The position numbers were made by a program, and so were the translations under genes. A DNA stretch of 64,000 nucleotides from Candidatus Pullichristensenella stercorigallinarum (lineage in GTDB: Bacteria > Bacillota > Clostridia > Christensenellales > Aristaeellaceae). Below, in pieces: positions 1 to 64,000 of this stretch. The stretch lies in the NCBI GenBank assembly GCA_018712945.1, contig DVFZ01000051.1:1-64000 (forward strand). Reading direction: 5' to 3'. Every line of letters starts with the position of its first letter. The first letter of the stretch is position 1. The notes under the pieces were generated by a model. That model saw only the letters and a program-made list of their open reading frames with translations, searched no databases and had not been told where the DNA came from.

Positions 1-159
1 TATACTGTTCATGAGGCTTGAGGCTCCTTTCCGTTTGTTGTTTTCGCATCTCAACTATAACAGATTTCTGCTCTCAAGTCTCGCTTCTTTTTCCTCCCCT
101 CCCCTGTCCAATATGTATTGTAGCTCTACACGCTTCCCGGGCGGAGCGGCCCGTTTTGC

Positions 160-188
160 TTGCCACGGCGCTCTGCCCGTGGTATAAT
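160..188 (+). promoter_or_regulatory. sigma-A-type promoter (TTGCCA-17 bp-TATAAT)
   Basis: TTGCCA at 160-165, 17 bp spacer, perfect TATAAT at 183-188; upstream of a leader ORF and the MFS gene. Confidence 0.7.
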
Positions 189-219
189 GAACGCAATCTT
201 GGCAGGGGAGGTGTTTTTT

Positions 220-258
220 ATGCGCATTTGCAGCGACAAGGCTCCGTGCAAGGTCTGA
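220..258 (+). CDS. candidate 12-aa leader peptide MRICSDKAPCKV upstream of the MFS transporter
   Basis: ATG 220-222 after a GGGGAGG SD-like sequence, stop TGA 256-258, just downstream of a good promoter. Confidence 0.4.
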   Translation: MRICSDKAPCKV

Positions 259-376
259 TCCCGGGCGGGACGCATGGAGCTTTTTCAATTTACCGTCCGG
301 CGGACTTTGCACCCCGAAAATCCAAATCGGAGAGGAGCAAAGTCACGATGTTTAAGTTCAAAATCCTTTTGCCGGG

Positions 377-1636
377 ATGCGCGGTTTCGCCATCCTCTGG
401 TCTACGCAAACCCTGTCCGCGCTCGGCAGCGCCATGACCGGCTTCGCCCTGGTGCTGTGGGCCTACCGGCAGTCCGGTTCCGCCGTAACGACGGCGCTTT
501 TGTCCGTATGCACGTATGCTCCCTATGTGGCGATGAGCATTTTCGCCGGGGCGCTGTGCGACCGTTGGGACAAAAAGCGGACCATGTTTTTCTGCGACCT
601 GTTCGCGGCGCTGTCCACGCTGGCCGTGCTGCTGCTCGCTTCCGCCGGGCGGCTGCGAACGGGGCATCTCTACATCCTCAATGCCTTAAATGGGTTGATG
701 AATACACTGCAAAAACCCGCCGCCGATGTGACGGTGAGCCTGCTTGTGCCCCGCGAGGGCTACCAGCGCGCCGCCGGCATGCAGGCGTTGGGCAACGCGC
801 TCAGTTCGGTGCTCGCGCCCGTGCTCGGCTCAATGTTGTTTGCTTTTGCCGGGTTGGAGGCGGTGATCTTTTTCGATCTTGGCACCTGCATGGTGGCGCT
901 CGTGGCCCTGGGCGGCTTTGTGCGTGTCCCCGCGCCTGAAGCGGCCCCAAAGGGCGAATCGCCGTTGGCGGCGGCGCGCGCCGGGCTGCGCTTTCTGCGC
1001 CGGGAAAAGGGCGTTTTGCACCTGATCTTTTTCCTGGCCGCCATCAACCTGATCGCTTCCATGTACAACGCCGCGCTGCCGGCCATGGCGCTTTCCCGTC
1101 CCGGCGGCGGCGAAACGGCGCTGGGCTGGGTCAACGCCTGTACCGGCATGGCTACGCTGGCAGGCGGGGCGTTTGTCTCCCTGCGCAACGCGCCCCGCAG
1201 CCGCGTGCGCGTTATCCAGAATGCCCTGTTGTTTTCCATGAGCACGGAAAACCTGCTCTTGGCCGTGGGCCGCACGCCGCTTGTGTGGTGCCTGGGCGCC
1301 GTGCTGGGCTGGCTGTGCATACCGGCCATGAACGCCAATATGGACGCGCTTTTGCGATTGCGCATACCGCTGGCCATGCAAGGGCGCGTCTACGCGGCGC
1401 GCAATACGCTGCAGTTTTTCACCATTCCCGTGGGTTACCTGTTGGGCGGCTATCTGGTGGATAACGTCTGCACGCCGCTGATGGCCGCGCAGCCCCCGCA
1501 AAGCGCGCTTGCGCGCCTGCTGGGGAATGGCGGCGGCTCGGGCGCGGCGCTTCTGTTTCTGGGCATCGCCTTTGCGGGCGTGCTCGTTTGCCTGGCCTTC
1601 CGCGCGGATAGACAGATCTGGGCGCTGGAGGAATAA
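377..1636 (+). CDS. MFS transporter (drug/macrolide-exporter type)
   Basis: 419 aa, multiple TM segments, N-term MRGFAILWSTQTLSALGSAM and CDRWDKKR loop typical of MFS. Confidence 0.85.
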   Translation: MRGFAILWSTQTLSALGSAMTGFALVLWAYRQSGSAVTTALLSVCTYAPYVAMSIFAGALCDRWDKKRTMFFCDLFAALSTLAVLLLASAGRLRTGHLYILNALNGLMNTLQKPAADVTVSLLVPREGYQRAAGMQALGNALSSVLAPVLGSMLFAFAGLEAVIFFDLGTCMVALVALGGFVRVPAPEAAPKGESPLAAARAGLRFLRREKGVLHLIFFLAAINLIASMYNAALPAMALSRPGGGETALGWVNACTGMATLAGGAFVSLRNAPRSRVRVIQNALLFSMSTENLLLAVGRTPLVWCLGAVLGWLCIPAMNANMDALLRLRIPLAMQGRVYAARNTLQFFTIPVGYLLGGYLVDNVCTPLMAAQPPQSALARLLGNGGGSGAALLFLGIAFAGVLVCLAFRADRQIWALEE

Positions 1637-1649
1637 GCTGAAATCCTGA

Positions 1650-1898
1650 CCCCCAAGGGCAATCCCTTGGGGGTCAGAGCGCTGACAAAGCCTGCAAACG
1701 CAAAAATTGCCCTGAACAAAGAGAAATCAGAGGCAATTTCTGCTTCCTGCGTCAGCTGCCATGCAGCCTGCGGTCACTTACGCCTATGTAAGCTCCCTTG
1801 GCTGCAAGTTTGCTTCCTTGTCTTGCAGGCTTTCTCATCCCTCTGGCAGTCTGTTGACTTTGTCAACATCCTGTCCCCCAAGGGCAATCCCTTGGGGG
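1650..1898. repeat. Family 1 hairpin-array intergenic repeat, copy A, bracketed by two identical 24-bp palindromes
   Basis: CCCCCAAGGGCAATCCCTTGGGGG at 1650-1673 and 1875-1898; core TCAGAGCGCTGACAAAGCCTGCAAACGCAAAAATTGCC... shared with the 12.7 and 21.4 kb copies. Confidence 0.9.
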
Positions 1899-1903
1899 TG
1901 CCC

Positions 1904-1932
1904 TTTACAGCGGCGACGATTTTTTCTATAAT
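1904..1932 (+). promoter_or_regulatory. sigma-A-type promoter for apbE (TTTACA-17-TATAAT)
   Basis: TTTACA 1904-1909, 17 bp spacer, TATAAT 1927-1932, immediately after the right flank hairpin of copy A. Confidence 0.65.
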
Positions 1933-1986
1933 GAAGGTAGAACATTCCGGAAAACGCCCCGGCCGCGCCGGGGAGAGGGAGGCTTT

Positions 1987-3009
1987 ATGCGCGCATACCG
2001 CCTGTTTACGCTTTTGCTGGCGCTGTTGCTCTGCGCCGCCCCAGGGCTGGCCGAGGCCACGGGTGCCGAGCGCGGATTTTTCGCCATGGATACCTACATG
2101 ACCATTACCGCCTATGGCGAGGAAGCGCAAAGCGCGCTCGAGGCCGCCGAGGAACGCATACACGCGCTGGAAGGGCTTTGGTCGGTCACGGATGCGGAAA
2201 GCGAAATTTACGCCCTTAACCATGCCGGCGGCGCGGCTGTTCCCATCAGCGCGGATACAGAGGCTATTTTGCGCTTTGCCCTGGAGATGGCGGAGCGCAC
2301 GCAGGGCCGCTTCGACCCCACCATTTATCCGCTGCTGACCGCCTGGGGGTTCACCACGGGCAGCCATCAGGTGCCTGCGCCGGAGGAGATCGCGGCGCTT
2401 CTGCCCCTGGTTGGCTATGGGCAAATCGCCCTTTCCGGGGGCGAGGCGTCGCTTCCCGAGGGGGTGGAGGTAGATCTCGGCGCAATCGGCAAGGGCTATG
2501 CTGGCGACGAGGCCGTGGCCGTGCTGCGGCAATACGGCGTTTCCTGCGCCCTGCTCAACCTCGGCGGCGGCGTGCAGGTCATTGGCGCAAGGCCGGACGG
2601 CAATCCCTGGCGCGTGGGCGTGCTGATGCCCTTTACGCAGGAAAACTTCTGCGTGCTGGAAGTAGAGGATTGCGCCGTCATCACCTCGGGAGACTATCAG
2701 CGCTACTTTACGGCGGAGGACGGCAGGCTCTACGGCCATATCCTCGACCCCGATACCGGTTATCCCGCCCAAAGCGGGCTTACGTCCGTCACCATCGCCG
2801 GCGCGGAGGGCAAGGTATGCGACGCGCTGTCCACGGCGCTGTTTGTGATGGGTCTGGACGGGGCCATAGAGCACTGGCGCGCGCATGATGATTTTGAAAT
2901 GCTGCTTCTCACGGACGAAAACGGGGTATATATCACTGAGGGGCTGGAGGATGCCTTCTCGCTGGCGGATGGCTACGCTGATATGGAAGTGACGGTGATT
3001 CGCCGGTGA
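1987..3009 (+). CDS. apbE: FAD:protein FMN transferase (ApbE family)
   Basis: MDTYMTITAYG, VDLGAIGKGYAGD, LNLGGGV, HILDPDTGYP motifs; signal peptide. Confidence 0.93.
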   Translation: MRAYRLFTLLLALLLCAAPGLAEATGAERGFFAMDTYMTITAYGEEAQSALEAAEERIHALEGLWSVTDAESEIYALNHAGGAAVPISADTEAILRFALEMAERTQGRFDPTIYPLLTAWGFTTGSHQVPAPEEIAALLPLVGYGQIALSGGEASLPEGVEVDLGAIGKGYAGDEAVAVLRQYGVSCALLNLGGGVQVIGARPDGNPWRVGVLMPFTQENFCVLEVEDCAVITSGDYQRYFTAEDGRLYGHILDPDTGYPAQSGLTSVTIAGAEGKVCDALSTALFVMGLDGAIEHWRAHDDFEMLLLTDENGVYITEGLEDAFSLADGYADMEVTVIRR

Positions 3010-3386
3010 AGCGCTTTCACGCCGGGCGTTGGATCGCCTTGTGCGCGGTCATACTGTTGCTTGCCGGGGCCGCCTGCCTGTGGCTGTGGAACGCCCCCGG
3101 CGGCGACCTGGTGGAGATCGAGCGCAACGGGGAAATGCTCTATCGTTTCCGCCTTTCGGATATACAGGATGCGCAGACGATTGAGATATCCCGGCCGGAC
3201 GGCTCCAATACCATCGTCATTGAAAACGGCGAAATCCGCGTTTCCGCGGCGGACTGCCCGGATCAGACCTGCGTGCAGATGGGGCCGCTGCGCTCCCGGG
3301 CCATGCCCATCGTCTGCCTGCCGCATGAGCTGGTAATCCGCTTTGCCGAAGAAACGGGCGACGGCCTGGACGCGCTCGCGCAGTAG
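3006..3386 (+). CDS. NusG domain II-containing membrane-anchored protein
   Basis: Single N-term TM followed by GDLVEIERNGE...YRF...NTIVIENGEIRVSAADCPDQTCVQMG. Confidence 0.85.
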   Translation: MKRFHAGRWIALCAVILLLAGAACLWLWNAPGGDLVEIERNGEMLYRFRLSDIQDAQTIEISRPDGSNTIVIENGEIRVSAADCPDQTCVQMGPLRSRAMPIVCLPHELVIRFAEETGDGLDALAQ

Positions 3387-3397
3387 GGAGGGACGCC

Positions 3398-3892
3398 ATG
3401 GATATTCGCAAGCTGGCCCGCCTCGCCCTGCTCACGGCGGTGGCGCTGATTATCTTTGTGATTGAATTGCAGATTCCCAACCCCTTTCCCATCCCCGGCG
3501 TGAAGTTGGGCCTGGCAAACATCATCACCGTTTACGCGGTGTACCGCTATCGCCCCGGCGAGGCGGCCATGGTGCTGGCCTCGCGCATTCTTCTCGGCTC
3601 GTTTTTCAGCGGCCGGGCCATTGCGCTTCTGTACAGCGCCGCGGGCGGCACAGCCTGCTTTTTGGGGATGCTGCTGCTCAAGCGGGTGATTCCGCCGCGC
3701 TGGTTGTGGATTTCCAGCGTGCTGGGCGCGGTCTTTCACAACATCGGCCAGATTGCCGTGGCGGTGGCCGTCATCGGCATATCGGCGCTGGCCTACCTGC
3801 CGTTTCTGCTGGTGTCCGGCTGCCTGGCCGGGGCGTTTACCGGCCTGTGCGCCCAGCTCGTAATGCAAAAGGGCCGCTTCTGGCGGCTGTAA
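3398..3892 (+). CDS. Gx transporter family / heptaprenyl diphosphate synthase component I-like membrane protein
   Basis: LTAVALIIFVIELQIPNPFPIPGVKLGLANIITVYA typical of the family; adjacent to the NusG-II protein. Confidence 0.85.
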   Translation: MDIRKLARLALLTAVALIIFVIELQIPNPFPIPGVKLGLANIITVYAVYRYRPGEAAMVLASRILLGSFFSGRAIALLYSAAGGTACFLGMLLLKRVIPPRWLWISSVLGAVFHNIGQIAVAVAVIGISALAYLPFLLVSGCLAGAFTGLCAQLVMQKGRFWRL

Positions 3893-3929
3893 ACCCGAAA
3901 AGGATATTTGGATAAAGGAGGAAAAAGGC

Positions 3930-5618
3930 ATGAAAGTTGTCATCGTCGGCGGCGTGGCTGGCGGCGCGTCTGCGGCGGCGCGCCTGCGCAGGCTGAACGA
4001 GGAGGCGCAGATCGCCGTCTTCGAGCGCTCCGGGTATGTTTCCTATGCCAACTGCGGCCTGCCCTACTATGTAGGCGGCGAGATCGCGGAGCGGGAGGCG
4101 CTCACCCTGCAGACCCCCGCGAGCTTCCGCGCCCGCTTCAACATCGACGTGCGCGTGCGCCACGAGGTCACGTCCATCGACCGCGCGCGCAAGTGCGTGC
4201 GCGTGCGCGACCTGGAAAGCGGCCGCGAATTTGAAGAAACCTACGATAAGCTGGTGCTCTCCCCCGGGGCGCGCCCCGTGGTGCCGCCCCTGCCCGGCAT
4301 TGATGGGAAAAATATATTCACCCTGCGCACCGTCGAGGACGCTTTGCGCATCCGCGCCTTTGTGGATGCAAACCGCCCGGCGGCGGCCACGGTGGTCGGC
4401 GGCGGCTTCATCGGCCTGGAAATGGCGGAAAACCTGGCCGGGCGTGGCGTGCGCGTGACGCTGGTGGAGAAGATGGAGCAGCTTTTGAGCCCTCTGGATG
4501 CGGACATGGCCGCCTTTGTGCACGCCAAGTTCCGCGCCGCGGGCGTGGCGCTGCGCCTGGGCTGCGGCGTGACCGGCTTTGAGCAGGACGGCGCTCAGGT
4601 GGTCACCCATGTGGAAAACGGCCCCGCCCTGAAGGCGGATCTGGTGGTTCTGGCCATCGGAGTCGCTCCGGACAGCGGCCTGGCCCGGGATGCCGGCCTT
4701 AAAACGGGCGCGCGCGGCAGCATTCTTGTGGACGAACACATGCGCACGTCCGACCCTGACATCTACGCCGTGGGCGACGCCGTGCAAGTCACAAACGGCG
4801 TTACCGGCCAACCGGCGCTCATCGCCCTGGCCGGCCCGGCCAACAAGCAGGGCCGCGTGGCGGCGGACAACATCTGCGGGCTGGACAGCGTGTACCGCGC
4901 CTCCTGGGGCTCGTCGGTGGTGAAGCTGTTTGACATGACGGCGGCCTCCACAGGCCTGAACGAGCGCGCCGCCAAAGCCACGGGGCTTGACTACGGCAAG
5001 GTGGTGCTCTCCCCGGCCAGCCACGCTTCCTACTACCCCGGCGGCAAAGCCATGACCATGAAGGTGCTCTACGAAAAGGGCAGCCTGCGCATCCTCGGGG
5101 CGCAGATCGCCGGCTTCGACGGCGTGGACAAGCGCATCGACGTGCTGGCCACGGCTATGCAGTCCGGACTGAGCGCCATCGGCCTCAAGGATTTGGATCT
5201 CGCCTACGCGCCGCCCTATTCCTCGGCCAAAGACCCGGTGAACATGGCGGGCTTCATGATTGAAAACCTCGAAACCGGCAAGGTGAAGCAGTTCCACTAC
5301 GAGGACATGGACTCCCTTCCGGAAAACATCACCCGGCTGGACGTGCGCACCCCGGCCGAGTACGCCATCGGCCATGCGGAGGGCTTTGTCAACATCCCCG
5401 TGGACGAGCTGCGCGCCCGGCTTGCGGAGATCGACCCCGCCCGGCCGGTCTACGTAATGTGCCAGAGCGCTTTGCGCAGTTATATCGCCTGCCGCATCCT
5501 CTCTCAGCACGGCTACGACTGCTACAACTTCTCCGGCGGCTATCGTTTCTACGAGGCCAACCGCAACGACCGCTTCCGCGAGGATGTAAACACCTCCTGC
5601 GGCGCGAGCGCGCGCTGA
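3930..5618 (+). CDS. CoA-disulfide reductase / NADH oxidase family flavoprotein with C-terminal rhodanese domain
   Basis: VIVGGVAGGASAAARLRRLNE, SYANCGLPYYVGG, C-terminal YVMCQSALRSYIACRIL rhodanese loop. Confidence 0.93.
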   Translation: MKVVIVGGVAGGASAAARLRRLNEEAQIAVFERSGYVSYANCGLPYYVGGEIAEREALTLQTPASFRARFNIDVRVRHEVTSIDRARKCVRVRDLESGREFEETYDKLVLSPGARPVVPPLPGIDGKNIFTLRTVEDALRIRAFVDANRPAAATVVGGGFIGLEMAENLAGRGVRVTLVEKMEQLLSPLDADMAAFVHAKFRAAGVALRLGCGVTGFEQDGAQVVTHVENGPALKADLVVLAIGVAPDSGLARDAGLKTGARGSILVDEHMRTSDPDIYAVGDAVQVTNGVTGQPALIALAGPANKQGRVAADNICGLDSVYRASWGSSVVKLFDMTAASTGLNERAAKATGLDYGKVVLSPASHASYYPGGKAMTMKVLYEKGSLRILGAQIAGFDGVDKRIDVLATAMQSGLSAIGLKDLDLAYAPPYSSAKDPVNMAGFMIENLETGKVKQFHYEDMDSLPENITRLDVRTPAEYAIGHAEGFVNIPVDELRARLAEIDPARPVYVMCQSALRSYIACRILSQHGYDCYNFSGGYRFYEANRNDRFREDVNTSCGASAR

Positions 5619-5763
5619 GGGCAGAAGCGGCGCTTGGAAATTTCCCAGGCGCGGCAGAGGGCTGCAAAGACCTATAGAGGAAAAACTGCCTCCCCAAAAG
5701 GAAACGCGGCCTGGTTTGCGGGCCTTCGCATCGTTCCGTCCGTTTACCACCTTGCCAACACAA

Positions 5764-5803
5764 GGGCGGCGCCTGGACAATTTCCAGGCGCCGCCCCATT
5801 TTT
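5764..5803. terminator. bidirectional terminator-like hairpin between convergent genes
   Basis: GGGCGGCGCCTGGACAATTTCCAGGCGCCGCCC followed by ATTTTT. Confidence 0.75.
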
Positions 5804-5809
5804 GAAAGC

Positions 5810-6742
5810 CTATAAGACCGTTTCAATCAACAGCATGTAAAGCGGAATCATCGCCAGAGACAGAAGCGTGGTCAGCGCCGTGCCACCGGCGGCGTATTCC
5901 TCGTCCGAGCCGGTAGAGGCGGCCACCAAGGCCGTTTGCGTCATGGCCGGCATGCCCGCCTGCACGAGCAATACGTTGCGCGTCAGTTCCGCGATGTCAA
6001 AGGGCAGCGCGCACAAAAGCAAAAGCGCCGGGCAGACGATGAACCGCCCCACCGTGGCGGCCAGATAGCCCTTTTCCCAGCGGAATGTGCGCGCGCGCAC
6101 CATGCGCGCCATCACCGCGCCGGTGAACAGCAGCGAAAGCGGCGTGACCAGGTTGCCCAGGTATCCGCATGCGTCCATGAAAAACTGCGGCGGCGAAAAG
6201 CGCAAAAACACCAGCCCCGCACAGACAAGGATCACAATCAGGGGCACGGGCGGCAGCCGCCGCTTCCCGGCCGCCACGCCGCCCCATTTGCGCATCAGCG
6301 GAAAACCTGCGCCCCAGAACAGGGTGGTGTTGGCGATGTAATAGAGAAGCGTATAGGGGATGACTTCCTCGCCAAACAGCGCCCGCGATACCGGCACGCC
6401 GATAAACACGCTGTTGGAAAAAGAAAACGTCACCACAAACACGCCCAGCCGCTTGGGGGGAAGCTTGAGCAATTTGCCCACCGGCAGGGACAGCAGCATC
6501 GTCAGCACCACCGATACAAACGAGGCGGCCAGCGCGGGCAGGTTTTCCAGCAGCGTTTCGGGCGTATACTGGCCCAGTATGTTGCTTATAATCATGCCTG
6601 GCAGGGCGACCTTGATGACCAAATCCGAAAGCAGGCTCAAATGTTCGTCGCGCACCCATCCGGCCAGATACACCGCCGCCCCCGCCAGGCCCATGAGCAG
6701 TATGCAGCCCACGGCGTTGAAGGCGTTTTGCATTGCGCCCAT
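5810..6742 (-). CDS. AEC (auxin efflux carrier) family transporter
   Basis: 310 aa, about 10 TM segments, YTLLYYIANTTLFWGAG and QAGMPAMTQTALVAA motifs. Confidence 0.85.
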   Translation of the reverse strand: MGAMQNAFNAVGCILLMGLAGAAVYLAGWVRDEHLSLLSDLVIKVALPGMIISNILGQYTPETLLENLPALAASFVSVVLTMLLSLPVGKLLKLPPKRLGVFVVTFSFSNSVFIGVPVSRALFGEEVIPYTLLYYIANTTLFWGAGFPLMRKWGGVAAGKRRLPPVPLIVILVCAGLVFLRFSPPQFFMDACGYLGNLVTPLSLLFTGAVMARMVRARTFRWEKGYLAATVGRFIVCPALLLLCALPFDIAELTRNVLLVQAGMPAMTQTALVAASTGSDEEYAAGGTALTTLLSLAMIPLYMLLIETVL

Positions 6743-6744
6743 GC

Positions 6745-8421
6745 TTACCCCTCCCCGTAAAGCGTCAGCGCCCGGTTTACCGCGGCCAGCACGCCGCGGA
6801 TGGAAGCGATGGACACGTTGGAATGGATGCCCACGCCGAACACATGATGTTCCCTGTATTCCAGCTCGATATAGGCGCAGGCCTTGGCGTCCGAGCCGGA
6901 GGAAATGGCGTGCTCGTGGTAACTCACAAACCGGAAGCCCTCAATGTGCGCTTCGCGCATGGCGGAGAAGAAGGCGTCGATGGGGCCGTTGCCTTCGCCG
7001 CTCAATTCGTGCTCCTCGTCATGATAGCGGATCATGCCGGTGAACTGCACCTGCGAATGTCCCTCGCCGCCGATTTCCGTAATGCTGTGGCGAAGCAGGG
7101 CATAGGGCTTGCTCACGGATACGAACTCGCGCAAAAACAGGTGCAACAATCGCTCCGGGGGCAGTTCCGCGCCGTAGGCCACGGCCTCCTTTTTCACCAG
7201 CGCCCCCAATTCCGGGTGCATGGCCTTGGGCAGGTTATAGCCAAAGCGCGTCTGCAATACGTAGGCCGCGCCGCCCTTGCCGCTCTGGGAATTGATGCGG
7301 ATGATCGGCTCGTAGCTGCGGCCGATGTCCTTGGGGTCGATGATGAGATAGGGCACCTGCCAGGGCTGGCGGGGATGCTCGGCGCGGTAGGCAAAGCCCT
7401 TGCGGATGGCGTCCTGGTGCGAGCCGGAAAAGGCTGTAAACACCAGATCGCCCGCGTAGGGAGAGCGCTCGGGCACGCGCATGCGCGTGCAGCGCTCATA
7501 CACCTGCCGTATGCGCATCAGGTGCTTGAAGTTCAGCCCGGACGGTATGCCCAGCGCCGCCATGTTCATCCCCAGCGTCACCAAATCCACGTTGCCGGTG
7601 CGCTCGCCGTTGCCAAACAGCGTGCCTTCCACGCGCTCCGCGCCGGCCAGCAGGGAAAGCTCGGCCTCGGCTATGCTGGTGCCGCGGTCGTTGTGGGGGT
7701 GCACGGAAAGGATGACGCTCTCGCGGCCCGGCAAAAAGCGGTGTACGTACTCAATGCGGTCGGCAAACTCGTTGGGCGTGGATTTTTGCACCGTGGAGGG
7801 CAGGTTGAGAATCAGCTTTTTCTCCGGCGTGGCCCCGAAGTGCTCCACCACCGAGGAGAGCACCACCATCGCCAGGCGCGGCTCGCTTTCGGAAAAGCAT
7901 TCCGGCGAGTATTCAAAGGTAATGCCCTCGCCGCCATCCTCGCGCATCTCCGCCAGCATGCGCAAAAGCTCGATTTCGCGCACGGCGATGTCCACGATGC
8001 CCTTGCGCGTGGTCTTGTACACGGCTTTTTGAAACATCGGGGAAATGTTGGTGTACAGGTGCACGATGACGTGCTTCGCGCCCTCGATGGCCTCGTAGGT
8101 CTTGCGAATCAGGTGTTCGCGCGCCTGCGTGAGCACCTGGATGGTCACGTCGTCGGGAATCAAATCCTGCTCAATCAGGGCGCGCACGCAGTCGTATTCC
8201 GTCTGCGAGGCCGAGGGGAAGCCCACCTCAATTTCCTTGAAGCCCATGCGCACCAGCATTTTGAACATCTCGATTTTTTCCTCGACGTTCATCGGCTCCA
8301 CCAGCGCCTGGTTGCCGTCGCGCAAATCCACAGAGCACCAGATGGGCGCCTTTTCCAGCCGCCGGGAGGGCCACTGGCGGTCGGGCAGCGTCACCGGTAC
8401 GCAAGGCGTGTATTTTCTCAT
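6745..8421 (-). CDS. leuA: 2-isopropylmalate synthase (LeuA type 2)
   Basis: KAPIWCSVDLRDGNQALVEPMN, SVHPHNDRGTSIAEAELSLLAGAERVEGTLFGNGERTGNVDLVT; T-box leader upstream. Confidence 0.93.
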   Translation of the reverse strand: MRKYTPCVPVTLPDRQWPSRRLEKAPIWCSVDLRDGNQALVEPMNVEEKIEMFKMLVRMGFKEIEVGFPSASQTEYDCVRALIEQDLIPDDVTIQVLTQAREHLIRKTYEAIEGAKHVIVHLYTNISPMFQKAVYKTTRKGIVDIAVREIELLRMLAEMREDGGEGITFEYSPECFSESEPRLAMVVLSSVVEHFGATPEKKLILNLPSTVQKSTPNEFADRIEYVHRFLPGRESVILSVHPHNDRGTSIAEAELSLLAGAERVEGTLFGNGERTGNVDLVTLGMNMAALGIPSGLNFKHLMRIRQVYERCTRMRVPERSPYAGDLVFTAFSGSHQDAIRKGFAYRAEHPRQPWQVPYLIIDPKDIGRSYEPIIRINSQSGKGGAAYVLQTRFGYNLPKAMHPELGALVKKEAVAYGAELPPERLLHLFLREFVSVSKPYALLRHSITEIGGEGHSQVQFTGMIRYHDEEHELSGEGNGPIDAFFSAMREAHIEGFRFVSYHEHAISSGSDAKACAYIELEYREHHVFGVGIHSNVSIASIRGVLAAVNRALTLYGEG

Positions 8422-8446
8422 GCGCATCTCCCCCGTTGAATTTATC

Positions 8447-8680
8447 AAAAAAACCTTCGCCCCTCCTGGGGCGAAGGCATACTTCGCGGTACCACCCAAT
8501 TTCGCCGGAAAATCCGGCAATCTCAGCGCCCGATAACGGGGGCAACCGTTCCAAACTCATCGCCTGAAAAGCTCCGGGGCGAGCTATCCACGCCGCGCCG
8601 CGCCGCCGGTTTGCAGCTACCCCGGCTCTCTGTGTGCGAAAACGGGCGTCTTTTCCCCATCATTGCCATGCCCGTCTATT
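8447..8680 (-). ncRNA. T-box riboswitch leader of leuA
   Basis: Minus strand carries AATTGGGTGGTACCGCG (T-box antiterminator) followed by the GCCTTCGCCCCAGGAGGGGCGAAGG-TTTTTTT terminator; TATAAT (8678-8683) upstream. Confidence 0.9.
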
Positions 8681-8792
8681 ATATCAGAAGCGCGCCGCCC
8701 TGTCAACGCGGCGTTTTGCGAAAAATGCGATTGTGTTTCCGGCGAAATTGTGCTATGATTTCATGGGGCATTGCCGCGAAAGGGGAGGAATC

Positions 8793-10214
8793 ATGGCGTT
8801 TCTCAGCTTCGACAAGGGCGCGGTGGTCTATGGCTCCACGCCCGTGGAAAACATGTTTCTCTTGGAATATCTGCCCACCGCGCAGGACGACTGCCTGCGC
8901 GTGTATCTCTATGCGCGCCTATTGTGTTGCCATCCCGAGCTGGGCGGCAGCGTGGCCGATATCGCCCGCGCCCTGCGCATCACCGAGGAAGCCGTGGAAG
9001 ACGCCTTCCGCTTCTGGGAGCGCGAAGGGCTGGTCAAACGCCTGAGCGACCGCCCGCCCTCTTATGCGCTCACACCCATGCGCGGGGCCAGCCCGGTTTC
9101 GGAAATGGATCAGCATTACTATCAGTTCCGCGATTTCAACGCTTCCCTGCAAAGGCTGTTTGGCGACGTCATTCTCCACGGCGAGGTGGAAATCGCCCAG
9201 GAGTGGGTGACGGTGTTTGGCTATACCACGGAAGCGGCGTTGCGCATTGCCGATTACGGCTTGAGCGGCCTGCGCTATTCGCGCAAAACGCCCCGCGCCA
9301 CGCTGCGCAAGCTGGACAACCTCGCCCGCGAATGGAGCGAGCGCGGCGCGCGCACGCTGGAGGACGTGGAGCGCATGATTGCCGAAAAGAGCGGCGATTA
9401 CGCCGCGGCGGAGGCGGTGCTCAAGCGCTTCGGCCTGCGCCGCCGCCCCACAGAGGACGAACTGGCGCTGGTGCGCAAGTGGCGCGGCAGTTGGGGCTTT
9501 GAAACCGAGGCCATCCTCGCCGCCTGCGAAGCCACCACGAATGCGCAGAACCCCTCGTTTGCCTATCTGGACAAGGTGCTCGAGGGCCGCTACCTGCAGG
9601 CGGACGAGTGCTATGGGGCGTTGCGCGGCGTTTTGCGCGAGCTGGGCAGCGCCGCCCAGCCCACGCCGGACACGCTCAGGCGCTATGCGGCTTTCCTGGA
9701 GGCCGGATTTGAACCGCGCACGGTGGAAACGGCCGCCATCGCCTTAAACGCCAAGAACCGCCATCGCTTCGAGGATTTGGAGCGATTGCTGGCTCAGTGG
9801 GCGGAAAAGGGGCTTTTGAGCGCCGACGCCGCCGAGGCGTATTTGCAGCGCCAGCGCGCGCTGGAAAGGGAGCTTACCGCCCTGTTCCGCCTCGCCGGCT
9901 CGGACAGGACGCCGGGTTTGGCCGAGATCGCCCAGTACGAGACATGGAAGAACCGCTTTTCTGAGGAAATGCTGCGCCTGGCCGCGGAGATGAGCCGCGA
10001 AAAGGGCCGGGTGATGACGGCGATGGACAAGCTGCTTTCCGCATGGGAAAAAGAGGGCGTCTCCACGCCCGAACAGGCGCGCGCGCGTCAGGAACGTCCC
10101 CGCGAAAAGCGCGGCTCCGACAACCCCGCCCTGCGCTATGAGCAGCGGACGCTCGAGGGCGACGGGGACGATTTGTTTACAGACCTGACGAAGTATGGAG
10201 GGAACGGCGAATGA
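8793..10214 (+). CDS. DnaD domain-containing replication protein
   Basis: GGGGAGGA RBS before ATG 8793; DnaD-like C-terminal repeats (EVLKRFGLRRRPTEDELALVRKWRGSWGF, YLDKVLEGRYLQ); next to a DnaC/DnaI-like loader. Confidence 0.8.
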   Translation: MAFLSFDKGAVVYGSTPVENMFLLEYLPTAQDDCLRVYLYARLLCCHPELGGSVADIARALRITEEAVEDAFRFWEREGLVKRLSDRPPSYALTPMRGASPVSEMDQHYYQFRDFNASLQRLFGDVILHGEVEIAQEWVTVFGYTTEAALRIADYGLSGLRYSRKTPRATLRKLDNLAREWSERGARTLEDVERMIAEKSGDYAAAEAVLKRFGLRRRPTEDELALVRKWRGSWGFETEAILAACEATTNAQNPSFAYLDKVLEGRYLQADECYGALRGVLRELGSAAQPTPDTLRRYAAFLEAGFEPRTVETAAIALNAKNRHRFEDLERLLAQWAEKGLLSADAAEAYLQRQRALERELTALFRLAGSDRTPGLAEIAQYETWKNRFSEEMLRLAAEMSREKGRVMTAMDKLLSAWEKEGVSTPEQARARQERPREKRGSDNPALRYEQRTLEGDGDDLFTDLTKYGGNGE

Positions 10215-11182
10215 CCAGAGCCGAACGCATCCGCGCCTTGCTGGACGAATACGCGCGCCAGCGCTACCAGAACGAACGCGAACAGCGCGCGCGCGAGCGG
10301 GAAGCCTTTGCGCGCGACCCGGAGCTGGAAACCCTGCGCGCGCGCAGCCTGGCGCTGGCCACGCAGTCCCTGCGCGCGGCCATGGACGAGCCAGACAAAG
10401 AAAAGCGGCGCGCCATTGCCGGACAGATGCGGCAAAAGGGCGCGCTCATCAACGCGGAAACGCGCCGCCGCCTGCGGGCGCTGGGGTTGGCGGAGGATTA
10501 CCTGGAAGAACATTACCGTTGTCCCGAATGCCGGGATACCGGCTATGTGGGCGACGCCCCGGCGCGCTTCTGCGCCTGCTTCGAGCGCCGTTTGGCGGCG
10601 ATGGAGACGGAGGGCGCGCCGCAGGAGCAGACATTTGAAACCTTCAACGCCGCCTTTGTGCCCGAGGAGGGCGGCCAGCGCGAGCGGCTCATCAAGGCGC
10701 GCGACGCGCTGGAGAAGTTTGCCGACCGCTACCCGGATGTGCCCCAGCGCAACATCGTGCTTTCCGGCGCGGGCGGGCTGGGCAAGAGCTTTCTGCTGAA
10801 TTGCGTCTACGAGCGCGTTTCCCGCCGCGGCTACGCGGCCACGCGGGTCACGGCCTTCCGCATGTTCGATGAAATGCGCAAGCGCCACATGAGCGGCGGC
10901 GAGGACGCGGACGGCTTTGCCGCCCTTTTGGAAGCGCCGCTTTTGCTGGTGGACGATTTGGGCACGGAGCCGTTGATGCGCAATATCACCGTGGAATACC
11001 TGTTTTTGCTGGTCAACGAGCGCATGGAGGCCGCGCTTTCGACGATGTTTACGACCAATCTCACCCCGGCGCAGATCCAGGAGCGCTATGGCGAGCGGGT
11101 GTGTTCCCGCCTGTTCGACCGCTCCCGCGCCCTGGCAATCAAGCTGGAAGGAAAGGACTTGAGGCTGCATGGAATCCGTTAA
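10211..11182 (+). CDS. DnaC/DnaI-like AAA+ helicase loader
   Basis: CPECRDTGYVGD zinc motif, LSGAGGLGKSFLLNCVYERV Walker A, LLLVDDLGTEP Walker B. Confidence 0.9.
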   Translation: MTRAERIRALLDEYARQRYQNEREQRAREREAFARDPELETLRARSLALATQSLRAAMDEPDKEKRRAIAGQMRQKGALINAETRRRLRALGLAEDYLEEHYRCPECRDTGYVGDAPARFCACFERRLAAMETEGAPQEQTFETFNAAFVPEEGGQRERLIKARDALEKFADRYPDVPQRNIVLSGAGGLGKSFLLNCVYERVSRRGYAATRVTAFRMFDEMRKRHMSGGEDADGFAALLEAPLLLVDDLGTEPLMRNITVEYLFLLVNERMEAALSTMFTTNLTPAQIQERYGERVCSRLFDRSRALAIKLEGKDLRLHGIR

Positions 11183-11681
11183 AGAGGATGTCCTCGCCGC
11201 GCTGGACGGCCTGGGCATTGCCTACGACTTGTTGGAGCATGAACCCGTGCACACCATGGAGGACTGCAAGGCCGCGGAGAAGGCGCTGGGCGGGGTGATG
11301 CCCAAGAACCTATTTCTCACCCCGCGCAACCATGCCTCGCACCATTTGCTCATCGCCCGCGCGGAGGCTCCGTTCCGCACGGCGCTGATTTCGCGCCAGC
11401 TCGGCGTTTCGCGGTTGAGTTTTGCCACATCCGGGGAACTTATGGACATGCTGCGCACGCTGCCCGGGGCGATCAGCCCGCTGGGGCTGCTGTTTGATGG
11501 GGAGAGGAAGGTGCGCCTGGCCATTGACCGCACGCTGCGCGGCGAGGAGAGGCTGTTGTTCCATCCCTGCGTCAATACCGCTACGCTGGCGTTGTCCGGA
11601 AAGGACTTTTTTGAGCGGCTTTTGCCATCGCTTCAGCATGAGGCCGTGTATGTAGACATGCAAGAGGAGGACAATGCATGA
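11169..11681 (+). CDS. YbaK/ProX-type prolyl-tRNA editing domain protein
   Basis: LLEHEPVHTMED..., KNLFLTPRN, FATSGELMDMLRTLPGAISPLGLLFD. Confidence 0.88.
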   Translation: MESVKEDVLAALDGLGIAYDLLEHEPVHTMEDCKAAEKALGGVMPKNLFLTPRNHASHHLLIARAEAPFRTALISRQLGVSRLSFATSGELMDMLRTLPGAISPLGLLFDGERKVRLAIDRTLRGEERLLFHPCVNTATLALSGKDFFERLLPSLQHEAVYVDMQEEDNA

Positions 11682-12538
11682 AGTTTGATTGGAAGCGCGA
11701 TTTGCGCAGGCTTTTGCTGGTCATCGTCGGCTCTGTGATTATTGCGGTCAATCTGAAAATGTTTGTGCGCCCGGCGGGGCTGTATCCCGGCGGCGCGAAC
11801 GGCCTTTCCATGTTGATGCAGACGATCTTTTCCACCTATCTGGGCGTATCGGTTCCCTTCACGGTGTTCAACGTACTGTTCAACTCCATCCCCGCATACA
11901 TTGGCCTGCGCTTCCTGGGCCGCAAGTTCACGATCCTGTCGATTATCACCATCGTGCTTTCCAGTGTTCTCACCGACCTTTTGCCTGACTTGAGCCTGAC
12001 CAGCGATCCCCTGCTCAACTGCGTGTTCGGCGGCATACTCTTTGCCTTTGCCAGCAGCCTGTGCCTGCGCGCCGACGCCACCACCGGCGGCACCGATTTC
12101 ATCGCCATGTATATGGCGCAGAAGTACGACCGCGATGCTTTCAGTACGATCTTCGTGGGCAACGCCATCATGCTGGCCGTGGCCGGATACCTGTTTGGCT
12201 GGGATAAGGCGCTGTATTCGATCATCTACCAGTTCGCGGTGACGCAGGCGCTGCACGTCTTTTACAAGAACTATCAGAAGCACACGCTGTTCATTATCAC
12301 TTCCAAGCCCGAGGAAGTGTACGAGTGCATCCGCGTAAACACGCACCATGGCGCCACGCTTTTCCATGGCGTCGGCCTTTACGAACAAAAGGAGCGCAAC
12401 ATGGTCTATTCCGTAGTTTCTTCCGCCGAGATGCGCCATGTGCTTGGCGAAGTACGCCGCATTGACGACCATGCCTTCATCAACATCGTCAAAACCGACC
12501 AACTCGCCGGCCGCTTCTATCACCGCCCCACCGACTGA
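11678..12538 (+). CDS. YitT family membrane protein (DUF161/DUF2179)
   Basis: LYPGGANGLSMLMQ, ATTGGTDFIAMY, C-terminal DUF2179-like HHGATLFHGVGLYEQKERNMVYSVVSSAEM. Confidence 0.9.
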   Translation: MKFDWKRDLRRLLLVIVGSVIIAVNLKMFVRPAGLYPGGANGLSMLMQTIFSTYLGVSVPFTVFNVLFNSIPAYIGLRFLGRKFTILSIITIVLSSVLTDLLPDLSLTSDPLLNCVFGGILFAFASSLCLRADATTGGTDFIAMYMAQKYDRDAFSTIFVGNAIMLAVAGYLFGWDKALYSIIYQFAVTQALHVFYKNYQKHTLFIITSKPEEVYECIRVNTHHGATLFHGVGLYEQKERNMVYSVVSSAEMRHVLGEVRRIDDHAFINIVKTDQLAGRFYHRPTD

Positions 12539-12551
12539 GCGCAGTGCGCTC

Positions 12552-12682
12552 GGCCAGCGCTGCCGCGTTAGAGAGACGTGCGCCCGCCCCACGAGCAGGG
12601 GGCGGGCGCGCTTTGTTGCGTTTCGTTTGGAGCGGAGGCGGAGGCAGACGCCGGGCGGCTCACGCGCAGGAGCCGCCCGGCT
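12552..12682. repeat. Family 3 repeat, left arm of a ~130-bp inverted repeat
   Basis: GGCCAGCGCTGCCGCGTTAGAG...GCCGGGCGGCTCACGCGCAGGAGCCGCCCGGC; reverse-complement counterpart at 13316-13445. Confidence 0.9.
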
Positions 12683-12700
12683 GCTGTTGTACAGCGAAAG

Positions 12701-12941
12701 CCCCCGCTTCGAGCGGGGGTTCAGAGCGCTGACAAAGCCCGCAAACGCAAAAATTGCCCTGAACAAAGAGAAATCAGGGGCAATTTTTGCTTCCAGCGTC
12801 AGCTGCACATGCAGCCTGCGGTCACTTACGTCCATGTAAGCTCCCTTGGCTACAAGTTTGCTTCCTTGTCTTGCAGGCTTTTGCATCGCTCTGGCAGTCT
12901 GTTGACTTTGTCAACATCCTGAGCCCCCGCTTCGAGCGGGG
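12701..12941. repeat. Family 1 hairpin-array repeat, copy B, bracketed by duplicated hairpin CCCCCGCTTCGAGCGGGG
   Basis: Hairpins at 12701-12719 and 12924-12941; core closely matches copies A and C. Confidence 0.9.
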
Positions 12942-13218
12942 ATCCGGAGAGCTTAAAGTTATGCCCAGAATCGTCAAATCCTTTAGCAGACGGGAGACGT
13001 GCTGGCAAAGAGCTGCTTTGAGCGGCATCCAGGGGAATAGCGCATGTGCCGCAATTCAGAGCGCGTGAGCGCTGCCGGTTTCATGCCCTTACAGGGCTTG
13101 GTCAAACCGCCGGTTTAGCCAGTGCTTTGATAACCTGACGTATCCCTTAAAATCCCTTTGGCTGCCGCGAACTTTCGCACCCCCGCAACTCCGCACTCCC
13201 GCCCCTTCCCGCACCCCC

Positions 13219-13306
13219 GCAACCCCGTAACCCTGCAACTCCGCAACTCCGTAACCCCGCAACTCCGCAACCCCGCAACTCCGCAACCCCGTAACCCCGT
13301 AACCCC
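13219..13306. repeat. 11-unit tandem array of an 8-bp degenerate unit G(C/T)AAC(C/T)C(C/T)
   Basis: GCAACCCC GTAACCCT GCAACTCC GCAACTCC GTAACCCC GCAACTCC GCAACCCC GCAACTCC GCAACCCC GTAACCCC GTAACCCC. Confidence 0.92.
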
Positions 13307-13315
13307 GCAACGCAA

Positions 13316-13445
13316 GCCGGGCGGCTCCTGCGCGTGAGCCGCCCGGCGTCTGTTTGTACTTTCGCCCCAATCGGAACGCAACAAAGCACGCCCGCCCCCG
13401 ACTCATGGGGCGGGCGCGCGTCACTCTAACGCGGCAGCGCTGGCC
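13316..13445. repeat. Family 3 repeat, right (inverted) arm
   Basis: Reverse complement of 12552-12682 with scattered differences. Confidence 0.9.
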
Positions 13446-13452
13446 GTCGATA

Positions 13453-14670
13453 CTATCGACGCACAAATGCTGGCAGGTCTTCGTGGGGGTGCAGGTCGCC
13501 AAAATCGCTGTCCAGCAGCATGGCGCGGCGCACGCAGTTGCGCCCGTAGCGGTCGCGCAGGGCAAGCAGCGTGCGCTCCAGGGCAAGGGCGCGCGTCCGC
13601 CCACCGTCATCCAATAGGGAGAGCTGCTCGGGCGCATCCTGCGCATACAGAGTGCTTACGCATACGCCCAGACTGCGCACACTCCGGGACCAGTTCCAGT
13701 GCTCGTGGAATAGCTGCATGGCCGTTTGCGCAATCTCGCCGGAAAGCGCGCTGGGGGCGGATAGCGTCTGCTGGGCGGTGATGGTCTTGAGCGCGCTGTC
13801 ACGGATGGAAATGCTCACCGTGCGCCCCGCCAGGCCGCGCCGCAGGAGCCGCTCGCCTACGCTTTGACTGAGCACCGCGAACAGTTCGCGCGCGTCCGCG
13901 TCGCCGCACAAATCGCGCGCCGGGGTGATGCTGTTGCCGATGGATTTGATGAGCGCCTCCGCCCCCAGCGGCGCGACCGGGTCGCATTCCAGCCCGCTGG
14001 CATACGTCCACAGCGTTTCGCCGTGCTTGCCCAGCATGGCGCGCAAATCCTCCGGACGGCGCGCGGCGATGTCGCCGATGGTGCGTATGTTGCGCGCCAG
14101 CAGGCGGCGCTCCGTGGCCGGGCCAACGTATAAAAGCGCGCGCACGGGCAGCGGCCATACGGTGTTTCGGAAATTTTCCACCGTCACACAGGTGGTGGCG
14201 TCCGGCTTTTTCAAATCGCTGGCCAGTTTCGCAAATACCTTGTTGAACGATACGCCCACCGATACGGTCAGCCCCAGTTCCCGCTTGGCCCGGGCGCGGA
14301 TCTCGCCGGCAATGGTCTGTCCATCCGCGCCTACGTTGCTCACGTCCAGCCAGGCTTCGTCCAATCCGAACGGCTCCACGCGGTCGGAAAAATCGGCGTA
14401 GATGCGGCGCATCTTTTCCGCATAGCGCAGGTAGGCGGGAAAATCCGTGCCCACCAACACCAGCTCCGGGCACTTTTCCCTGGCCTGCCAGATGGCCTCC
14501 GCCGTCTTTACCCCCGCGGCCCTGGCAAGCTCGTTTTTGGAAAGTATGATGCCGTGGCGTGCGGCCGGGTCGCCGCATACGGCCATGGGCACGTTTTTCA
14601 GCGCCGGGTTCTTCAGGCATTCCACGCTGGCATAGAAGTTGTTTAAGTCGCTGTGCAGGATGGTACGCAT
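13453..14670 (-). CDS. dinB: DNA polymerase IV (Y-family)
   Basis: ILHSDLNNFYASVECLKNP, VEPFGLDEAWLDVS, LTVSVGVSFNKVFAKLASDLKKPD. Confidence 0.95.
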   Translation of the reverse strand: MRTILHSDLNNFYASVECLKNPALKNVPMAVCGDPAARHGIILSKNELARAAGVKTAEAIWQAREKCPELVLVGTDFPAYLRYAEKMRRIYADFSDRVEPFGLDEAWLDVSNVGADGQTIAGEIRARAKRELGLTVSVGVSFNKVFAKLASDLKKPDATTCVTVENFRNTVWPLPVRALLYVGPATERRLLARNIRTIGDIAARRPEDLRAMLGKHGETLWTYASGLECDPVAPLGAEALIKSIGNSITPARDLCGDADARELFAVLSQSVGERLLRRGLAGRTVSISIRDSALKTITAQQTLSAPSALSGEIAQTAMQLFHEHWNWSRSVRSLGVCVSTLYAQDAPEQLSLLDDGGRTRALALERTLLALRDRYGRNCVRRAMLLDSDFGDLHPHEDLPAFVRR

Positions 14671-14685
14671 AAAAATCGCCCCTAA

Positions 14686-14699
14686 CGAACATATGTTCT
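14686..14699. promoter_or_regulatory. LexA/SOS box upstream of dinB (CGAACATATGTTCT)
   Basis: Close match to the Gram-positive SOS box CGAACRNRYGTTYG, 15 bp upstream of the dinB start. Confidence 0.85.
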
Positions 14700-14854
14700 T
14701 TTTATATTATAGCACGCCTGCCGGAAAATGCAACCGAACAGCAGATGAAAATATTTTGGCAAAACTTGCCATCCCTCTACCGCCAAAAAACGGAACCGGC
14801 GCCGGGGGAAATGCGTCTAAAAATCAAACCGTAAACGAAACGGAGGGGACTTAT

Positions 14855-17800
14855 ATGAAACGGAAAGCACTTGCGCGCGCTCTTGCGCTTGCGCTGTGCC
14901 TGTTGCTGGCCGTCCCGGCCTTTGCCTCATCATGGGACACGACCGCACAGACCGCTTCCGACGTGGCCGCGCCCGCGCTGTATGCGGACGGCAATGCGAC
15001 CCTGTCGGGCGCGTCGGGCAGTGTCGGCGCCTATGTGGACGGCCTGGGCGGACTGTACCTGACCGGCTACGACGGCACGATGAGCGCCAATTACGCCTCG
15101 CAGATCGTCTATGTGGACGAGGAGCAGATCCTCTATCTGGCGGGGCAGGAAATCGACGATATTGGCGGCACGCTGATGCGTCTTGACCTTTCAGACTTCA
15201 GCGAAACCGCCATTGCCGATGGCGTGTACCGGGCCTGCGCACTTTCGGGCGAAACGGTGTATTACATACCGGCCCTGAACCGCACGCAGCTCATGCGCTA
15301 CGACGCCGCTACGGACAGCAGCACGCAGGCGGCGACGGCCAGCGGCGATATCGTCGCCCTTTATTCGCTGCCGGAGGGAATCGTCGCCGAACTGACGGCG
15401 GGACAAGGCGCGCTTCTGCTTGCGCAGGGCGCCGACGTCTTTGCCGAATACACCGGCGAGCTGCCCGCCAGCGCCGCCTATACGGATGAATATTTCCTGC
15501 GCCTGAGCGACGAGGGCCTTTTGAGCATCCAGACGCTCGAAAATGGCAGTGTGGAGTTTGTGGACTTCGGCGTGGAGGACTTTGCCGTCCTCAATGGCAA
15601 CGTCTACTATATCACCTCCACCGCCGGCCAGCGCCGCCTCAAGGCCTTTGACCCGGCGCAGATGTCCTGGCGCATGGTGGCCACGCTGGAAGGCGAGCTT
15701 ACGCAGATCGCCGCCAGCGCCGAATCCCTGTTTTTGCTCAATGAAACCACGGGCGAGGTCTACCGCGCCCATATCGAGGAAGGCACGCTGGAGCTTTACA
15801 ACAGCTGCGACCTCCAGGGCCTGGCTTCCGACGGCTATACGCTTGCCGCTCTGCGCCTGGAGGCCATGAGCGGCCAGGTCAACCTCTACGGCGTATTTGC
15901 GCCCGAGGATCTGGAGGCCGAAAATGGCGCCGGCGGGTGGACGAGTGCGGAAGTGCCCACCTTTAACTTCGGCGAGGATGCCGCGAACGCCTCCGACGCG
16001 CAGTACAGCATTACGCTGGTCGCCTCCTGGGAGGTTGCCGATGAGGAAACCACCGTGGATGTGCTTAAGCCGCAGGAGGAATATGGCACGCTTTCGCGCG
16101 GCAGCCGCGGCGAGGCCGTGCGCGCCCTGCAACAGCGCCTGATCGAGCTGGGCTATCTCAACGACGACGCGGATGGCATCTTCGGCTCGAAAACGCAGTA
16201 TGCCGTGCGCCTGCTGCAGACCGATTTGGCCGACCGTGGCTTCGCGGTCAACGGCGTGGCCTCGGCAGAGCTTCAGGATGTGCTCTTTAACGAGGATTTG
16301 CCCGATTACGACCCCTACAAGGCCCTTTCGCGCGGCAATACCGGCCTGCGTGTGACCATCATGCAGGATCGCCTGCGCGCGCTGGGCTATTTGGCCGACA
16401 GCGCGGACGGCATCTACGGCGAGCGCACCCAGGAGGCTGTGGCCCTGTTCCAGGAGGAAAACGGCCTGTCCGGCAACGGCAGCGCCACCCGCGAAACGCT
16501 GCAGAGGCTCTATGCCTCCAACGCTTCCGCCTGCCAGAGCTATATCTACATGGAGCGCGGCGATACCGGCTATCGCGTGCGCGAACTGAACGAGCGCCTC
16601 AAGGAGCTGTACTACTATGAGGGCACGCCCGGCAGCACCTACAACAACGCCACCGTAGCGGCCGTCCGCCGCCTGCAGGCCGAATTGGGCCTGCGTCAGA
16701 CCGGCGTGGCCACCGCCTCCCTGCAAAGCAGGCTGTTTGCCTCCAACGCGCCGGAGTACAGCGGCTATATCACCCTGCAGCGTGGCGATTCCAACGACCG
16801 TGTGGCCGCCCTGCAGCGCCGCCTGCGCGACCTGAACTACTACGATGCCAACATCACCGGCAATTTCGGCTCCGTGACGCAGGCTGCCATCGAGCTGTTC
16901 CAGCGCACCGCCGGGCTGGATGTGACCGGCGTAGCCACGGTGGAGACGCAGCAGCTGTTGTTCTCCGAGGATGCGCCCATCTATGTCGAACCCACCCCGA
17001 CGCCTGTGCCCACCGTCACTCCGACGCCCGCGCCCGGCGAGGTTGGCGCGCCGGAAATTGGCGTTTCGCCCATCGATTCGATTTCGGGCGGCGTGTACTA
17101 CATTGATCCTACGGTTAGCCGCGTCACCTTCACCTGGTCGGCCGACGGCGATGTGGCCGCCTACTATGTGCGCGTGGCCGACAGCACCGGCAATACCATC
17201 GTTTCCCAGCAGGTAACCAATACCTCCGGAAACCTGGCCGTCAGCTCGCTGGAGGAGGGCGTGCTCTACACCATTTCCGTGGGTGCGATTCCCGAAAACG
17301 GCACCGTGGACAATGCCCGCTGGACGCACCTGCAGTTCGCCCTCACCGGCACGCCCACCCCGACCCCGACCGCGGTCCCGACCCCGACGCCCACGCCCAC
17401 CGTTACCCCGACCCCCGCGCCGGGCGAGGTTGGCATTCCCTCGGTGTCTATCGACCCGGTTTCGAGCGTCGGCGTGGATATGGTTCACTATGTGCCGCAA
17501 GGCACGCTGACGCTGGGCTGGAGCGCCGACGGCGACGTGGACCACTATCTGGTGCAGGTGTTTGACGGCATGGGCCAGGTGCTGGCCTCGCAGGAATTCA
17601 CCGCCACCACCACCACGCTGGGCACGCGCGACATGCGTGAAGGCGAGATTTACACCCTGCGCGTCACCGCGGTGCCGGTGAACGGCACGGTGGAAGATGG
17701 CAAGTCCACGGATGTGCGCTTCGCCCTGGAGCCGGCGCAGCCGACCGCGACCGCCACCACATCCCCGACGGATGCCCCCACCGCAACTCCGACTGAAACG

Positions 17801-18889
17801 CCTACGGACGCCCCCACCGCGACCCCGACCGAAACGCCTACGGACGCTCCCACCGAAACCCCGACGGAGCCTCCGGTAGGCACAGTGGATACGCCGCAGA
17901 TCGGCATCGACCCGGCAAGCTACGAGGATGGCGGCGTGTACTACGTCAACGCCGACGCGACGCTGTTCTGGGGAGCTACGGGCGATGTGGCCGGGTACAA
18001 CGTGCGCGTCACGGACGGCCAGACCGACTTTGTGAACCTTGAGAACACGCAGGAGACGAGCTACGCGCTGTCGCTTGACAAGATGGAGGAAGGCATAACC
18101 TACCAGATCACCGTGACGGCGATACCCACAAACGGCACGGCGGAAGACGGCGTAAGCGCCACGTTGAGCTTTGCCAAGGAACCCGCGCCGCAGGTAGGCA
18201 CGGTGGATACGCCGCAGATTGGCATCGACCCGGCGAGCTATGAGGATGGCGGCGTGTACTACGTCAACGCGGACGCGACGATTTCCTGGTACGCCACGGG
18301 CGATGTGGCCGGATATCACGTGCGCATCACGGACGGCCAGACGGATTTCATCAATCAGGATACGCAGGACACAAGCTATGCGTTGTCGCTTGACGATTTG
18401 GCTGAAGGCGCAACCTACCAGATCACTGTGACGGCGATACCCACAAACGGCACGGCGGAGGATGGCGAAAGCGCCACGATAAGTTTTGCCAGAGTGCCCG
18501 CGCAGGAAAGCGAACCCGTCGAGGAGCAGCCTGCCGAGGAGCAGCCTGCCGAGGAGCAGCCCGTTGAGGAGCAGCAGCCTTCGTCAAATCCGTGGGATGC
18601 GCCGCTCAACCGCGATTCCGACGCGGCGCTCATCGAGCAGATGCAAACGGTGCTTGCCGATTGGGGCTGGCTGACGTTTGACGGCGAAGGCGCGGCCACG
18701 CGCGGTCAACTGGATGAGGCGACGGTCAACGCCGTTCTCAACTTCCAGACCTATGTGAACGAACAGTACGCGCAGGATGGAACGCAGCTGACGCTGATCG
18801 ACCCGGCTTCCGGCAATCCCGAGGTCGGCACCGATACGCTCAAGCTCCTTTTCAACGACCAGTCCATCGTCATTAGCCCGGCCGGCTGA
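14855..18889 (+). CDS. large secreted protein: WD/beta-propeller-like N-term, four PG_binding_1 repeats, Fn3-like modules with T/P-rich linkers, C-terminal PG-binding-like module
   Basis: Signal peptide after GGAGGGG RBS; repeated LSRGSRGEAVRALQQRLIELGYL...DGIFG units; PTPTPTVTPTPAPGEVG linkers; two near-identical VGTVDTPQIGIDPASYEDGGVYYVNADAT modules. Confidence 0.85.
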   Translation: MKRKALARALALALCLLLAVPAFASSWDTTAQTASDVAAPALYADGNATLSGASGSVGAYVDGLGGLYLTGYDGTMSANYASQIVYVDEEQILYLAGQEIDDIGGTLMRLDLSDFSETAIADGVYRACALSGETVYYIPALNRTQLMRYDAATDSSTQAATASGDIVALYSLPEGIVAELTAGQGALLLAQGADVFAEYTGELPASAAYTDEYFLRLSDEGLLSIQTLENGSVEFVDFGVEDFAVLNGNVYYITSTAGQRRLKAFDPAQMSWRMVATLEGELTQIAASAESLFLLNETTGEVYRAHIEEGTLELYNSCDLQGLASDGYTLAALRLEAMSGQVNLYGVFAPEDLEAENGAGGWTSAEVPTFNFGEDAANASDAQYSITLVASWEVADEETTVDVLKPQEEYGTLSRGSRGEAVRALQQRLIELGYLNDDADGIFGSKTQYAVRLLQTDLADRGFAVNGVASAELQDVLFNEDLPDYDPYKALSRGNTGLRVTIMQDRLRALGYLADSADGIYGERTQEAVALFQEENGLSGNGSATRETLQRLYASNASACQSYIYMERGDTGYRVRELNERLKELYYYEGTPGSTYNNATVAAVRRLQAELGLRQTGVATASLQSRLFASNAPEYSGYITLQRGDSNDRVAALQRRLRDLNYYDANITGNFGSVTQAAIELFQRTAGLDVTGVATVETQQLLFSEDAPIYVEPTPTPVPTVTPTPAPGEVGAPEIGVSPIDSISGGVYYIDPTVSRVTFTWSADGDVAAYYVRVADSTGNTIVSQQVTNTSGNLAVSSLEEGVLYTISVGAIPENGTVDNARWTHLQFALTGTPTPTPTAVPTPTPTPTVTPTPAPGEVGIPSVSIDPVSSVGVDMVHYVPQGTLTLGWSADGDVDHYLVQVFDGMGQVLASQEFTATTTTLGTRDMREGEIYTLRVTAVPVNGTVEDGKSTDVRFALEPAQPTATATTSPTDAPTATPTETPTDAPTATPTETPTDAPTETPTEPPVGTVDTPQIGIDPASYEDGGVYYVNADATLFWGATGDVAGYNVRVTDGQTDFVNLENTQETSYALSLDKMEEGITYQITVTAIPTNGTAEDGVSATLSFAKEPAPQVGTVDTPQIGIDPASYEDGGVYYVNADATISWYATGDVAGYHVRITDGQTDFINQDTQDTSYALSLDDLAEGATYQITVTAIPTNGTAEDGESATISFARVPAQESEPVEEQPAEEQPAEEQPVEEQQPSSNPWDAPLNRDSDAALIEQMQTVLADWGWLTFDGEGAATRGQLDEATVNAVLNFQTYVNEQYAQDGTQLTLIDPASGNPEVGTDTLKLLFNDQSIVISPAG

Positions 18890-18911
18890 TGGGCTGCCCG
18901 CGCATAAGCGG

Positions 18912-18948
18912 ATCCCCTGCCCCACGGTTGATGGGGCAGGGGATTTTT
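18912..18948 (+). terminator. intrinsic terminator
   Basis: ATCCCCTGCCCCA CGGTTGA TGGGGCAGGGGAT followed by TTTTT. Confidence 0.85.
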
Positions 18949-19037
18949 ACCGCGCTTTGGATGGAGAGGGCAGGCAACGTCCGCACCCGGCAAGAAAAGC
19001 AGGGTGCGTGGCACGCGCTCTCCTCTAAAATACGATG

Positions 19038-19076
19038 CCCATCCCTTGCCTCATCATCTATGGGGCAAGGGATGGG
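19038..19076. terminator. second strong hairpin, related in sequence to the 18912 terminator
   Basis: CCCATCCCTTGCC TCATCATCTAT GGGGCAAGGGATGGG. Confidence 0.6.
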
Positions 19077-19081
19077 TGATT

Positions 19082-19229
19082 CAGTTTGTCAAGATCGTGT
19101 TTTTGACAAGCTCAGAGCGTTGACAAAGCCCGCAAACGCAAACATTGCGAGGCACTTTTGACAATTTTCCAAACCGTCAAAAGCGGCCGGCTTGAAAACC
19201 TTTTGCCGGAAATGATTTTACAGGCGGCC
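19082..19229. repeat. chimeric repeat: Family 1 left end fused to an inverted, truncated Family 2 element
   Basis: CAGAGCGTTGACAAAGCCCGCAAACGCAAACATTGC (Family 1) then GGCACTTTTGACAATTTTCC...CCGGAAATGATTTTACAGGC (reverse complement of Family 2). Confidence 0.8.
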
Positions 19230-19232
19230 CCG

Positions 19233-20402
19233 TCAGCCGGCCATAACCTGCAGAATCATGCACTTGAGGTATTTGGTTTCCGGGGCGGCGGGCAGGATGG
19301 GATGATCCAGAGCCTGCGTGCGGTATTCCACCAGACGCACGCGTTTTTTCGCGTCGCGGGCGGCGTGGTTGACCATTTCCTGAAACGCCTCTGTGGATAC
19401 GTGTTGCGAGCAGGAGCATGTCACCAGAAATCCGCCCGGGCGGGTCAGCTTCAGCCCGCGCAGGTTGATTTCCTTGTACCCGCGCAGGGCGCTTTCCACC
19501 GCCTGCCGGGATTTGGTGAACGCCGGCGGGTCGAGAATGACCAGATCGTATTTTTCCCCGGCGTCGGTCTGTTCGCGCAGAAAATCGAAGCAGTTGTGCG
19601 CCTCAAAGGCTACGTCCAGAGCGTTGCGGGCGGCGTTTTCCCGCGCCACATCCAGCGCGTCCTCGGAAATATCCACGCCCAATACGCTCTTTGCCCCGTA
19701 TTTGGCGGCGTTGAGCGCAAAGGAGCCGTTGTGGCAGAAGCAGTCCAGCACCCGCGCGCCTGGGCACAGCGGGGCGATGGCGGCGCGGTTTTGCTTTTGA
19801 TCGAGGAAAAAGCCCGTTTTCTGGCCGTGTTTCACGTCCACATGATAGAGGATGCCGTTTTCCACCATCTCCACGCGGTCGGGCACTTCGCCCAACAAAA
19901 GCCCGGTCTGCATTTCCAGCCCCTCGTGGCGGCGCACGGGCACGTCGTTGCGCTCATATGCGCCCGTGGCCCCGGTGATTTCGCACAGCAGGCGGGCGAG
20001 CATGTCCTTGCGCATGTCCATGCCCAGCGAAAGCGTCTGCATGACCAGCACGCCGCCGAACTTATCCACCACCAGCCCGGGCAGAAAGTCCGATTCTGAA
20101 TAGACCACGCGGCAGCTTTGCGTGTCGCACAGGCGCTTTCTGTATTCCCAGGCGTCGGTCAGGCGGCTGCGGAAAAAAGCCTCGTCCACCGGCTCGTCCT
20201 GCGTGGTGAGCATGCGCAGGGTGATCTGCGAACGCGGGTTGTACAGCGCCCGGCCCAGCATCGTGCCCTTGCAGCTGTATACGTCGATGATGTCGCCGGG
20301 CGCGCACTCGCCCTCGGTTTTGTCGATTTCCGATGCGTAGATCCACGGATGCCCGCCGCGCACGCGCGTTTCACGGGTCTTGCGAAGGATTGCCTTTGCC
20401 AT
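19233..20402 (-). CDS. class I SAM-dependent rRNA methyltransferase (RlmI/RlmK-like)
   Basis: RVRGGHPWIYASEIDKTEG, VLDCFCHNGSFALNAAKYGAKSVLGVDISEDAL, LVILDPPAFTKSR. Confidence 0.92.
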   Translation of the reverse strand: MAKAILRKTRETRVRGGHPWIYASEIDKTEGECAPGDIIDVYSCKGTMLGRALYNPRSQITLRMLTTQDEPVDEAFFRSRLTDAWEYRKRLCDTQSCRVVYSESDFLPGLVVDKFGGVLVMQTLSLGMDMRKDMLARLLCEITGATGAYERNDVPVRRHEGLEMQTGLLLGEVPDRVEMVENGILYHVDVKHGQKTGFFLDQKQNRAAIAPLCPGARVLDCFCHNGSFALNAAKYGAKSVLGVDISEDALDVARENAARNALDVAFEAHNCFDFLREQTDAGEKYDLVILDPPAFTKSRQAVESALRGYKEINLRGLKLTRPGGFLVTCSCSQHVSTEAFQEMVNHAARDAKKRVRLVEYRTQALDHPILPAAPETKYLKCMILQVMAG

Positions 20403-20451
20403 ATGCCGCCTCCAAAGTTTGCTTTTTCCATGATACCACATTTTCCGCCGC

Positions 20452-20480
20452 TTGTCGATTCCCCGCGGCCATGGTATAAT
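20452..20480 (+). promoter_or_regulatory. sigma-A-type promoter very close to the rluB-type start codon
   Basis: TTGTCG 20452-20457, 17 bp, TATAAT 20475-20480; ATG at 20497. Confidence 0.65.
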
Positions 20481-20496
20481 AGCGGCGGTGATCTGG

Positions 20497-21213
20497 ATGG
20501 AACAGAAGCGTTTGAACAAGTTCATAGCCGACAGCGGCTACTGCTCCCGGCGCGAGGCCGACCGCCTCATTGCCGAGGGCCGCGTGCGCGTGGATGGGCG
20601 CGTGGGCGTGCTGGGCGACCAAATCCTGCCCGGCATGCGCGTGGAAGTGGACGGCAAACCGCTCTGCGGGCGCGGCGAGCGCGTATATCTGATGCTCAAC
20701 AAGCCCGTGGGCATCGTCTGCACTGCCGACCCGCGCGAGCGCTATAACGTGGTTTCCTATTTAAACTACCCCATCCGCGTGTTCCCCGTGGGGCGGCTCG
20801 ACCGCGAGAGCGAGGGGTTGCTTTTGCTCACCAGCGACGGCGAGATCGTCAACCGCCTGCTGCGCGCCGAGGGCGGGCATGAACGCGAGTACGAGGTGGA
20901 GGTAGACCGGCCGGTGACGCGCGAATTCGTGGAAAAGATGCAGGCGGGCGTGGCCATTCTGGACACGGTGACCCTGCCCTGCCGCGTGCGCAAAACGGGC
21001 GGGAAGTCGTTCAACATCGTGCTGGTGCAGGGCTTGAACCGGCAAATCCGCCGCATGTGCGAGGCGCTGGGCTACCGCGTCACCCGCCTGCGCCGCGTGC
21101 GCATCATGCACATCCGCCTTGGAAACCTGCGCCCCGGCCAGTGGCGGGAACTGACAGAGGCGGAGATGGAAGGCCTCGAAAAAGCGGGAATTTATCGCAA
21201 AACGTTCTCATAA
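20497..21213 (+). CDS. 16S/23S rRNA pseudouridine synthase, RsuA/RluB family
   Basis: S4 domain LNKFIADSGYCSRREADRLIAEGRVRVDG; VGRLDRESEGLLLLTSDGE; GLNRQIRRMCEALGY. Confidence 0.93.
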   Translation: MEQKRLNKFIADSGYCSRREADRLIAEGRVRVDGRVGVLGDQILPGMRVEVDGKPLCGRGERVYLMLNKPVGIVCTADPRERYNVVSYLNYPIRVFPVGRLDRESEGLLLLTSDGEIVNRLLRAEGGHEREYEVEVDRPVTREFVEKMQAGVAILDTVTLPCRVRKTGGKSFNIVLVQGLNRQIRRMCEALGYRVTRLRRVRIMHIRLGNLRPGQWRELTEAEMEGLEKAGIYRKTFS

Positions 21214-21348
21214 ATACAACGCTTTGACACACTTTTTCCACAAACAGACGATATAATGCACTCAACGCCGAAGGCGTCACCCTTCCCCCCTCTTAAGAAG
21301 CCCCCGGGAATGCCGACCCGGAGGCTTCACCCTTTTTGGACGCAAAAG

Positions 21349-21579
21349 CGCCCCGGCTTCCGTCGGGGCGTTTTCAGAGCGCTGACAAAGCCTGCAAACG
21401 CAAAAATTGCCCTGATCAATATAGACCAGAGGCAATTTTTGCTTCCTGCGTCAGCTGCACATGCAGCCTGCGGTCACTTACGTCCATGTAAGCTCCCTTG
21501 GCTGCAAGTTTGCTTCCTTGTCTTGCGGGCTTTCTCATCCCTCTGGCAGTCCGTATCCTGACACACCGGCGTAAGCCGG
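21349..21579. repeat. Family 1 hairpin-array repeat, copy C
   Basis: Core TCAGAGCGCTGACAAAGCCTGCAAACGCAAAAATTGCC...; hairpins CGCCCCGGCTTCCGTCGGGGCG (left) and CCGGCGTAAGCCGG (right); lacks the terminal TTGACTTTGTCAA hairpin of A/B. Confidence 0.88.
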
Positions 21580-21588
21580 GGCATTTTG

Positions 21589-22245
21589 CTATTCGGTTGC
21601 GGTTTCTTCCGTGCCGGTGTCCGCGGAAGCGGTGTCCGTCGCGTCCGCCGTGGAGGGCGGGTTGCAGTCCGGGCAGGGCTCCAGGCCCAAATCCAGCGCC
21701 TGACGGATGGTAAGGCTCCGGCCGTTCTGCTGGCCGTTGCAGGTGGGGCCGACGTGGTAGTATTGCGCGTTGTTGTACACGCTGTACACGGTGGTGTTGT
21801 AAATCTGCTCCAGGGTCAGAGCGGCGCTCTCGGGCGCGGGGGCGGTTTCGCCCTCCTCCAACGCCGCGGACTCGGCGGCTTCCTGCTGCATAAGCAGTTC
21901 TTCAATATTGGAAAGCGCGGTAACGGCGTCCTCCTCCGGGGCGTGGGTCGCCGCTACGGGGGAGACTGCCACCGGCTCGACCGTGGGGATATTGGCGGGC
22001 TTGAACAACGGCAGGCACGCCGCCAACATGACCGCAAAAGAAAAAAACGAAGTAATCATCCGGCCGCGCAGCGCAAACGAACCCGTGCGCCAAATCCACA
22101 CCAGGCCCACCGGCGGCAAAAGCAGGCACGCGGCGATTTTCAGCGCCGTGCGCTTTCCGCCGTCCCCCTGGCCGGCAGGCCGACGCATGTTGGGCGAATA
22201 GGCGTTGCTGGAGCCGGTATAGCGGCCGCCGTCGTTTGCTTGCAC
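21589..22245 (-). CDS. membrane protein with a C-terminal YHxGPxC...CPxC zinc-binding-like motif
   Basis: Hydrophobic segments plus VYNNAQYYHVGPTCNGQQNGRSLTIRQALDLGLEPCPDCNP. Confidence 0.6.
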   Translation of the reverse strand: MQANDGGRYTGSSNAYSPNMRRPAGQGDGGKRTALKIAACLLLPPVGLVWIWRTGSFALRGRMITSFFSFAVMLAACLPLFKPANIPTVEPVAVSPVAATHAPEEDAVTALSNIEELLMQQEAAESAALEEGETAPAPESAALTLEQIYNTTVYSVYNNAQYYHVGPTCNGQQNGRSLTIRQALDLGLEPCPDCNPPSTADATDTASADTGTEETATE

Positions 22246-22266
22246 GTGCGTTCCTCCGTTTTTGCG

Positions 22267-22512
22267 TTATGCTTGGGTACGGATGCGCTCCAAGGCGCGG
22301 GCGAGCTGATCCGGGCAGCTCGTGCCGGCGCGGCACTGGATGCCCTTGAGCCGGCGGATGACCTCGTCTGCCTGCATGCCCTCCACCAGGCGGGAAAGGC
22401 CCTGCGTGTTGCCCGTGCAGCCGCCGATAAAGCGGACGGAGCGCACGGTATCGCCGTCCATTTCAATTTCAATCTGCCTTGAGCAGGTGCCATGCGTGTT
22501 GTATCGGTACAT
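22267..22512 (-). CDS. TIGR03905-like TSCPD domain protein
   Basis: MYRYNTHGTCSRQIEIEMDGDTVRSVRFIGGCTGNTQGLSRLVEGM...CRAGTSCPDQLARAL. Confidence 0.88.
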   Translation of the reverse strand: MYRYNTHGTCSRQIEIEMDGDTVRSVRFIGGCTGNTQGLSRLVEGMQADEVIRRLKGIQCRAGTSCPDQLARALERIRTQA

Positions 22513-22665
22513 CAAATCGGTTCCTTCCGCCACATTGGGTGTATTCAATTATACGCCGCGCGGCAAAAGATGTCAAGACGCGGCGTTTTTTGCCCAATCC
22601 GTCTTGAAAAGCGGCGGCGTTCGATGTATGATATAGGAGGAAAATAACGCAGGAGGTTTGTTACT

Positions 22666-23730
22666 ATGAGCATTCGCAAAGTACCCTTTGGCAAAGTGGA
22701 GAGCGGCGAAGCGGCTGATCTCTATATCCTCACCAACAGCTCCGGCGCTTCGGTGGAAATCACCAACTTCGGCGGCATCGTGCGGGCCATCAACGTGCCC
22801 GACCGCGATGGCAAGCTGGGCAACGTCGTGCTCGGTTACAAGGACGTGAGCGGCTACCAGCCCCTGTGCGGCTATCTGGGCGCGCTGATTGGCCGCGTGG
22901 GCAACCGCATTGCCGACGGCAAGTGCACGCTGAACGGCAAGGAGCTGACCCTGGCCAAGAACGAAGGCGGCGTCACCCATCTGCACGGCGGCAACGTGGG
23001 CTTTGACCGCAAGTTCTGGGAAGCCACGCCCATCGAGGGCATCTGCGAGGACAGCCTGATCCTCAAGTACACCTCTCCCGACGGCGAGGAGGGCTACCCC
23101 GGCACGCTGAAGGTGATGGTGACCTATACCTTCACCGACGACAACGAGCTGGTCATCCACTACGAGGCCGTTTCCGACAAGGATACGCTGTGCAACCTCA
23201 CCAACCACACCTACTTCAACCTTGCCGGCGAGGGCAGCGGCCCGATTTACGACCATACCATCGAAATCAACGCCGATACCTTCACCGTCGTTTCCGACAG
23301 CAAGTGCATCCCCACCGGCGAAATGCGCCCTGTGGGCGGCACGCCCTTTGATCTGCGCGAGGCCAAGCGCATTGGCGACGGCCTGGCCATGACCGAGCAG
23401 GACGAGCAGATGCGCTACGGCAACGGCTACGACCACAACTTCAACCTCAACGACGAGGGCCTGCGCTTTGCCTGCGAAGTGTCCGAGCCGACCACCGGCC
23501 GCGTCATGCAGGTGTATACCGACATGCCCGCCGTGCAGTTCTACGCCGGCAACGGGCTGGAGAGCGTCAACCCCGGCTCCTGCGGCCGCAAATACCACAA
23601 GCACGAGGGCTTCTGCCTGGAAACGCAGTACGCGCCCGATTCCATCAACCACCCCGAGTTCCCGGACAGCGTCCTGCGCGAAGGCGAGAAATACGATTTT
23701 GTGACCATCTACGCCTTTGACGCGGAATAA
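22666..23730 (+). CDS. galM: aldose 1-epimerase (galactose mutarotase)
   Basis: GRVGNRIADGKCTLNGKEL, LTNHTYFNLAGEG, GNGYDHNF, GFCLETQYAPDSINHPEFP. Confidence 0.93.
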   Translation: MSIRKVPFGKVESGEAADLYILTNSSGASVEITNFGGIVRAINVPDRDGKLGNVVLGYKDVSGYQPLCGYLGALIGRVGNRIADGKCTLNGKELTLAKNEGGVTHLHGGNVGFDRKFWEATPIEGICEDSLILKYTSPDGEEGYPGTLKVMVTYTFTDDNELVIHYEAVSDKDTLCNLTNHTYFNLAGEGSGPIYDHTIEINADTFTVVSDSKCIPTGEMRPVGGTPFDLREAKRIGDGLAMTEQDEQMRYGNGYDHNFNLNDEGLRFACEVSEPTTGRVMQVYTDMPAVQFYAGNGLESVNPGSCGRKYHKHEGFCLETQYAPDSINHPEFPDSVLREGEKYDFVTIYAFDAE

Positions 23731-23801
23731 ACCATTTTGCGGCGCGGGGCGGCCCCTTGCCGGGCTTCCCGCGCCAATCTGACCGTAAAGGAGTTACCTG
23801 T

Positions 23802-25247
23802 ATGCAGGTTCGCACACGCTTCGCGCCCAGCCCCACGGGATATCTGCACCTGGGCGGTCTGCGCACGGCGCTTTACACCTATCTGTTTGCCCGCCGCAAC
23901 GGGGGCAAGTTCATCCTGCGCATTGAGGACACCGACCAGGAGCGCGAGGTGCCCGGCGCGGTGGAAAAAATTTACGCTTCGCTGGCGGCCGCGGGCCTGA
24001 CCTACGATGAAGGCCCGGATGTGGGCGGCGATTACGGCCCCTATATCCAGACCCAGCGGCGGCATCTCTATCTGCCTTACGCGCAGGAACTGGTCAAGCG
24101 CGGCGGCGCGTATTACTGCTTCTGCACCAAGGAGCGGCTCGACGAGGCGCGCGCCCAGGCCGAAAAAGAGGGCAAGACGTTCAAATACGATAAACACTGC
24201 CTGCACCTTTCCCCCGAGGAAATCCAGCGGCGCATCGAGGCGGGCGAACCCTATGTCATCCGCCAGAACGTGCCCACCGAGGGCAAGGCGGGCTTTGACG
24301 ATTTGCTCTACGGCCATGTGGAGGTGGATTGCTCCACGCTGGACGACAACGTGCTCATCAAGGCCGACGGCCTGCCCACCTATAACTTCGCCAACGTGGT
24401 GGACGACCACCTGATGGCCATCACCCACGTCATGCGCGGCACGGAGTATCTTTCCAGCGCCCCGAAGTACAACCTGCTCTACGAGGCGTTTGGCTGGACG
24501 CCGCCAATCTATATCCACCTGCCGGTGGTGATGCGCGACGCCACGCGCAAGCTCTCCAAGCGCTATGGCGACCCCTCGTTTGAGGACCTTCTGGACATGG
24601 GCTATCTGCGCGACGCCATCATCAACTTCATCGCCCTGCTGGGCTGGAGCCCGCGCAGCGAGCGCGAGTTTTTCACCCTCGAGGAGCTGGAGGAGTGCTT
24701 CGACGTAGAGGGGCTGAACAAGTCGCCCTCCATCTTCGATATGGACAAATTGACCTGGTTCAACGCCGAATACATGCGCAAGTTGTCCTTCGAGGAGTTC
24801 TACGAGCTGGCCAGGCCGTGGATGGCCAGGGTGCTCGACCCCGAGCGCTTCGATTTGCGCCGCCTGGCGGAGCTTTTGCAGGCGCGCATCGAGGTTTTGA
24901 ACCGCATACCGGGCATGATCGGCTTCTTGGCGGAAATGCCCGAGTTTGACAACGACCTTTACAACCACAAAAAGATGAAAACCAACCCCGAAATCGCCCG
25001 GCAGGCGCTTGAGGCGGTTCGGCCCGTGCTGGAAGGGGTAGGGGAGTGGACCGAGCAGGCGCTGCACGACGCGGTGATGGCCTTCATTCCCGAAACGGGG
25101 CTGAAAAACGGCCAGGTGCTCTGGCCGCTGCGCATTGCCATTTCCGGCCTGGCCTCCACGCCGGGCGGAGCGTTTGAGATTGCCTATCTTCTGGGCAGGG
25201 AGGAGACGCTGCGCAGGCTGGACGCCTCGCTTCAAAAGCTGCAATGA
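23802..25247 (+). CDS. gltX: glutamyl-tRNA synthetase
   Basis: VRTRFAPSPTGYLHLGGLRTALY, RIEDTDQERE, KLSKRYGD. Confidence 0.96.
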   Translation: MQVRTRFAPSPTGYLHLGGLRTALYTYLFARRNGGKFILRIEDTDQEREVPGAVEKIYASLAAAGLTYDEGPDVGGDYGPYIQTQRRHLYLPYAQELVKRGGAYYCFCTKERLDEARAQAEKEGKTFKYDKHCLHLSPEEIQRRIEAGEPYVIRQNVPTEGKAGFDDLLYGHVEVDCSTLDDNVLIKADGLPTYNFANVVDDHLMAITHVMRGTEYLSSAPKYNLLYEAFGWTPPIYIHLPVVMRDATRKLSKRYGDPSFEDLLDMGYLRDAIINFIALLGWSPRSEREFFTLEELEECFDVEGLNKSPSIFDMDKLTWFNAEYMRKLSFEEFYELARPWMARVLDPERFDLRRLAELLQARIEVLNRIPGMIGFLAEMPEFDNDLYNHKKMKTNPEIARQALEAVRPVLEGVGEWTEQALHDAVMAFIPETGLKNGQVLWPLRIAISGLASTPGGAFEIAYLLGREETLRRLDASLQKLQ

Positions 25248-26380
25248 ATATCGTCTATCCGGATTATGAGCGTTCCATCCTCTCCACGCTCTCCGCGCTG
25301 ACGGGCTATTTCGGCGCGCCGCTTGACTATCCGCCCCTGCCGGAGCTGAAGCCGTATCTGGACACAAAGCCTCTGCATGTAATGCTGCTTCTGCTGGACG
25401 GCATGGGCGGCTGGCCGCTGAAAAACGCGCTGCCGGAAAGCTCTTATCTGCGCGCGCACGAAATCGCCACCGTCACCAGCATCTTCCCGCCCACCACCGC
25501 CGCCGCCACTACGGCCTATTACTGCGGCAAATCGGCGCTGGAAAGCGGCTGGCTGGGCTGGCATCTGCACATGAAGGAATACGCCGCGGATATCATCGCC
25601 TTCAAGCGATCCACCTATTACACGGAAAAGAGCGTGGACGGCCCCTTCCCGGCCGGGGAGCTGATTCCCTACCAGACGGTGTTCGAGCGCATGAAGGGCG
25701 TTTGCGATACGCATGTGCTCTACGCCTTTGATTCCTATTCCGAGCACGGGGCGGATTTCCGCCACCGCGTATCCAGCTTTGCCGAAGTCACCAACACGCT
25801 GCGCATGATTTCGCGCGGCGATAAGCCGTCCTTCACCATCGCCTACTGGAACCAGCCGGACGCGAAGATGCACAAATACGGCGAAGGCTCCCCGGAAGTC
25901 ATGGCGGAGTTCAAATCGCTGGACGCGCAGCTGGCGGCGCTGCGGCCGCGGTTCAAGGATACGCTGCTGGTGATTACCGCCGACCATGGCATGGTCAATA
26001 CCACCGAGGCGGTGGATATCGCCAAAATTCCGGCGCTGCTGGAGCCGCTGGTGCTGCCGCCGTCCATCGAGCCGCGCGCCTCGGCCTTCTATGTGAAGCA
26101 CCACCGCCGCGCGGCGTTTGAAGCGGCGTTTCATGAATACTGCGGCGGGGACTTTTTGCTGCTTTCGCGCGAGGAAGTGCTTTCCTCCGGCCTGTTCGGG
26201 CGGGGCGAGCCGCACCCCAAGTTCGACGATTTCATCGGCGACTACCTGGGCGTGGCCACCGGCACGCGCTATTTCGCCTTCACCCTGCCCGGGGCCAAAC
26301 CCGGGGATCGACTGATTGGACAACACGCCGGGCTGACGGAAAACGAAATGCTGGTTTCCGTGCTGGCGGATAGGACGTGA
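25244..26380 (+). CDS. alkaline phosphatase / type I phosphodiesterase superfamily protein
   Basis: LLLLDGMGGWPL, FPPTTAAATTAYYCGKS, LVITADHGMVNTTEA. Confidence 0.88.
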   Translation: MNIVYPDYERSILSTLSALTGYFGAPLDYPPLPELKPYLDTKPLHVMLLLLDGMGGWPLKNALPESSYLRAHEIATVTSIFPPTTAAATTAYYCGKSALESGWLGWHLHMKEYAADIIAFKRSTYYTEKSVDGPFPAGELIPYQTVFERMKGVCDTHVLYAFDSYSEHGADFRHRVSSFAEVTNTLRMISRGDKPSFTIAYWNQPDAKMHKYGEGSPEVMAEFKSLDAQLAALRPRFKDTLLVITADHGMVNTTEAVDIAKIPALLEPLVLPPSIEPRASAFYVKHHRRAAFEAAFHEYCGGDFLLLSREEVLSSGLFGRGEPHPKFDDFIGDYLGVATGTRYFAFTLPGAKPGDRLIGQHAGLTENEMLVSVLADRT

Positions 26381-27090
26381 ACATGAGAGATACGGGCTTT
26401 TATGTACAGATGCACCTGCATACGGCGGAATCGAGCCGTTGCGCGCGCGTGGGCGGCGCGGATATGGCGCGCGCCTGCAAGGAGGCCGGGTACGACCTGA
26501 TCGTCATCACCGACCACTTTTTCAACGCCAACATCAACGTGCCCTACGACATCCCCTGGAAAGAGCAGGTACACGGCCTGTTCGCGGGTTATCGCGCCGC
26601 CAAGGCCATGGGCGACAAAATCGGCCTGCGCGTGCTGCCCGGCTGGGAGACGTATACCGACGGCCCCGAATACCTCACCTATGGTCTGGGCGAGGAGTTC
26701 CTGCTTAAAAACCGCGATATCGCCCTGCTGCCCAAGGTGCAATACCTGCGCCGCGTGCACGAGGCGGGCGGCTACGTATCCCACGCCCACCCGTTCCGCG
26801 AGGCCAGCTACATTCCCCATTTCGACCCCGACCCCTATGGGCTGGACGCGGTGGAGGTGTTCAACGGCCGCCATATGGACCCTTCCTTTGATGAAAAGGC
26901 GCGCGCCTTCGCCAAGCGCTTCCACCTGCCCGGCACTGCCGGCGCGGACGCGCACAATACGTTGCACATCTACGATGGCGCGATGCGCTTTTTCTATCCG
27001 GTGACCACCTTTGACGAGATTTTCGCCGCCATCCGGAAGGGCGACTATGAAATTGTGCCGCATCTGAACGAACGGGCGACGGGATTTTGA
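26377..27090 (+). CDS. PHP domain metal-dependent phosphoesterase
   Basis: MHLHTAESSRCARVGGADMARACKEAGYDLIVITDHFF; SHAHPFRE; GADAHNT. Confidence 0.88.
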   Translation: MNMRDTGFYVQMHLHTAESSRCARVGGADMARACKEAGYDLIVITDHFFNANINVPYDIPWKEQVHGLFAGYRAAKAMGDKIGLRVLPGWETYTDGPEYLTYGLGEEFLLKNRDIALLPKVQYLRRVHEAGGYVSHAHPFREASYIPHFDPDPYGLDAVEVFNGRHMDPSFDEKARAFAKRFHLPGTAGADAHNTLHIYDGAMRFFYPVTTFDEIFAAIRKGDYEIVPHLNERATGF

Positions 27091-27108
27091 CAGGGAATTC
27101 AAACGAAT

Positions 27109-27140
27109 AAGCAGAGGCGAATGGCCTCTGCTTTCTTTTT
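27109..27140 (+). terminator. intrinsic terminator
   Basis: AAGCAGAGGC-GAAT-GGCCTCTGCTTTCTTTTT. Confidence 0.8.
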
Positions 27141-27217
27141 GCCAACTGCCGCGCGACGGCGCTTTGTTAAGATTCTATCAAATGTCGAGAAAAATTCCTG
27201 AATACTCTATTTTGCGC

Positions 27218-27246
27218 TTCACATATGAAACATTGTGTGGTATAAT
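27218..27246 (+). promoter_or_regulatory. promoter-like TTCACA-17-TATAAT reading antisense into XRE gene 1
   Basis: TTCACA 27218-27223, TATAAT 27241-27246; same sequence 600 bp downstream. Confidence 0.6.
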
Positions 27247-27333
27247 CAAAAAAACAAACCCTTATATATAAAATTATTCTGCGAGAGGGTAGATTTTTGA
27301 AGGCACATTTAAACGCTTTACCGGATGAAGCGT

Positions 27334-27723
27334 CTATTCCGCTTCATCGTCAGGCTTATTAACTCCTTTTACGATATCACGCACCACTTCGATAACCATA
27401 TCGGTGACTTTCTTGGGTTGCCCTTTGAGAAGCGTGTGTATGGTATCCACCTTCTCCTGTGTCAATGCATTGATGACCGGACTTGCGTCCAACTCTTTGT
27501 CCACGCAACCGGCAATCATGTCCTCTATTGGTACTTGGAGAATGAGGCAAATCTGCGCCAGACGTTCCAGATTGATGAGACGGTCGCCACGTTCTATTTT
27601 GCCAACGTGTCCGACGGAGACATCCATCTTTTCCGCAAGCATTTCCTGTGTGATATGCTTGGCCTTGCGCGCGGCTTTGATATGTTTGCCAAGTGTAAGG
27701 TAGTTAATCAAGATTTCGTCCAT
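27334..27723 (-). CDS. XRE-family transcriptional regulator 1
   Basis: GKHIKAARKAKHITQEMLAEKMDVSVGHVGKIERGDRLINLERLAQICLIL HTH_3. Confidence 0.93.
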   Translation of the reverse strand: MDEILINYLTLGKHIKAARKAKHITQEMLAEKMDVSVGHVGKIERGDRLINLERLAQICLILQVPIEDMIAGCVDKELDASPVINALTQEKVDTIHTLLKGQPKKVTDMVIEVVRDIVKGVNKPDDEAE

Positions 27724-27817
27724 TTAGAAGCCACCTCCAATACGGATACAAGAAACCGGTACTTTGTTAAGATTCTATCAAATATCGAGAATAATTCTCA
27801 TATATTTTATTTCGCGC

Positions 27818-27846
27818 TTCACATCTGAAGGATTGTGTGTTATAAT
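27818..27846 (+). promoter_or_regulatory. promoter-like TTCACA-17-TATAAT reading antisense into XRE gene 2
   Basis: TTCACA 27818-27823, TATAAT 27841-27846. Confidence 0.6.
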
Positions 27847-27866
27847 TGGACAAACAGGCCGTTATT

Positions 27867-27881
27867 AATAAGATTCTTATT
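27867..27881. promoter_or_regulatory. operator-like dyad AATAAGATTCTTATT
   Basis: Perfect 7-1-7 dyad; second related dyad at 28394-28414. Confidence 0.55.
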
Positions 27882-27939
27882 TTGAGGTGCATTTTATGCG
27901 GCGAAAGATAAACATAAGACGGGCAAATCAGCCCGTCCA

Positions 27940-28326
27940 TCAGCCCTCGTTTTCGGGTGCGTCAAGTCCTGTTACAATGTCGTATACGACTTTTGTGACC
28001 ATATTGACAACCTTCCCGGGCTGTCCCTTGAGCAATGTGTGTATCGCGTCTACCTTCTCCTGTGTCAACACATTGATAGCCGGAATGGATTCCTTTTCCT
28101 GATCGACGCAACCGGCAATCATGTCCTCTATCGGCACTTGGAGGATGAGACAAACTTGCGCAAGCCGTTCAAGGTTGAGAAGTTTGTCGCCTCGCTCTAT
28201 TTGGCCGATGTAGCCAAGCGACACATCCATCTTTTCCGCAAGCATTTCCTGTGTCATATGTCTGGCCTTGCGGGCAATTTTGATGTGCTTGCCGATCATG
28301 GAATAGTTAATCAAGTTTCCATCCAT
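27940..28326 (-). CDS. XRE-family transcriptional regulator 2 (tandem paralog)
   Basis: GKHIKIARKARHMTQEMLAEKMDVSLGYIGQIERGDKLLNLERLAQVCLIL. Confidence 0.93.
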   Translation of the reverse strand: MDGNLINYSMIGKHIKIARKARHMTQEMLAEKMDVSLGYIGQIERGDKLLNLERLAQVCLILQVPIEDMIAGCVDQEKESIPAINVLTQEKVDAIHTLLKGQPGKVVNMVTKVVYDIVTGLDAPENEG

Positions 28327-28393
28327 TCAATGGCTACCTCCAAATTCATCATTCATATTTTAGAATGACGAGGCGAATTGCTACCAGACAGCA

Positions 28394-28414
28394 ATAAATA
28401 AGAATCTTATTTAT
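28394..28414. promoter_or_regulatory. operator-like 21-bp dyad ATAAATAAGAATCTTATTTAT upstream of XRE gene 2
   Basis: Perfect 10-1-10 palindrome. Confidence 0.6.
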
Positions 28415-28539
28415 CAGCCTTTATTGTGAAAAATGTACGGAGAATGCCCAATATGCAAATCAATCATGGATAGAGAATATGCTTCATTATACGAAATACT
28501 TGCTGCAAAAATTACATGAGAAATAAAGGAGGCATACCC

Positions 28540-28962
28540 ATGGAATCCAACAACAACATCCGCTTTTCACCACCCCACGCGCAACCGGCTGCCCCGGAAG
28601 ATTCATTTCGCGAACCGCTTCAAGACGATGCGTCCCACGAAGAATGGCATGATGAAGGGGAACTTGACGACGGCTTGAATCCGTATTTCCAAAATCTGTC
28701 CAGAGCAGCCTATGAGGGCTTTCAGGCGGCCCTGAGAGTGTTCGAGAACCATCTCGATAGCATCCATGGCCCGAATCTGGATGACAAACCGGCAGAGCAA
28801 CGGTGGTATGACGGCGCGCTGCTCAAGCTCTTTGCGATTCTCATGCTCGTGGGGGAAACGCTGCCTTACTTTGAAGAAGATGAAAGGAAAGCGCTGACAA
28901 AAATCAACAGGGCCATCGAACGGGTCAAACTGCTGCGCAAGAAGTCTCAATCCTGCGATTGA
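28540..28962 (+). CDS. hypothetical protein
   Basis: AAAGGAGG RBS; MESNNNIRFSPPHAQPAAPEDSFREPL...; no family recognised. Confidence 0.7.
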   Translation: MESNNNIRFSPPHAQPAAPEDSFREPLQDDASHEEWHDEGELDDGLNPYFQNLSRAAYEGFQAALRVFENHLDSIHGPNLDDKPAEQRWYDGALLKLFAILMLVGETLPYFEEDERKALTKINRAIERVKLLRKKSQSCD

Positions 28963-29001
28963 ACCAAATGGGGCGATCCCGATTATAAGGAGGAAACAGC
29001 A

Positions 29002-29223
29002 ATGCACATCGACTTTGTGAAACTGGGCGCGTATATCCGGAATGCCAGAACGCAACAGGGCAAAACCCTCGAAGAAATGGCCAGCCAGACGGGTTGCTCG
29101 GCCGAATTTCTCCAAAACCTCGAAAAAGGGCAGCGAAAACCGGAATTGGAGGTGTTTTTCAAGCTCATAAGCGCCCTGAACCTGTCCGGGGATGAAGTCC
29201 TGGCAAATGTGGCCGGGGCATAA
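29002..29223 (+). CDS. small XRE-family HTH protein
   Basis: KLGAYIRNARTQQGKTLEEMASQTGCSAEFLQNLEKGQRKPELEVFFKLISAL. Confidence 0.9.
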   Translation: MHIDFVKLGAYIRNARTQQGKTLEEMASQTGCSAEFLQNLEKGQRKPELEVFFKLISALNLSGDEVLANVAGA

Positions 29224-29238
29224 CCGCTCAGACAAAAA

Positions 29239-29612
29239 ACGCCCCGGCAGACGTTTCCCGTCCGCCGGGGCGTCCAGACTGTCAAAAAGGAAGGCAGGAC
29301 GGCCTGTAAAATCATTTCCGGCGAGAGGTTGAAAACCCGTTGGGTTTTTAAGTCGGCAGAGCCGACCGATTTTGACGATTTGAAAAATCGGCAAAATCGC
29401 CTCATGTGCGGCGGAAATTGGAGAGGGTGGCCGGAGGCGCAGAATCTACAGGATTCTGCGGTTTCGCCAAAGGCGAAACTGCCACGACTCAAATTGAAAA
29501 TTTGAGGCGCGGCACCCGGCGGGGGAGATACTCCCCCGTCCGCCAGCTTGTCAAAAATACTTTTTTGACAAGCTGAAACGCCCCGGCAGACGTTTCCCGT
29601 CCGCCGGGCGTT
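29239..29612. repeat. Family 2 multi-hairpin repeat, copy E, bracketed by duplicated ~34-bp terminator hairpin
   Basis: ACGCCCCGGCAGACGTTTCCCGTCCGCCGGG(G)CGT at 29239-29273 and 29578-29611; inner CTGTCAAAAAGG...CCTGTAAAATCATTTCCGGCG... shared with copy F. Confidence 0.9.
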
Positions 29613-29621
29613 TTCCCCCGC

Positions 29622-30086
29622 TCAAAATACCCTGTATTGTCCTTCCAGCGCCGCCCACTTTTCCAAAAACGCCTCGCCCTCGGCGTCGGCGGCAATCAGG
29701 CGCACGGCCCGGCGCACGGCGCGCACGAATTCGGGGTCGAGGCCGCGCGTGCCGAAGCGGGCCAGCGGGCACATGGCCCGGGCGCGGCGGTCAATCTTCA
29801 CGCCCCAGCCCTTTTCGGTTTTTACCGGCGTGAGCGGGAAAATGCGGCAGGCCAAGGGGCGGTTTTCGCGCGCGCACGTCCCGTCGCAGGTGTAAATGGG
29901 CGCGAAATCGCTGTCCTCGCCGTGCAGGAGCGCCTCCTCGCCGGGAAACAGGTACATGCCGCCCTGCCCGTCCTCGTCCGCCTGGCAGCAGGCCGCGCCG
30001 CACAGCGCCCCGCAGTCGCTTTTCAGGGGCGTAAGGCCGCCCACCAGCGCCCGCGCCTGAAGCACGGTATCGGTATTCACGCGCAT
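29622..30086 (-). CDS. YkgJ-type CxxCxxCC zinc/iron-chelating family protein
   Basis: CGALCGAACCQ, LFPGEEALL, CDGTCARENRPLACRIFPL. Confidence 0.8.
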   Translation of the reverse strand: MRVNTDTVLQARALVGGLTPLKSDCGALCGAACCQADEDGQGGMYLFPGEEALLHGEDSDFAPIYTCDGTCARENRPLACRIFPLTPVKTEKGWGVKIDRRARAMCPLARFGTRGLDPEFVRAVRRAVRLIAADAEGEAFLEKWAALEGQYRVF

Positions 30087-30210
30087 CCCTCCGCATTCCA
30101 TTTTTTTGCAATGATACCATGGGTAAATTGTAAAGTCAACCGTCCGCCCTTGCTTTTTGGCCGTTCCCGTTGTATAATATCCGTGTCTAATATAAGGAGG
30201 TGTATTTCCC

Positions 30211-30381
30211 ATGGCATATGTTATCAGCGACGATTGCATCTCGTGCGGCGCTTGCGCGGAGGAGTGCCCGGTTTCGGCCATCTCTGAAGGCGACGGCAAG
30301 TACGTCATCGATGCGGACACCTGCATTTCCTGCGGCGCTTGCGCGGGCGTTTGCCCCGTTTCCGCTCCCCAGGAGGGCTAA
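30211..30381 (+). CDS. 2[4Fe-4S] ferredoxin (56 aa, not in the supplied ORF track)
   Basis: MAYVISDDCISCGACAEECPVSAISEGDGKYVIDADTCISCGACAGVCPVSAPQEG; AAGGAGGTG RBS. Confidence 0.95.
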   Translation: MAYVISDDCISCGACAEECPVSAISEGDGKYVIDADTCISCGACAGVCPVSAPQEG

Positions 30382-30398
30382 TCATTCCGGTACAAATT

Positions 30399-30428
30399 CC
30401 GCCTCCTACCCTTGGGAGGCGGTTTTTT
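30399..30428 (+). terminator. intrinsic terminator of the ferredoxin gene
   Basis: CCGCCTCC-TACCCTT-GGGAGGCGG-TTTTTT. Confidence 0.9.
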
Positions 30429-30525
30429 GCTGCCCGCCGTTTGTGACGAAAATCCAGCATTTATTGTATATCTTTTCCCCATGGCAGGATTGCGGGAACC
30501 GCGCGCGAAGTTATTAGATGGGGGA

Positions 30526-30857
30526 GTATACCCTTCGGACTGTCAAAAAAGGTATGCAGGACCGCCTGTAAAATCATTTCCGGCGACATGTGCGGCGGAA
30601 ATGCAGATATTTTTACGCAGGCAAATCCCATTTGCCGGAGGAAAAATATCTACCCAAGGTTGAAAACCTTTCAGGTTTTCAAGTCGGCCAGGGCCGACCA
30701 CTTTTGACAATTTGGAAAATTGGCAAAAGTGCCGCGCAATTTTTGCTTGTGCCGCGCAGCGGCGCGAGCAAAAATTGGAGAGGGTGGTAGTGGCGGGGGA
30801 GCTTGCTTCCCCGTCCACACAGGCTGTCGAACTTTTTCGACAGCCTGGTATACCCTT
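30526..30857. repeat. Family 2 multi-hairpin repeat, copy F, flanked by 10-bp direct repeat GTATACCCTT
   Basis: GTATACCCTT at 30526-30535 and 30848-30857; ends CTGTCAAAAAAGG / GTCGAACTTTTTCGACAGCC are imperfect inverted repeats. Confidence 0.88.
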
Positions 30858-30885
30858 TTGCGATACAAAGGTTTGGAGGCCGTCC

Positions 30886-33800
30886 ATGACAGTTACGCAG
30901 GCGCGCGCACGGCGCGGTTGGAAAACGCTGGCCGCACTGGTGGCGCTGGCGTTGCTTTTGCTTCCCTGCGCTCCGGGACGGATGGCGCTGGCGGCCTCGG
31001 ATGGCATGGTTCGCGTGCGGCTGACGCGCCTGGGCACGCGGCAAAGCCTGTCGTTCACAACCTCCTGCGCCTACTATGTAAACGGCAATACCGCCCACGC
31101 CATCCCCTCCGGGGCGCAGGCCACGGTGGAACTGGCGGGCGGGGAACTGTATCTGACCGTGAACGGCGCGCGCACCGCGCTGGGGGCTTCCTGCACGCTC
31201 GCGCGCGCTCAGCGCGGCAACGTCGGGCTGCGCTTCACGTCGCCCTCGTATTCGGGCATCTATGCGGGCGATCTGCTGCTCTCCATTTCCGGCGGGGCCA
31301 TCGTGCCGGTGCTCAGGATTTACATAGAGGACTATCTCTACGGCGTGGTCGGCTATGAAATGTCCAATTCCTGGCCGCTGGAGGCGCTCAAGGCGCAGGC
31401 CGTGGCCGCGCGCAACTACGCGCTGCGCTGCATGGCCACGCGCAATTCAAACGCCTGGCATCTGGTGGATACCGCCACCGACCAGGTGTACCGCGGCTAC
31501 ACTGCCGCTTACGCCCGCGTAATCCAGGCCGTGGATGAAACGCGCGGCATGGCCCTGTATGCCGGTTCGTCCCTCGCATCGTGCTATTACAGCGCCAGCA
31601 ACGGCGGGCAGACCGAATCCACGCGCAATGTGTGGGGCGGCTCCCTTGCGTACAGCACCGTCAAGGACGATCCCTACGACCTGGCCAACCCCTCGGCCAC
31701 TGCGCGGCGCGCCGTCATCCGCCGCGACGCCGCCGGCCTGGAGGAAGAATTGCTTGCGGCGCTTCAGGATGGCGCGGCGGCCCAGGGCGTTCCCAATGCC
31801 TCCGTCACGGCCATCCTCGCCGTCGAGCCGCATTCGCCCAAATACGCCGCCCCCAGCCGCCTGTATCAAAAACTGCGCTTTACCATCGAGGTATCCAATG
31901 GGGGAACGGCGCGGCAGTTGGATGTGGACGTGGATACCTACGGCGCGCTGGAAAGCTGGTACAATTTGAGCATCAATTCCTCCAGCAACGAAACCGTGTG
32001 GGTGGAGGAGGACGGCGAAGCATTCACCGTCACCTTCCGCCGCTGGGGGCATGGCGTGGGCATGAGCCAGCGCGGCGCGCAAACCATGGCCCAGCAGGGC
32101 ATGGGCTATGCCGAGATCCTCTCCTTTTACTACCCGGGCACAAGGCTCACGCAGCTTTCCCTGACCGACAGCACCGGCAGCGGCATATACGATGGCGAAC
32201 CCCCGGAAAATCCGCTTTTTCGGGCGGTGTGCGTAAGCGGCGCGGACGTGTACGAAAGCGCCTCTACCGGCTCAACCCGCCTGGGCAGCGTGCCCGCCGG
32301 CGCGGTGGTGTATGTATACGAGGCCGGCGGCGCATGGGCGCGCATCGGTTATGAAAGATTGCGCGGCTGGGCGCAAACGGCGCAGTTCTTCCCGCTTGGA
32401 ACGCCGTCGCCTACCGCTTCGCCCTCTGTTTCGCCGTCGCCCTCTGTTTCGCCGTCGCCCTCTGTTTCGCCTTCCGCTTCGCCGCTGCCGACGTCCGCCG
32501 CCGGCCGTCCGGCCGTGGTGACCATGGACTATGCCGATGGGCGGCTCTTTCTGCGCTCCGGCCCCTCGACGCAGACCGACCCCGTGACCACCGTGCGCAA
32601 TGGCGACGTCGTGACCGCCTATGAAGAAAGCGGCGAATGGACGGCGGTGGAAACCGCCGCCGGGCAGCGCGGCTACCTCAAAACCAAGTATCTGGTATTC
32701 ACGCCGCAGGCTACGGCCACGCCGTCGCCCGCTCCCACGGCCACGCCGGGGGCGAGCGCTTCTCCATCGCCCAGCCCTTCGCCGCAGGCCACGGTTACGC
32801 CCACGCCCGCTCCGGCGGCCACGCCCACGCCGTCGCCCGATCCCACTGTGCCTCCGCTCCGGCCCTACGGCGCGTTCGCGCGCGTGGAACTGGCCAACGC
32901 TTCTTCGCGGCTGAACCTGCGCAGCGAGCCGTCCACTACCTCCACCATCCTGGCCCGGCTGAGCAATGGCGACTATGTGGAGATTTTGGCCACAAACAAC
33001 GGCTGGGCGCGCGTGGAAACCTCCTTCGGGCGCGTCGGCTATGTGCAGACGCATTACCTCCGCCGCCTCGACGGCGTGGTGACGCTGCCAACCGCCACCG
33101 CGACGCCTGCGCCCACCCCGGACGCCGTCTACGCGCGCGTGCTGCTGCCCACGGATTCCGCGCGGCTGAACCTGCGCGCGCAGCCCAATACGTCCTCTGC
33201 CATTCTCGGCGTTCTCAGCCACGGTGACTTCGTGCGCGTGCTGTCCATGAGCGGGAGCTGGGCGCATGTGGAAACCAGCGCCGGGCAGACCGGTTATGTG
33301 CAGTCCCGCTATCTCACCGACTTTGACGGCGAGCCTGCCACACCTGCGCCGACCGCCTCGGCCACCCCAACGCCCGCGCCGACGGTCACGCCCGCGCCGA
33401 CGCAAAGCGGCGAATACAGGCGCGTGCAGCTTTCTTCGTCCTCATCGCGGCTGAACCTGCGCGCGCAGCCCAGCACCACGTCGGCCATCCTCGGCAAGCT
33501 CAACCACGGGGAGACGGTGCAGTTGTTGTCCACCAGCGGGAGCTGGGCACATGTGGAAACCAGAGCCGGGCAGACGGGCTATGTGCAAACGCGCTATCTC
33601 ACCAGCGGCGAGGCAGGCGCGACGCCCGCGCCGACGGTCACGCCCGCGCCGACGCAAAGCGGCGAATACAGGCGCGTGCAACTTTCCTCGTCTTCGGCGC
33701 GGCTGAACCTGCGCGCGCAACCCAGCACCACGTCGGCCGTCCTTGGCAGTCTCAGCCACGGGGAGACGGTGCGGTTGCTGTCCACCAGCGGGAGCTGGGC

Positions 33801-34116
33801 GCGCATAGAAACCAGGGGCGGGCAGACGGGCTATGTGCAAACGCGCTATCTCACCCGCGCCGAGGCGGGCGCGACGGCCGTGTCTACCCCCACCCCCTCG
33901 CAGGACGGCGTGATTTACTGTGACCTGCGGGCGCAGGCGACGCGGGACGCGGTGGTGTATGCCCTGCCCGACGGCGGCGCGGACGCGGCCGCCGTCATCC
34001 AGGAAGGTACGATGGTATACGTAAAGGCTTACAACGACGAATGGGCGCGCATTGCCAGCATCGGCGGCCTGCGCAGCGGCTATGTGCTCAAGGCGCACCT
34101 GAGGTTGATTTCATGA
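30886..34116 (+). CDS. SpoIID/LytB domain protein with C-terminal array of bacterial SH3 domains
   Basis: YIEDYLYGVVGYEMSNSWPLEALKAQAVAARNYAL; GHGVGMSQRGAQTMAQQGMGYAEILSFYYPGT; repeated SRLNLRAQPSTTSAILGKLNHGETVQLLSTSGSWAHVET units. Confidence 0.9.
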   Translation: MTVTQARARRGWKTLAALVALALLLLPCAPGRMALAASDGMVRVRLTRLGTRQSLSFTTSCAYYVNGNTAHAIPSGAQATVELAGGELYLTVNGARTALGASCTLARAQRGNVGLRFTSPSYSGIYAGDLLLSISGGAIVPVLRIYIEDYLYGVVGYEMSNSWPLEALKAQAVAARNYALRCMATRNSNAWHLVDTATDQVYRGYTAAYARVIQAVDETRGMALYAGSSLASCYYSASNGGQTESTRNVWGGSLAYSTVKDDPYDLANPSATARRAVIRRDAAGLEEELLAALQDGAAAQGVPNASVTAILAVEPHSPKYAAPSRLYQKLRFTIEVSNGGTARQLDVDVDTYGALESWYNLSINSSSNETVWVEEDGEAFTVTFRRWGHGVGMSQRGAQTMAQQGMGYAEILSFYYPGTRLTQLSLTDSTGSGIYDGEPPENPLFRAVCVSGADVYESASTGSTRLGSVPAGAVVYVYEAGGAWARIGYERLRGWAQTAQFFPLGTPSPTASPSVSPSPSVSPSPSVSPSASPLPTSAAGRPAVVTMDYADGRLFLRSGPSTQTDPVTTVRNGDVVTAYEESGEWTAVETAAGQRGYLKTKYLVFTPQATATPSPAPTATPGASASPSPSPSPQATVTPTPAPAATPTPSPDPTVPPLRPYGAFARVELANASSRLNLRSEPSTTSTILARLSNGDYVEILATNNGWARVETSFGRVGYVQTHYLRRLDGVVTLPTATATPAPTPDAVYARVLLPTDSARLNLRAQPNTSSAILGVLSHGDFVRVLSMSGSWAHVETSAGQTGYVQSRYLTDFDGEPATPAPTASATPTPAPTVTPAPTQSGEYRRVQLSSSSSRLNLRAQPSTTSAILGKLNHGETVQLLSTSGSWAHVETRAGQTGYVQTRYLTSGEAGATPAPTVTPAPTQSGEYRRVQLSSSSARLNLRAQPSTTSAVLGSLSHGETVRLLSTSGSWARIETRGGQTGYVQTRYLTRAEAGATAVSTPTPSQDGVIYCDLRAQATRDAVVYALPDGGADAAAVIQEGTMVYVKAYNDEWARIASIGGLRSGYVLKAHLRLIS

Positions 34117-35486
34117 AGCGATTGAAAAAGGGTTTTACAGTGCTCGTTGTGTTCTCCTGCCTGACGGCCGGGGCTTTGGCGCAGTCTGTGGACGCCACGG
34201 CGCGCCTGGCCGAGCTTGGTTATCTGCGCGAAGACGCGGAAAACCTGGATGTGGCCGTGCAGAATTTCCAGACCGCCAATGGCCTGGAGGTCACCGGCGG
34301 GCTGGACGAGGCCACGTTGCAGGCGTTGGCAAGCGAAAGCGCGCTTTCCAAGCAGGAGTACCTGCTCTCCGTGGCCGAGAGCTATCCGGAAGAACCGCTC
34401 GTAAGCGGCAAGACCGGCGACAGCGTGCGGCAAATGCAGCAGGCCCTGCGCGACCTGGGCTACTATGAGGGCGAGGCCGACGGCGTGTTCGGCGACGCCA
34501 CCCGCCTGGCGGTGATGGCTTTCCAGACCGCCAACGGCCTCTATGCCAGTGGCGAGGCCGACCGCGCCATGCTCCTGCTTTTGCACGAGGGGCAGACGCT
34601 TTCCTGGCAGGACTTCATTGCCGGCAAGGTGTGCGAACGGGGCGATTCCGGCGCCGGGGTGCGCTCGCTGCAACGGCGGCTCAAGCAAATGGGCTATTAC
34701 GACGGCGAATGCACGGATGTATTCGGCGATTCCACCCAGCGCGCCGTAGAGCGCTTCCAATCCCAAAACGGGCTGGAAATCACCGGCCGCGCCGACGAGG
34801 AAACCTGCCGGCTGCTTTACTCCGGCACGGCCAGCGCCCCGGCGGACGACGGCGTGATGCGTCTGGGCGACGCGGGCGAGGACGTGCGCGAAATGCAGGG
34901 TTTGCTTTCCAACCTCGGCTATCTCAGCCAGAACACCACCGGCGAGTATGGCGCGGACACCTATGTGGCGGTGACGCTGTATCAGATCGCCAACGGCGTT
35001 GCGCCCAGCGGCGAGGCCGACGAAGCGCTGGTGGAATCCATGCGCTCGCAGGATGTGGTGCCTCTTTCCGAGGCGGCAGAGGCGCTGCGCGAAAGCGAAG
35101 CCAGCGTGAACGCGGACACGCTTTCCCGGGTCACGGCCGCGGCTTCCGAAATGCTCGGCCAGGCTTTTGCCGGCAGTGGCGGCAGCCTGTTTCCCGGCTT
35201 TCCCTTTGTGCAATATGTCTATGCCCGCGCCGGGGTGGGCCTGACCGACCCTGGCCGCATCCTCGAGGACGCCGCCGGCCGCGCGTTTGACGCGCAGAGC
35301 ATCTCCGCCGGCGAAGTGGTGGCCCTGGAATTCAGCGGCGAATCCGGCGCGAGCATGCTCTACGCCGTCAGCCTCGGCGGCACGCGCGTGGCCTACGTGG
35401 ATACGTCTACAGGCTATATCGTCTCCGGCGATTTGACGTCGATGCCCTTTAGCAATGCCTATGTGTGGAACTTTTCCCAGCCTTGA
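34113..35486 (+). CDS. secreted PG_binding_1-repeat protein with degenerate C-terminal NlpC/P60-like region
   Basis: VRQMQQALRDLGYYEGEADGVFGDATRLAVMAFQTANGL repeats; C-term FPFVQYVYARAGVGLTDPG; ATGA overlap with the upstream gene. Confidence 0.8.
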   Translation: MKRLKKGFTVLVVFSCLTAGALAQSVDATARLAELGYLREDAENLDVAVQNFQTANGLEVTGGLDEATLQALASESALSKQEYLLSVAESYPEEPLVSGKTGDSVRQMQQALRDLGYYEGEADGVFGDATRLAVMAFQTANGLYASGEADRAMLLLLHEGQTLSWQDFIAGKVCERGDSGAGVRSLQRRLKQMGYYDGECTDVFGDSTQRAVERFQSQNGLEITGRADEETCRLLYSGTASAPADDGVMRLGDAGEDVREMQGLLSNLGYLSQNTTGEYGADTYVAVTLYQIANGVAPSGEADEALVESMRSQDVVPLSEAAEALRESEASVNADTLSRVTAAASEMLGQAFAGSGGSLFPGFPFVQYVYARAGVGLTDPGRILEDAAGRAFDAQSISAGEVVALEFSGESGASMLYAVSLGGTRVAYVDTSTGYIVSGDLTSMPFSNAYVWNFSQP

Positions 35487-36240
35487 GCGCGGCGTGCCGC
35501 TCCTTCCCGGCGAACGGCTGGACGATTTGCAGTGCGGCGGTTACCGCCTGATCCAGCGCCCGGACGCCTTCCGCTTCGGCACCGATTCGGTGCTGCTGGC
35601 GGATTTTGCCGCGCCCCGGCCGCGCACGCGCGCGGTGGATCTGGGCTGTGGCACCGGGGCGGTGGCCATGCTGATGGCTGCCCATGAACCGGGGCTTTGT
35701 GTGGACGCGGTGGAACTTCAGCCGGATATCGCCGATATGGCGCGCCGCAGCGTGCTGCTCAACGGCCTGGAAGGGCGCATGCGCGTGTTCGCCGCCGATC
35801 TGCGCGACGCGCATACCTTTCTGGGCCACGGGCAATACGCGCTGGCGGTGTGCAATCCCCCCTACGGGCGCGCGGGCGGAACGCTGCCGAGCCGGAACGA
35901 GAGCGTGCGCCTGGCGCGGCATGAATGCGGGCTCACCCCGGGCGACGTGGCCAAAAGCGCGGCGCGGCTGCTCAAAAACGGCGGGCGGCTGTGCGTGGTA
36001 TTTCCCGCGCCGCGGGCGCTGGAGATGATGCGCGCCATGGAGGACCATGGCATCGCCCCCAAGCGCGTGCGTACCGTGCACGGTATGCCGGATCGCGCGC
36101 CCAAATTCGTGCTCATCGACGGCGTGCGCGGCGGCGGAAGCGGCCTGCACTGGCTGCCGCCGCTGGTTTTGCGCACGGCGGACGGCTCGTTCAGCGCCGA
36201 ATGGAAGCGCATTTACCGCGTGGAGGAGGCCCCGGTTTGA
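35455..36240 (+). CDS. tRNA1(Val) (adenine37-N6)-methyltransferase family protein (TrmN6/YfiC-like)
   Basis: DDLQCGGYRLIQRPDAFRFGTDSVLLADFA, VDLGCGTGAVAMLMA, VCNPPYG. Confidence 0.88.
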   Translation: MPMCGTFPSLERGVPLLPGERLDDLQCGGYRLIQRPDAFRFGTDSVLLADFAAPRPRTRAVDLGCGTGAVAMLMAAHEPGLCVDAVELQPDIADMARRSVLLNGLEGRMRVFAADLRDAHTFLGHGQYALAVCNPPYGRAGGTLPSRNESVRLARHECGLTPGDVAKSAARLLKNGGRLCVVFPAPRALEMMRAMEDHGIAPKRVRTVHGMPDRAPKFVLIDGVRGGGSGLHWLPPLVLRTADGSFSAEWKRIYRVEEAPV

Positions 36241-36434
36241 GGGCCGCGCCCTGGCTGGGGAAATGCGCGCGGAAATATATGAAGAATTAACATACATCTG
36301 TTATACTTTTGACAGATTTGAGCAATCACTTCCGGGTATGCCGGGAAATTGGAAGGCGTATGAGCGCGCTTGACCGTTTGGAAAAACCACTCCCGGATGT
36401 GCCGGGAAATTGCAATTGATGGGAGACATGCTTT

Positions 36435-38315
36435 GTGAGCAAGCTGCTCGGCGGCTCCACCAGCGTGCGCATCCGCAGGTGCGCGTTGATTCTGCTGGAT
36501 CTGGCGCTGCTCTACATAGCGATCGAGCTGGCGGTGGTGTTCCGCTACGATGGCGCGATCAGCCAGACCATGCGCGTCCGGCTCGACCGCCGCATCCCCC
36601 TGCTGATCGTCTTTTATACGGGCGCGCTGATGGCAGGCGGCGTATATCATATGATGTGGCGCTACGCCGGCGCGCGCGAGCTGTTCCGGCTGATGTTCTT
36701 GTGCGCTGTGGCCACGGGCGCGGTGCTTTTGTGCAACCGCGTGTTTGCCTGGCGCATGCCGCGTTCGCTGTTTTCGTTGATCGGCATTTTTGATTTTTTG
36801 CTGGTGGGCGCTTCGCGCTTTGGCTGGAAGATATGCCGCGAGGCCTACTTTGCCCGCCGCAGCGATCCGGATCACAACCGGGTATTGATCGTCGGCGCGG
36901 GCGAGGGCGGCGCTTACGCGGCGCGCGCCTGTCAGGAGGGCCGCCGGCTCACGGGCGTGCCCATCGCCTTTGTGGACGACAACCCGGATAAACGCGGCAT
37001 GCGCGTGTGCGGCATTCCCGTGTTGGGCGAGGTGCAGGACATTCCCGACCTGGTGGAAAACAAGGGCATTTCCGAAATCATCATCGCCATTCCCCACATC
37101 AAGGGCAACCGTCTTAATGAGATTGTATCCGTCTGCAAATCGACCAAGTGCCGCGTGCGCATACTCAACGACCCCGGCGGGCTGGGCGAGCGCAGCGTGG
37201 ATGGGCGGCAAGCCTTCCGCGAGGTCAACACCTCGGACTTCCTCTCCCGCGACGAAGTGACGCTGGATATGGAATCTATCCGCGGCTACCTGTCCGGCAA
37301 GGTGGTGCTGGTCACCGGCGGCGGCGGCTCCATCGGCTCGGAGATCTGCCGCCAGGTGATGCGCTTTGACCCGAAACTTCTGTTGATCTTTGACATTTAC
37401 GAAAACTGCGCCTACGAGTTGGAATGCGAGTTGAAGCAGAACTATGGGCCGGATTGCCCCATCCGCGTGTTGATTGGCAACATTTGCGACCGCGCGGAGC
37501 TGGATAATCTGTTCGACGAATATCATCCCACCATCGTGTTCCACGCCGCCGCGCACAAGCATGTGCCGCTGATGGAGGAAAGCTGCGCAGAGGCCGTGAA
37601 AAACAATGTGTTCGGCACGCTGAACCTGCTTTCCTCGGCCGCGGAGCACGGCGTGGAGCGGCTGGTGCAGCTTTCCACAGACAAGGCGGTCAATCCCACC
37701 AACGTCATGGGCGCCACCAAGCGCGTCACCGAAATGCTCATCCAGAGCTTTGCGCGCAATACGAAGATGCAGTGCATGGCTGTGCGCTTTGGCAACGTGC
37801 TCGGTTCGCACGGCAGCGTCATCCCCCTGTTTGAAGCGCAAATCAAAAAGGGCGGGCCGCTTACGCTCACCCACCCGGATATCACCCGCTATTTCATGAC
37901 CATCCCCGAGGCGGCGCAGCTGGTGTTGCAGGCGGGCGCGCTGGCGGCGGGCGGGGCCATCTATGTGCTGGATATGGGCGAGCCGGTACGCATCAAGGAT
38001 TTGGCCGAAAAGCTGATCCGTTTTTACGGCTACACCCCGGGCGTGGATATGCAAATCAAGATTACCGGCCTGCGCCCCGGCGAAAAGCTCTATGAGGAAT
38101 TGCTCATGGACAAGGAGCGCGACGGCATGACCTCCACCGCGCACCACAAGATATTCGTCGCCCCGCCCATCGTAGTGGATGACAGCATATTCTCCGCCCA
38201 GCTCGACGCTCTGCGCCAGGCCGCCGAACGTGGCGTAAACGCCGAGGTGGTCGAACAACTGCATGAGATCGTCGAGACCTACACGCCGGACGAAAGCGCC
38301 CGGCAGGCGGGATAG
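36435..38315 (+). CDS. polysaccharide biosynthesis protein, nucleoside-diphosphate sugar epimerase/dehydratase (CapD-like)
   Basis: N-terminal TMs; VLIVGAGEGGAYAARAC; VLVTGGGGSIGSEICRQV; STDKAVNPTNVMGATKRVTEM; RPGEKLYEELL. Confidence 0.92.
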   Translation: MSKLLGGSTSVRIRRCALILLDLALLYIAIELAVVFRYDGAISQTMRVRLDRRIPLLIVFYTGALMAGGVYHMMWRYAGARELFRLMFLCAVATGAVLLCNRVFAWRMPRSLFSLIGIFDFLLVGASRFGWKICREAYFARRSDPDHNRVLIVGAGEGGAYAARACQEGRRLTGVPIAFVDDNPDKRGMRVCGIPVLGEVQDIPDLVENKGISEIIIAIPHIKGNRLNEIVSVCKSTKCRVRILNDPGGLGERSVDGRQAFREVNTSDFLSRDEVTLDMESIRGYLSGKVVLVTGGGGSIGSEICRQVMRFDPKLLLIFDIYENCAYELECELKQNYGPDCPIRVLIGNICDRAELDNLFDEYHPTIVFHAAAHKHVPLMEESCAEAVKNNVFGTLNLLSSAAEHGVERLVQLSTDKAVNPTNVMGATKRVTEMLIQSFARNTKMQCMAVRFGNVLGSHGSVIPLFEAQIKKGGPLTLTHPDITRYFMTIPEAAQLVLQAGALAAGGAIYVLDMGEPVRIKDLAEKLIRFYGYTPGVDMQIKITGLRPGEKLYEELLMDKERDGMTSTAHHKIFVAPPIVVDDSIFSAQLDALRQAAERGVNAEVVEQLHEIVETYTPDESARQAG

Positions 38316-38423
38316 GCGGCCGGGCTTTTCACAAGAAACCATCCCCTTCAGGCTGTGGGCTTGCGCCCTGCCTGTTGGGGATGGATTTTCTCTCTATCGC
38401 ATTTGTGACCGCAAGGAAAGAGA

Positions 38424-38942
38424 GTGGTTTTTGTGCAGGGCGTAAAACGCAATATGGTACGGCTCCTGCCCCATGACGGCGCATGGGAAGTTGAATTCCG
38501 GGAAACGGAAGCGCGGTTACGGGAGTTGTGGGGCGGCAGCGTTCTGGATGTGCAGCACATCGGCAGCACCGCCGTCAAGGGCATATGGGCAAAGCCAATC
38601 CTTGATGTGGCCGTGGTGGTCAAATCGTATGCGGATATGGATACCGGCGCTTTGGCGGGAGCGGGGTACGAATACCGCGGGGCGCAGCCTCCCAATGGCA
38701 GGCACCTTTTTGTCCTGCGTGGGAAAGACGGCATGTCCTTGCACCATATCCACTGTTATGAACCCAATGCCCCTGATTTTATCCGCTGCGTCGGTTTTCG
38801 GGATTATCTGATTGCGCACCCACAGGTGGCCCTTCAGTATTCACAACTGAAGCGCAGCCTGGCGGAGCAATTTGCGGAAAACCGGGTTGCCTATACCGAA
38901 GCCAAAGGGGAATTTATACGATCCATTTATGAAAAGCTTTGA
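38424..38942 (+). CDS. GrpB family protein (nucleotidyltransferase-like)
   Basis: VQHIGSTAVKGIWAKPILDVAVVV; FRDYLIAHPQVALQYSQLKRSLA. Confidence 0.88.
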   Translation: MVFVQGVKRNMVRLLPHDGAWEVEFRETEARLRELWGGSVLDVQHIGSTAVKGIWAKPILDVAVVVKSYADMDTGALAGAGYEYRGAQPPNGRHLFVLRGKDGMSLHHIHCYEPNAPDFIRCVGFRDYLIAHPQVALQYSQLKRSLAEQFAENRVAYTEAKGEFIRSIYEKL

Positions 38943-38995
38943 AAGCCCTTCGCCGGCCGGCGCTGTATTCTTTGCAGCCGGGCCGGCGGATCTTT

Positions 38996-39829
38996 TTACG
39001 CCCGGCGGCGCGAGGAAAGGACGGTGTAGCCCGTCACCGCCGCCAGCACCACCAGCGCGCCCGCGATGCTCAACGGGCCGGGATTTTCCCCCAGGAACAA
39101 AAAGCACCAGGTGGGGTTGAGGATGGGCTCGATGTTGGAAACAATGGCCGCCGTTACCGACGACACACCCTGGCGCATGCCGATACTGAAGAAGAGATAG
39201 CCCAGCGTCAGGCTCGCCCCCATGCCCAACGCGGCGGCAAAGTGGCCCACATTGGCAGTCACGCCCGCGTCAAAGGGCATATACAAAACCAACAGCGCGG
39301 CAATGAGGTTTCCCTGATAGGAATAGCTCAAAGCGTCGCAGTCCGGCCGGCGCGCGGCCAGATAAACAATGGCATAGGTGAACGCCGAGGAGATGGCCAG
39401 CGCGTTGCCGAGCATCCCGCCTCCGGACAACCCTTGACAGAAACACAAAACCACGCCGAGCAATACAACCAGCACGCTGACCGTATCCAGCCGCGAAGGC
39501 TTTTTGCGCTGTACCACCGCTTCAAAGAGGATGACCACCACCGGCATGGCATATTGCAAAACGATGGCGTTGGCAGCGCTGGTGAGTTTATTTGCGAAGA
39601 CGAACAGTACCGATGTGCCCATCACGCCGAATGCGCCCAGCCAGGTACCGAAAGTGTTGGTCGGCCGGTAGCTTTTGCGCACCGCGCCCAACACGATGGC
39701 GGCGACCAATGCCCGGAACCCGGCGATGGTCAGCGCGTTCCAGGGAACGAGCTTGGATAAAAGTCCGCCGAAGCTCCAGCAGACGCAGGCGAGCAGTATG
39801 CAGGCGATGGATGAACGTTTGGCCGGCAA
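38996..39829 (-). CDS. DMT family (EamA) transporter
   Basis: VCWSFGGLLSKLVPWNALTIAGFRALVAAIVL; SVTAAIVSNIEPILNPTWCFLFLGE. Confidence 0.88.
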   Translation of the reverse strand: MPAKRSSIACILLACVCWSFGGLLSKLVPWNALTIAGFRALVAAIVLGAVRKSYRPTNTFGTWLGAFGVMGTSVLFVFANKLTSAANAIVLQYAMPVVVILFEAVVQRKKPSRLDTVSVLVVLLGVVLCFCQGLSGGGMLGNALAISSAFTYAIVYLAARRPDCDALSYSYQGNLIAALLVLYMPFDAGVTANVGHFAAALGMGASLTLGYLFFSIGMRQGVSSVTAAIVSNIEPILNPTWCFLFLGENPGPLSIAGALVVLAAVTGYTVLSSRRRA

Positions 39830-39938
39830 TCAGAAGACCCCTTCCCAGGTAGAATAACCCGTTTGAATGTGAAAATACGGGCAACAGAAATGGCCCTCCC
39901 CGCCGGTGCGGACAGAGGGCCAATGCCTGCCGCGCGGC

Positions 39939-40355
39939 TCAGTACGCTTCTTCCAAAAGCGTGATGCCGTTTTTGCGCAGCGTTTCTTCGGCGCGGGCGC
40001 GGTCTTTCACATAAAAGATCACGCAGGCGTCAACCGACTTGGAAATATAGGCGTATACGTATTCCAGCGAAATGCCTTCCTTTTGCAGAAGCTGCAAAAC
40101 GGCGTTGAGGCCGCCGGGCACGTCGTCCACGCGCACGCAGAGCACTTCGGTGATGGAAACGGTGAAGTGGCGCTCGCGCAGTACCTGCTCGGCCTTCACC
40201 GGGTCGCTGACGATCAGGCGCAAAATGCCGAACTCCACCGTGTCGGCCAACGTAATGGCGCGCACGTCGATGCCGTTGTCGGTCAAGGCCTGGGTAAGCT
40301 CGCAAAGCGTGCCGGTGCGGTTTTCCAGGAATACGGAAAGCTGACGGACAGCCAT
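39939..40355 (-). CDS. tandem ACT domain protein
   Basis: QLSVFLENRTGTLCELTQALTDNGIDVRAITLADTVEFGILRLIV...; second ACT unit follows. Confidence 0.85.
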   Translation of the reverse strand: MAVRQLSVFLENRTGTLCELTQALTDNGIDVRAITLADTVEFGILRLIVSDPVKAEQVLRERHFTVSITEVLCVRVDDVPGGLNAVLQLLQKEGISLEYVYAYISKSVDACVIFYVKDRARAEETLRKNGITLLEEAY

Positions 40356-40357
40356 GG

Positions 40358-40936
40358 TCAAGCCTCCTTCTGCGCCCGCCCGAGGGCGAAGGCGCGGCGG
40401 TTGAGTTCAAGGAATTTGGGCGGAACCTGCTTTTCCAGCGCCGCCTGCCAGGTTTCTTCGGGCAAATCCATGCGCGAGGCAAGCACGCCCATCAAAACCA
40501 TATTCACAGCCTTGGGATTGCCGGCCTCCAACGCCAGTTTCATCGCGTCGAGCGAAACGACGCTGGCGCGCTGGGAGAGCTTTTCAACGATGTTCTCCGG
40601 ATACGTTGCCGCGCCGGTGATGACCGGCATGGGCATGGTTTCGCGCGTGTTGGTGATAATCACGCCCGTGTTTTTCAGCCACGGCAGGTAACGCGCCGCC
40701 TCCAGCGGCTCAAAGGCCAGCATATAGTCCGCTTCGCCCAGATCGACGATGGGCGAGTGCACTTCGCTTCCGTAGCGCACATAGGTGACCACGCTGCCGC
40801 CGCGCTGCGACATGCCGTGCACCTCGCTGACCTTGACGTCGTAATCCAGGGAAACCAGCGCCTGGCCGAGCACCTTGGAAGCCAGCAGCGTGCCCTGTCC
40901 GCCGACGCCGACAATCATGATGGATGTGGTATTCAT
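40358..40936 (-). CDS. iorB: indolepyruvate ferredoxin oxidoreductase, beta subunit
   Basis: IMIVGVGGQGTLLASKVLGQAL, SEVHGMSQRGGSVVTYVRYG. Confidence 0.93.
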   Translation of the reverse strand: MNTTSIMIVGVGGQGTLLASKVLGQALVSLDYDVKVSEVHGMSQRGGSVVTYVRYGSEVHSPIVDLGEADYMLAFEPLEAARYLPWLKNTGVIITNTRETMPMPVITGAATYPENIVEKLSQRASVVSLDAMKLALEAGNPKAVNMVLMGVLASRMDLPEETWQAALEKQVPPKFLELNRRAFALGRAQKEA

Positions 40937-42672
40937 GCTTCGCCCTCCTCAATGGCCTTGAAGCCGCAGGTATGCATGCACAGCCCGCAGCCGACGCACT
41001 GGGCGTCGTCCACCCAAACCTTTCCGTCCGCAAAGCGCAGCGCCGGGCAGCCCAGCTTCATGCAGGCGCGGCAGCCGCGGCAGCGGGCGGCGTCGATGCG
41101 CACCGGCTTTTTGTGGCGCACATATTTGAGCAGCGCGCAGGGGCGGCGGGAGATGATCACCGAGGGCGCGTCCTTGGCAAGTTCATCGCGCAGAACGCGG
41201 GTCAGCTCCGCTATGTCGTTCGGGTCGACCACGCGGATGTTCTCCGGGGCCACGCCCGCGCCCTCGCAGAGCTTTTCAATGTGGATTTTCGGCGCGGGCA
41301 CGTTTTTGAGCGTCATGCCCGTGGTGGGGTTCTGCTGGTGGCCGGTCATGCCGGTGATGGCGTTGTCGAGCACAATCATGGTGGTCACGCCGAGGTTGTA
41401 CACGGTGTTGACCACGCCGGTGATGCCCGAGTGGATGAACGTGGAATCGCCCAGCACGGCCACGGAATGCTTCGCCTCTTCCGGGCGGATGGCGGCGTAG
41501 CCGTGCAGCATGTTGAACGACGCGCCCATGCACAGGGTGGTATCCAAAGCGTTGAGCGGCGCGGTGGCGCCCAGCGTATAGCAGCCGATATCGCCAAACA
41601 CCGTCAACTTCAGGCGCGAAAGCACGCTAAACAGCCCCCGGTGCGGGCAACCGGCGCACATCACCGGCGGGCGGCCGGGCAGGGTTTCGCCCAGCGTCTT
41701 GGTGGCGGGCAGCGACGCGCCCATGGCCTTGCGCACGCGGTACTGCGAAAGCTCGCCCAACAGCCCGGTGCGGTCCTTGCCGCCGCAAAGGGGCACGCCC
41801 GCGGCGCGCAGGGCGTTTTCGATAAAGGGATCAAGCTCCTCAATGACAAACAGGCGGTCTACCTTGGTGGCAAAGGCGCGGATGCGCTCGATGGGCAGGG
41901 GATAGACCATGCCGATTTTGAACACGCTGGCCTGCGGGAAGGCTTCGCGCACATACTGGTAGGCCGCGCCGGAGGTGACAAAGCCCAGCTCCGGGTTGCG
42001 CATTTCCTCGCGGTTCAAGTCGCATTCCTCGCTGTATTTGCGCAAAGCTTCCATGTGCTGTTCCACCACCACATGGCGCTTGACGGCCACGGCGGGCATG
42101 GATACGTATTTCTGCGCATCCTTGACGTAGGGGCGCAGGGGCGCCTCCACACGCGGGGAAGTTTCCACTAGGCTCTGCGAATGGGCGATGCGCGTCACCG
42201 TGCGCAGCATGACGGGCGTATCATAGGCTTCCGACAGTTCGAAGGCGCGCTTGGTGAAGGCGAGGCACTCGGCGGAATCCGCCGGCTCCAGCATGGGCAG
42301 CTTGGCAGCCTCGGCGTAGTGGCGGGAATCCTGCTCGTTTTGCGAGGAATGGATGGCCGGGTCGTCCGCCACGCAGACGACCAATCCGGCGTTTACGCCC
42401 ACATAGGCGGCGGTAAACAGCGGGTCGGCGGCCACGTTCAACCCCACATGCTTCATGGCGGTAAAGCTGCGCGCTCCCGCCAGCGACGCGCCCACGGCGC
42501 TTTCCAGGGCCACTTTCTCGTTGGAGGCCCATTCGGCGTAGATTGCATCGTAATCCGCGGCAAATTCGGTAATCTCCGTCGAGGGCGTGCCCGGATAGGA
42601 GGAAACAAAGCGGCAACCGGCCTCATACAGCCCGCGCGCCACCGCGGCGTTCCCGATCATCAATTCTTTCAT
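40933..42672 (-). CDS. iorA: indolepyruvate ferredoxin oxidoreductase, alpha subunit
   Basis: MIGNAAVARGLYEAGCRFVSSYPGTPSTEI; MCAGCPHRGLF; C-terminal CRGCRACMKLGCPAL / CVGCGLCMHTC Fe-S motifs. Confidence 0.94.
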   Translation of the reverse strand: MKELMIGNAAVARGLYEAGCRFVSSYPGTPSTEITEFAADYDAIYAEWASNEKVALESAVGASLAGARSFTAMKHVGLNVAADPLFTAAYVGVNAGLVVCVADDPAIHSSQNEQDSRHYAEAAKLPMLEPADSAECLAFTKRAFELSEAYDTPVMLRTVTRIAHSQSLVETSPRVEAPLRPYVKDAQKYVSMPAVAVKRHVVVEQHMEALRKYSEECDLNREEMRNPELGFVTSGAAYQYVREAFPQASVFKIGMVYPLPIERIRAFATKVDRLFVIEELDPFIENALRAAGVPLCGGKDRTGLLGELSQYRVRKAMGASLPATKTLGETLPGRPPVMCAGCPHRGLFSVLSRLKLTVFGDIGCYTLGATAPLNALDTTLCMGASFNMLHGYAAIRPEEAKHSVAVLGDSTFIHSGITGVVNTVYNLGVTTMIVLDNAITGMTGHQQNPTTGMTLKNVPAPKIHIEKLCEGAGVAPENIRVVDPNDIAELTRVLRDELAKDAPSVIISRRPCALLKYVRHKKPVRIDAARCRGCRACMKLGCPALRFADGKVWVDDAQCVGCGLCMHTCGFKAIEEGEA

Positions 42673-42782
42673 GGCGACCTCTCCTGATTTCTGCCCGCCG
42701 CAAGGGACGGCGGGGCGGGTTTTTGAGCGAAGATGGGGATACGCGCCAACATAAGGGGGCGGCGCGCAATTCCCGTCCTTTC

Positions 42783-44087
42783 CTAGCGCATGTCGCGCAA
42801 ATCGACGATGCGCTTGGCCTTGCCCCCGGCAAAGCGTTCGATGGTTTTGGGGCCGACGAGCTTTACTTTCGCGTCGATGCCAAGCACCACGCGCAGTTTG
42901 GCGCGGATGGTGGCGGTGAGCTCCTCCAGAGCGGCGAAGCTGTCCAGCAGCGAACCGTCCATCAGCTCCACCTGCACCTCGAGGGTATCGTGGTATCCCT
43001 CGCGGCGGATATAGAGCATGTAGTGCGGGCTGATTTGCGGGATCTGCATGATGACGGACTCAATCTGGCTGGGGAATACGTTCACGCCGCGGATTTTGAG
43101 CATATCGTCCGAACGGCCCATGACCTTTTCCATACGCGCGTGGGTGCGGCCGCACTTGCACGGCTCGGTGGTGATCCGGGTCAAATCGCGCGTGCGGTAG
43201 CGCAGAAGGGGCATGGCTTCCTTGGTCAGCGTGGTGACGATCAGTTCGCCCGCTTCGCCCTCGTCTTTCGGCTCCAGCGTTTCCGGATCGACGATTTCGG
43301 GCAGGAAGTGGTCCTCGGCAAAGTGCAGGCCACAGCGGTATTCGCATTCGCCGCTGACGCCGGGGCCGATCAATTCGGACATGCCGTAGTTGTCCGTGGC
43401 GAACAGGCCGAGGCGCTTTTCAATCTTGGCGCGCAGCTCGGTGGTGCAGCCCTCAGAGCCGAACAGGCCGATGCGCAGCTTGAAGTCCTCCGGCCCGTAG
43501 CCCAATTCCGCCGCCAGCTCGCCCAGGTACATGGCGTAGGTGGGAGTGGCGATGAGCGTGGTGACGCCGAAATCCTTCATCAGCATCAGCTGCTTTTCCG
43601 AATTACCGGAGGAGGCCGGCACCACCGCCGCGCCCACGCGCTCCAGGCCGTAGTGCAGCCCCAGCGCGCCGGTGAACAGGCCATAGCCAAAGCTGATCTG
43701 GGCGATGTCGGATTCGTTTACGCCCGCGGCGCAGATGATGCGCGCCATGACGCCAGACCACATATCCAGGTCGTTTTTCGTATAGCCGACCACGGTGGGT
43801 TTGCCTGTGGTGCCGGAAGAGGCGTGGATGCGCACCACCTTTTCCCGGGGCACGGCAAACAGCCCAAAGGGATAGTTGTCGCGCAAATCGGCCTTGGTGG
43901 TGGGCGGGATCAGGCGCACGTCCGCCAATGTGCGGATATGTTCGGGCTTTAAGCCGATGGAATCAAAGCGTTTATGGTAGAAGGGCACGTTTTCATAGCA
44001 GTAGCGCACGATGTGCTGAAGCCTTTCGAGCTTGAGCGCCTCCAGCTCGGGGCGGGGCATCGTTTCCGCGCGCGGGTCGAACATCAC
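42783..44087 (-). CDS. paaK: phenylacetate-CoA ligase
   Basis: VRIHASSGTTGKPTVVGYTKNDLDMWSGVMARI; GRSDDMLKIRGVNVFPSQIE. Confidence 0.94.
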   Translation of the reverse strand: MMFDPRAETMPRPELEALKLERLQHIVRYCYENVPFYHKRFDSIGLKPEHIRTLADVRLIPPTTKADLRDNYPFGLFAVPREKVVRIHASSGTTGKPTVVGYTKNDLDMWSGVMARIICAAGVNESDIAQISFGYGLFTGALGLHYGLERVGAAVVPASSGNSEKQLMLMKDFGVTTLIATPTYAMYLGELAAELGYGPEDFKLRIGLFGSEGCTTELRAKIEKRLGLFATDNYGMSELIGPGVSGECEYRCGLHFAEDHFLPEIVDPETLEPKDEGEAGELIVTTLTKEAMPLLRYRTRDLTRITTEPCKCGRTHARMEKVMGRSDDMLKIRGVNVFPSQIESVIMQIPQISPHYMLYIRREGYHDTLEVQVELMDGSLLDSFAALEELTATIRAKLRVVLGIDAKVKLVGPKTIERFAGGKAKRIVDLRDMR

Positions 44088-44328
44088 AAGGCATCGCTCC
44101 CATGTGTATTATAGGCTTATTTATAGGATAACACGTTTTCGCGCGCGATGCAAGAAAAAAGCGATTCCAAGGTGCGAAATCTCCCGCCTGGGCGCACAAA
44201 AAGTGCAAACCATGTCCATCAAATGACAAAAAATCGTTTTTTATAAATATGCTTGCTTTTCCCATTCCGGAAAGGTAAAATATTATCGGCAACAGAGTCA
44301 TTTTTATCGGCGGGAGGGAACCCTGGCG

Positions 44329-45240
44329 ATGCTCTGCTACGCGGCAAAGAGGATTTTTCTGGCGATCGCAACGGTATTGATCGTGGCGGCGATCGTCTTT
44401 TTTGCCATGCATTGCATCCCCGGCGGCCCCTTTGACAGCGAAAAAGCTACCGACCCCGCCGCGAAGGCGGCGCTTCAAAGCCGCTTCCATTTGGATAAGA
44501 GCGTGCCGGAGCAGTTTGTGCTGTACCTGGGCGGCGCGCTGCGGGGCGATTGGGGCATATCGCTCAAGACGGGGCGCGAAGTTTCGGATATGGTGTTCGG
44601 GGCGCTGGGCGTTTCGGCGCGGCTGGGCGCGGTGAGCATGCTGGGCGCGGCGCTTTTGGGGCTGGCGCTGGGCTGCGCTTCCGCGGTGTGGCATAGCCGT
44701 GCCGCCGACCGGCTGATTCTGCTGATGACTACGCTGTTTGTGGCGGTGCCCAGCTTCTTGTTGGCGACGCTGCTTTTGCTGGTATTCTGTCTGAAGCTGG
44801 GATGGTTCGGGGTGTGGTCGGCGAGCGGCACGGGCTATGTTTTGCCCGTCATTTCCCTGATGATGTATCCCATGGCATATATTACGCGGTTGACGCGTTC
44901 CTCCATGCTGGAGGCGCTTCATCAGGACTACGTGCGCGCCGCGCGCGTGCGGGGCGTGCGCGAGGGCGCGGTGGTGGCCCGGCACGCCCTGAAAAATGCC
45001 GTGACGCCGGTAATTGCCTACCTCGGCCCCATGACCGCCTATACGCTTACCGGCTCGATGGTGGTGGAAAATGTGTTTACCATCGGCGGGCTGGGCAGCC
45101 GCTTTGTGGAAAGCATTGCCAACCGCGATTATCCGGTCGTCATGGCGGCGACCATCGTGCTGGCGGCGCTGATTGCGCTATCGGCGCTTTTGAGCGACCT
45201 TCTGTGCCGGGCCATCGACCCGCGCATTGATTTTGCGTAG
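44329..45240 (+). CDS. oppB: peptide/nickel ABC transporter permease (OppB-type)
   Basis: IPGGPFDSEKATDPAAKAALQSRFHLDKSVPEQF; EALHQDYVRAARVRGVREGAVVARHALKNA. Confidence 0.9.
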   Translation: MLCYAAKRIFLAIATVLIVAAIVFFAMHCIPGGPFDSEKATDPAAKAALQSRFHLDKSVPEQFVLYLGGALRGDWGISLKTGREVSDMVFGALGVSARLGAVSMLGAALLGLALGCASAVWHSRAADRLILLMTTLFVAVPSFLLATLLLLVFCLKLGWFGVWSASGTGYVLPVISLMMYPMAYITRLTRSSMLEALHQDYVRAARVRGVREGAVVARHALKNAVTPVIAYLGPMTAYTLTGSMVVENVFTIGGLGSRFVESIANRDYPVVMAATIVLAALIALSALLSDLLCRAIDPRIDFA

Positions 45241-45244
45241 GGGG

Positions 45245-46255
45245 ATGGCGATGGAAAGGCGAGAAAAATTGCCCCGCAAGCGCCCCCTGAGCCTGCAGAT
45301 CGACCTTACCCGCTTTGCGGACAGGCGGCGGCGCAAAAGCCCGCTGGCGGCGGTGGGCTTGGCGGTGCTTGTTTTGCTGGTGGCGGCCATCATTCTGACG
45401 CCGCTGGTAGTGCCTTACGGCTATGCGCAGATCATCACCGTGGATGGCGTGCGCGACCGCGGCGCGCGCAACCTCGGCCCGTTCCAGTATTCAGAAATGG
45501 AACAGGAGGCCATTGCCCGGGGCGAGTCCATCTTTCCCCACATCTTCGGCACGGACGAACTGTGCCGGGATTACTTCGTGCGCGTGATGTACGGGGCGCG
45601 CGTGTCGCTCCTCACCGGGCTGTTTGCCACGTTGATTGTGCTGGTGATTGGGCTTTTCTACGGCGCGGTATCCGGCTATGCGGGCGGAAAGGTTGATCTT
45701 GTGATGATGCGCGTGGTGGACGTGATCTACGCCCTGCCGGACACGCTGATGGTGATCCTGTTTTCTGTGGTGCTGGATCAGACGCTGGGCGCGGCGCTGG
45801 AGGGCACGATTTTGGCAAACGTGGGCGCCAACCTGCTTTCGATGTTCCTGGTGTTCGGCGCGCTTTACTGGGTGGGCATGGCGCGGCTGGTGCGCGCGCA
45901 GGTGCTCTCCGTCAGGAGCAGCGAATACGTGCTGGCCGCGCGGGCGCTGGGCGCGAAGCCATGGCGCATCCTGCGGCGGCATATACTGCCCGCCTGCATG
46001 CCGGTGGTGGTGGTCGCCGCCGCCATGCAGATTCCCTCGGCTATCTTTACCGAGAGCTTTTTAAGTTTTATCGGCCTGGGCGTGCAATCGCCCATGCCCA
46101 GCCTCGGTTCGCTGGCCAACGCCGCGCGGGGCGCGCTGGACAGCTACCCGCACAAGCTGGTATTCCCGGCGGCGGTGATTTGCCTGATCGTGCTGTGCTT
46201 CAACCTCATTGCCGATGGCCTGCGCGACGCGCTCGACCCCAGGCTGAGGAGGTGA
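45245..46255 (+). CDS. oppC: peptide ABC transporter permease (OppC-type)
   Basis: HIFGTDELCRDYFVRVMYGARVSLLTGL; SEYVLAARALGAKPWRILRRHILPACMPVVVV. Confidence 0.9.
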   Translation: MAMERREKLPRKRPLSLQIDLTRFADRRRRKSPLAAVGLAVLVLLVAAIILTPLVVPYGYAQIITVDGVRDRGARNLGPFQYSEMEQEAIARGESIFPHIFGTDELCRDYFVRVMYGARVSLLTGLFATLIVLVIGLFYGAVSGYAGGKVDLVMMRVVDVIYALPDTLMVILFSVVLDQTLGAALEGTILANVGANLLSMFLVFGALYWVGMARLVRAQVLSVRSSEYVLAARALGAKPWRILRRHILPACMPVVVVAAAMQIPSAIFTESFLSFIGLGVQSPMPSLGSLANAARGALDSYPHKLVFPAAVICLIVLCFNLIADGLRDALDPRLRR

Positions 46256-46259
46256 GAGC

Positions 46260-47249
46260 ATGGCGGCGCTTTTACAGGTAAACGGCCTGCGCGTGGCCTA
46301 TCCCGCCGGCGCGGGCGAAGTGCGCGCCGTGGACGGCGTGTCCTTTCAGATGGAGCGCGGCAGCGTGTTGGGCGTGGTGGGCGAATCCGGCTGCGGCAAA
46401 TCGACGCTGGCCTGCGCCATCGCGCGCATATTGCCCGAACCCGGGCATGTCGTGGGCGGCGAGGTACTGCTGGATGGCGTGGATGTACTGCGCTGTCCCG
46501 CCGGAGAACTGCGCCGCTTGCGCCGGGAAAAAATGGCCATGATTTTTCAGGACCCGGCCGCGGCCCTCAACCCCGTGATGCGCGTGGGCGCGCAGCTTTC
46601 TGAAAACCTGCGCCTGCGCGCGCGCCTGAGCCATGCCGAAGTCCGGCAGCGCGCCCTGCGCCTTTTGCGCGCGGCGGGGCTTCACGAACCGGAGCGTTGC
46701 CTGCGCCAGTATCCGCACGAGCTGTCCGGCGGCATGCGCCAGCGGGTGATGATTGCCCTGGCGCTGTGCGGCGAGCCGGAACTGCTCATTGCCGACGAGC
46801 CGACCTCGGCGCTGGACGTGACCATACAGGCGCAGATTCTCGGCCTTTTGCGCGACCTGCGCGCGCGGCGCCACATGGCCATGCTGTTGGTGACGCACGA
46901 TTTGGGCGTGGCCGCGGAGCTGTGCGATGAAATCCTGGTTTTGTATGCGGGGCGCGTGTGCGAGCGTGGCGGCGTGGAGGATATCTTTTACCACCCCGCC
47001 CACGAATACACCCGCGCGCTCCTGGGCTGTCTGCCCTCGTTGGAGGGCGGACGCGGACATCTTGCCGCCATTCCCGGCGCGCCGTCCCGTCCGGGTGCGC
47101 AGATCAAGGGCTGCCCGTTCGCGCCGCGCTGCGCGCGGGCCATGCCGGTATGCCGCGCGCAACAGCCCGAGGAAATTGAAATCAGCGCCGGGCATCTTGC
47201 CGCCTGCTGGCGGAATGTTCCCGGGCAGGGGGACGGTGGCCGGCCATGA
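46260..47249 (+). CDS. oppD: peptide ABC transporter ATP-binding protein (OppD-type)
   Basis: VVGESGCGKSTLACAIARIL; YPHELSGGMRQRVMIALAL; LLIADEPTSALDVTIQAQ. Confidence 0.93.
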   Translation: MAALLQVNGLRVAYPAGAGEVRAVDGVSFQMERGSVLGVVGESGCGKSTLACAIARILPEPGHVVGGEVLLDGVDVLRCPAGELRRLRREKMAMIFQDPAAALNPVMRVGAQLSENLRLRARLSHAEVRQRALRLLRAAGLHEPERCLRQYPHELSGGMRQRVMIALALCGEPELLIADEPTSALDVTIQAQILGLLRDLRARRHMAMLLVTHDLGVAAELCDEILVLYAGRVCERGGVEDIFYHPAHEYTRALLGCLPSLEGGRGHLAAIPGAPSRPGAQIKGCPFAPRCARAMPVCRAQQPEEIEISAGHLAACWRNVPGQGDGGRP

Positions 47250-48199
47250 GCGCGCATCTTCTGGAAGTGCGGGGGCTTACAAAGGTTTACCGCGTGCGCG
47301 GGCGGCGCGAACCTTTGCGCGCCGTGGATGGCGTGAGCCTCTATGTGGACGCGGGCGAAACGCTGGGGCTGGTGGGTGAATCCGGCTGCGGCAAGAGCAC
47401 GCTGGGGCGCGCCATCCTGCGTTTGGATGCGCCTACGGCCGGCGAGGTGTATTTCGACGGCAAGCGCGTGGACGCGGATAGCATACACGCCCTGCGGCGC
47501 GGGATGCAGATGGTGTTTCAGAACCCCTTTACCGCTTTGGACCCGCGCATGACCATCGGCGGGAGCATCGCCGAAGGGCTGGAAATCCACCGCATCGGCA
47601 AAAACCGCGCCGCGCGCCGCGCGCGCGTGGCGGAGCTGATGGAAATGGCGGGGCTGGACGCGGGGTTGGCCAGCCGCTATCCGCACGAACTTTCCGGCGG
47701 ACAGCGCCAGCGCGCCGGCATTGCCCGGGCACTGGCGGTAGAGCCGCGCTTTTTGATCTGCGATGAGCCGGTGAGCGCGTTGGACGTATCGGCGCAGGCC
47801 CAAATCCTCAATACGCTGCTCGACTTGCAGGAACGCTTGGGGCTGGCCTGCCTGTTCATCGCCCACGACCTGGCGGCCGTCCGGCAGGTGAGCCACCGCA
47901 TCGCGGTGATGTACCTGGGCCGCATCGTGGAGAGCGGGCCGGCGGACGATATCGTCCATGCCCCGCGGCATCCCTACACGCGCGCGCTGCTGGATGCCGC
48001 GCCCGTTGCCGACCCTCAGGCGGCGAAGGCGCGCGCCCGGCGCGCTCCGGAGGGCGAGGCGGCTTTTGCGCCGGAAGGCTTTGCGGGCTGTCCGTTTTGC
48101 CCGCGCTGCCGCTTTGCCACGGAGCAATGCGCGCGCGAGCGCCCCACCCTTTGCGGCGCGGAGGGCGGCCGCCTCGTTGCCTGCCATCATCCGCTTTGA
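47246..48199 (+). CDS. oppF: peptide ABC transporter ATP-binding protein (OppF-type)
   Basis: LVGESGCGKSTLGRAILRL; YPHELSGGQRQRAGIARAL; LICDEPVSALDVSAQAQ. Confidence 0.93.
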   Translation: MSAHLLEVRGLTKVYRVRGRREPLRAVDGVSLYVDAGETLGLVGESGCGKSTLGRAILRLDAPTAGEVYFDGKRVDADSIHALRRGMQMVFQNPFTALDPRMTIGGSIAEGLEIHRIGKNRAARRARVAELMEMAGLDAGLASRYPHELSGGQRQRAGIARALAVEPRFLICDEPVSALDVSAQAQILNTLLDLQERLGLACLFIAHDLAAVRQVSHRIAVMYLGRIVESGPADDIVHAPRHPYTRALLDAAPVADPQAAKARARRAPEGEAAFAPEGFAGCPFCPRCRFATEQCARERPTLCGAEGGRLVACHHPL

Positions 48200-48272
48200 T
48201 CCCCAGCGACTGGATGACCATCGCTTTTATATACATCACGTATCAGAGTACGGATCTGAGGAGGGTATTCAT

Positions 48273-49961
48273 ATGAAAAGACTGCTTGCCATGCTCCTGG
48301 CTGCACTGTTGATCTGTGGCGCGGTGGCGCTGGCCGAGGAAAGTTCCGCCCCGGAATGGGAGGCGTATGACGCGCTGATCGCTTCCATCAAGGCGGAAAC
48401 CGACCCCATCCAGCGCGAGGCGCTGATGCACCAGGCCGAGGATATGCTCATGGAAACCGGCGCGGTCGTGCCGATTACCTACTATACCGACCCCTATATG
48501 ATGAAAACCGGCGTGGAGGGTTTTTACGACACCATCGAGGGCTTTAAGTATTTCATGTATACCACCTACGGGGACGCGGATACGCTGCGCATCAACCTGG
48601 CCAGCGAACCCGACCGCCTCGACCCGGCGCTGAACTACACGCTGGACGGCGCCTGCCTGGTGGTCAACAGCTTTGGCGGGCTCTACACCCACGCCGCCGA
48701 CGGCACGCTCCAGCCGGATTTTGCCACGGGCTACACCGTGTCTGACGACGGGCTGACCTATGTTTTCACGCTGCGCGAGGGACTTTTGTGGTCGGACGGC
48801 ACGCCTCTGACGGCGGCGGACTTCGTCTATTCCTGGAACCGCGCCGCGAATCCTGAAACCGGCGCGGCCTACGGCTATCTTTTCAGCGTCATCGCCGGCT
48901 ATGGCAGCGAGGAAGGGTTGGACATCTCCGCTTCGGACGATGGGCTGACCTTCACAGTAAACCTCAACGCCCCCTGCCCCTATATGCTCGACCTGGCGGC
49001 TTTCCCGGTGTTCTATCCCGTCCAGCAGGCCAGCGTGGAGGCGGCGGAAGGCTATCTGGACGCGGATGGCAACCTGCTCGATCCCGGGGCCTGGGCTACG
49101 GAAGCGGGTTTTGTCTCCTCGGGCGCGTATGTGCTGGAAAGCTGGACGCACGATGAATCCATGGTCTATGTGAAAAACCCGAATTACTGGAACGCGGAAA
49201 ACGTGACCATGGAGCGGCTGGAGCTCATGCTCTCGGCGGACGATTCGGTCATCTACGCCGCCTACAACGCCGGCGACCTGGATTTTATCGACACCATGCC
49301 CGCCGACGAAATGCCCGGCCTGTTGGAAAGCGGCAACCCTGAATTCTATGTTGGCGAAAACCTGGGCACCTACTTTCTGTGCTTCAATGTAAACAGCCCC
49401 ATGTTCGAGGGCATGACCAGCGAGCAGGCATCCAGCGTGCGCCGCGCCATTTCCATGCTGATCGACCGCAGCTGGATTTCCGAAACCGTGCGCCTGACGG
49501 AGCCGCCGGCCAATACCTTTGTGCCCGCCGCCATGAGCGATGGAAACGGCGGCGCCTTCCGCCAGAACGACGATGCCTATACCTATCTCAACGCCGGGGA
49601 TGTGGGCTATATGTCCCTCACCGCCGATGTCGAAGGCGCGGTGGCCCTGCTTGAGGAGGCCGGTTTCCAGTTTGACGAAAACGGCATGCTTTCCGCGCAA
49701 ACGCCCATCTCCTTTGAATACCTGGTCAATCCGGGCACGCAACACGAAGGCGTGGCGCAGCTGATTCAGGAGGATCTGGCCGTGATTGGCATTGAAATGA
49801 CCATCCGCACCGTGGAGTGGAATGTGCTCGGCGGCGAGATGATGGCGGGCAATTTCGATGTAGGCCGCCTGGGCATGAACGCCGACTTCAACGACCCGAT
49901 CTGCTTCCTGGAAATGTTTATATCCACTTCCGGCAACAACTACTGCCGGCTCGGCATGTAA
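48273..49961 (+). CDS. oppA: peptide ABC transporter substrate-binding protein (SBP_bac_5), apparently circularly permuted
   Basis: Signal peptide then YDALIASIKAETDPIQREALMHQAEDMLMETGAVVPITYYTDPYMMKTGVEGFY (normally C-terminal), then LRINLASEPDRLDPALNYTLDGACL (normal N-term); ends at NDPICFLEMFISTSGNNYCRLGM. Confidence 0.88.
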   Translation: MKRLLAMLLAALLICGAVALAEESSAPEWEAYDALIASIKAETDPIQREALMHQAEDMLMETGAVVPITYYTDPYMMKTGVEGFYDTIEGFKYFMYTTYGDADTLRINLASEPDRLDPALNYTLDGACLVVNSFGGLYTHAADGTLQPDFATGYTVSDDGLTYVFTLREGLLWSDGTPLTAADFVYSWNRAANPETGAAYGYLFSVIAGYGSEEGLDISASDDGLTFTVNLNAPCPYMLDLAAFPVFYPVQQASVEAAEGYLDADGNLLDPGAWATEAGFVSSGAYVLESWTHDESMVYVKNPNYWNAENVTMERLELMLSADDSVIYAAYNAGDLDFIDTMPADEMPGLLESGNPEFYVGENLGTYFLCFNVNSPMFEGMTSEQASSVRRAISMLIDRSWISETVRLTEPPANTFVPAAMSDGNGGAFRQNDDAYTYLNAGDVGYMSLTADVEGAVALLEEAGFQFDENGMLSAQTPISFEYLVNPGTQHEGVAQLIQEDLAVIGIEMTIRTVEWNVLGGEMMAGNFDVGRLGMNADFNDPICFLEMFISTSGNNYCRLGM

Positions 49962-49971
49962 GCGCGAAAAT

Positions 49972-50054
49972 CCCCCGTCCGCGAGGACGGGGGATTGCTT
50001 AGTTCATCCCCACGCGCGTGGGGCAGATCCTTCCCCCGTCCTTATAAACGGGGG
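49972..50054. terminator. cluster of three hairpins between convergent genes
   Basis: CCCCCGTCC-GCGA-GGACGGGGG (49972-49993); CCCCACGCGCGTGGGG (50008-50023); CCCCCGTCCTTATAAACGGGGG (50033-50054). Confidence 0.75.
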
Positions 50055-50060
50055 ATCGCT

Positions 50061-51068
50061 TTATTTATACACCAAATGCCGGCGCCGCTCGCGGAAGCGT
50101 ATGCGCTCATACACAAGGGCCAAATCAGGACAGACGCACAGCAGGACGGCGTAAGCCTTGCGGCGCGTGGGCAGCCAGAAGGGATGCTTCGTGCGCAGAA
50201 GGTCGGGCAGGCGCTCGCGCAGTTCGCGGATGTGGCGCTTCCAGGAGGGATGGGTGCGGAAGTGCGGGCAATCGAGGATGGCGTTCAGGCAGACGATGCG
50301 GATGTGGTAGGTGCGCGCCTTGGCCGCCTCCAGCGATTCGGGATACTTCTTGCGCGCCATGCGCACGATCTCCTCGTGCGCGGCCACGCGGTCATCCACC
50401 ATGCTGTCGCCGCGGGTATGCATGATGCTGCCGGGGCGCTGGCGGTAAAAGTACAGCCTTTCTCCGGTGACCAGCGCCGTCTGCGCGCGGGAGATGATGG
50501 TGGGGATGGTAAAGGCGTCCTCGCATTTTACGCCCACCGGGAAGCGCAGGCCCTCAAACAGGGTGCGGCGGAACAGCTTGTCGCAGACAATTTCGGTCAT
50601 GCCCCGGTCGCGGTTGGCCAGCGCTGAAAACAGCGTGCGGTTGTCCGCGATGCGGAAGGGCGGGAAGGCGGGCGGCAGCGCCGCGCCTTCGTCCGAATAG
50701 ACCTCCTGAAGCTGGAAAATGACGATATCTGCGCCGCTTTCCAGCGCCTTGCCGCGCAAAAAGGCGCAGGCGTCCGGGCGCAGGAAGTCGTCGCTGTCCA
50801 GAAAGAGGAAGTAATCGCCCGTGGCCGCGTCCATGCCGGCGTTGCGCGCGTCGGACAGGCCGCCGTTTGCCTTGTGGATTACGCGCGCGTTGGTGTGGCG
50901 GGCGGCGAATTCGTCGCAGATGCGGCCGCAGCCGTCCGGCGAGCCGTCATCCACCAGCAACACTTCCAGTTCGGCAAAGATGGTCTGCTCCTCCAGCGAG
51001 CGCAGGCAACGCGGCAGGAATTCCTCCACCTTGTATACCGGTACGATGACGCTGATTTTCGCGTCCAT
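50061..51068 (-). CDS. family 2 glycosyltransferase
   Basis: ISVIVPVYKVEEFLPRCLRSLEEQT; LLVDDGSPDGCGRICDEFA; FLDSDDFLRPDA. Confidence 0.92.
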   Translation of the reverse strand: MDAKISVIVPVYKVEEFLPRCLRSLEEQTIFAELEVLLVDDGSPDGCGRICDEFAARHTNARVIHKANGGLSDARNAGMDAATGDYFLFLDSDDFLRPDACAFLRGKALESGADIVIFQLQEVYSDEGAALPPAFPPFRIADNRTLFSALANRDRGMTEIVCDKLFRRTLFEGLRFPVGVKCEDAFTIPTIISRAQTALVTGERLYFYRQRPGSIMHTRGDSMVDDRVAAHEEIVRMARKKYPESLEAAKARTYHIRIVCLNAILDCPHFRTHPSWKRHIRELRERLPDLLRTKHPFWLPTRRKAYAVLLCVCPDLALVYERIRFRERRRHLVYK

Positions 51069-51069
51069 A

Positions 51070-52104
51070 TCAGCCTTTCCTCCTTCGCTTTTCCACGCGC
51101 CGCCGGTGCAAAAGGCGCGCCGCGCCCGGGCAGGCGCACAGAACCAACGCATAGGCCTTGCGCGAAGGCGGCAGCCAGACGCGCTCGCGGTTTTTCATCA
51201 GCGCGCCAAGGTTGCGCCTGAGCGCCCCCAGGTGGCGGCGGAAACAGGCGGCGTCGCCCATGTCCGGGCAATCCATCAGATCGTTGAGGATAAAAATGCG
51301 CATAAACAGCGTGCGCGCCTGTGCCACCGCCGCCAGTTCCGGCCAGGTTTCGCATGTCAGGCGCTCCACCTCCTCATGGGCGCGGATGCGCTCGTCCAGC
51401 AGTTTCGGGCGCAGCGTGTGCATGCTGCTCGCGCTGTGTACGCGGTAGAAGTACAAGGCCGGCCCCGGGATCACCGCCCGGCGGACGTTTCGCAACACGC
51501 GAAAGAGGAACACTGCGTCCTCGCCAATGCGTATGTCCTCGGGAAAGCGCGCCGTGCCGATGGCGTCGCGGCGGTAGATTTTAGGCGCGTTTTCCAAAAT
51601 GCCGTTGCGGTGCGTAAGCAGGGCGCGATGCACCTCCGGTCCTTCCAGCAGCAGCGTTTCCGGGCTGCTTGCGGGATGCGCCTCCTCGTCGCCGCGCACT
51701 TCGGCCATGCGGAAAAACACGGCCTGCGCGCCTGCGCGCAGGTGGGAAAGGGCGGTTTCCATGGCGTCACGGCGCAAAAAGTCGTCGCCGTCCACAAAGG
51801 CCACGTATTCGCCCGAGGCCGCCTCGATGCCGGCGTTGCGCGCCCGGGACACGCCGCCGTTTTGCCGGTGGAGGACGCGCGTGTTTTCGTGCGCGCGGGC
51901 GAATTCGTCGCAGATGCGCCCGCTTGCGTCGGTGGAACCGTCGTCCACCAGCACGATTTCCAGATGTTTTGCCGCCGTCTGCTCCGCGAGCGAGCGCAGG
52001 CAGCGCGGCAGGTATTTTTCCACATTGTAAACGGGCACGACCACGCTGACCACGCCCGCCCTGGCGGGGCTTTCCCGCCGGGATTTTGTATTCTCAGCGC
52101 TCAT
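51070..52104 (-). CDS. family 2 glycosyltransferase
   Basis: VVPVYNVEKYLPRCLRSLAEQT; VDDGSTDASGRICDEFA; FVDGDDFLRRDAM. Confidence 0.92.
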   Translation of the reverse strand: MSAENTKSRRESPARAGVVSVVVPVYNVEKYLPRCLRSLAEQTAAKHLEIVLVDDGSTDASGRICDEFARAHENTRVLHRQNGGVSRARNAGIEAASGEYVAFVDGDDFLRRDAMETALSHLRAGAQAVFFRMAEVRGDEEAHPASSPETLLLEGPEVHRALLTHRNGILENAPKIYRRDAIGTARFPEDIRIGEDAVFLFRVLRNVRRAVIPGPALYFYRVHSASSMHTLRPKLLDERIRAHEEVERLTCETWPELAAVAQARTLFMRIFILNDLMDCPDMGDAACFRRHLGALRRNLGALMKNRERVWLPPSRKAYALVLCACPGAARLLHRRRVEKRRRKG

Positions 52105-53092
52105 AACTCAAAATGCTGCGGTTTTTACGGCAGCGCGCGCGCACATAGGCAGCCACCAGGTCCGGGCACAAAAGCGCGGCCAGCGCGTATACGCGGCGCA
52201 TGAAGCGCACCTGCGGGCAGCGCAAAAACAGAAGCGAACCCAGCCGCTTGCGCAACAGGCGGTATTGGAACTTCCAACAGGGATGCTTGCGGAAGTGGTC
52301 GCACTCAAAGATGGCGTCCAGCGACCGCAGTTGGATGATGTTATAGCGCCCCCAGGCCAGGTTCAGGTATTGCGGGTACTTTTCCTGGGCCAACTCCACC
52401 AGTGGGTAGGTGGCCTCCAGCCATTGGTTCAGGCGGCTGTCGCGCGTGTGGGTGATGCTCATCGGCCGCATGCGGTAATAGTACAACACGTCCGGCAACA
52501 AAAGCAGCTTTTGCGCGCGGGAGACGACCATGGGCAACAGGTAGGCGTCCTCATAGATGCGCCCCTGCGGGTAGCGCAGGCCGTCGTAAAGCGCGCGGCG
52601 GTAAATCTTGTCCCAGCAGAAGTACTTGAAACGCTTGTCAAACAGGGCGCTGAAGGCCCCGGCATTGCCGTCAAAAAGCGCTTCCTCGCCGCCGGCTATT
52701 TTCATCACTGCCTCGTCGCCCCACACGCTGGCAAAGCCGAAGCACACCACATCTGCCCCTGTGCGCGCCGCGGCTCCGTAAGCGCGGGCGAAGCACTCTG
52801 GTTCCACGAAGTCGTCGCTGTCCACAAAGCCGATGAATTCGCCCGTGGCCGCGTCCAGCCCGGCGTTGCGCGCCGAGGATACGCCGCCGTTTTCCTTGTG
52901 GATGACGCGGGCGTTTTCGTGCCGCGCGGCAAACTCGTCGCAGATGCGGCCGCTTGCGTCGGTGGAGCCGTCGTCGACCAGTATGACCTCTATCTGGTCA
53001 AAGATCGTCTGCGCCTGGATGGATGCGAGGCAGCGCGGCAGGTATTGTTCGACGTTGTAGACAGGTACGATCAGGCTGATGTGCGCGTCCAT
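52094..53092 (-). CDS. family 2 glycosyltransferase
   Basis: ISLIVPVYNVEQYLPRCLASIQAQT; VDDGSTDASGRICDEFA; FVDSDDFVEPECF. Confidence 0.92.
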   Translation of the reverse strand: MDAHISLIVPVYNVEQYLPRCLASIQAQTIFDQIEVILVDDGSTDASGRICDEFAARHENARVIHKENGGVSSARNAGLDAATGEFIGFVDSDDFVEPECFARAYGAAARTGADVVCFGFASVWGDEAVMKIAGGEEALFDGNAGAFSALFDKRFKYFCWDKIYRRALYDGLRYPQGRIYEDAYLLPMVVSRAQKLLLLPDVLYYYRMRPMSITHTRDSRLNQWLEATYPLVELAQEKYPQYLNLAWGRYNIIQLRSLDAIFECDHFRKHPCWKFQYRLLRKRLGSLLFLRCPQVRFMRRVYALAALLCPDLVAAYVRARCRKNRSILSYER

Positions 53093-53105
53093 GGCAACGC
53101 CTCCT

Positions 53106-54077
53106 CTATCGTTTTATCGTACGCCGCTTGTACCACAGCTTCGCAAGCCATGGGCTGACGCACAAAAGCAGTGCGTGCGCCTTGATCTTTGGGGTCAGCA
53201 CTTCACGCTCGGGATTTTTCAGAAGCGCCACGATCTCTCTCCGGTGCGCCCGGAGCAGCTCGTGGTAATAGCTCGTATCCAACAGCTCGGGCACGACGAG
53301 CATGCCCAGCAACATGTGCCTGCGCGCGTTCATCCTGTCCGCCTGCGCCAGGGACAAAAGCTCCGGATACCTCTGTACGGTCAGGCGTTCCATCTCCGCA
53401 TAGACGGCAAAGCGCTGCTTTTCCGGATAGAACCGGCCCGGCATCCCTTTCGGCGGCTTGCGGGCGAAGTACAGCACCGGGGCGGGGACGGCCGCGCGGT
53501 GCAACCGCAACAGCACGTGGAACAAAAACAGCGAATCTTCGCCGATGCAGACGTCCTCAGAAAAGCGTTCTTCGCCAATGACGTCCGCGCGGTACACCTT
53601 GGGAATGCCCGTGCCGACGCCGTACGTGTGCAAAAAGAGGGCCCGGTACACATCCGCCCCCTCGAGCTCAAGCGGGGCAGGCGGCTCAGACGCGCGCACC
53701 TCCTCGTCGCCATACACATACGTCGTGCGAAAAAACACGCCCTCGGCGCCTTTGCGCAAAAAGTCCCGCGCTATCTCCATGGCGTCGCGGCGAATGAAGT
53801 CGTCGCTGTCGACAAAGCCGATGAACTCGCCCGTGGCTGCGTCCAGCCCGGCGTTGCGCGCCGAGGACGCGCCGCCGTTTTCCTTGTGGAGAACGCGGAC
53901 GTTTTCGTGCCGCGCGGCAAATTCGTCGCAGATTTCGCCGCTGCGGTCGGACGAGCCGTCGTTTACGAGTATGATCTCCAGACTGTCGAAAACCGTCTGC
54001 TCCTGCAAGGAGCGCAGGCAGCGCGGCAGATGCTTTTCCGCATTGTAGACAGGCACAATGATTGATATCTCCGCCAT
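53106..54077 (-). CDS. family 2 glycosyltransferase
   Basis: ISIIVPVYNAEKHLPRCLRSLQEQT; VNDGSSDRSGEICDEFA; FVDSDDFIRRDAM. Confidence 0.92.
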   Translation of the reverse strand: MAEISIIVPVYNAEKHLPRCLRSLQEQTVFDSLEIILVNDGSSDRSGEICDEFAARHENVRVLHKENGGASSARNAGLDAATGEFIGFVDSDDFIRRDAMEIARDFLRKGAEGVFFRTTYVYGDEEVRASEPPAPLELEGADVYRALFLHTYGVGTGIPKVYRADVIGEERFSEDVCIGEDSLFLFHVLLRLHRAAVPAPVLYFARKPPKGMPGRFYPEKQRFAVYAEMERLTVQRYPELLSLAQADRMNARRHMLLGMLVVPELLDTSYYHELLRAHRREIVALLKNPEREVLTPKIKAHALLLCVSPWLAKLWYKRRTIKR

Positions 54078-54187
54078 GCACTCTCCCTCCCTCGTTAGCA
54101 GTATAGCAGAATATGGGCGGATTGTAAATCAATTTGCACAAATCAGCGCAGAAATGACCGAAGATGATAAATCGCTATCGTTTTCGC

Positions 54188-54216
54188 TTGACAATGCCTT
54201 ACAAATTTTTTATAAT
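54188..54216 (+). promoter_or_regulatory. perfect consensus sigma-A promoter TTGACA-17-TATAAT
   Basis: TTGACA 54188-54193, TATAAT 54211-54216, upstream of the sugar ABC operon. Confidence 0.9.
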
Positions 54217-54262
54217 TACGTTCAGAAGCATGGAAACATGCAAAAAAGGAGGAGTATCATCT

Positions 54263-55180
54263 ATGAAAAAGGTATTTGTCCTGGTTCTGGCTCTGGCACT
54301 TCTGTGCTCGTCGGCCCTGGCCGCCGAGATCGGCTTTTTGCCGCCGGCAATGACCAGCCCCTTCTATGCCAGCTGCATCGAGGGCGCTACCCCCGTTGCC
54401 GAGGCCAATGGCTACGACCTGCTGGTCATGGCCCCGCCGTCTGAGGACGACTATGCCACCCAGATGTCCATGATGGAGGACATGATTACCCGCGGCGTGG
54501 CGGGCATCGCCGTTTGCGGCATCAACCTGGACGCGCTGATTCCCGGCATCCAGAAGGCCAACGAGGCCGGCATCCCGGTGGTTATGTTCAACACCATCAC
54601 CGAGCTTGAGGGCGCGGATGTGTACGCCTACTCTGGATACAACCAGTACGGCGGCGGCGCCAAGATTGCCGACTGGGTAAACGAGCAGACCGGCGGCGAA
54701 GCCAAGGTCGCCATCATCGAGGGCCTGCCCTCCGACTTCACCACCCAGCGCATGGGCGGCTTTGTGGATCGCGCGGCCGAGGCCTATCCGGGCATCGAAG
54801 TGGTTGCCACGCAGCCGGGCGACTGGGTACGCGAGACCGGCATGAACGCCGCGATGGATATGCTCCAGGCGCATCCGGAAATCAACGTTATTTACGGCCT
54901 GTCTGATGAAATGGCCCTGGGCGCTGTGCAGGCTTGCAAGCAGATCGGCCGCGATGATATCATCGTCGTTGGTTTGGACGGCAACCCCAACGCCCTTGAG
55001 AGCGTAAAGGCCGGCGAGCTGGATGCCACGCTGGACTGCGGCCCCGTTGCCATCGGCGCCAACGCCGTGCTGGCGGTCATCGACGCCATCAATGGCGTGG
55101 AGCGCGAGGAGAAGGTTATCGAGGCTGAGACCACGGTTGTGGACATCACCCTGGTTGACCAGTTCCTGCCTGAGGAATAA
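54263..55180 (+). CDS. sugar ABC transporter substrate-binding protein (RbsB-like, Peripla_BP_4)
   Basis: EIGFLPPAMTSPFYASCIEGATPVAEANGYDLLV; INVIYGLSDEMALGAVQACKQIGRDDIIVVGLDGNPNAL. Confidence 0.92.
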   Translation: MKKVFVLVLALALLCSSALAAEIGFLPPAMTSPFYASCIEGATPVAEANGYDLLVMAPPSEDDYATQMSMMEDMITRGVAGIAVCGINLDALIPGIQKANEAGIPVVMFNTITELEGADVYAYSGYNQYGGGAKIADWVNEQTGGEAKVAIIEGLPSDFTTQRMGGFVDRAAEAYPGIEVVATQPGDWVRETGMNAAMDMLQAHPEINVIYGLSDEMALGAVQACKQIGRDDIIVVGLDGNPNALESVKAGELDATLDCGPVAIGANAVLAVIDAINGVEREEKVIEAETTVVDITLVDQFLPEE

Positions 55181-55304
55181 AAGGTAAAGCGTCATGCGGC
55201 GGCGCACATCGCGCCGCCGCACATTGTATCTGTACACACGCGCGGAGGTTTCCGCGCGCATCAAACCGCACGGGAATCCCCGTGCGTGGAAGGGAGGAAA
55301 CGCC

Positions 55305-56807
55305 GTGGCCGAATTTCTGGAAATGCGAGATATCGTCAAGCGGTTCCCCGGCGTATTGGCGCTGAATCACGTGCATTTGTCCGTGCGCAAGGGCGAAGTA
55401 CACGCCCTGCTGGGCGAAAACGGCGCGGGCAAATCGACGCTCATGAAGATACTTTCCGGCGCCTACCACAAGGATGAGGGCGAAATCCTCATCGACGGTC
55501 AGGCGGTGGACATCCGCTCCTCCGCCGACGCGCAGCGCCTGGGCATATCCATCATCTATCAGGAATTGAACCTCACCGAGCAGCTTACCGTGGCGGAAAA
55601 TATCTTTATGGGCCGCCCGATCATGAAAAACGCGCTGATGGTGGACTGGAGCGCCATGTTCCGCGAAGCGCAGAAGCTGCTGGACGAATTGGGCGTAGAA
55701 ATCAACGCCCGCTCGCTCATTCGAGACCTGGGCGTGGCGCACAAGCAGATGGTGGAAGTGGCCAAGGCCCTGTCCATCAACGCGCGCATCCTGGTTATGG
55801 ACGAACCGACCGCGCCGCTGACCAACCGTGAGATCGACACGCTGTTTGGCATCATCCGCATGCTCAAAGAACGCGGCGTGGCCATCATATACATTTCTCA
55901 TCGCCTGGAGGAAGTCAAGGAAATCTGCGACCGCGCCACCATCATGCGCGACGGCAAAAACATCACCGCCGTGGACGTGGGGGACGTCACCATCGACGAA
56001 ATCATTCACCACATGGTGGGCCGCGAACTGAAGGAAAAATTCCCCAAGATCCACGTGCCGCTGGGCGAAGAACTTTTGCGGGTGGAGAAAATCAACGCCG
56101 GCAAGCAGGTAAAGGACGTCTCCTTCAGCGTGCGTGCAGGCGAAATTCTCGGCATTGCCGGGCTGGTGGGCGCGGGCCGCACCGAAACCGCGCGCGCCAT
56201 CTTCGGCATGGACAAAAAGCAGTCCGGCGAAATCTACCTGGCCGGCAAGCGCGTGGAGATACGCCGCCCGTTGGACGCAATCAAGGCCGGGTTCGGCTTC
56301 GCCACTGAGGACCGCAAGGACGAGGGCCTGGTTTTGACGATGAACGTGGGCCACAACATCACCCTGGCCACGCTTTCGGACTTTACCCGCCTGGGCAAGC
56401 TCAATTTGCGCCGTGAACGCCAGACCGTGCAGGACTATATCCGCCGCCTCAACATCAAAACGCCTTCGCATCTGCAATTGGCGCGCAACCTTTCCGGCGG
56501 CAACCAGCAGAAGGTGGTGTTGGCCAAGTGGCTGTTGAGCCGCTCGAAGGTCATCATCTTCGACGAGCCGACGCGCGGCATCGACGTGGGTGCGAAAATC
56601 GAGGTGTACAACATCATCAACGAACTGATCCGCCAGGGGGCGGCAGTGGTGATGATTTCTTCGGAACTGCCGGAAATCTTGGGAATGAGCGACCGCGTGG
56701 CCGTCATGCACCAGGGCACCATCACCGGCATCTTCGACAACGATGAAACCCTCACCCAGGAAAAGATACTCTATTACGCCACCGGCGGCGACCGGCACAC
56801 GGCATAA
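55305..56807 (+). CDS. sugar ABC transporter ATP-binding protein (RbsA-like, two ABC domains)
   Basis: GVLALNHVHLSVRKGEVHALLGENGAGKSTLMKILSGAY; NLSGGNQQKVVLAKWL; IIFDEPTRGIDVGAK. Confidence 0.94.
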   Translation: MAEFLEMRDIVKRFPGVLALNHVHLSVRKGEVHALLGENGAGKSTLMKILSGAYHKDEGEILIDGQAVDIRSSADAQRLGISIIYQELNLTEQLTVAENIFMGRPIMKNALMVDWSAMFREAQKLLDELGVEINARSLIRDLGVAHKQMVEVAKALSINARILVMDEPTAPLTNREIDTLFGIIRMLKERGVAIIYISHRLEEVKEICDRATIMRDGKNITAVDVGDVTIDEIIHHMVGRELKEKFPKIHVPLGEELLRVEKINAGKQVKDVSFSVRAGEILGIAGLVGAGRTETARAIFGMDKKQSGEIYLAGKRVEIRRPLDAIKAGFGFATEDRKDEGLVLTMNVGHNITLATLSDFTRLGKLNLRRERQTVQDYIRRLNIKTPSHLQLARNLSGGNQQKVVLAKWLLSRSKVIIFDEPTRGIDVGAKIEVYNIINELIRQGAAVVMISSELPEILGMSDRVAVMHQGTITGIFDNDETLTQEKILYYATGGDRHTA

Positions 56808-56820
56808 GGAGGGACGCGAA

Positions 56821-58122
56821 ATGAAAAAGAAGCTGAAAATTCTCTTGATCGTCTGCCTGGTGCTGGGCGTGGCGTTGATGGCGCTGTGGGGCTATGTGCG
56901 CTCCAACGAGGGCACGATCGCCGCAATCAACGAGCGCATCAGCGCCTATAACCAGATTGAGGCGCAGGTGGAAATGGCGCGCGTGCTCGGCCAGGAAGTA
57001 GACCCCACGCTGCTTGAGCAGGCAGAAGAAGTCGTGCTGACCGGCTCAGAAGAAATGCTGGTCACGCTGAACGGCTATACCAGCGCTTTCCTGGTCGTGG
57101 GCATCGACCTTTTGCTCATCGGCGTGCTCGGTTTTGCGTATCCCGCCATCAAGAAAAGCCATGGCGGCAAAAAGGGCAAGGTTTCCTCGGCAAACAACAT
57201 CGTGGGTATCCTCATCGCCCTGGTGGTTCTGTGCCTGGATTTGCAGCTGGCGCAGCCGGTGTTCCTCACGGGCAGCAACCTGCTCAACGTATTGCAGCAG
57301 ATTTCTACGAACTTTGTCATCGCCATCGGCATGACGTTCGTCATCATCTCCGGCGGTATCGACCTGTCGGTCGGCTCGAACATCGCCCTCACCGGCCTGC
57401 TGATGGCCATAATGATGAAAAACTGGGGCGTGGCCGTGCTGCCGACGCTGGTGATCTCGCTGATCTTCGCCGGGCTCATCGGTCTGATCAACGGCGCGCT
57501 GATTGCCTTCCTCAACCTGCCGCCGTTCATTGCCACGTTGGGCATGATGTCCATCGCCCGCGGCGCGGCCTACACCGTTACCGGTGGCGCGCCCATCTAC
57601 ACCATGCCTTCCGGCTTTACGGCGATCTCCTCCCGCGTGGGGAATGTGCCGCTTTACACCATCCTGATTATGCTGGCGGTGTTTTTGCTGGGCTGGTACT
57701 GCCTGCGCTACACGCGCGTGGGCCGCTTTACCTACGCCATCGGCGGCAATGAAAACTGCGCCAAACTTTCGGGCATCAACTTGAATAAGGTCAAGTGCTT
57801 TGTGTATGTCATCAGCGGCCTGTGCTGCGGCGTGGCGGCGATTCTGCTCACTTCGCGCCTGGACTCCGCTGTGCCCACCAACGCTGACGGCCAGGAGATG
57901 GACGCCATCGCCGCGGTTGTCATCGGCGGCACGTCCATGAAGGGCGGCGAGGGCAGCATGGTTGGCACGCTGATTGGTATCTTCATCATTGGCGTCATTG
58001 CCAACGGCCTGAACCTGCTGGGCGTGGCCCAGGGCCCGCAGCGCATGGTCAAGGGCTTGATTATCGTTATCGCGGTGATTATCGACGTGCTGCGCCGCCG
58101 CGCCGCGGAATCGGCCAACTGA
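56821..58122 (+). CDS. sugar ABC transporter permease (RbsC-like) with ~130-aa N-terminal extension
   Basis: FVIAIGMTFVIISGGIDLSVGSNIALTG, FIATLGMMSIARGAAYTVTGGAPI, VIGGTSMKGGEGSMVGTLIG. Confidence 0.92.
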   Translation: MKKKLKILLIVCLVLGVALMALWGYVRSNEGTIAAINERISAYNQIEAQVEMARVLGQEVDPTLLEQAEEVVLTGSEEMLVTLNGYTSAFLVVGIDLLLIGVLGFAYPAIKKSHGGKKGKVSSANNIVGILIALVVLCLDLQLAQPVFLTGSNLLNVLQQISTNFVIAIGMTFVIISGGIDLSVGSNIALTGLLMAIMMKNWGVAVLPTLVISLIFAGLIGLINGALIAFLNLPPFIATLGMMSIARGAAYTVTGGAPIYTMPSGFTAISSRVGNVPLYTILIMLAVFLLGWYCLRYTRVGRFTYAIGGNENCAKLSGINLNKVKCFVYVISGLCCGVAAILLTSRLDSAVPTNADGQEMDAIAAVVIGGTSMKGGEGSMVGTLIGIFIIGVIANGLNLLGVAQGPQRMVKGLIIVIAVIIDVLRRRAAESAN

Positions 58123-58157
58123 TCCTTTCACGGGCGGAAATTCTACGAACGCAAAAA

Positions 58158-58199
58158 GCGCCTCCCTTCCCGCAATGGGAATGGGAGGCGCGAAGTTTT
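58158..58199. terminator. bidirectional terminator
   Basis: AAAAAGCGCCTCCC TTCCCGCAATGGGAA TGGGAGGCGCGAAGTTTTT. Confidence 0.8.
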
Positions 58200-58208
58200 T
58201 GGCGTCTT

Positions 58209-59279
58209 TTACCACACCGGGTCGTCGGAGAAATTGGGCACTTCGCTGTTGCCGCTCTCAGAGCTGTCCGCCCAGCCGTCCGTCCAGCCGGAGGCGGCGC
58301 TATCGCCGCTGATGATGCGGCAGGAGAGCGTGTCGCCGCTCAAAGAAACCTGGATGGTGATGCTGCCCGTGCCGGTATAGCGGAAGGAAAAGTCCGTCCC
58401 GGCGTTATAGTCGGTGAGAATGGCGTCCGCGGCGCTGGAGACGTAGCCTTGGTTATAGCGGTTGCCGTAGGTGGATTTTTCCACGATGGCTACGTCGGAC
58501 ATGTCCTTTACCGCCAGCCATACGGCGCTGGCGACTTGTGCCACACCGCCGCCCACCACCTGCGCGCCGCGTCCGTTCACGGCGCTTTGATAGCCGCGCT
58601 CGGCTGTGCGCGCGCCCACCAGGTCGTTAAACGAGAACGTATCGCCGCTGGAAAGTACGGTTCCATTGACGGCCTGCGCCGCCAGGGAGACGTTGTTGCG
58701 CAGCGCGTCCGTGCCGCTGACGTGGATGGCCGACTCGCCGTGCGCCGTACCGCCGCTGGAAACGGCGTCAAAATTGAGCGTGCAGAAGAGCTGGTCGCCG
58801 GAGATATACATGCCGATGGTCATATCGCCGTAATAATTTGTAAAGACGAAATCCAACCCTGCGGCCTCGTCTACAAGAACGGCGTCGTCGGCGTCGGAAA
58901 CATAATCCTGGTTATAGCTGCCGCCATAGGTGCGCAGGGCGTCGTAGGTGACGCAGCCAATCTGCTGAAGGGCCAGATATAGCGTGCTGGCGGCCTGCGC
59001 CACGCCGCCGCCCACCACGCGCGCGCCGCGCCCGTTTTCGGCGGACTGGTAGCCGCGCTCGGTTGTGCGCGCGCCCACTACGTCGTTAAAGGAAAAGCTG
59101 CCGCCGTAGGGCACGGCCGTGCCGTTGATGGCGTCGGCGGCCAGGCGGATATTGGAGATGCGCGCGTCGGAAGAACCCAGCGGCGTGGACGCGGATACAT
59201 ACTGCGCCGCCAGTGCGGGAACGCACAGCAGCGAAACGCACAGCGCCAACGCAACCAGCATGGCCATCCATCGCTTCAT
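58209..59279 (-). CDS. secreted protein with two tandem VanW-like domains
   Basis: RISNIRLAADAINGTAVPYGGSFSFNDVVGARTTERGYQSAENGRGARVVGGGVAQAASTLYLA repeated as ALRNNVSLAAQAVNGTVLSSGDTFSFNDLVGARTAERGYQSAVNGRGAQVVGGGVAQVASAVWLA. Confidence 0.85.
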   Translation of the reverse strand: MKRWMAMLVALALCVSLLCVPALAAQYVSASTPLGSSDARISNIRLAADAINGTAVPYGGSFSFNDVVGARTTERGYQSAENGRGARVVGGGVAQAASTLYLALQQIGCVTYDALRTYGGSYNQDYVSDADDAVLVDEAAGLDFVFTNYYGDMTIGMYISGDQLFCTLNFDAVSSGGTAHGESAIHVSGTDALRNNVSLAAQAVNGTVLSSGDTFSFNDLVGARTAERGYQSAVNGRGAQVVGGGVAQVASAVWLAVKDMSDVAIVEKSTYGNRYNQGYVSSAADAILTDYNAGTDFSFRYTGTGSITIQVSLSGDTLSCRIISGDSAASGWTDGWADSSESGNSEVPNFSDDPVW

Positions 59280-59486
59280 ACGCTCACGCTCCTTCCTGTG
59301 TTTTCTTCTTAGACGCGCGTTTTGCCGCGCCGGTTCCCAGAGCGTTGGAAAAAAGTGCCGGATGCGGCTTGAGCCAACCGCCCGCGCGCAGGCAAACGGG
59401 CGGCAAACCGAGAGCTTGGCGCGAATGGCGCGTGCCGGTTTTATCACAGCCGGAAAAGCGGCCGCTTCCAAGGGGTACGGGCAGAT

Positions 59487-59523
59487 AAAACCGCCTTCAC
59501 GCCGGTTTTGTGAAAGCGGTTTT
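59487..59523. terminator. bidirectional terminator-like hairpin downstream of scpA
   Basis: AAAACCGCCTTCAC GCCGGTTTT GTGAAAGCGGTTTT. Confidence 0.7.
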
Positions 59524-59537
59524 GGCGCGCGCCGCGC

Positions 59538-60263
59538 TCATTCCGGCGCGTGCTGGGAAAGGTAGATTTCGTCGTAGGCGCTTTTCTGCTCTACAGCCAC
59601 GCGGCCAAGCTTGACCATTTCCAGAAGCGCCATGAACATGGTGATGAGCTCGGCGCGGGTCATATCCGCGTCAAACAGCTCGGAAAAGGCGAACGCGCCG
59701 CGGTTTAAGCGGCGCTGGATGCGCGCCATACAGCCGGAAACGGTGAAGCTGTCGCGGCGGATTTCGCGGCTGGCCATGCGCTCGCCGGCCTCCTGCGCCC
59801 GGGCGCGCTCCAGCACGCGCAGAAAGGCGCGCTGCAGCTTTTCCAAGGTCAGCCCGGTGATCTCCACCACCGGCGGGGGCAGCGGGTATTCCTCGGGCAA
59901 TTTGGTAATCAGGGCGCGGGCCTGCTTTTCCAGCTCCTGCATGCGGCCGGAAATTTCCTTGAACTGGCGGTATTCCTCGAGCTGGCGGATGAGGGCCTCC
60001 TCGGGGGAAAGCTCGTTTTCATCCTCCGGCTTGGGCGGCTTGGGCAACATGGCGCGGGATTTGATTTCCAGCAGCGTGGCCGCCATCTGCAAAAACTCGC
60101 TGGCCGAATCCATGTCCAGCTCGTCCACCAGTTTCATTGATTCCAGGTACTGTTCGGTGATCTCGGAAACGAAGATATCGTGGATATCCACCTTGGCGTG
60201 GGTGATGAGCGTGAGCAGCAAATCCAGCGGCCCGTCAAACTGCTTGAGGGAGACGATATACAT
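59538..60263 (-). CDS. scpA: segregation and condensation protein A
   Basis: FDGPLDLLLTLITHAKVDIHDIFVSEITEQYLESMK; FLQMAATLLEIKSRAMLPKP. Confidence 0.94.
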   Translation of the reverse strand: MYIVSLKQFDGPLDLLLTLITHAKVDIHDIFVSEITEQYLESMKLVDELDMDSASEFLQMAATLLEIKSRAMLPKPPKPEDENELSPEEALIRQLEEYRQFKEISGRMQELEKQARALITKLPEEYPLPPPVVEITGLTLEKLQRAFLRVLERARAQEAGERMASREIRRDSFTVSGCMARIQRRLNRGAFAFSELFDADMTRAELITMFMALLEMVKLGRVAVEQKSAYDEIYLSQHAPE

Positions 60264-60272
60264 GCCGGCCCC

Positions 60273-61136
60273 CTATAAAACACCCAGCGCGCCGAGGATG
60301 GCCCCTGCGCCGGAGCCGAGGATGGAGAATGCCCCCTCGACGACAAAGCTCAAAGCCCTGTCCAGCACGCCCGAAACCAGCAGCACAATCAGCACCACAT
60401 AGCCCACGCGCATTGCCTGCCCGGAGGCGAACAAATTCCGCTTGAGCACCAAATCGTTGAGCACGTGATAGCCGTCCAGCGGCGGGATGGGGATGAGGTT
60501 GAAAATCGCCAGTACGATATTGACCTGCACAAACGTGGATACAATTTCAAACAGATAGTAGGGCACGTCGCCCCACAGCGCCTGGATGAATTCGCCGCAG
60601 TAGGGCGCGTAGGACAGCAGGTCAGTCAAATGCCAGTAAACATAGTTGTTGCCCTGTTCGACGAACACACAGCGCACGCCGTCGTAAACGGTGATAAAGG
60701 CGCGCTCGTCCGGGTTAAAGAGCTGGAAGAACGATTCGCTGACTTTGGGCAGCCCCGCAAGCGCGATGCCCACCACGCCGTAGACCACCACAGCGCCCAG
60801 CAGGAACATAATCAGGTTCATGGTGATGCCCGCCAAAGACACCATCAAATCGCACTTGCGATAGTTGCCTTTGAAATTGCGCGGGTTGACCGGCACGGGC
60901 TTAGCCCAGCCAAACCCCGCCACGCACAAAAGAATCAGGCCGATGGGGTCGATATGGCGCAGCGGATTGACGGTCATGCGGCCCATCATGGCGGCGGTAT
61001 TGTCGCCGCAGCGGTAGGCGGCGCGCGCGTGCCCGTATTCATGCACGGACAGCGCCAGCAAAATGCCCGGCAGCGACAAAAGCAACGCGATAATTGTATT
61101 GCGCGGGTCGCTGAACAGTTGGCTGATCCAGGTCAC
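60273..61136 (-). CDS. site-2 protease family (M50) membrane metalloprotease
   Basis: LPGILLALSVHEYGHARAAYRCGDNTA; AGITMNLIMF; NLIPIPPLDGYHVL. Confidence 0.92.
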   Translation of the reverse strand: MTWISQLFSDPRNTIIALLLSLPGILLALSVHEYGHARAAYRCGDNTAAMMGRMTVNPLRHIDPIGLILLCVAGFGWAKPVPVNPRNFKGNYRKCDLMVSLAGITMNLIMFLLGAVVVYGVVGIALAGLPKVSESFFQLFNPDERAFITVYDGVRCVFVEQGNNYVYWHLTDLLSYAPYCGEFIQALWGDVPYYLFEIVSTFVQVNIVLAIFNLIPIPPLDGYHVLNDLVLKRNLFASGQAMRVGYVVLIVLLVSGVLDRALSFVVEGAFSILGSGAGAILGALGVL

Positions 61137-61240
61137 GGAGGCATCCCTTCTTTCCCCGTTTGGCTTTCTGCTATTATACATTACCGGCCGCGTTTGCGCA
61201 AGGGCAGGAATTTTGCACCGCATGTCGAATCCTATTGTTC

Positions 61241-61810
61241 ATGAACGTATACGATTTTGACAACACCATCCTGCGTGGGGATTCCACCGCCCGCTTTTTC
61301 GCCTGGTGCCTTGCGCGCTGCCCACGCATGTGGCTGGATGCGCCGGGGCAAATCGGCAACGCCCTGCTGTTTGTGTTGAAGGTTCGCAAAAAGCAGGCGT
61401 TCAAACAGCGCATGCTTTCCTTCCTTTCCCGGATTGATGTGGAAAGGCAGCTTGAACGCTTCTGGGCAAAAAACCTTTCCCGCGTCAAGCCCTTTTACCG
61501 GGAAAGGCATCGGGAGGACGACGTGGTAATCTCCGCCTCGCCGGAATTTCTCATTCGTCCGGCCTGCGCTTCCCTGGGCATCCGGCATGTGCTCGGCTCG
61601 CCCGTGGATATGCGTTCGGGGCGTTTTTTGGGGCCGAACTGCCATGGCAGGGAGAAGGTGAACCGCTTTTACGCGGCCTTCCCCGGCGGCAAGATCGACG
61701 AATTCTATTCCGATTCCTATTCCGACCAGCCCCTGGCGGATCTGGCAAAGCGCGCCTTTTTGGTGCGCGGCGAGGACGTATTGCCGTGGGATGCGAAGAA
61801 AAGGCGGTAA
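61241..61810 (+). CDS. HAD-IB family phosphatase
   Basis: MNVYDFDNTILRGDSTARFF; VISASPEFLIRPAC; EFYSDSYSDQPLADLA. Confidence 0.88.
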   Translation: MNVYDFDNTILRGDSTARFFAWCLARCPRMWLDAPGQIGNALLFVLKVRKKQAFKQRMLSFLSRIDVERQLERFWAKNLSRVKPFYRERHREDDVVISASPEFLIRPACASLGIRHVLGSPVDMRSGRFLGPNCHGREKVNRFYAAFPGGKIDEFYSDSYSDQPLADLAKRAFLVRGEDVLPWDAKKRR

Positions 61811-61965
61811 GTGTGTAAAATTTGCCTGTAATGTGCGCCAAGCCTTGCAATCGCGGGGGTTTCGGGTTATAATATACTGGTCTGTCCCGGACGGGGCTTT
61901 ATTGTCGTGCGGCCCAAACAAGGCGGCGCGAGGGCGCGAATCTTAAAACGGGAGGTGTCCGAAGG

Positions 61966-62127
61966 ATGGCATCTGATAAGCGAGTCAAGGTGACGCTGGC
62001 CTGCTCGGAGTGCAAGCAGCGCAATTACAATACCATGAAGAACAAGAAGAACGACCCCGACCGCCTGGAGATGAACAAATACTGCCGCTTCTGCAAGAAG
62101 CACACCAGCCATAAGGAGACCCGCTAA
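61966..62127 (+). CDS. rpmG: 50S ribosomal protein L33 (53 aa, not in the supplied ORF track)
   Basis: [53 protein letters not shown]. Confidence 0.96.
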
Positions 62128-62148
62128 CGGGAGAAGGAGTTGTCGAAC

Positions 62149-62394
62149 ATGGCCAATACCGCTGAAAAGAAGAATATCTTTAAGCGCATCGGCGGCTTTT
62201 TCGTGAATCTCGTCAAGGGGATCGGCCGCAAGTTCAAGGAAATGTACTTTGAGCTGAAGAAGGTCACTTGGCCCACGAAAAAGGATATGATCAATTACTC
62301 CATCGTGGTGTTGGTGTTCATCGTCATCATGGGCGTCATCATCGGCGTGATTGATCTGGGCGCCGGCAAGCTCGTTGAGCTGCTGGTAAGCTAA
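62149..62394 (+). CDS. secE: preprotein translocase subunit SecE
   Basis: FKEMYFELKKVTWPTKKDMINYSIVVLVFIVIMGVIIGVIDLG, between rpmG and nusG. Confidence 0.94.
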   Translation: MANTAEKKNIFKRIGGFFVNLVKGIGRKFKEMYFELKKVTWPTKKDMINYSIVVLVFIVIMGVIIGVIDLGAGKLVELLVS

Positions 62395-62404
62395 GGGGGC
62401 CGTC

Positions 62405-62932
62405 ATGGCTGAGAATGCGGAGATCAAGTGGTATGTCGTACATACCTATTCCGGCTATGAAAACAAGGTCAAGGTCAATCTTGAAAAGGCCGTGGAAAAC
62501 AACGGCATGCAGGATCTGATCACTGAAGTGAAGATCCCCGTCGAGGAAGCCGTGGAAATCAAAAATAACAAGCGCAAGGTGGTGCAGCGCAAACTGCTGC
62601 CCGGCTATGTGCTTGTGAAAATGCTCATGACCAACGAAACCTGGTATGTCGTGCGCAATACGCGCGGCGTGACGGGCTTTGTCGGCGCGGGCAACAAGCC
62701 CACGCCCCTGTCGGAGACCGACTTTGCCTCGCTGTTTGAGCCGCGGGTGGAAACGCGCGTGGATATCCAGCCGGGCGACACGGTGCGCATTTTGAGCGGC
62801 CTGTTTGAGAATTTCTCCGGCCGCGTGGTTTCGGTCAACGAGCAGACGCAGACCATCAACGTCATGGTGCTCATGTTCAAGCAGGAAACGCCGGTTGAGC
62901 TGGGCTTTGACGAGGTTGTGCGCGAAGAATAG
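62405..62932 (+). CDS. nusG: transcription termination/antitermination protein NusG
   Basis: KWYVVHTYSGYENKVKVNLEK; VRNTRGVTGFVG; GDTVRILSGLFENFSGRVV. Confidence 0.96.
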   Translation: MAENAEIKWYVVHTYSGYENKVKVNLEKAVENNGMQDLITEVKIPVEEAVEIKNNKRKVVQRKLLPGYVLVKMLMTNETWYVVRNTRGVTGFVGAGNKPTPLSETDFASLFEPRVETRVDIQPGDTVRILSGLFENFSGRVVSVNEQTQTINVMVLMFKQETPVELGFDEVVREE

Positions 62933-62964
62933 CTGATGCCCCGGGCTTTCCGGGTTTTCAGGGA

Positions 62965-63000
62965 GTGGGAGGTGCGCGTTCACGCGCTCCGCTTCACCAC
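62965..63000 (+). promoter_or_regulatory. candidate ribosomal-protein leader hairpin upstream of rplK
   Basis: GTGGGAGGTGCGCG-TTCA-CGCGCTCCGCTTCACCAC, same architecture as 63471-63497. Confidence 0.5.
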
Positions 63001-63023
63001 ATACAAGTAAGGAGGATTCCCCA

Positions 63024-63449
63024 ATGGCAAAGAAAGTTACCGCGCTGATCAAGCTGCAGGTACCCGCCGGCAAGGCCACGCCCGCGCCGCCGATTGGCCC
63101 GGCGCTGGGTCAGCACGGCGTGAACATCCCCGGCTTCTGCAAGGATTTCAACGACCGTACCGCCAAGCAGGTGGGCCTGATCATCCCGGTGGTCATCACC
63201 GTATATCAGGATCGCTCGTTTACCTTTATCACCAAGACCCCGCCGGCCGCGGTGCTGATCAAGAAGGCTTGCGGCCTGGAGCATGCTTCCGGCCGTCCGA
63301 ACCGCGACAAGGTGGCCAACATCACCAAGGCGCAGGTTCGTGAGATCGCGGAGCTGAAAATGCCCGACCTCAACGCCGCCTCCGTCGAGGCCGCGATGAG
63401 CATGATCGCCGGCACGGCCCGCTCCATGGGCGTTGTGGTGGTTGACTAA
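63024..63449 (+). CDS. rplK: 50S ribosomal protein L11
   Basis: [37 protein letters not shown]. Confidence 0.97.
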
Positions 63450-63470
63450 GGCGCAAGGGCGACACAAACG

Positions 63471-63497
63471 TGGGAGGGCTTCGGCCCGTTTGACCAC
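63471..63497 (+). promoter_or_regulatory. candidate ribosomal-protein leader hairpin upstream of rplA
   Basis: GTGGGAGGGC-TTCG-GCCCGTTTGACCAC. Confidence 0.5.
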
Positions 63498-63512
63498 AGG
63501 GAGGATATATCA

Positions 63513-64000
63513 ATGAAAAAGGGCAAGAAGTATTCCGACAGCCTCAAGCTGATCGATCGCACCAAGCTGTATGATCCCGAGGAGGCCGTGGCGCTGGTAA
63601 AGCAGACCGCCAAGGCCAAGTTTGACGAGACCGTAGAGATTTCCGTGCGTCTGGGCGTTGACCCCCGCCATGCCGACCAGCAGGTTCGCGGCGCGGTGGT
63701 GCTGCCCAACGGCACCGGCAAGACCGTGCGCGTGCTGGTATTCGCCAAGGGCGACAAGGCCAACGAGGCCTTGGCCGCGGGCGCGGATTTCGTCGGCGCT
63801 GAGGACATGGTCGCCAAGATTCAGGGCGGCTGGTTCGATTTCGACGTCTGCGTGGCCACCCCGGACATGATGGGTCTGGTCGGCCGTCTGGGCCGTGTGC
63901 TCGGCCCCAAGGGCCTGATGCCTAACCCCAAGAGCGGCACCGTATCTATGGACGTCACCCGTGCCATCAACGACATCAAGGCCGGTAAAGTGGAGTACCG
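63513..64000 (+). CDS. rplA: 50S ribosomal protein L1 (partial, runs off window end)
   Basis: [60 protein letters not shown]...[18 protein letters not shown]. Confidence 0.96.

Follow-up and report, generated by a model that had tools for sequence, protein, structure and literature searches.

A repeat that lies three times in 64,000 nucleotides of Candidatus Pullichristensenella stercorigallinarum (contig DVFZ01000051.1, positions 1 to 64,000; this whole stretch is called the window) raises the question of what kind of element it is and how it reached its sites. The original prediction placed copies A, B and C at 1674-1874, 12720-12923 and 21371-21563 and described them as copies of a dispersed, non-coding element built from several hairpins, for which no named family was known. 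We found all three copies as described and refined their limits to 1675-1873, 12722-12921 and 21375-21560, respectively. The features on which our analysis rests are given below in window positions.

1650 to 1674, no strand assigned: left copy of the target duplication of copy A, a terminator hairpin (CCCCCAAGGGCAATCCCTTGGGGGT), identical to the right copy at 25 of 25 positions
1675 to 1873, forward strand: copy A, complete element (CAGAGCGCTGACAAAG ... CTTTGTCAACATCCTG)
1675 to 1845, reverse strand: conserved four-helix core (P1-P4) of copy A, purine-rich strand
1823 to 1845, no strand assigned: inner inverted repeat of copy A, which pairs with the left end to make closing stem P1
1847 to 1873, no strand assigned: right-end hairpin of copy A (CAG..GTTGACTTTGTCAAC..CTG), which resembles the 5' end of resident IS1182 elements
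1875 to 1899, no strand assigned: right copy of the duplicated target hairpin of copy A (CCCCCAAGGGCAATCCCTTGGGGGT)
12699 to 12720, no strand assigned: left copy of the target hairpin of copy B (AGCCCCCGCTTCGAGCGGGGGT)
12722 to 12921, forward strand: copy B, complete element
12922 to 12943, no strand assigned: right copy of the target hairpin of copy B, with 1 mismatch in 22
19113 to 19148, forward strand: copy D, a truncated left end (CAGAGCGTTGACAAAGCCCGCAAACGCAAACATTGC) missing from the original prediction
21349 to 21370, no strand assigned: left flanking hairpin of copy C (CGCCCCGGCTTCCGTCGGGGCG)
21375 to 21560, forward strand: copy C, an element that has lost the right-end GTTGACTTTGTCAAC hairpin
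21561 to 21583, no strand assigned: right flanking hairpin of copy C, diverged, resembling the left one inverted

Over the window, the only intact copies matched by the core covariance model were A, B and C, and the R2 scores were 163, 160 and 155 bits for copies C, A and B, respectively. The core of copy A had a fold z of -7.35. The duplicated hairpin of copy B reads AGCCCCCGCTTCGAGCGGGG(G/A)T when both of its copies are combined, and the hairpins flanking copy C were not scored as a direct duplication in the 73-copy analysis described below. The truncated copy D (19113-19148) adjoins a terminator-like hairpin. The right-end sequence of the element, ATCCTG(A), was also observed directly upstream of the left hairpin, both at 1643-1649 and at another locus (L147, G000:C78), which suggests an earlier element at the same terminator, with repeated insertion or loss. 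The window also holds a T-box leader at 8464-8672 on the reverse strand (Rfam RF00230, 96.8 bits).

A search of the organism's own assembly, a draft of 2.96 Mb in 130 contigs, bore out the predicted dispersal, finding about 40 copies at 84-100% identity. With this number of copies, and with 12 end-motif matches compared with 0.86 expected from shuffles, chance is excluded. The element is short (~200 bp) and non-coding, with imperfect terminal inverted repeats, CAGnnnnnTGACAAAG, at both sides. Of six other genomes in the genus, four carry it, and in the family as a whole 39 of 309 genomes hold relatives, representing 15 of 50 genera; nearly all of the assemblies used are drafts or MAGs. A search with Rfam covariance models at the gathering score gave no match for the element; the original prediction likewise knew of no named repeat family that matched. 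The description as a dispersed structured element without a recognised family is therefore supported by searches across the genome and across the order.

The evidence that identifies the element as mobile, and that shows its mode of insertion, lay outside the core recognised originally, in duplications of the flanking hairpin. The hairpin at the flanks differs from locus to locus. We scored direct duplication in 73 copies with both ends, drawn from eight genomes, using as the null the left flank of one copy compared with the right flank of another. The median score was 20, whereas the 99th percentile of the null was 5, and 53 of the 73 copies scored 14 or more, each of them flanked on both sides by its own intrinsic-terminator hairpin. 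There were 52 distinct duplications, 19-40 bp in length, each of which folds end to end as one stem-loop; in 34 of them the first base at the 5' end is already paired, and in 33 the last base at the 3' end is. The outer seven positions paired at 0.79 in register, compared with 0.39 when shuffled and at most 0.47 when the frame was shifted by 1-4 bases. This pairing is highest in register, and so the two cuts lie symmetrically about the dyad of the hairpin. At the duplication, the element typically starts with CAG and ends with CTG, and the target hairpins have a common structure and no sequence consensus.

At orthologous sites without the element there is a single hairpin: the site of L121 is empty in two genomes (G002 and G003), and that of L140 is empty in one (G001). 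A Candidatus Pullichristensenella locus considered as an empty site for copy A (L037) was dropped, as its upstream gene differs. One insertion (L131/L161) is common to two species, and thus copies can be old. When L131 (G000) is compared with L161 (G006), the loop of the right hairpin is inverted in one of them, and the same was observed within L141 and L147; terminator loops seem to become inverted once an element has inserted. Duplicated hairpins also flank diverged elements whose end sequences are different (G173, G259, G261, G162, G380 and G503). No orientation bias relative to the terminator T-tract was detected (26 versus 22).

Taken together, we consider it probable that the element is a non-autonomous transposable element (MITE) with IS1182-type ends, a hairpin-duplicating mode of insertion and a core under selection. 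Its mobile nature and the hairpin duplication are well supported. Repair synthesis of single-stranded stem-loops would duplicate the whole hairpin, and with the whole hairpin duplicated the host gene would keep a working terminator, making insertion nearly harmless. Survival of the terminator at each insertion is inferred, and the direction of flanking genes agrees with it, since 31 point toward the element and 7 away. These directions were called by codon-position GC; a longest-open-frame test is unreliable at this GC content.

The MITE model alone does not explain why the core is conserved, because the ends are normally all that a MITE requires. The closing stem P1, hairpin P2, stem P3 and hairpin P4 are all retained in diverged relatives whose end sequences differ; P1 is formed by the left end of the element and the inner inverted repeat. 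Among the hairpins listed in the original prediction, P2 (GCAAAAATTGCC/GGCAATTTTTGC), CTTAC/GTAAG and the right-end GTTGAC/GTCAAC were supported. The pairings GCTGC/GCAGC and CTGCAAG/CTTGCAG, which made up the first helix set, were better replaced by P3 (CTTGCAGCC/GGCTGCAAG) and P1, the change to P3 being made once distant copies had been aligned. Covariation analysis, which had been proposed as a check, found 29 of 43 core pairs in which both bases had changed in at least one sequence. The covariation score was 0.406, compared with 0.149 when shuffled and at most 0.129 when the structure was slid. Unpaired core positions are conserved as well, and there seem to be tandem G-A motifs.

The core reaches further than the element. 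The core covariance model matched 133 of 397 genomes of the order (52 of 142 genera) and 5 of 398 other genomes sampled from the phylum; no Rfam family matches the core, and a first version of the model gave no match in two near-closed genomes of another genus of the family. The form with insertion-sequence ends and a hairpin duplication was found in the organism's own genus and in G162, G173, G259, G261 and G098, and in other families in G380, G503 and probably G334 and G665. A bare form, bounded by P1 and without hairpin duplication, is the form seen in the majority of distant genomes. Bare cores in head-to-tail tandem were observed at three places (G517:C21:29421-29713, G346:C20:76004-76314 and G030:C4:31648-31973).

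Bare cores without hairpin duplication in many genomes speak against the MITE account. Another explanation is that we are dealing primarily with a family of structured non-coding RNA genes beside terminators, to which IS-type ends were added in some lineages. The strong covariation of the core, its conserved unpaired positions and the occurrence of bare cores in many genera of the order all favour this explanation. So does the count of wobble pairs on the purine-rich strand, the reverse of the strand read originally, where G-U exceeded A-C by 109 to 43. However, the excess lies mostly in P1, which overlaps the ends; in P2-P4 the counts were 36 and 24, and when close copies were counted using the first helix set they were 136 and 135. 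In addition, the absence of an Rfam match speaks against an RNA family, and copies with the IS-type right end, in the organism's own and related genera, mostly show the anatomy of a mobile element. We regard a primary RNA gene family as unlikely, though still a serious possibility. The wobble counts give a weak lean toward an RNA on the purine-rich strand and do not demonstrate it. A promoter on that strand was considered and rejected by eye, as no suitably spaced -10 box accompanies the right-end TTGACA.

On the reading as a MITE with a selected core, the internal four-helix structure is kept by long-term selection. Its most likely role is in the element's own mobility, as folded DNA or RNA; this role is inferred, and the strand is only weakly indicated. 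That the core is a functional RNA or a folded single-stranded DNA acting in structure-guided transposition, with the interior fold also required for mobility, is a proposal that we hold to be doubtful; it would make these elements a class of small mobile elements that depend on more than their ends.

The original prediction had also raised a relationship to a transposase with matching ends, and IS1182-family elements have such ends. The NCBIfam IS1182 transposase model picked out a single intact gene in the organism's own genome, along with about 16 matches to fragments, and Pfam assigned DUF772 and DDE domains to the IS1182-family transposase. The left end of the element resembles the 3' end of the insertion sequences, with a mean alignment score of 8.4 (maximum in 300 shuffles, 2.75), and the small hairpin at its right end resembles their 5' end, with a mean score of 6.3 (maximum in 300 shuffles, 0.75). 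These ends are similar, not identical, and we found no genome with both the element and an autonomous insertion sequence of identical ends. Hairpins also lie directly against the ends of resident IS1182 elements (CAGACCATTGACAAAC and relatives). In the family, the intact copies L246 and L264 are flanked by hairpin duplications of 30 bp and 25 bp. Four of the six IS1182 copies with both ends visible lie between two different hairpins, which could result from recombination, misassembly or a different outcome. No IS1182 hits were found in several element-rich genomes (G022, G261 and G098), and IS1182 in G162 had no recognisable matching ends. With like ends, adjacent hairpins and two intact copies with a duplicated hairpin, we conclude that IS1182-family insertion sequences are the likely mobilisers of the element, with transposase action in trans inferred.

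When the element sequence was sought inside autonomous IS1182 copies, the ends alone matched, except in the relic L213 (G000:C98:49200-50500, 236-620). In this relic, the junction between a shortened element and an IS1182 leader with the N-terminus of the transposase falls inside the element's right-end hairpin; L213 is a possible link to the ancestor. Several IS1182 copies, including L249 and L252, contain at their 3' end a hairpin followed by TTTGT, which could be the transposase gene's own terminator.

Some other route that targets terminators or hairpins might also have placed the element, such as retrotransposition like that of group IIC introns, an IS110/IS1111-type recombinase, a Y1 transposase (IS200/IS605, REP-associated) or DDE families like IS1634 and IS1202. 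All of these favour hairpins or make long, variable target duplications, and group IIC introns integrate beside intrinsic terminators. At our element, however, we saw neither an intron-encoded protein nor an intron core, and the hairpin is duplicated. The ends of the element match resident IS1182 elements with polarity, although the other families were not searched individually, and the duplication tracks the hairpin rather than a fixed length. We consider such a route improbable. That the paired hairpins reflect faulty assembly, or are simply ordinary double terminators, is hardly credible: several copies do lie at contig ends, and L118, L125 and L135 have unlike hairpins and are possibly misjoined, but independent assemblies from many genera show the same pattern, the hairpins of a pair are often separated by a few substitutions, like aged duplicates, and the empty sites carry one hairpin.

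The closest known behaviour is that of IS1272, an IS1182-family member that picks inverted repeats regardless of sequence, terminators included, and then removes them (PMC5678879, PMC4923244). The "stem-loop replacing" transposition of IS1272/TnSha1 shares with our element an IS1182-family transposase, inferred in the case of the element, and a target that is chosen by structure, is often a terminator and has no sequence consensus. In contrast, IS1272 deletes the target stem-loop without duplication, whereas the element duplicates the complete stem-loop, and the element is non-coding and only about 200 bp. Duplication of a whole hairpin was drawn in the IS1272 work solely as a hypothetical pathway b (PMC5678879), and our data fit this alternative pathway. 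The literature that we searched for hairpin-sized target duplications yielded the IS1272 papers only; long duplications recorded in ISfinder for other IS1182 members are not excluded.

Other short repeats share part of this anatomy. QMITE, Chunjie, RUP and BOX (PMC10969869) are likewise short, non-coding, intergenic and multi-copy, with inverted-repeat ends, flanking direct repeats and a foldable transcript; they differ in that our element has a 19-40-bp hairpin duplication instead of a short repeat, and an interior of covarying structure conserved across an order. REP/BIME and REP-targeting insertion sequences (PMC1525189, PMC2817692) are also mobile elements tied to extragenic palindromes, but the REP-targeting elements use a conserved palindrome sequence, whereas the targets here share structure and no sequence.

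We read the element as a variant among known IS1182-type MITEs, set apart by a target duplication the size of a hairpin and by a structured core found across an order. Its insertion shows an outcome that had merely been drawn as a possibility for IS1182-type transposases, in that an entire target hairpin of any length is duplicated, with dozens of natural examples and empty sites, and how a DDE transposase reads the shape of DNA rather than its sequence becomes directly testable. For the order, an unexplained structured core that is absent from Rfam is present in roughly one third of the sampled genomes. For the host, our results suggest that the element may fill a genome with little harm, as each insertion restores the terminator that it hits.

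Follow-up and report, generated by a model that had tools for sequence, protein, structure and literature searches.

MITEs bracketed by duplicated target hairpins, and a candidate IS1182-family partner, in Candidatus Pullichristensenella stercorigallinarum

Most cut-and-paste transposases generate a short target duplication of fixed length. Long target duplications of variable length are a feature of IS1634/IS1549 elements, and group IIC introns, which are retroelements composed of a ribozyme and a reverse transcriptase, insert beside intrinsic terminator hairpins without duplicating their target. In two papers that cite Siguier et al. 2015 (PMC5678879, PMC4923244), palindromic targets are reported for some members of the IS1182 family. 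IS1272 and TnSha1/TnSha2 of staphylococci belong to this family (Wan et al. 2017, PMC5678879; Furi et al. 2016, PMC4923244), and the targets of IS1272 are stem-loops of unrelated sequence, 21-85 bp in length (Wan et al. 2017, PMC5678879). Duplication of the whole hairpin was also drawn, as alternative pathway b, in Fig. 13 of the same study (PMC5678879).

Here we analysed a stretch of 64,000 nucleotides (hereafter the window) from a metagenome bin of 2.96 Mb (G000; 130 contigs, 87% complete). Its small repeated elements are miniature inverted-repeat elements (MITEs) whose target hairpins are duplicated; orthologous empty sites in relatives carry single hairpins, and both the ends and the target are shared with an IS1182 element of the same genome. 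MITEs served by an IS1182-type DDE transposase, which joins them at the feet of a hairpin or cruciform and thereby duplicates the whole hairpin, are the best explanation that we can offer, and a highly probable one. The insertion site resembles the terminator-hairpin site of group IIC introns, which differ in lacking a target duplication, and a search of the window's first 32 kb returned no group IIC intron RNA. Like IS1272 and TnSha1/TnSha2, the elements have a stem-loop target of variable length, and some copies lie just 3' of genes; however, IS1272 replaces or deletes the stem-loop without duplication, whereas the stem-loop is duplicated here, matching pathway b of Wan et al. 2017 (PMC5678879). 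No demonstration of whole-hairpin duplication by IS1182 elements was found in the papers searched, and the literature on terminator-targeting insertion sequences yielded nothing beyond Wan 2017 (PMC5678879) and Furi 2016 (PMC4923244). The family is an ordinary one and its target duplication an unusual one; we read it as hairpin-duplicating IS1182 transposition with associated MITEs. The original prediction, made from the letters of the window, that such duplications would be unusual for ordinary transposition was fair, although the likely family already had reported palindrome-targeting members.

The window contains three family-1 elements of ~200 bp (copies A, B and C), two family-2 elements of ~300 bp (E and F) and a remnant (D), and element limits are marked by CAG at the start and CTG at the finish. 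Copy A (1675-1873, + strand, ends CAGAGCGCTGACAAAG / CTTTGTCAACATCCTG) lies between the left copy of its duplicated target (1650-1674, +) and a right hairpin of the same sequence (1875-1899, +), and copy B (12722-12921, +) lies between hairpins at 12701-12718 (+) and 12924-12941 (+). Copy C (21375-21560, +), the right end of which is shortened (...CCGTATCCTG), has a left hairpin at 21349-21370 (+) and a loop-inverted right hairpin at 21564-21589 (-). Copy E (29275-29575, +, ends CAGACTGTCAAAAAGG / CTTTTTTGACAAGCTG) is bracketed by hairpins at 29239-29273 and 29578-29611 (both +). Copy F (30536-30847, +) is flanked by 10-bp direct repeats, GTATACCCTT, at 30526-30535 and 30848-30857 (both +), a short duplication with a palindromic core of just 6 bp that is not a terminator hairpin. 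When the sequence was re-read, all repeats quoted in the original prediction were found in place; its claim of a palindrome pair at every element holds for A, B and E and fails for F, and the flanks of copy C, said to resemble each other in reverse complement, do so as a result of loop inversion. Locus D (19040-19160, no strand assigned), which had been counted among the loci with paired hairpins, consists of a terminator-like hairpin and, after it, degraded element ends in a composite (family 2 from 19082, family 1 from 19113) without clean duplication, and is a nested or truncated remnant rather than a clean copy. Around copy B and an 8-bp tandem array (13192-13311), a 139-nt inverted repeat (86% complementary; 12551-12689 and 13308-13446) was also observed, and the window carries a T-box leader at 8464-8672 on the minus strand (RF00230, 96.8 bits).

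Both families are short, multi-copy and, by end alignment, similar at their ends to an insertion sequence (IS) of the same genome, as is characteristic of MITEs. Family 1 (ends CAGAGCGCTGACAAAG and CAGGATGTTGACAAAG) has at least 40 matches in G000 (87 candidates at first look), and family 2 (ends CAGACTGTCAAAAAGG and CAGCTTGTCAAAAAAG) has 58, many of which are fragments of one copy. With a profile from the G000 copies, 87 unique full-length family-1 copies were collected from G000 and six relatives, and flank statistics were calculated for the 77 that have both flanks, with flanks of different copies serving as the null. Left and right flanks of the same copy had a mean local direct-repeat score of 20.4, against 6.0 for mispaired flanks (n=77); the score exceeded the 99th percentile of the null in 67/77 copies and the 99.9th in 60/77, and unlike flanks occur in about ten family-1 copies. 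The foot of a hairpin is no more than 3 nt away from the element at 93.5% of left and 90.9% of right family-1 flanks, compared with 4.7% of random positions. The original observation thus extends across the genome, far in excess of chance. IS1272-type replacement of the stem-loop is contradicted by the flank duplication in these 67 copies. The duplication is 12-40 bp long (median 27) in family 1, and the repeat abuts both element ends with a 0-nt spacer in 38 of the 67. Among 58 copies that have a hairpin as well as a clear duplication, the duplicated stretch begins at the left hairpin's 5' foot and runs to the 3' foot of the right one, its ends are offset from these feet by mostly no more than 1 nt (mode 0), and its length correlates with that of the hairpin (r = 0.91); the paired hairpins are identical in 25. 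Since the duplication ends at the feet and its length tracks the hairpin, the duplicated unit is the hairpin itself, and a fixed stagger is excluded. For family 2, a strict end pattern matched only E and one other copy, and relaxing it yielded 18 candidates that varied in quality, nine of which have a clear duplication; given these and copy F, family 2 is perhaps the older or the less strict of the two.

The sole DDE_Tnp_1 protein in G000 (L039), with domains DUF772 and DDE_Tnp_1_6, belongs to the IS1182 family (NF033551, 442 bits, cut-off 270). Membership of IS1634/IS1549 was rejected because this only DDE_Tnp_1 match is IS1182 by NCBIfam and the IS1634 model is absent among the matches. Comparison of the transposase with solved structures gave no match. 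As in other members of the family, the score is far above the cut-off, a single ORF and terminal inverted repeats (CAGACCGTTGACAAACC and CAGACCATTGACAAACC) are present and the targets are palindromic; the window copies differ from the family in being non-autonomous MITEs. A protein search of G000 with the transposase returned 18 matches. A single IS copy is full-length and looks intact; the genome otherwise holds many fragments, and a large share of the remaining matches lie at contig ends. The IS ends, CAGACC(G/A)TTGACAAACC, resemble those of the MITEs (motif CAG...TTGACAAA), and one end of the full-length copy begins with CTG, not CAG. Most IS ends in G000 adjoin a hairpin, and at two loci (L192, L198) a single hairpin lies between an end of the IS and an end of a MITE, an arrangement that a common target for the two would produce. 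The left and right hairpins of the full-length IS differ, probably owing to recombination or to misassembly of the metagenome bin. A related intact IS of 1531 bp in a Clostridia MAG (L204) has an exact 31-bp hairpin duplication, with CGTCCCCGCATTCTTTGCGAATGCGGGGGCT on both sides. The shared ends and target mode suggest that the MITEs are mobilised in trans by the IS1182-family transposase. Subterminal hairpins were also noticed inside element ends, both in the IS (L039) and at window positions 1845-1873, 29545-29575 and 30820-30847; at the 5' end of the IS the hairpin precedes AATTTTTT, an arrangement that might terminate transcripts entering from outside.

IS1182-family elements on complete plasmids were sampled for generality, and their ends were located via flanking direct repeats, as an inverted-repeat search misplaces them because the flanking hairpins are inverted repeats too. 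Sixteen plasmid elements are bracketed by a duplicated, mostly identical hairpin, generally A-rich before and T-rich after: in Clostridium, Bacillus subtilis, B. pumilus, Bacillus sp. S3, Alkalihalophilus (ISBspe1), Brevibacillus, Sutcliffiella, Staphylococcus arlettae, S. simulans, Providencia, Salinivibrio, Vibrio, Acinetobacter, Rhizobium, Sphingobium and Aminobacter. ISBspe1, from a plasmid of Alkalihalophilus pseudofirmus OF4, resembles the window MITEs in its CAG... ends, duplicated 20-bp hairpin and outer A- and T-tracts; unlike them it is autonomous, and its transposase is 43.8% identical. In two plasmid elements (Peribacillus and another S. simulans) the left and right hairpins are unlike, and the hairpin duplication of a B. 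thuringiensis plasmid element is partial. No hairpin duplication was found at ISEfa7 or at distant IS1182 members with 26-32% identity (ISCfr1, ISPsp5 and those of M. loti, S. fredii, S. meliloti and Phaeobacter). In a phylogenetic tree, the resolution of which is limited by long branches, the duplicating elements cluster, and ISEfa7 falls inside the cluster. The same pattern on complete plasmids means that an artefact of metagenome assembly is no longer a concern, and the pathway sketched as an IS1182 alternative in 2017 is now supplied with many examples.

As to mechanism, the transposase would select a palindrome with the potential for a hairpin or cruciform structure, which in practice usually means an intrinsic terminator. 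Each 3' end of the element would be joined to a 5' foot of this hairpin, one on either strand. Gap repair would then copy the entire hairpin, such that the duplication equals the hairpin and varies in length with it. In a cruciform the feet should meet at a four-way junction at any arm length, and because they are then together regardless of arm length, an active site of fixed spacing could yield a variable duplication. The same outcome, with duplications that stop at the outer arm edges, is predicted if the inverted arms are read as dyad symmetry in double-stranded DNA and cut outside the arms without any extruded hairpin; we regard this as unlikely though worth keeping in mind, since the target hairpins range from 17 to 40 bp and have no common sequence, which would be difficult to reconcile with duplex reading by a protein whose geometry is fixed. 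The duplication has no fixed length and its extent is apparently dictated by DNA structure, so that these elements offer a clear, testable example of a transposase that responds to shape rather than to sequence. It seems to us somewhat probable that the IS1182 family includes a sizeable branch, together with its MITEs, in which transposition is guided by structure: a DDE transposase joins at the 5' feet of the extruded hairpin, and the hairpin sets the duplication. Since intrinsic terminators are duplicated in the process, such insertions would do little damage even at dozens of terminators in one genome, and the IS1272 mode would differ only in the foot that is joined. If this is true, the family has two outcomes, in which the hairpin is either duplicated or replaced (IS1272).

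The composition around the family-1 copies bears on the choice of target. Beyond the left hairpin there is an excess of A (3.2 of 8 positions) with little T, and beyond the right hairpin an excess of T (3.4 of 8) with little A, as expected from the splitting of a bidirectional terminator. The left copy would thus serve leftward transcription with its outer A-tract and the right copy rightward transcription with its outer T-tract, and termination from either side should persist; the earlier proposal that both neighbours keep a terminator fits these tracts, with preserved termination as the inferred part. Landing between genes and leaving a hairpin on each side suggests a route by which dozens of copies could accumulate in a compact genome, and terminator annotation and 3'-end maps in such genomes should be expected to contain doubled hairpins enclosing an element. 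Since most targets are terminator-like, with these tracts on their outer sides, the element might alternatively be directed to sites of termination (a paused polymerase, an RNA hairpin or an R-loop) and not to a DNA hairpin. Yet hairpins without a U-tract inside other mobile elements are also used (L141, L143), the target at L036 resembles an IS end, and the A/T bias is alike on both sides, which argues for an element without preferred orientation relative to transcription; we hold this alternative to be quite improbable. The use of hairpins without a U-tract suggests that the target is a hairpin rather than a terminator as such. A hairpin alone appears sufficient, and terminators presumably dominate as the commonest strong intergenic palindromes.

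Orthologous sites in relatives reveal the state before insertion. At C22:42039 of G000, a family-2 copy carries ACTCCCCCGCGACATGCGGGGGAG at both flanks (first base excepted), and the orthologous site has one hairpin and no element in G001, G006 and G003; the G001 hairpin (GCGACATGC) has the same loop. G002 has its own family-2 copy at this site, with its own loop-inverted hairpin pair. Copy C likewise corresponds to an empty site in G006 (L069) with a single, diverged hairpin, and copy F is absent from the orthologous site in G006 (L077). Single hairpins at empty sites support the part of the original prediction in which the elements target and duplicate intrinsic terminators, and contradict its other option, in which they generate or carry the flanking hairpins. 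That the hairpins belong to the element, or that two were present before insertion, would account for two hairpins beside each copy, and has almost no probability left: the element is conserved while the hairpin is different at every locus, and the single hairpins exclude a pair that pre-dates the element. In the G003 ortholog of the copy C site (L070, 2640-4200), we also noticed ~30-nt repeats with unlike spacers at CRISPR-like spacing.

Terminator hairpins do mutate, as loop inversions attest, and a second hairpin could in principle form after insertion by gene conversion or slippage, which is hardly credible for a duplication that is near universal, exact at both element ends in 38/67 copies (0 nt offset) and found on unrelated plasmids too. 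As in copy C, the right hairpin is loop-inverted in about 8 of the 77 family-1 copies (including L041, L109, L112, L106, L119 and L163). Loop inversion as a product of insertion was rejected, because an element-free terminator differs in this way between G003 (L211) and G002 (L229), and at L030/L041, an occupied site that appears to be orthologous, only one genome has the inversion; the element-free case makes loop inversion look like an ordinary hairpin mutation. Several copies have two different hairpins (L010, L012, L025, L040 and L133). The left hairpin of L012 is the right hairpin of L010, and the right hairpin of L025 (G000) is the left hairpin of L040 (G002), which suggests recombination between copies or misassembly. 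Arrays of hairpin-element-hairpin-element were also seen at L132, L106 and L040, as if a second element had used the duplicated hairpin.
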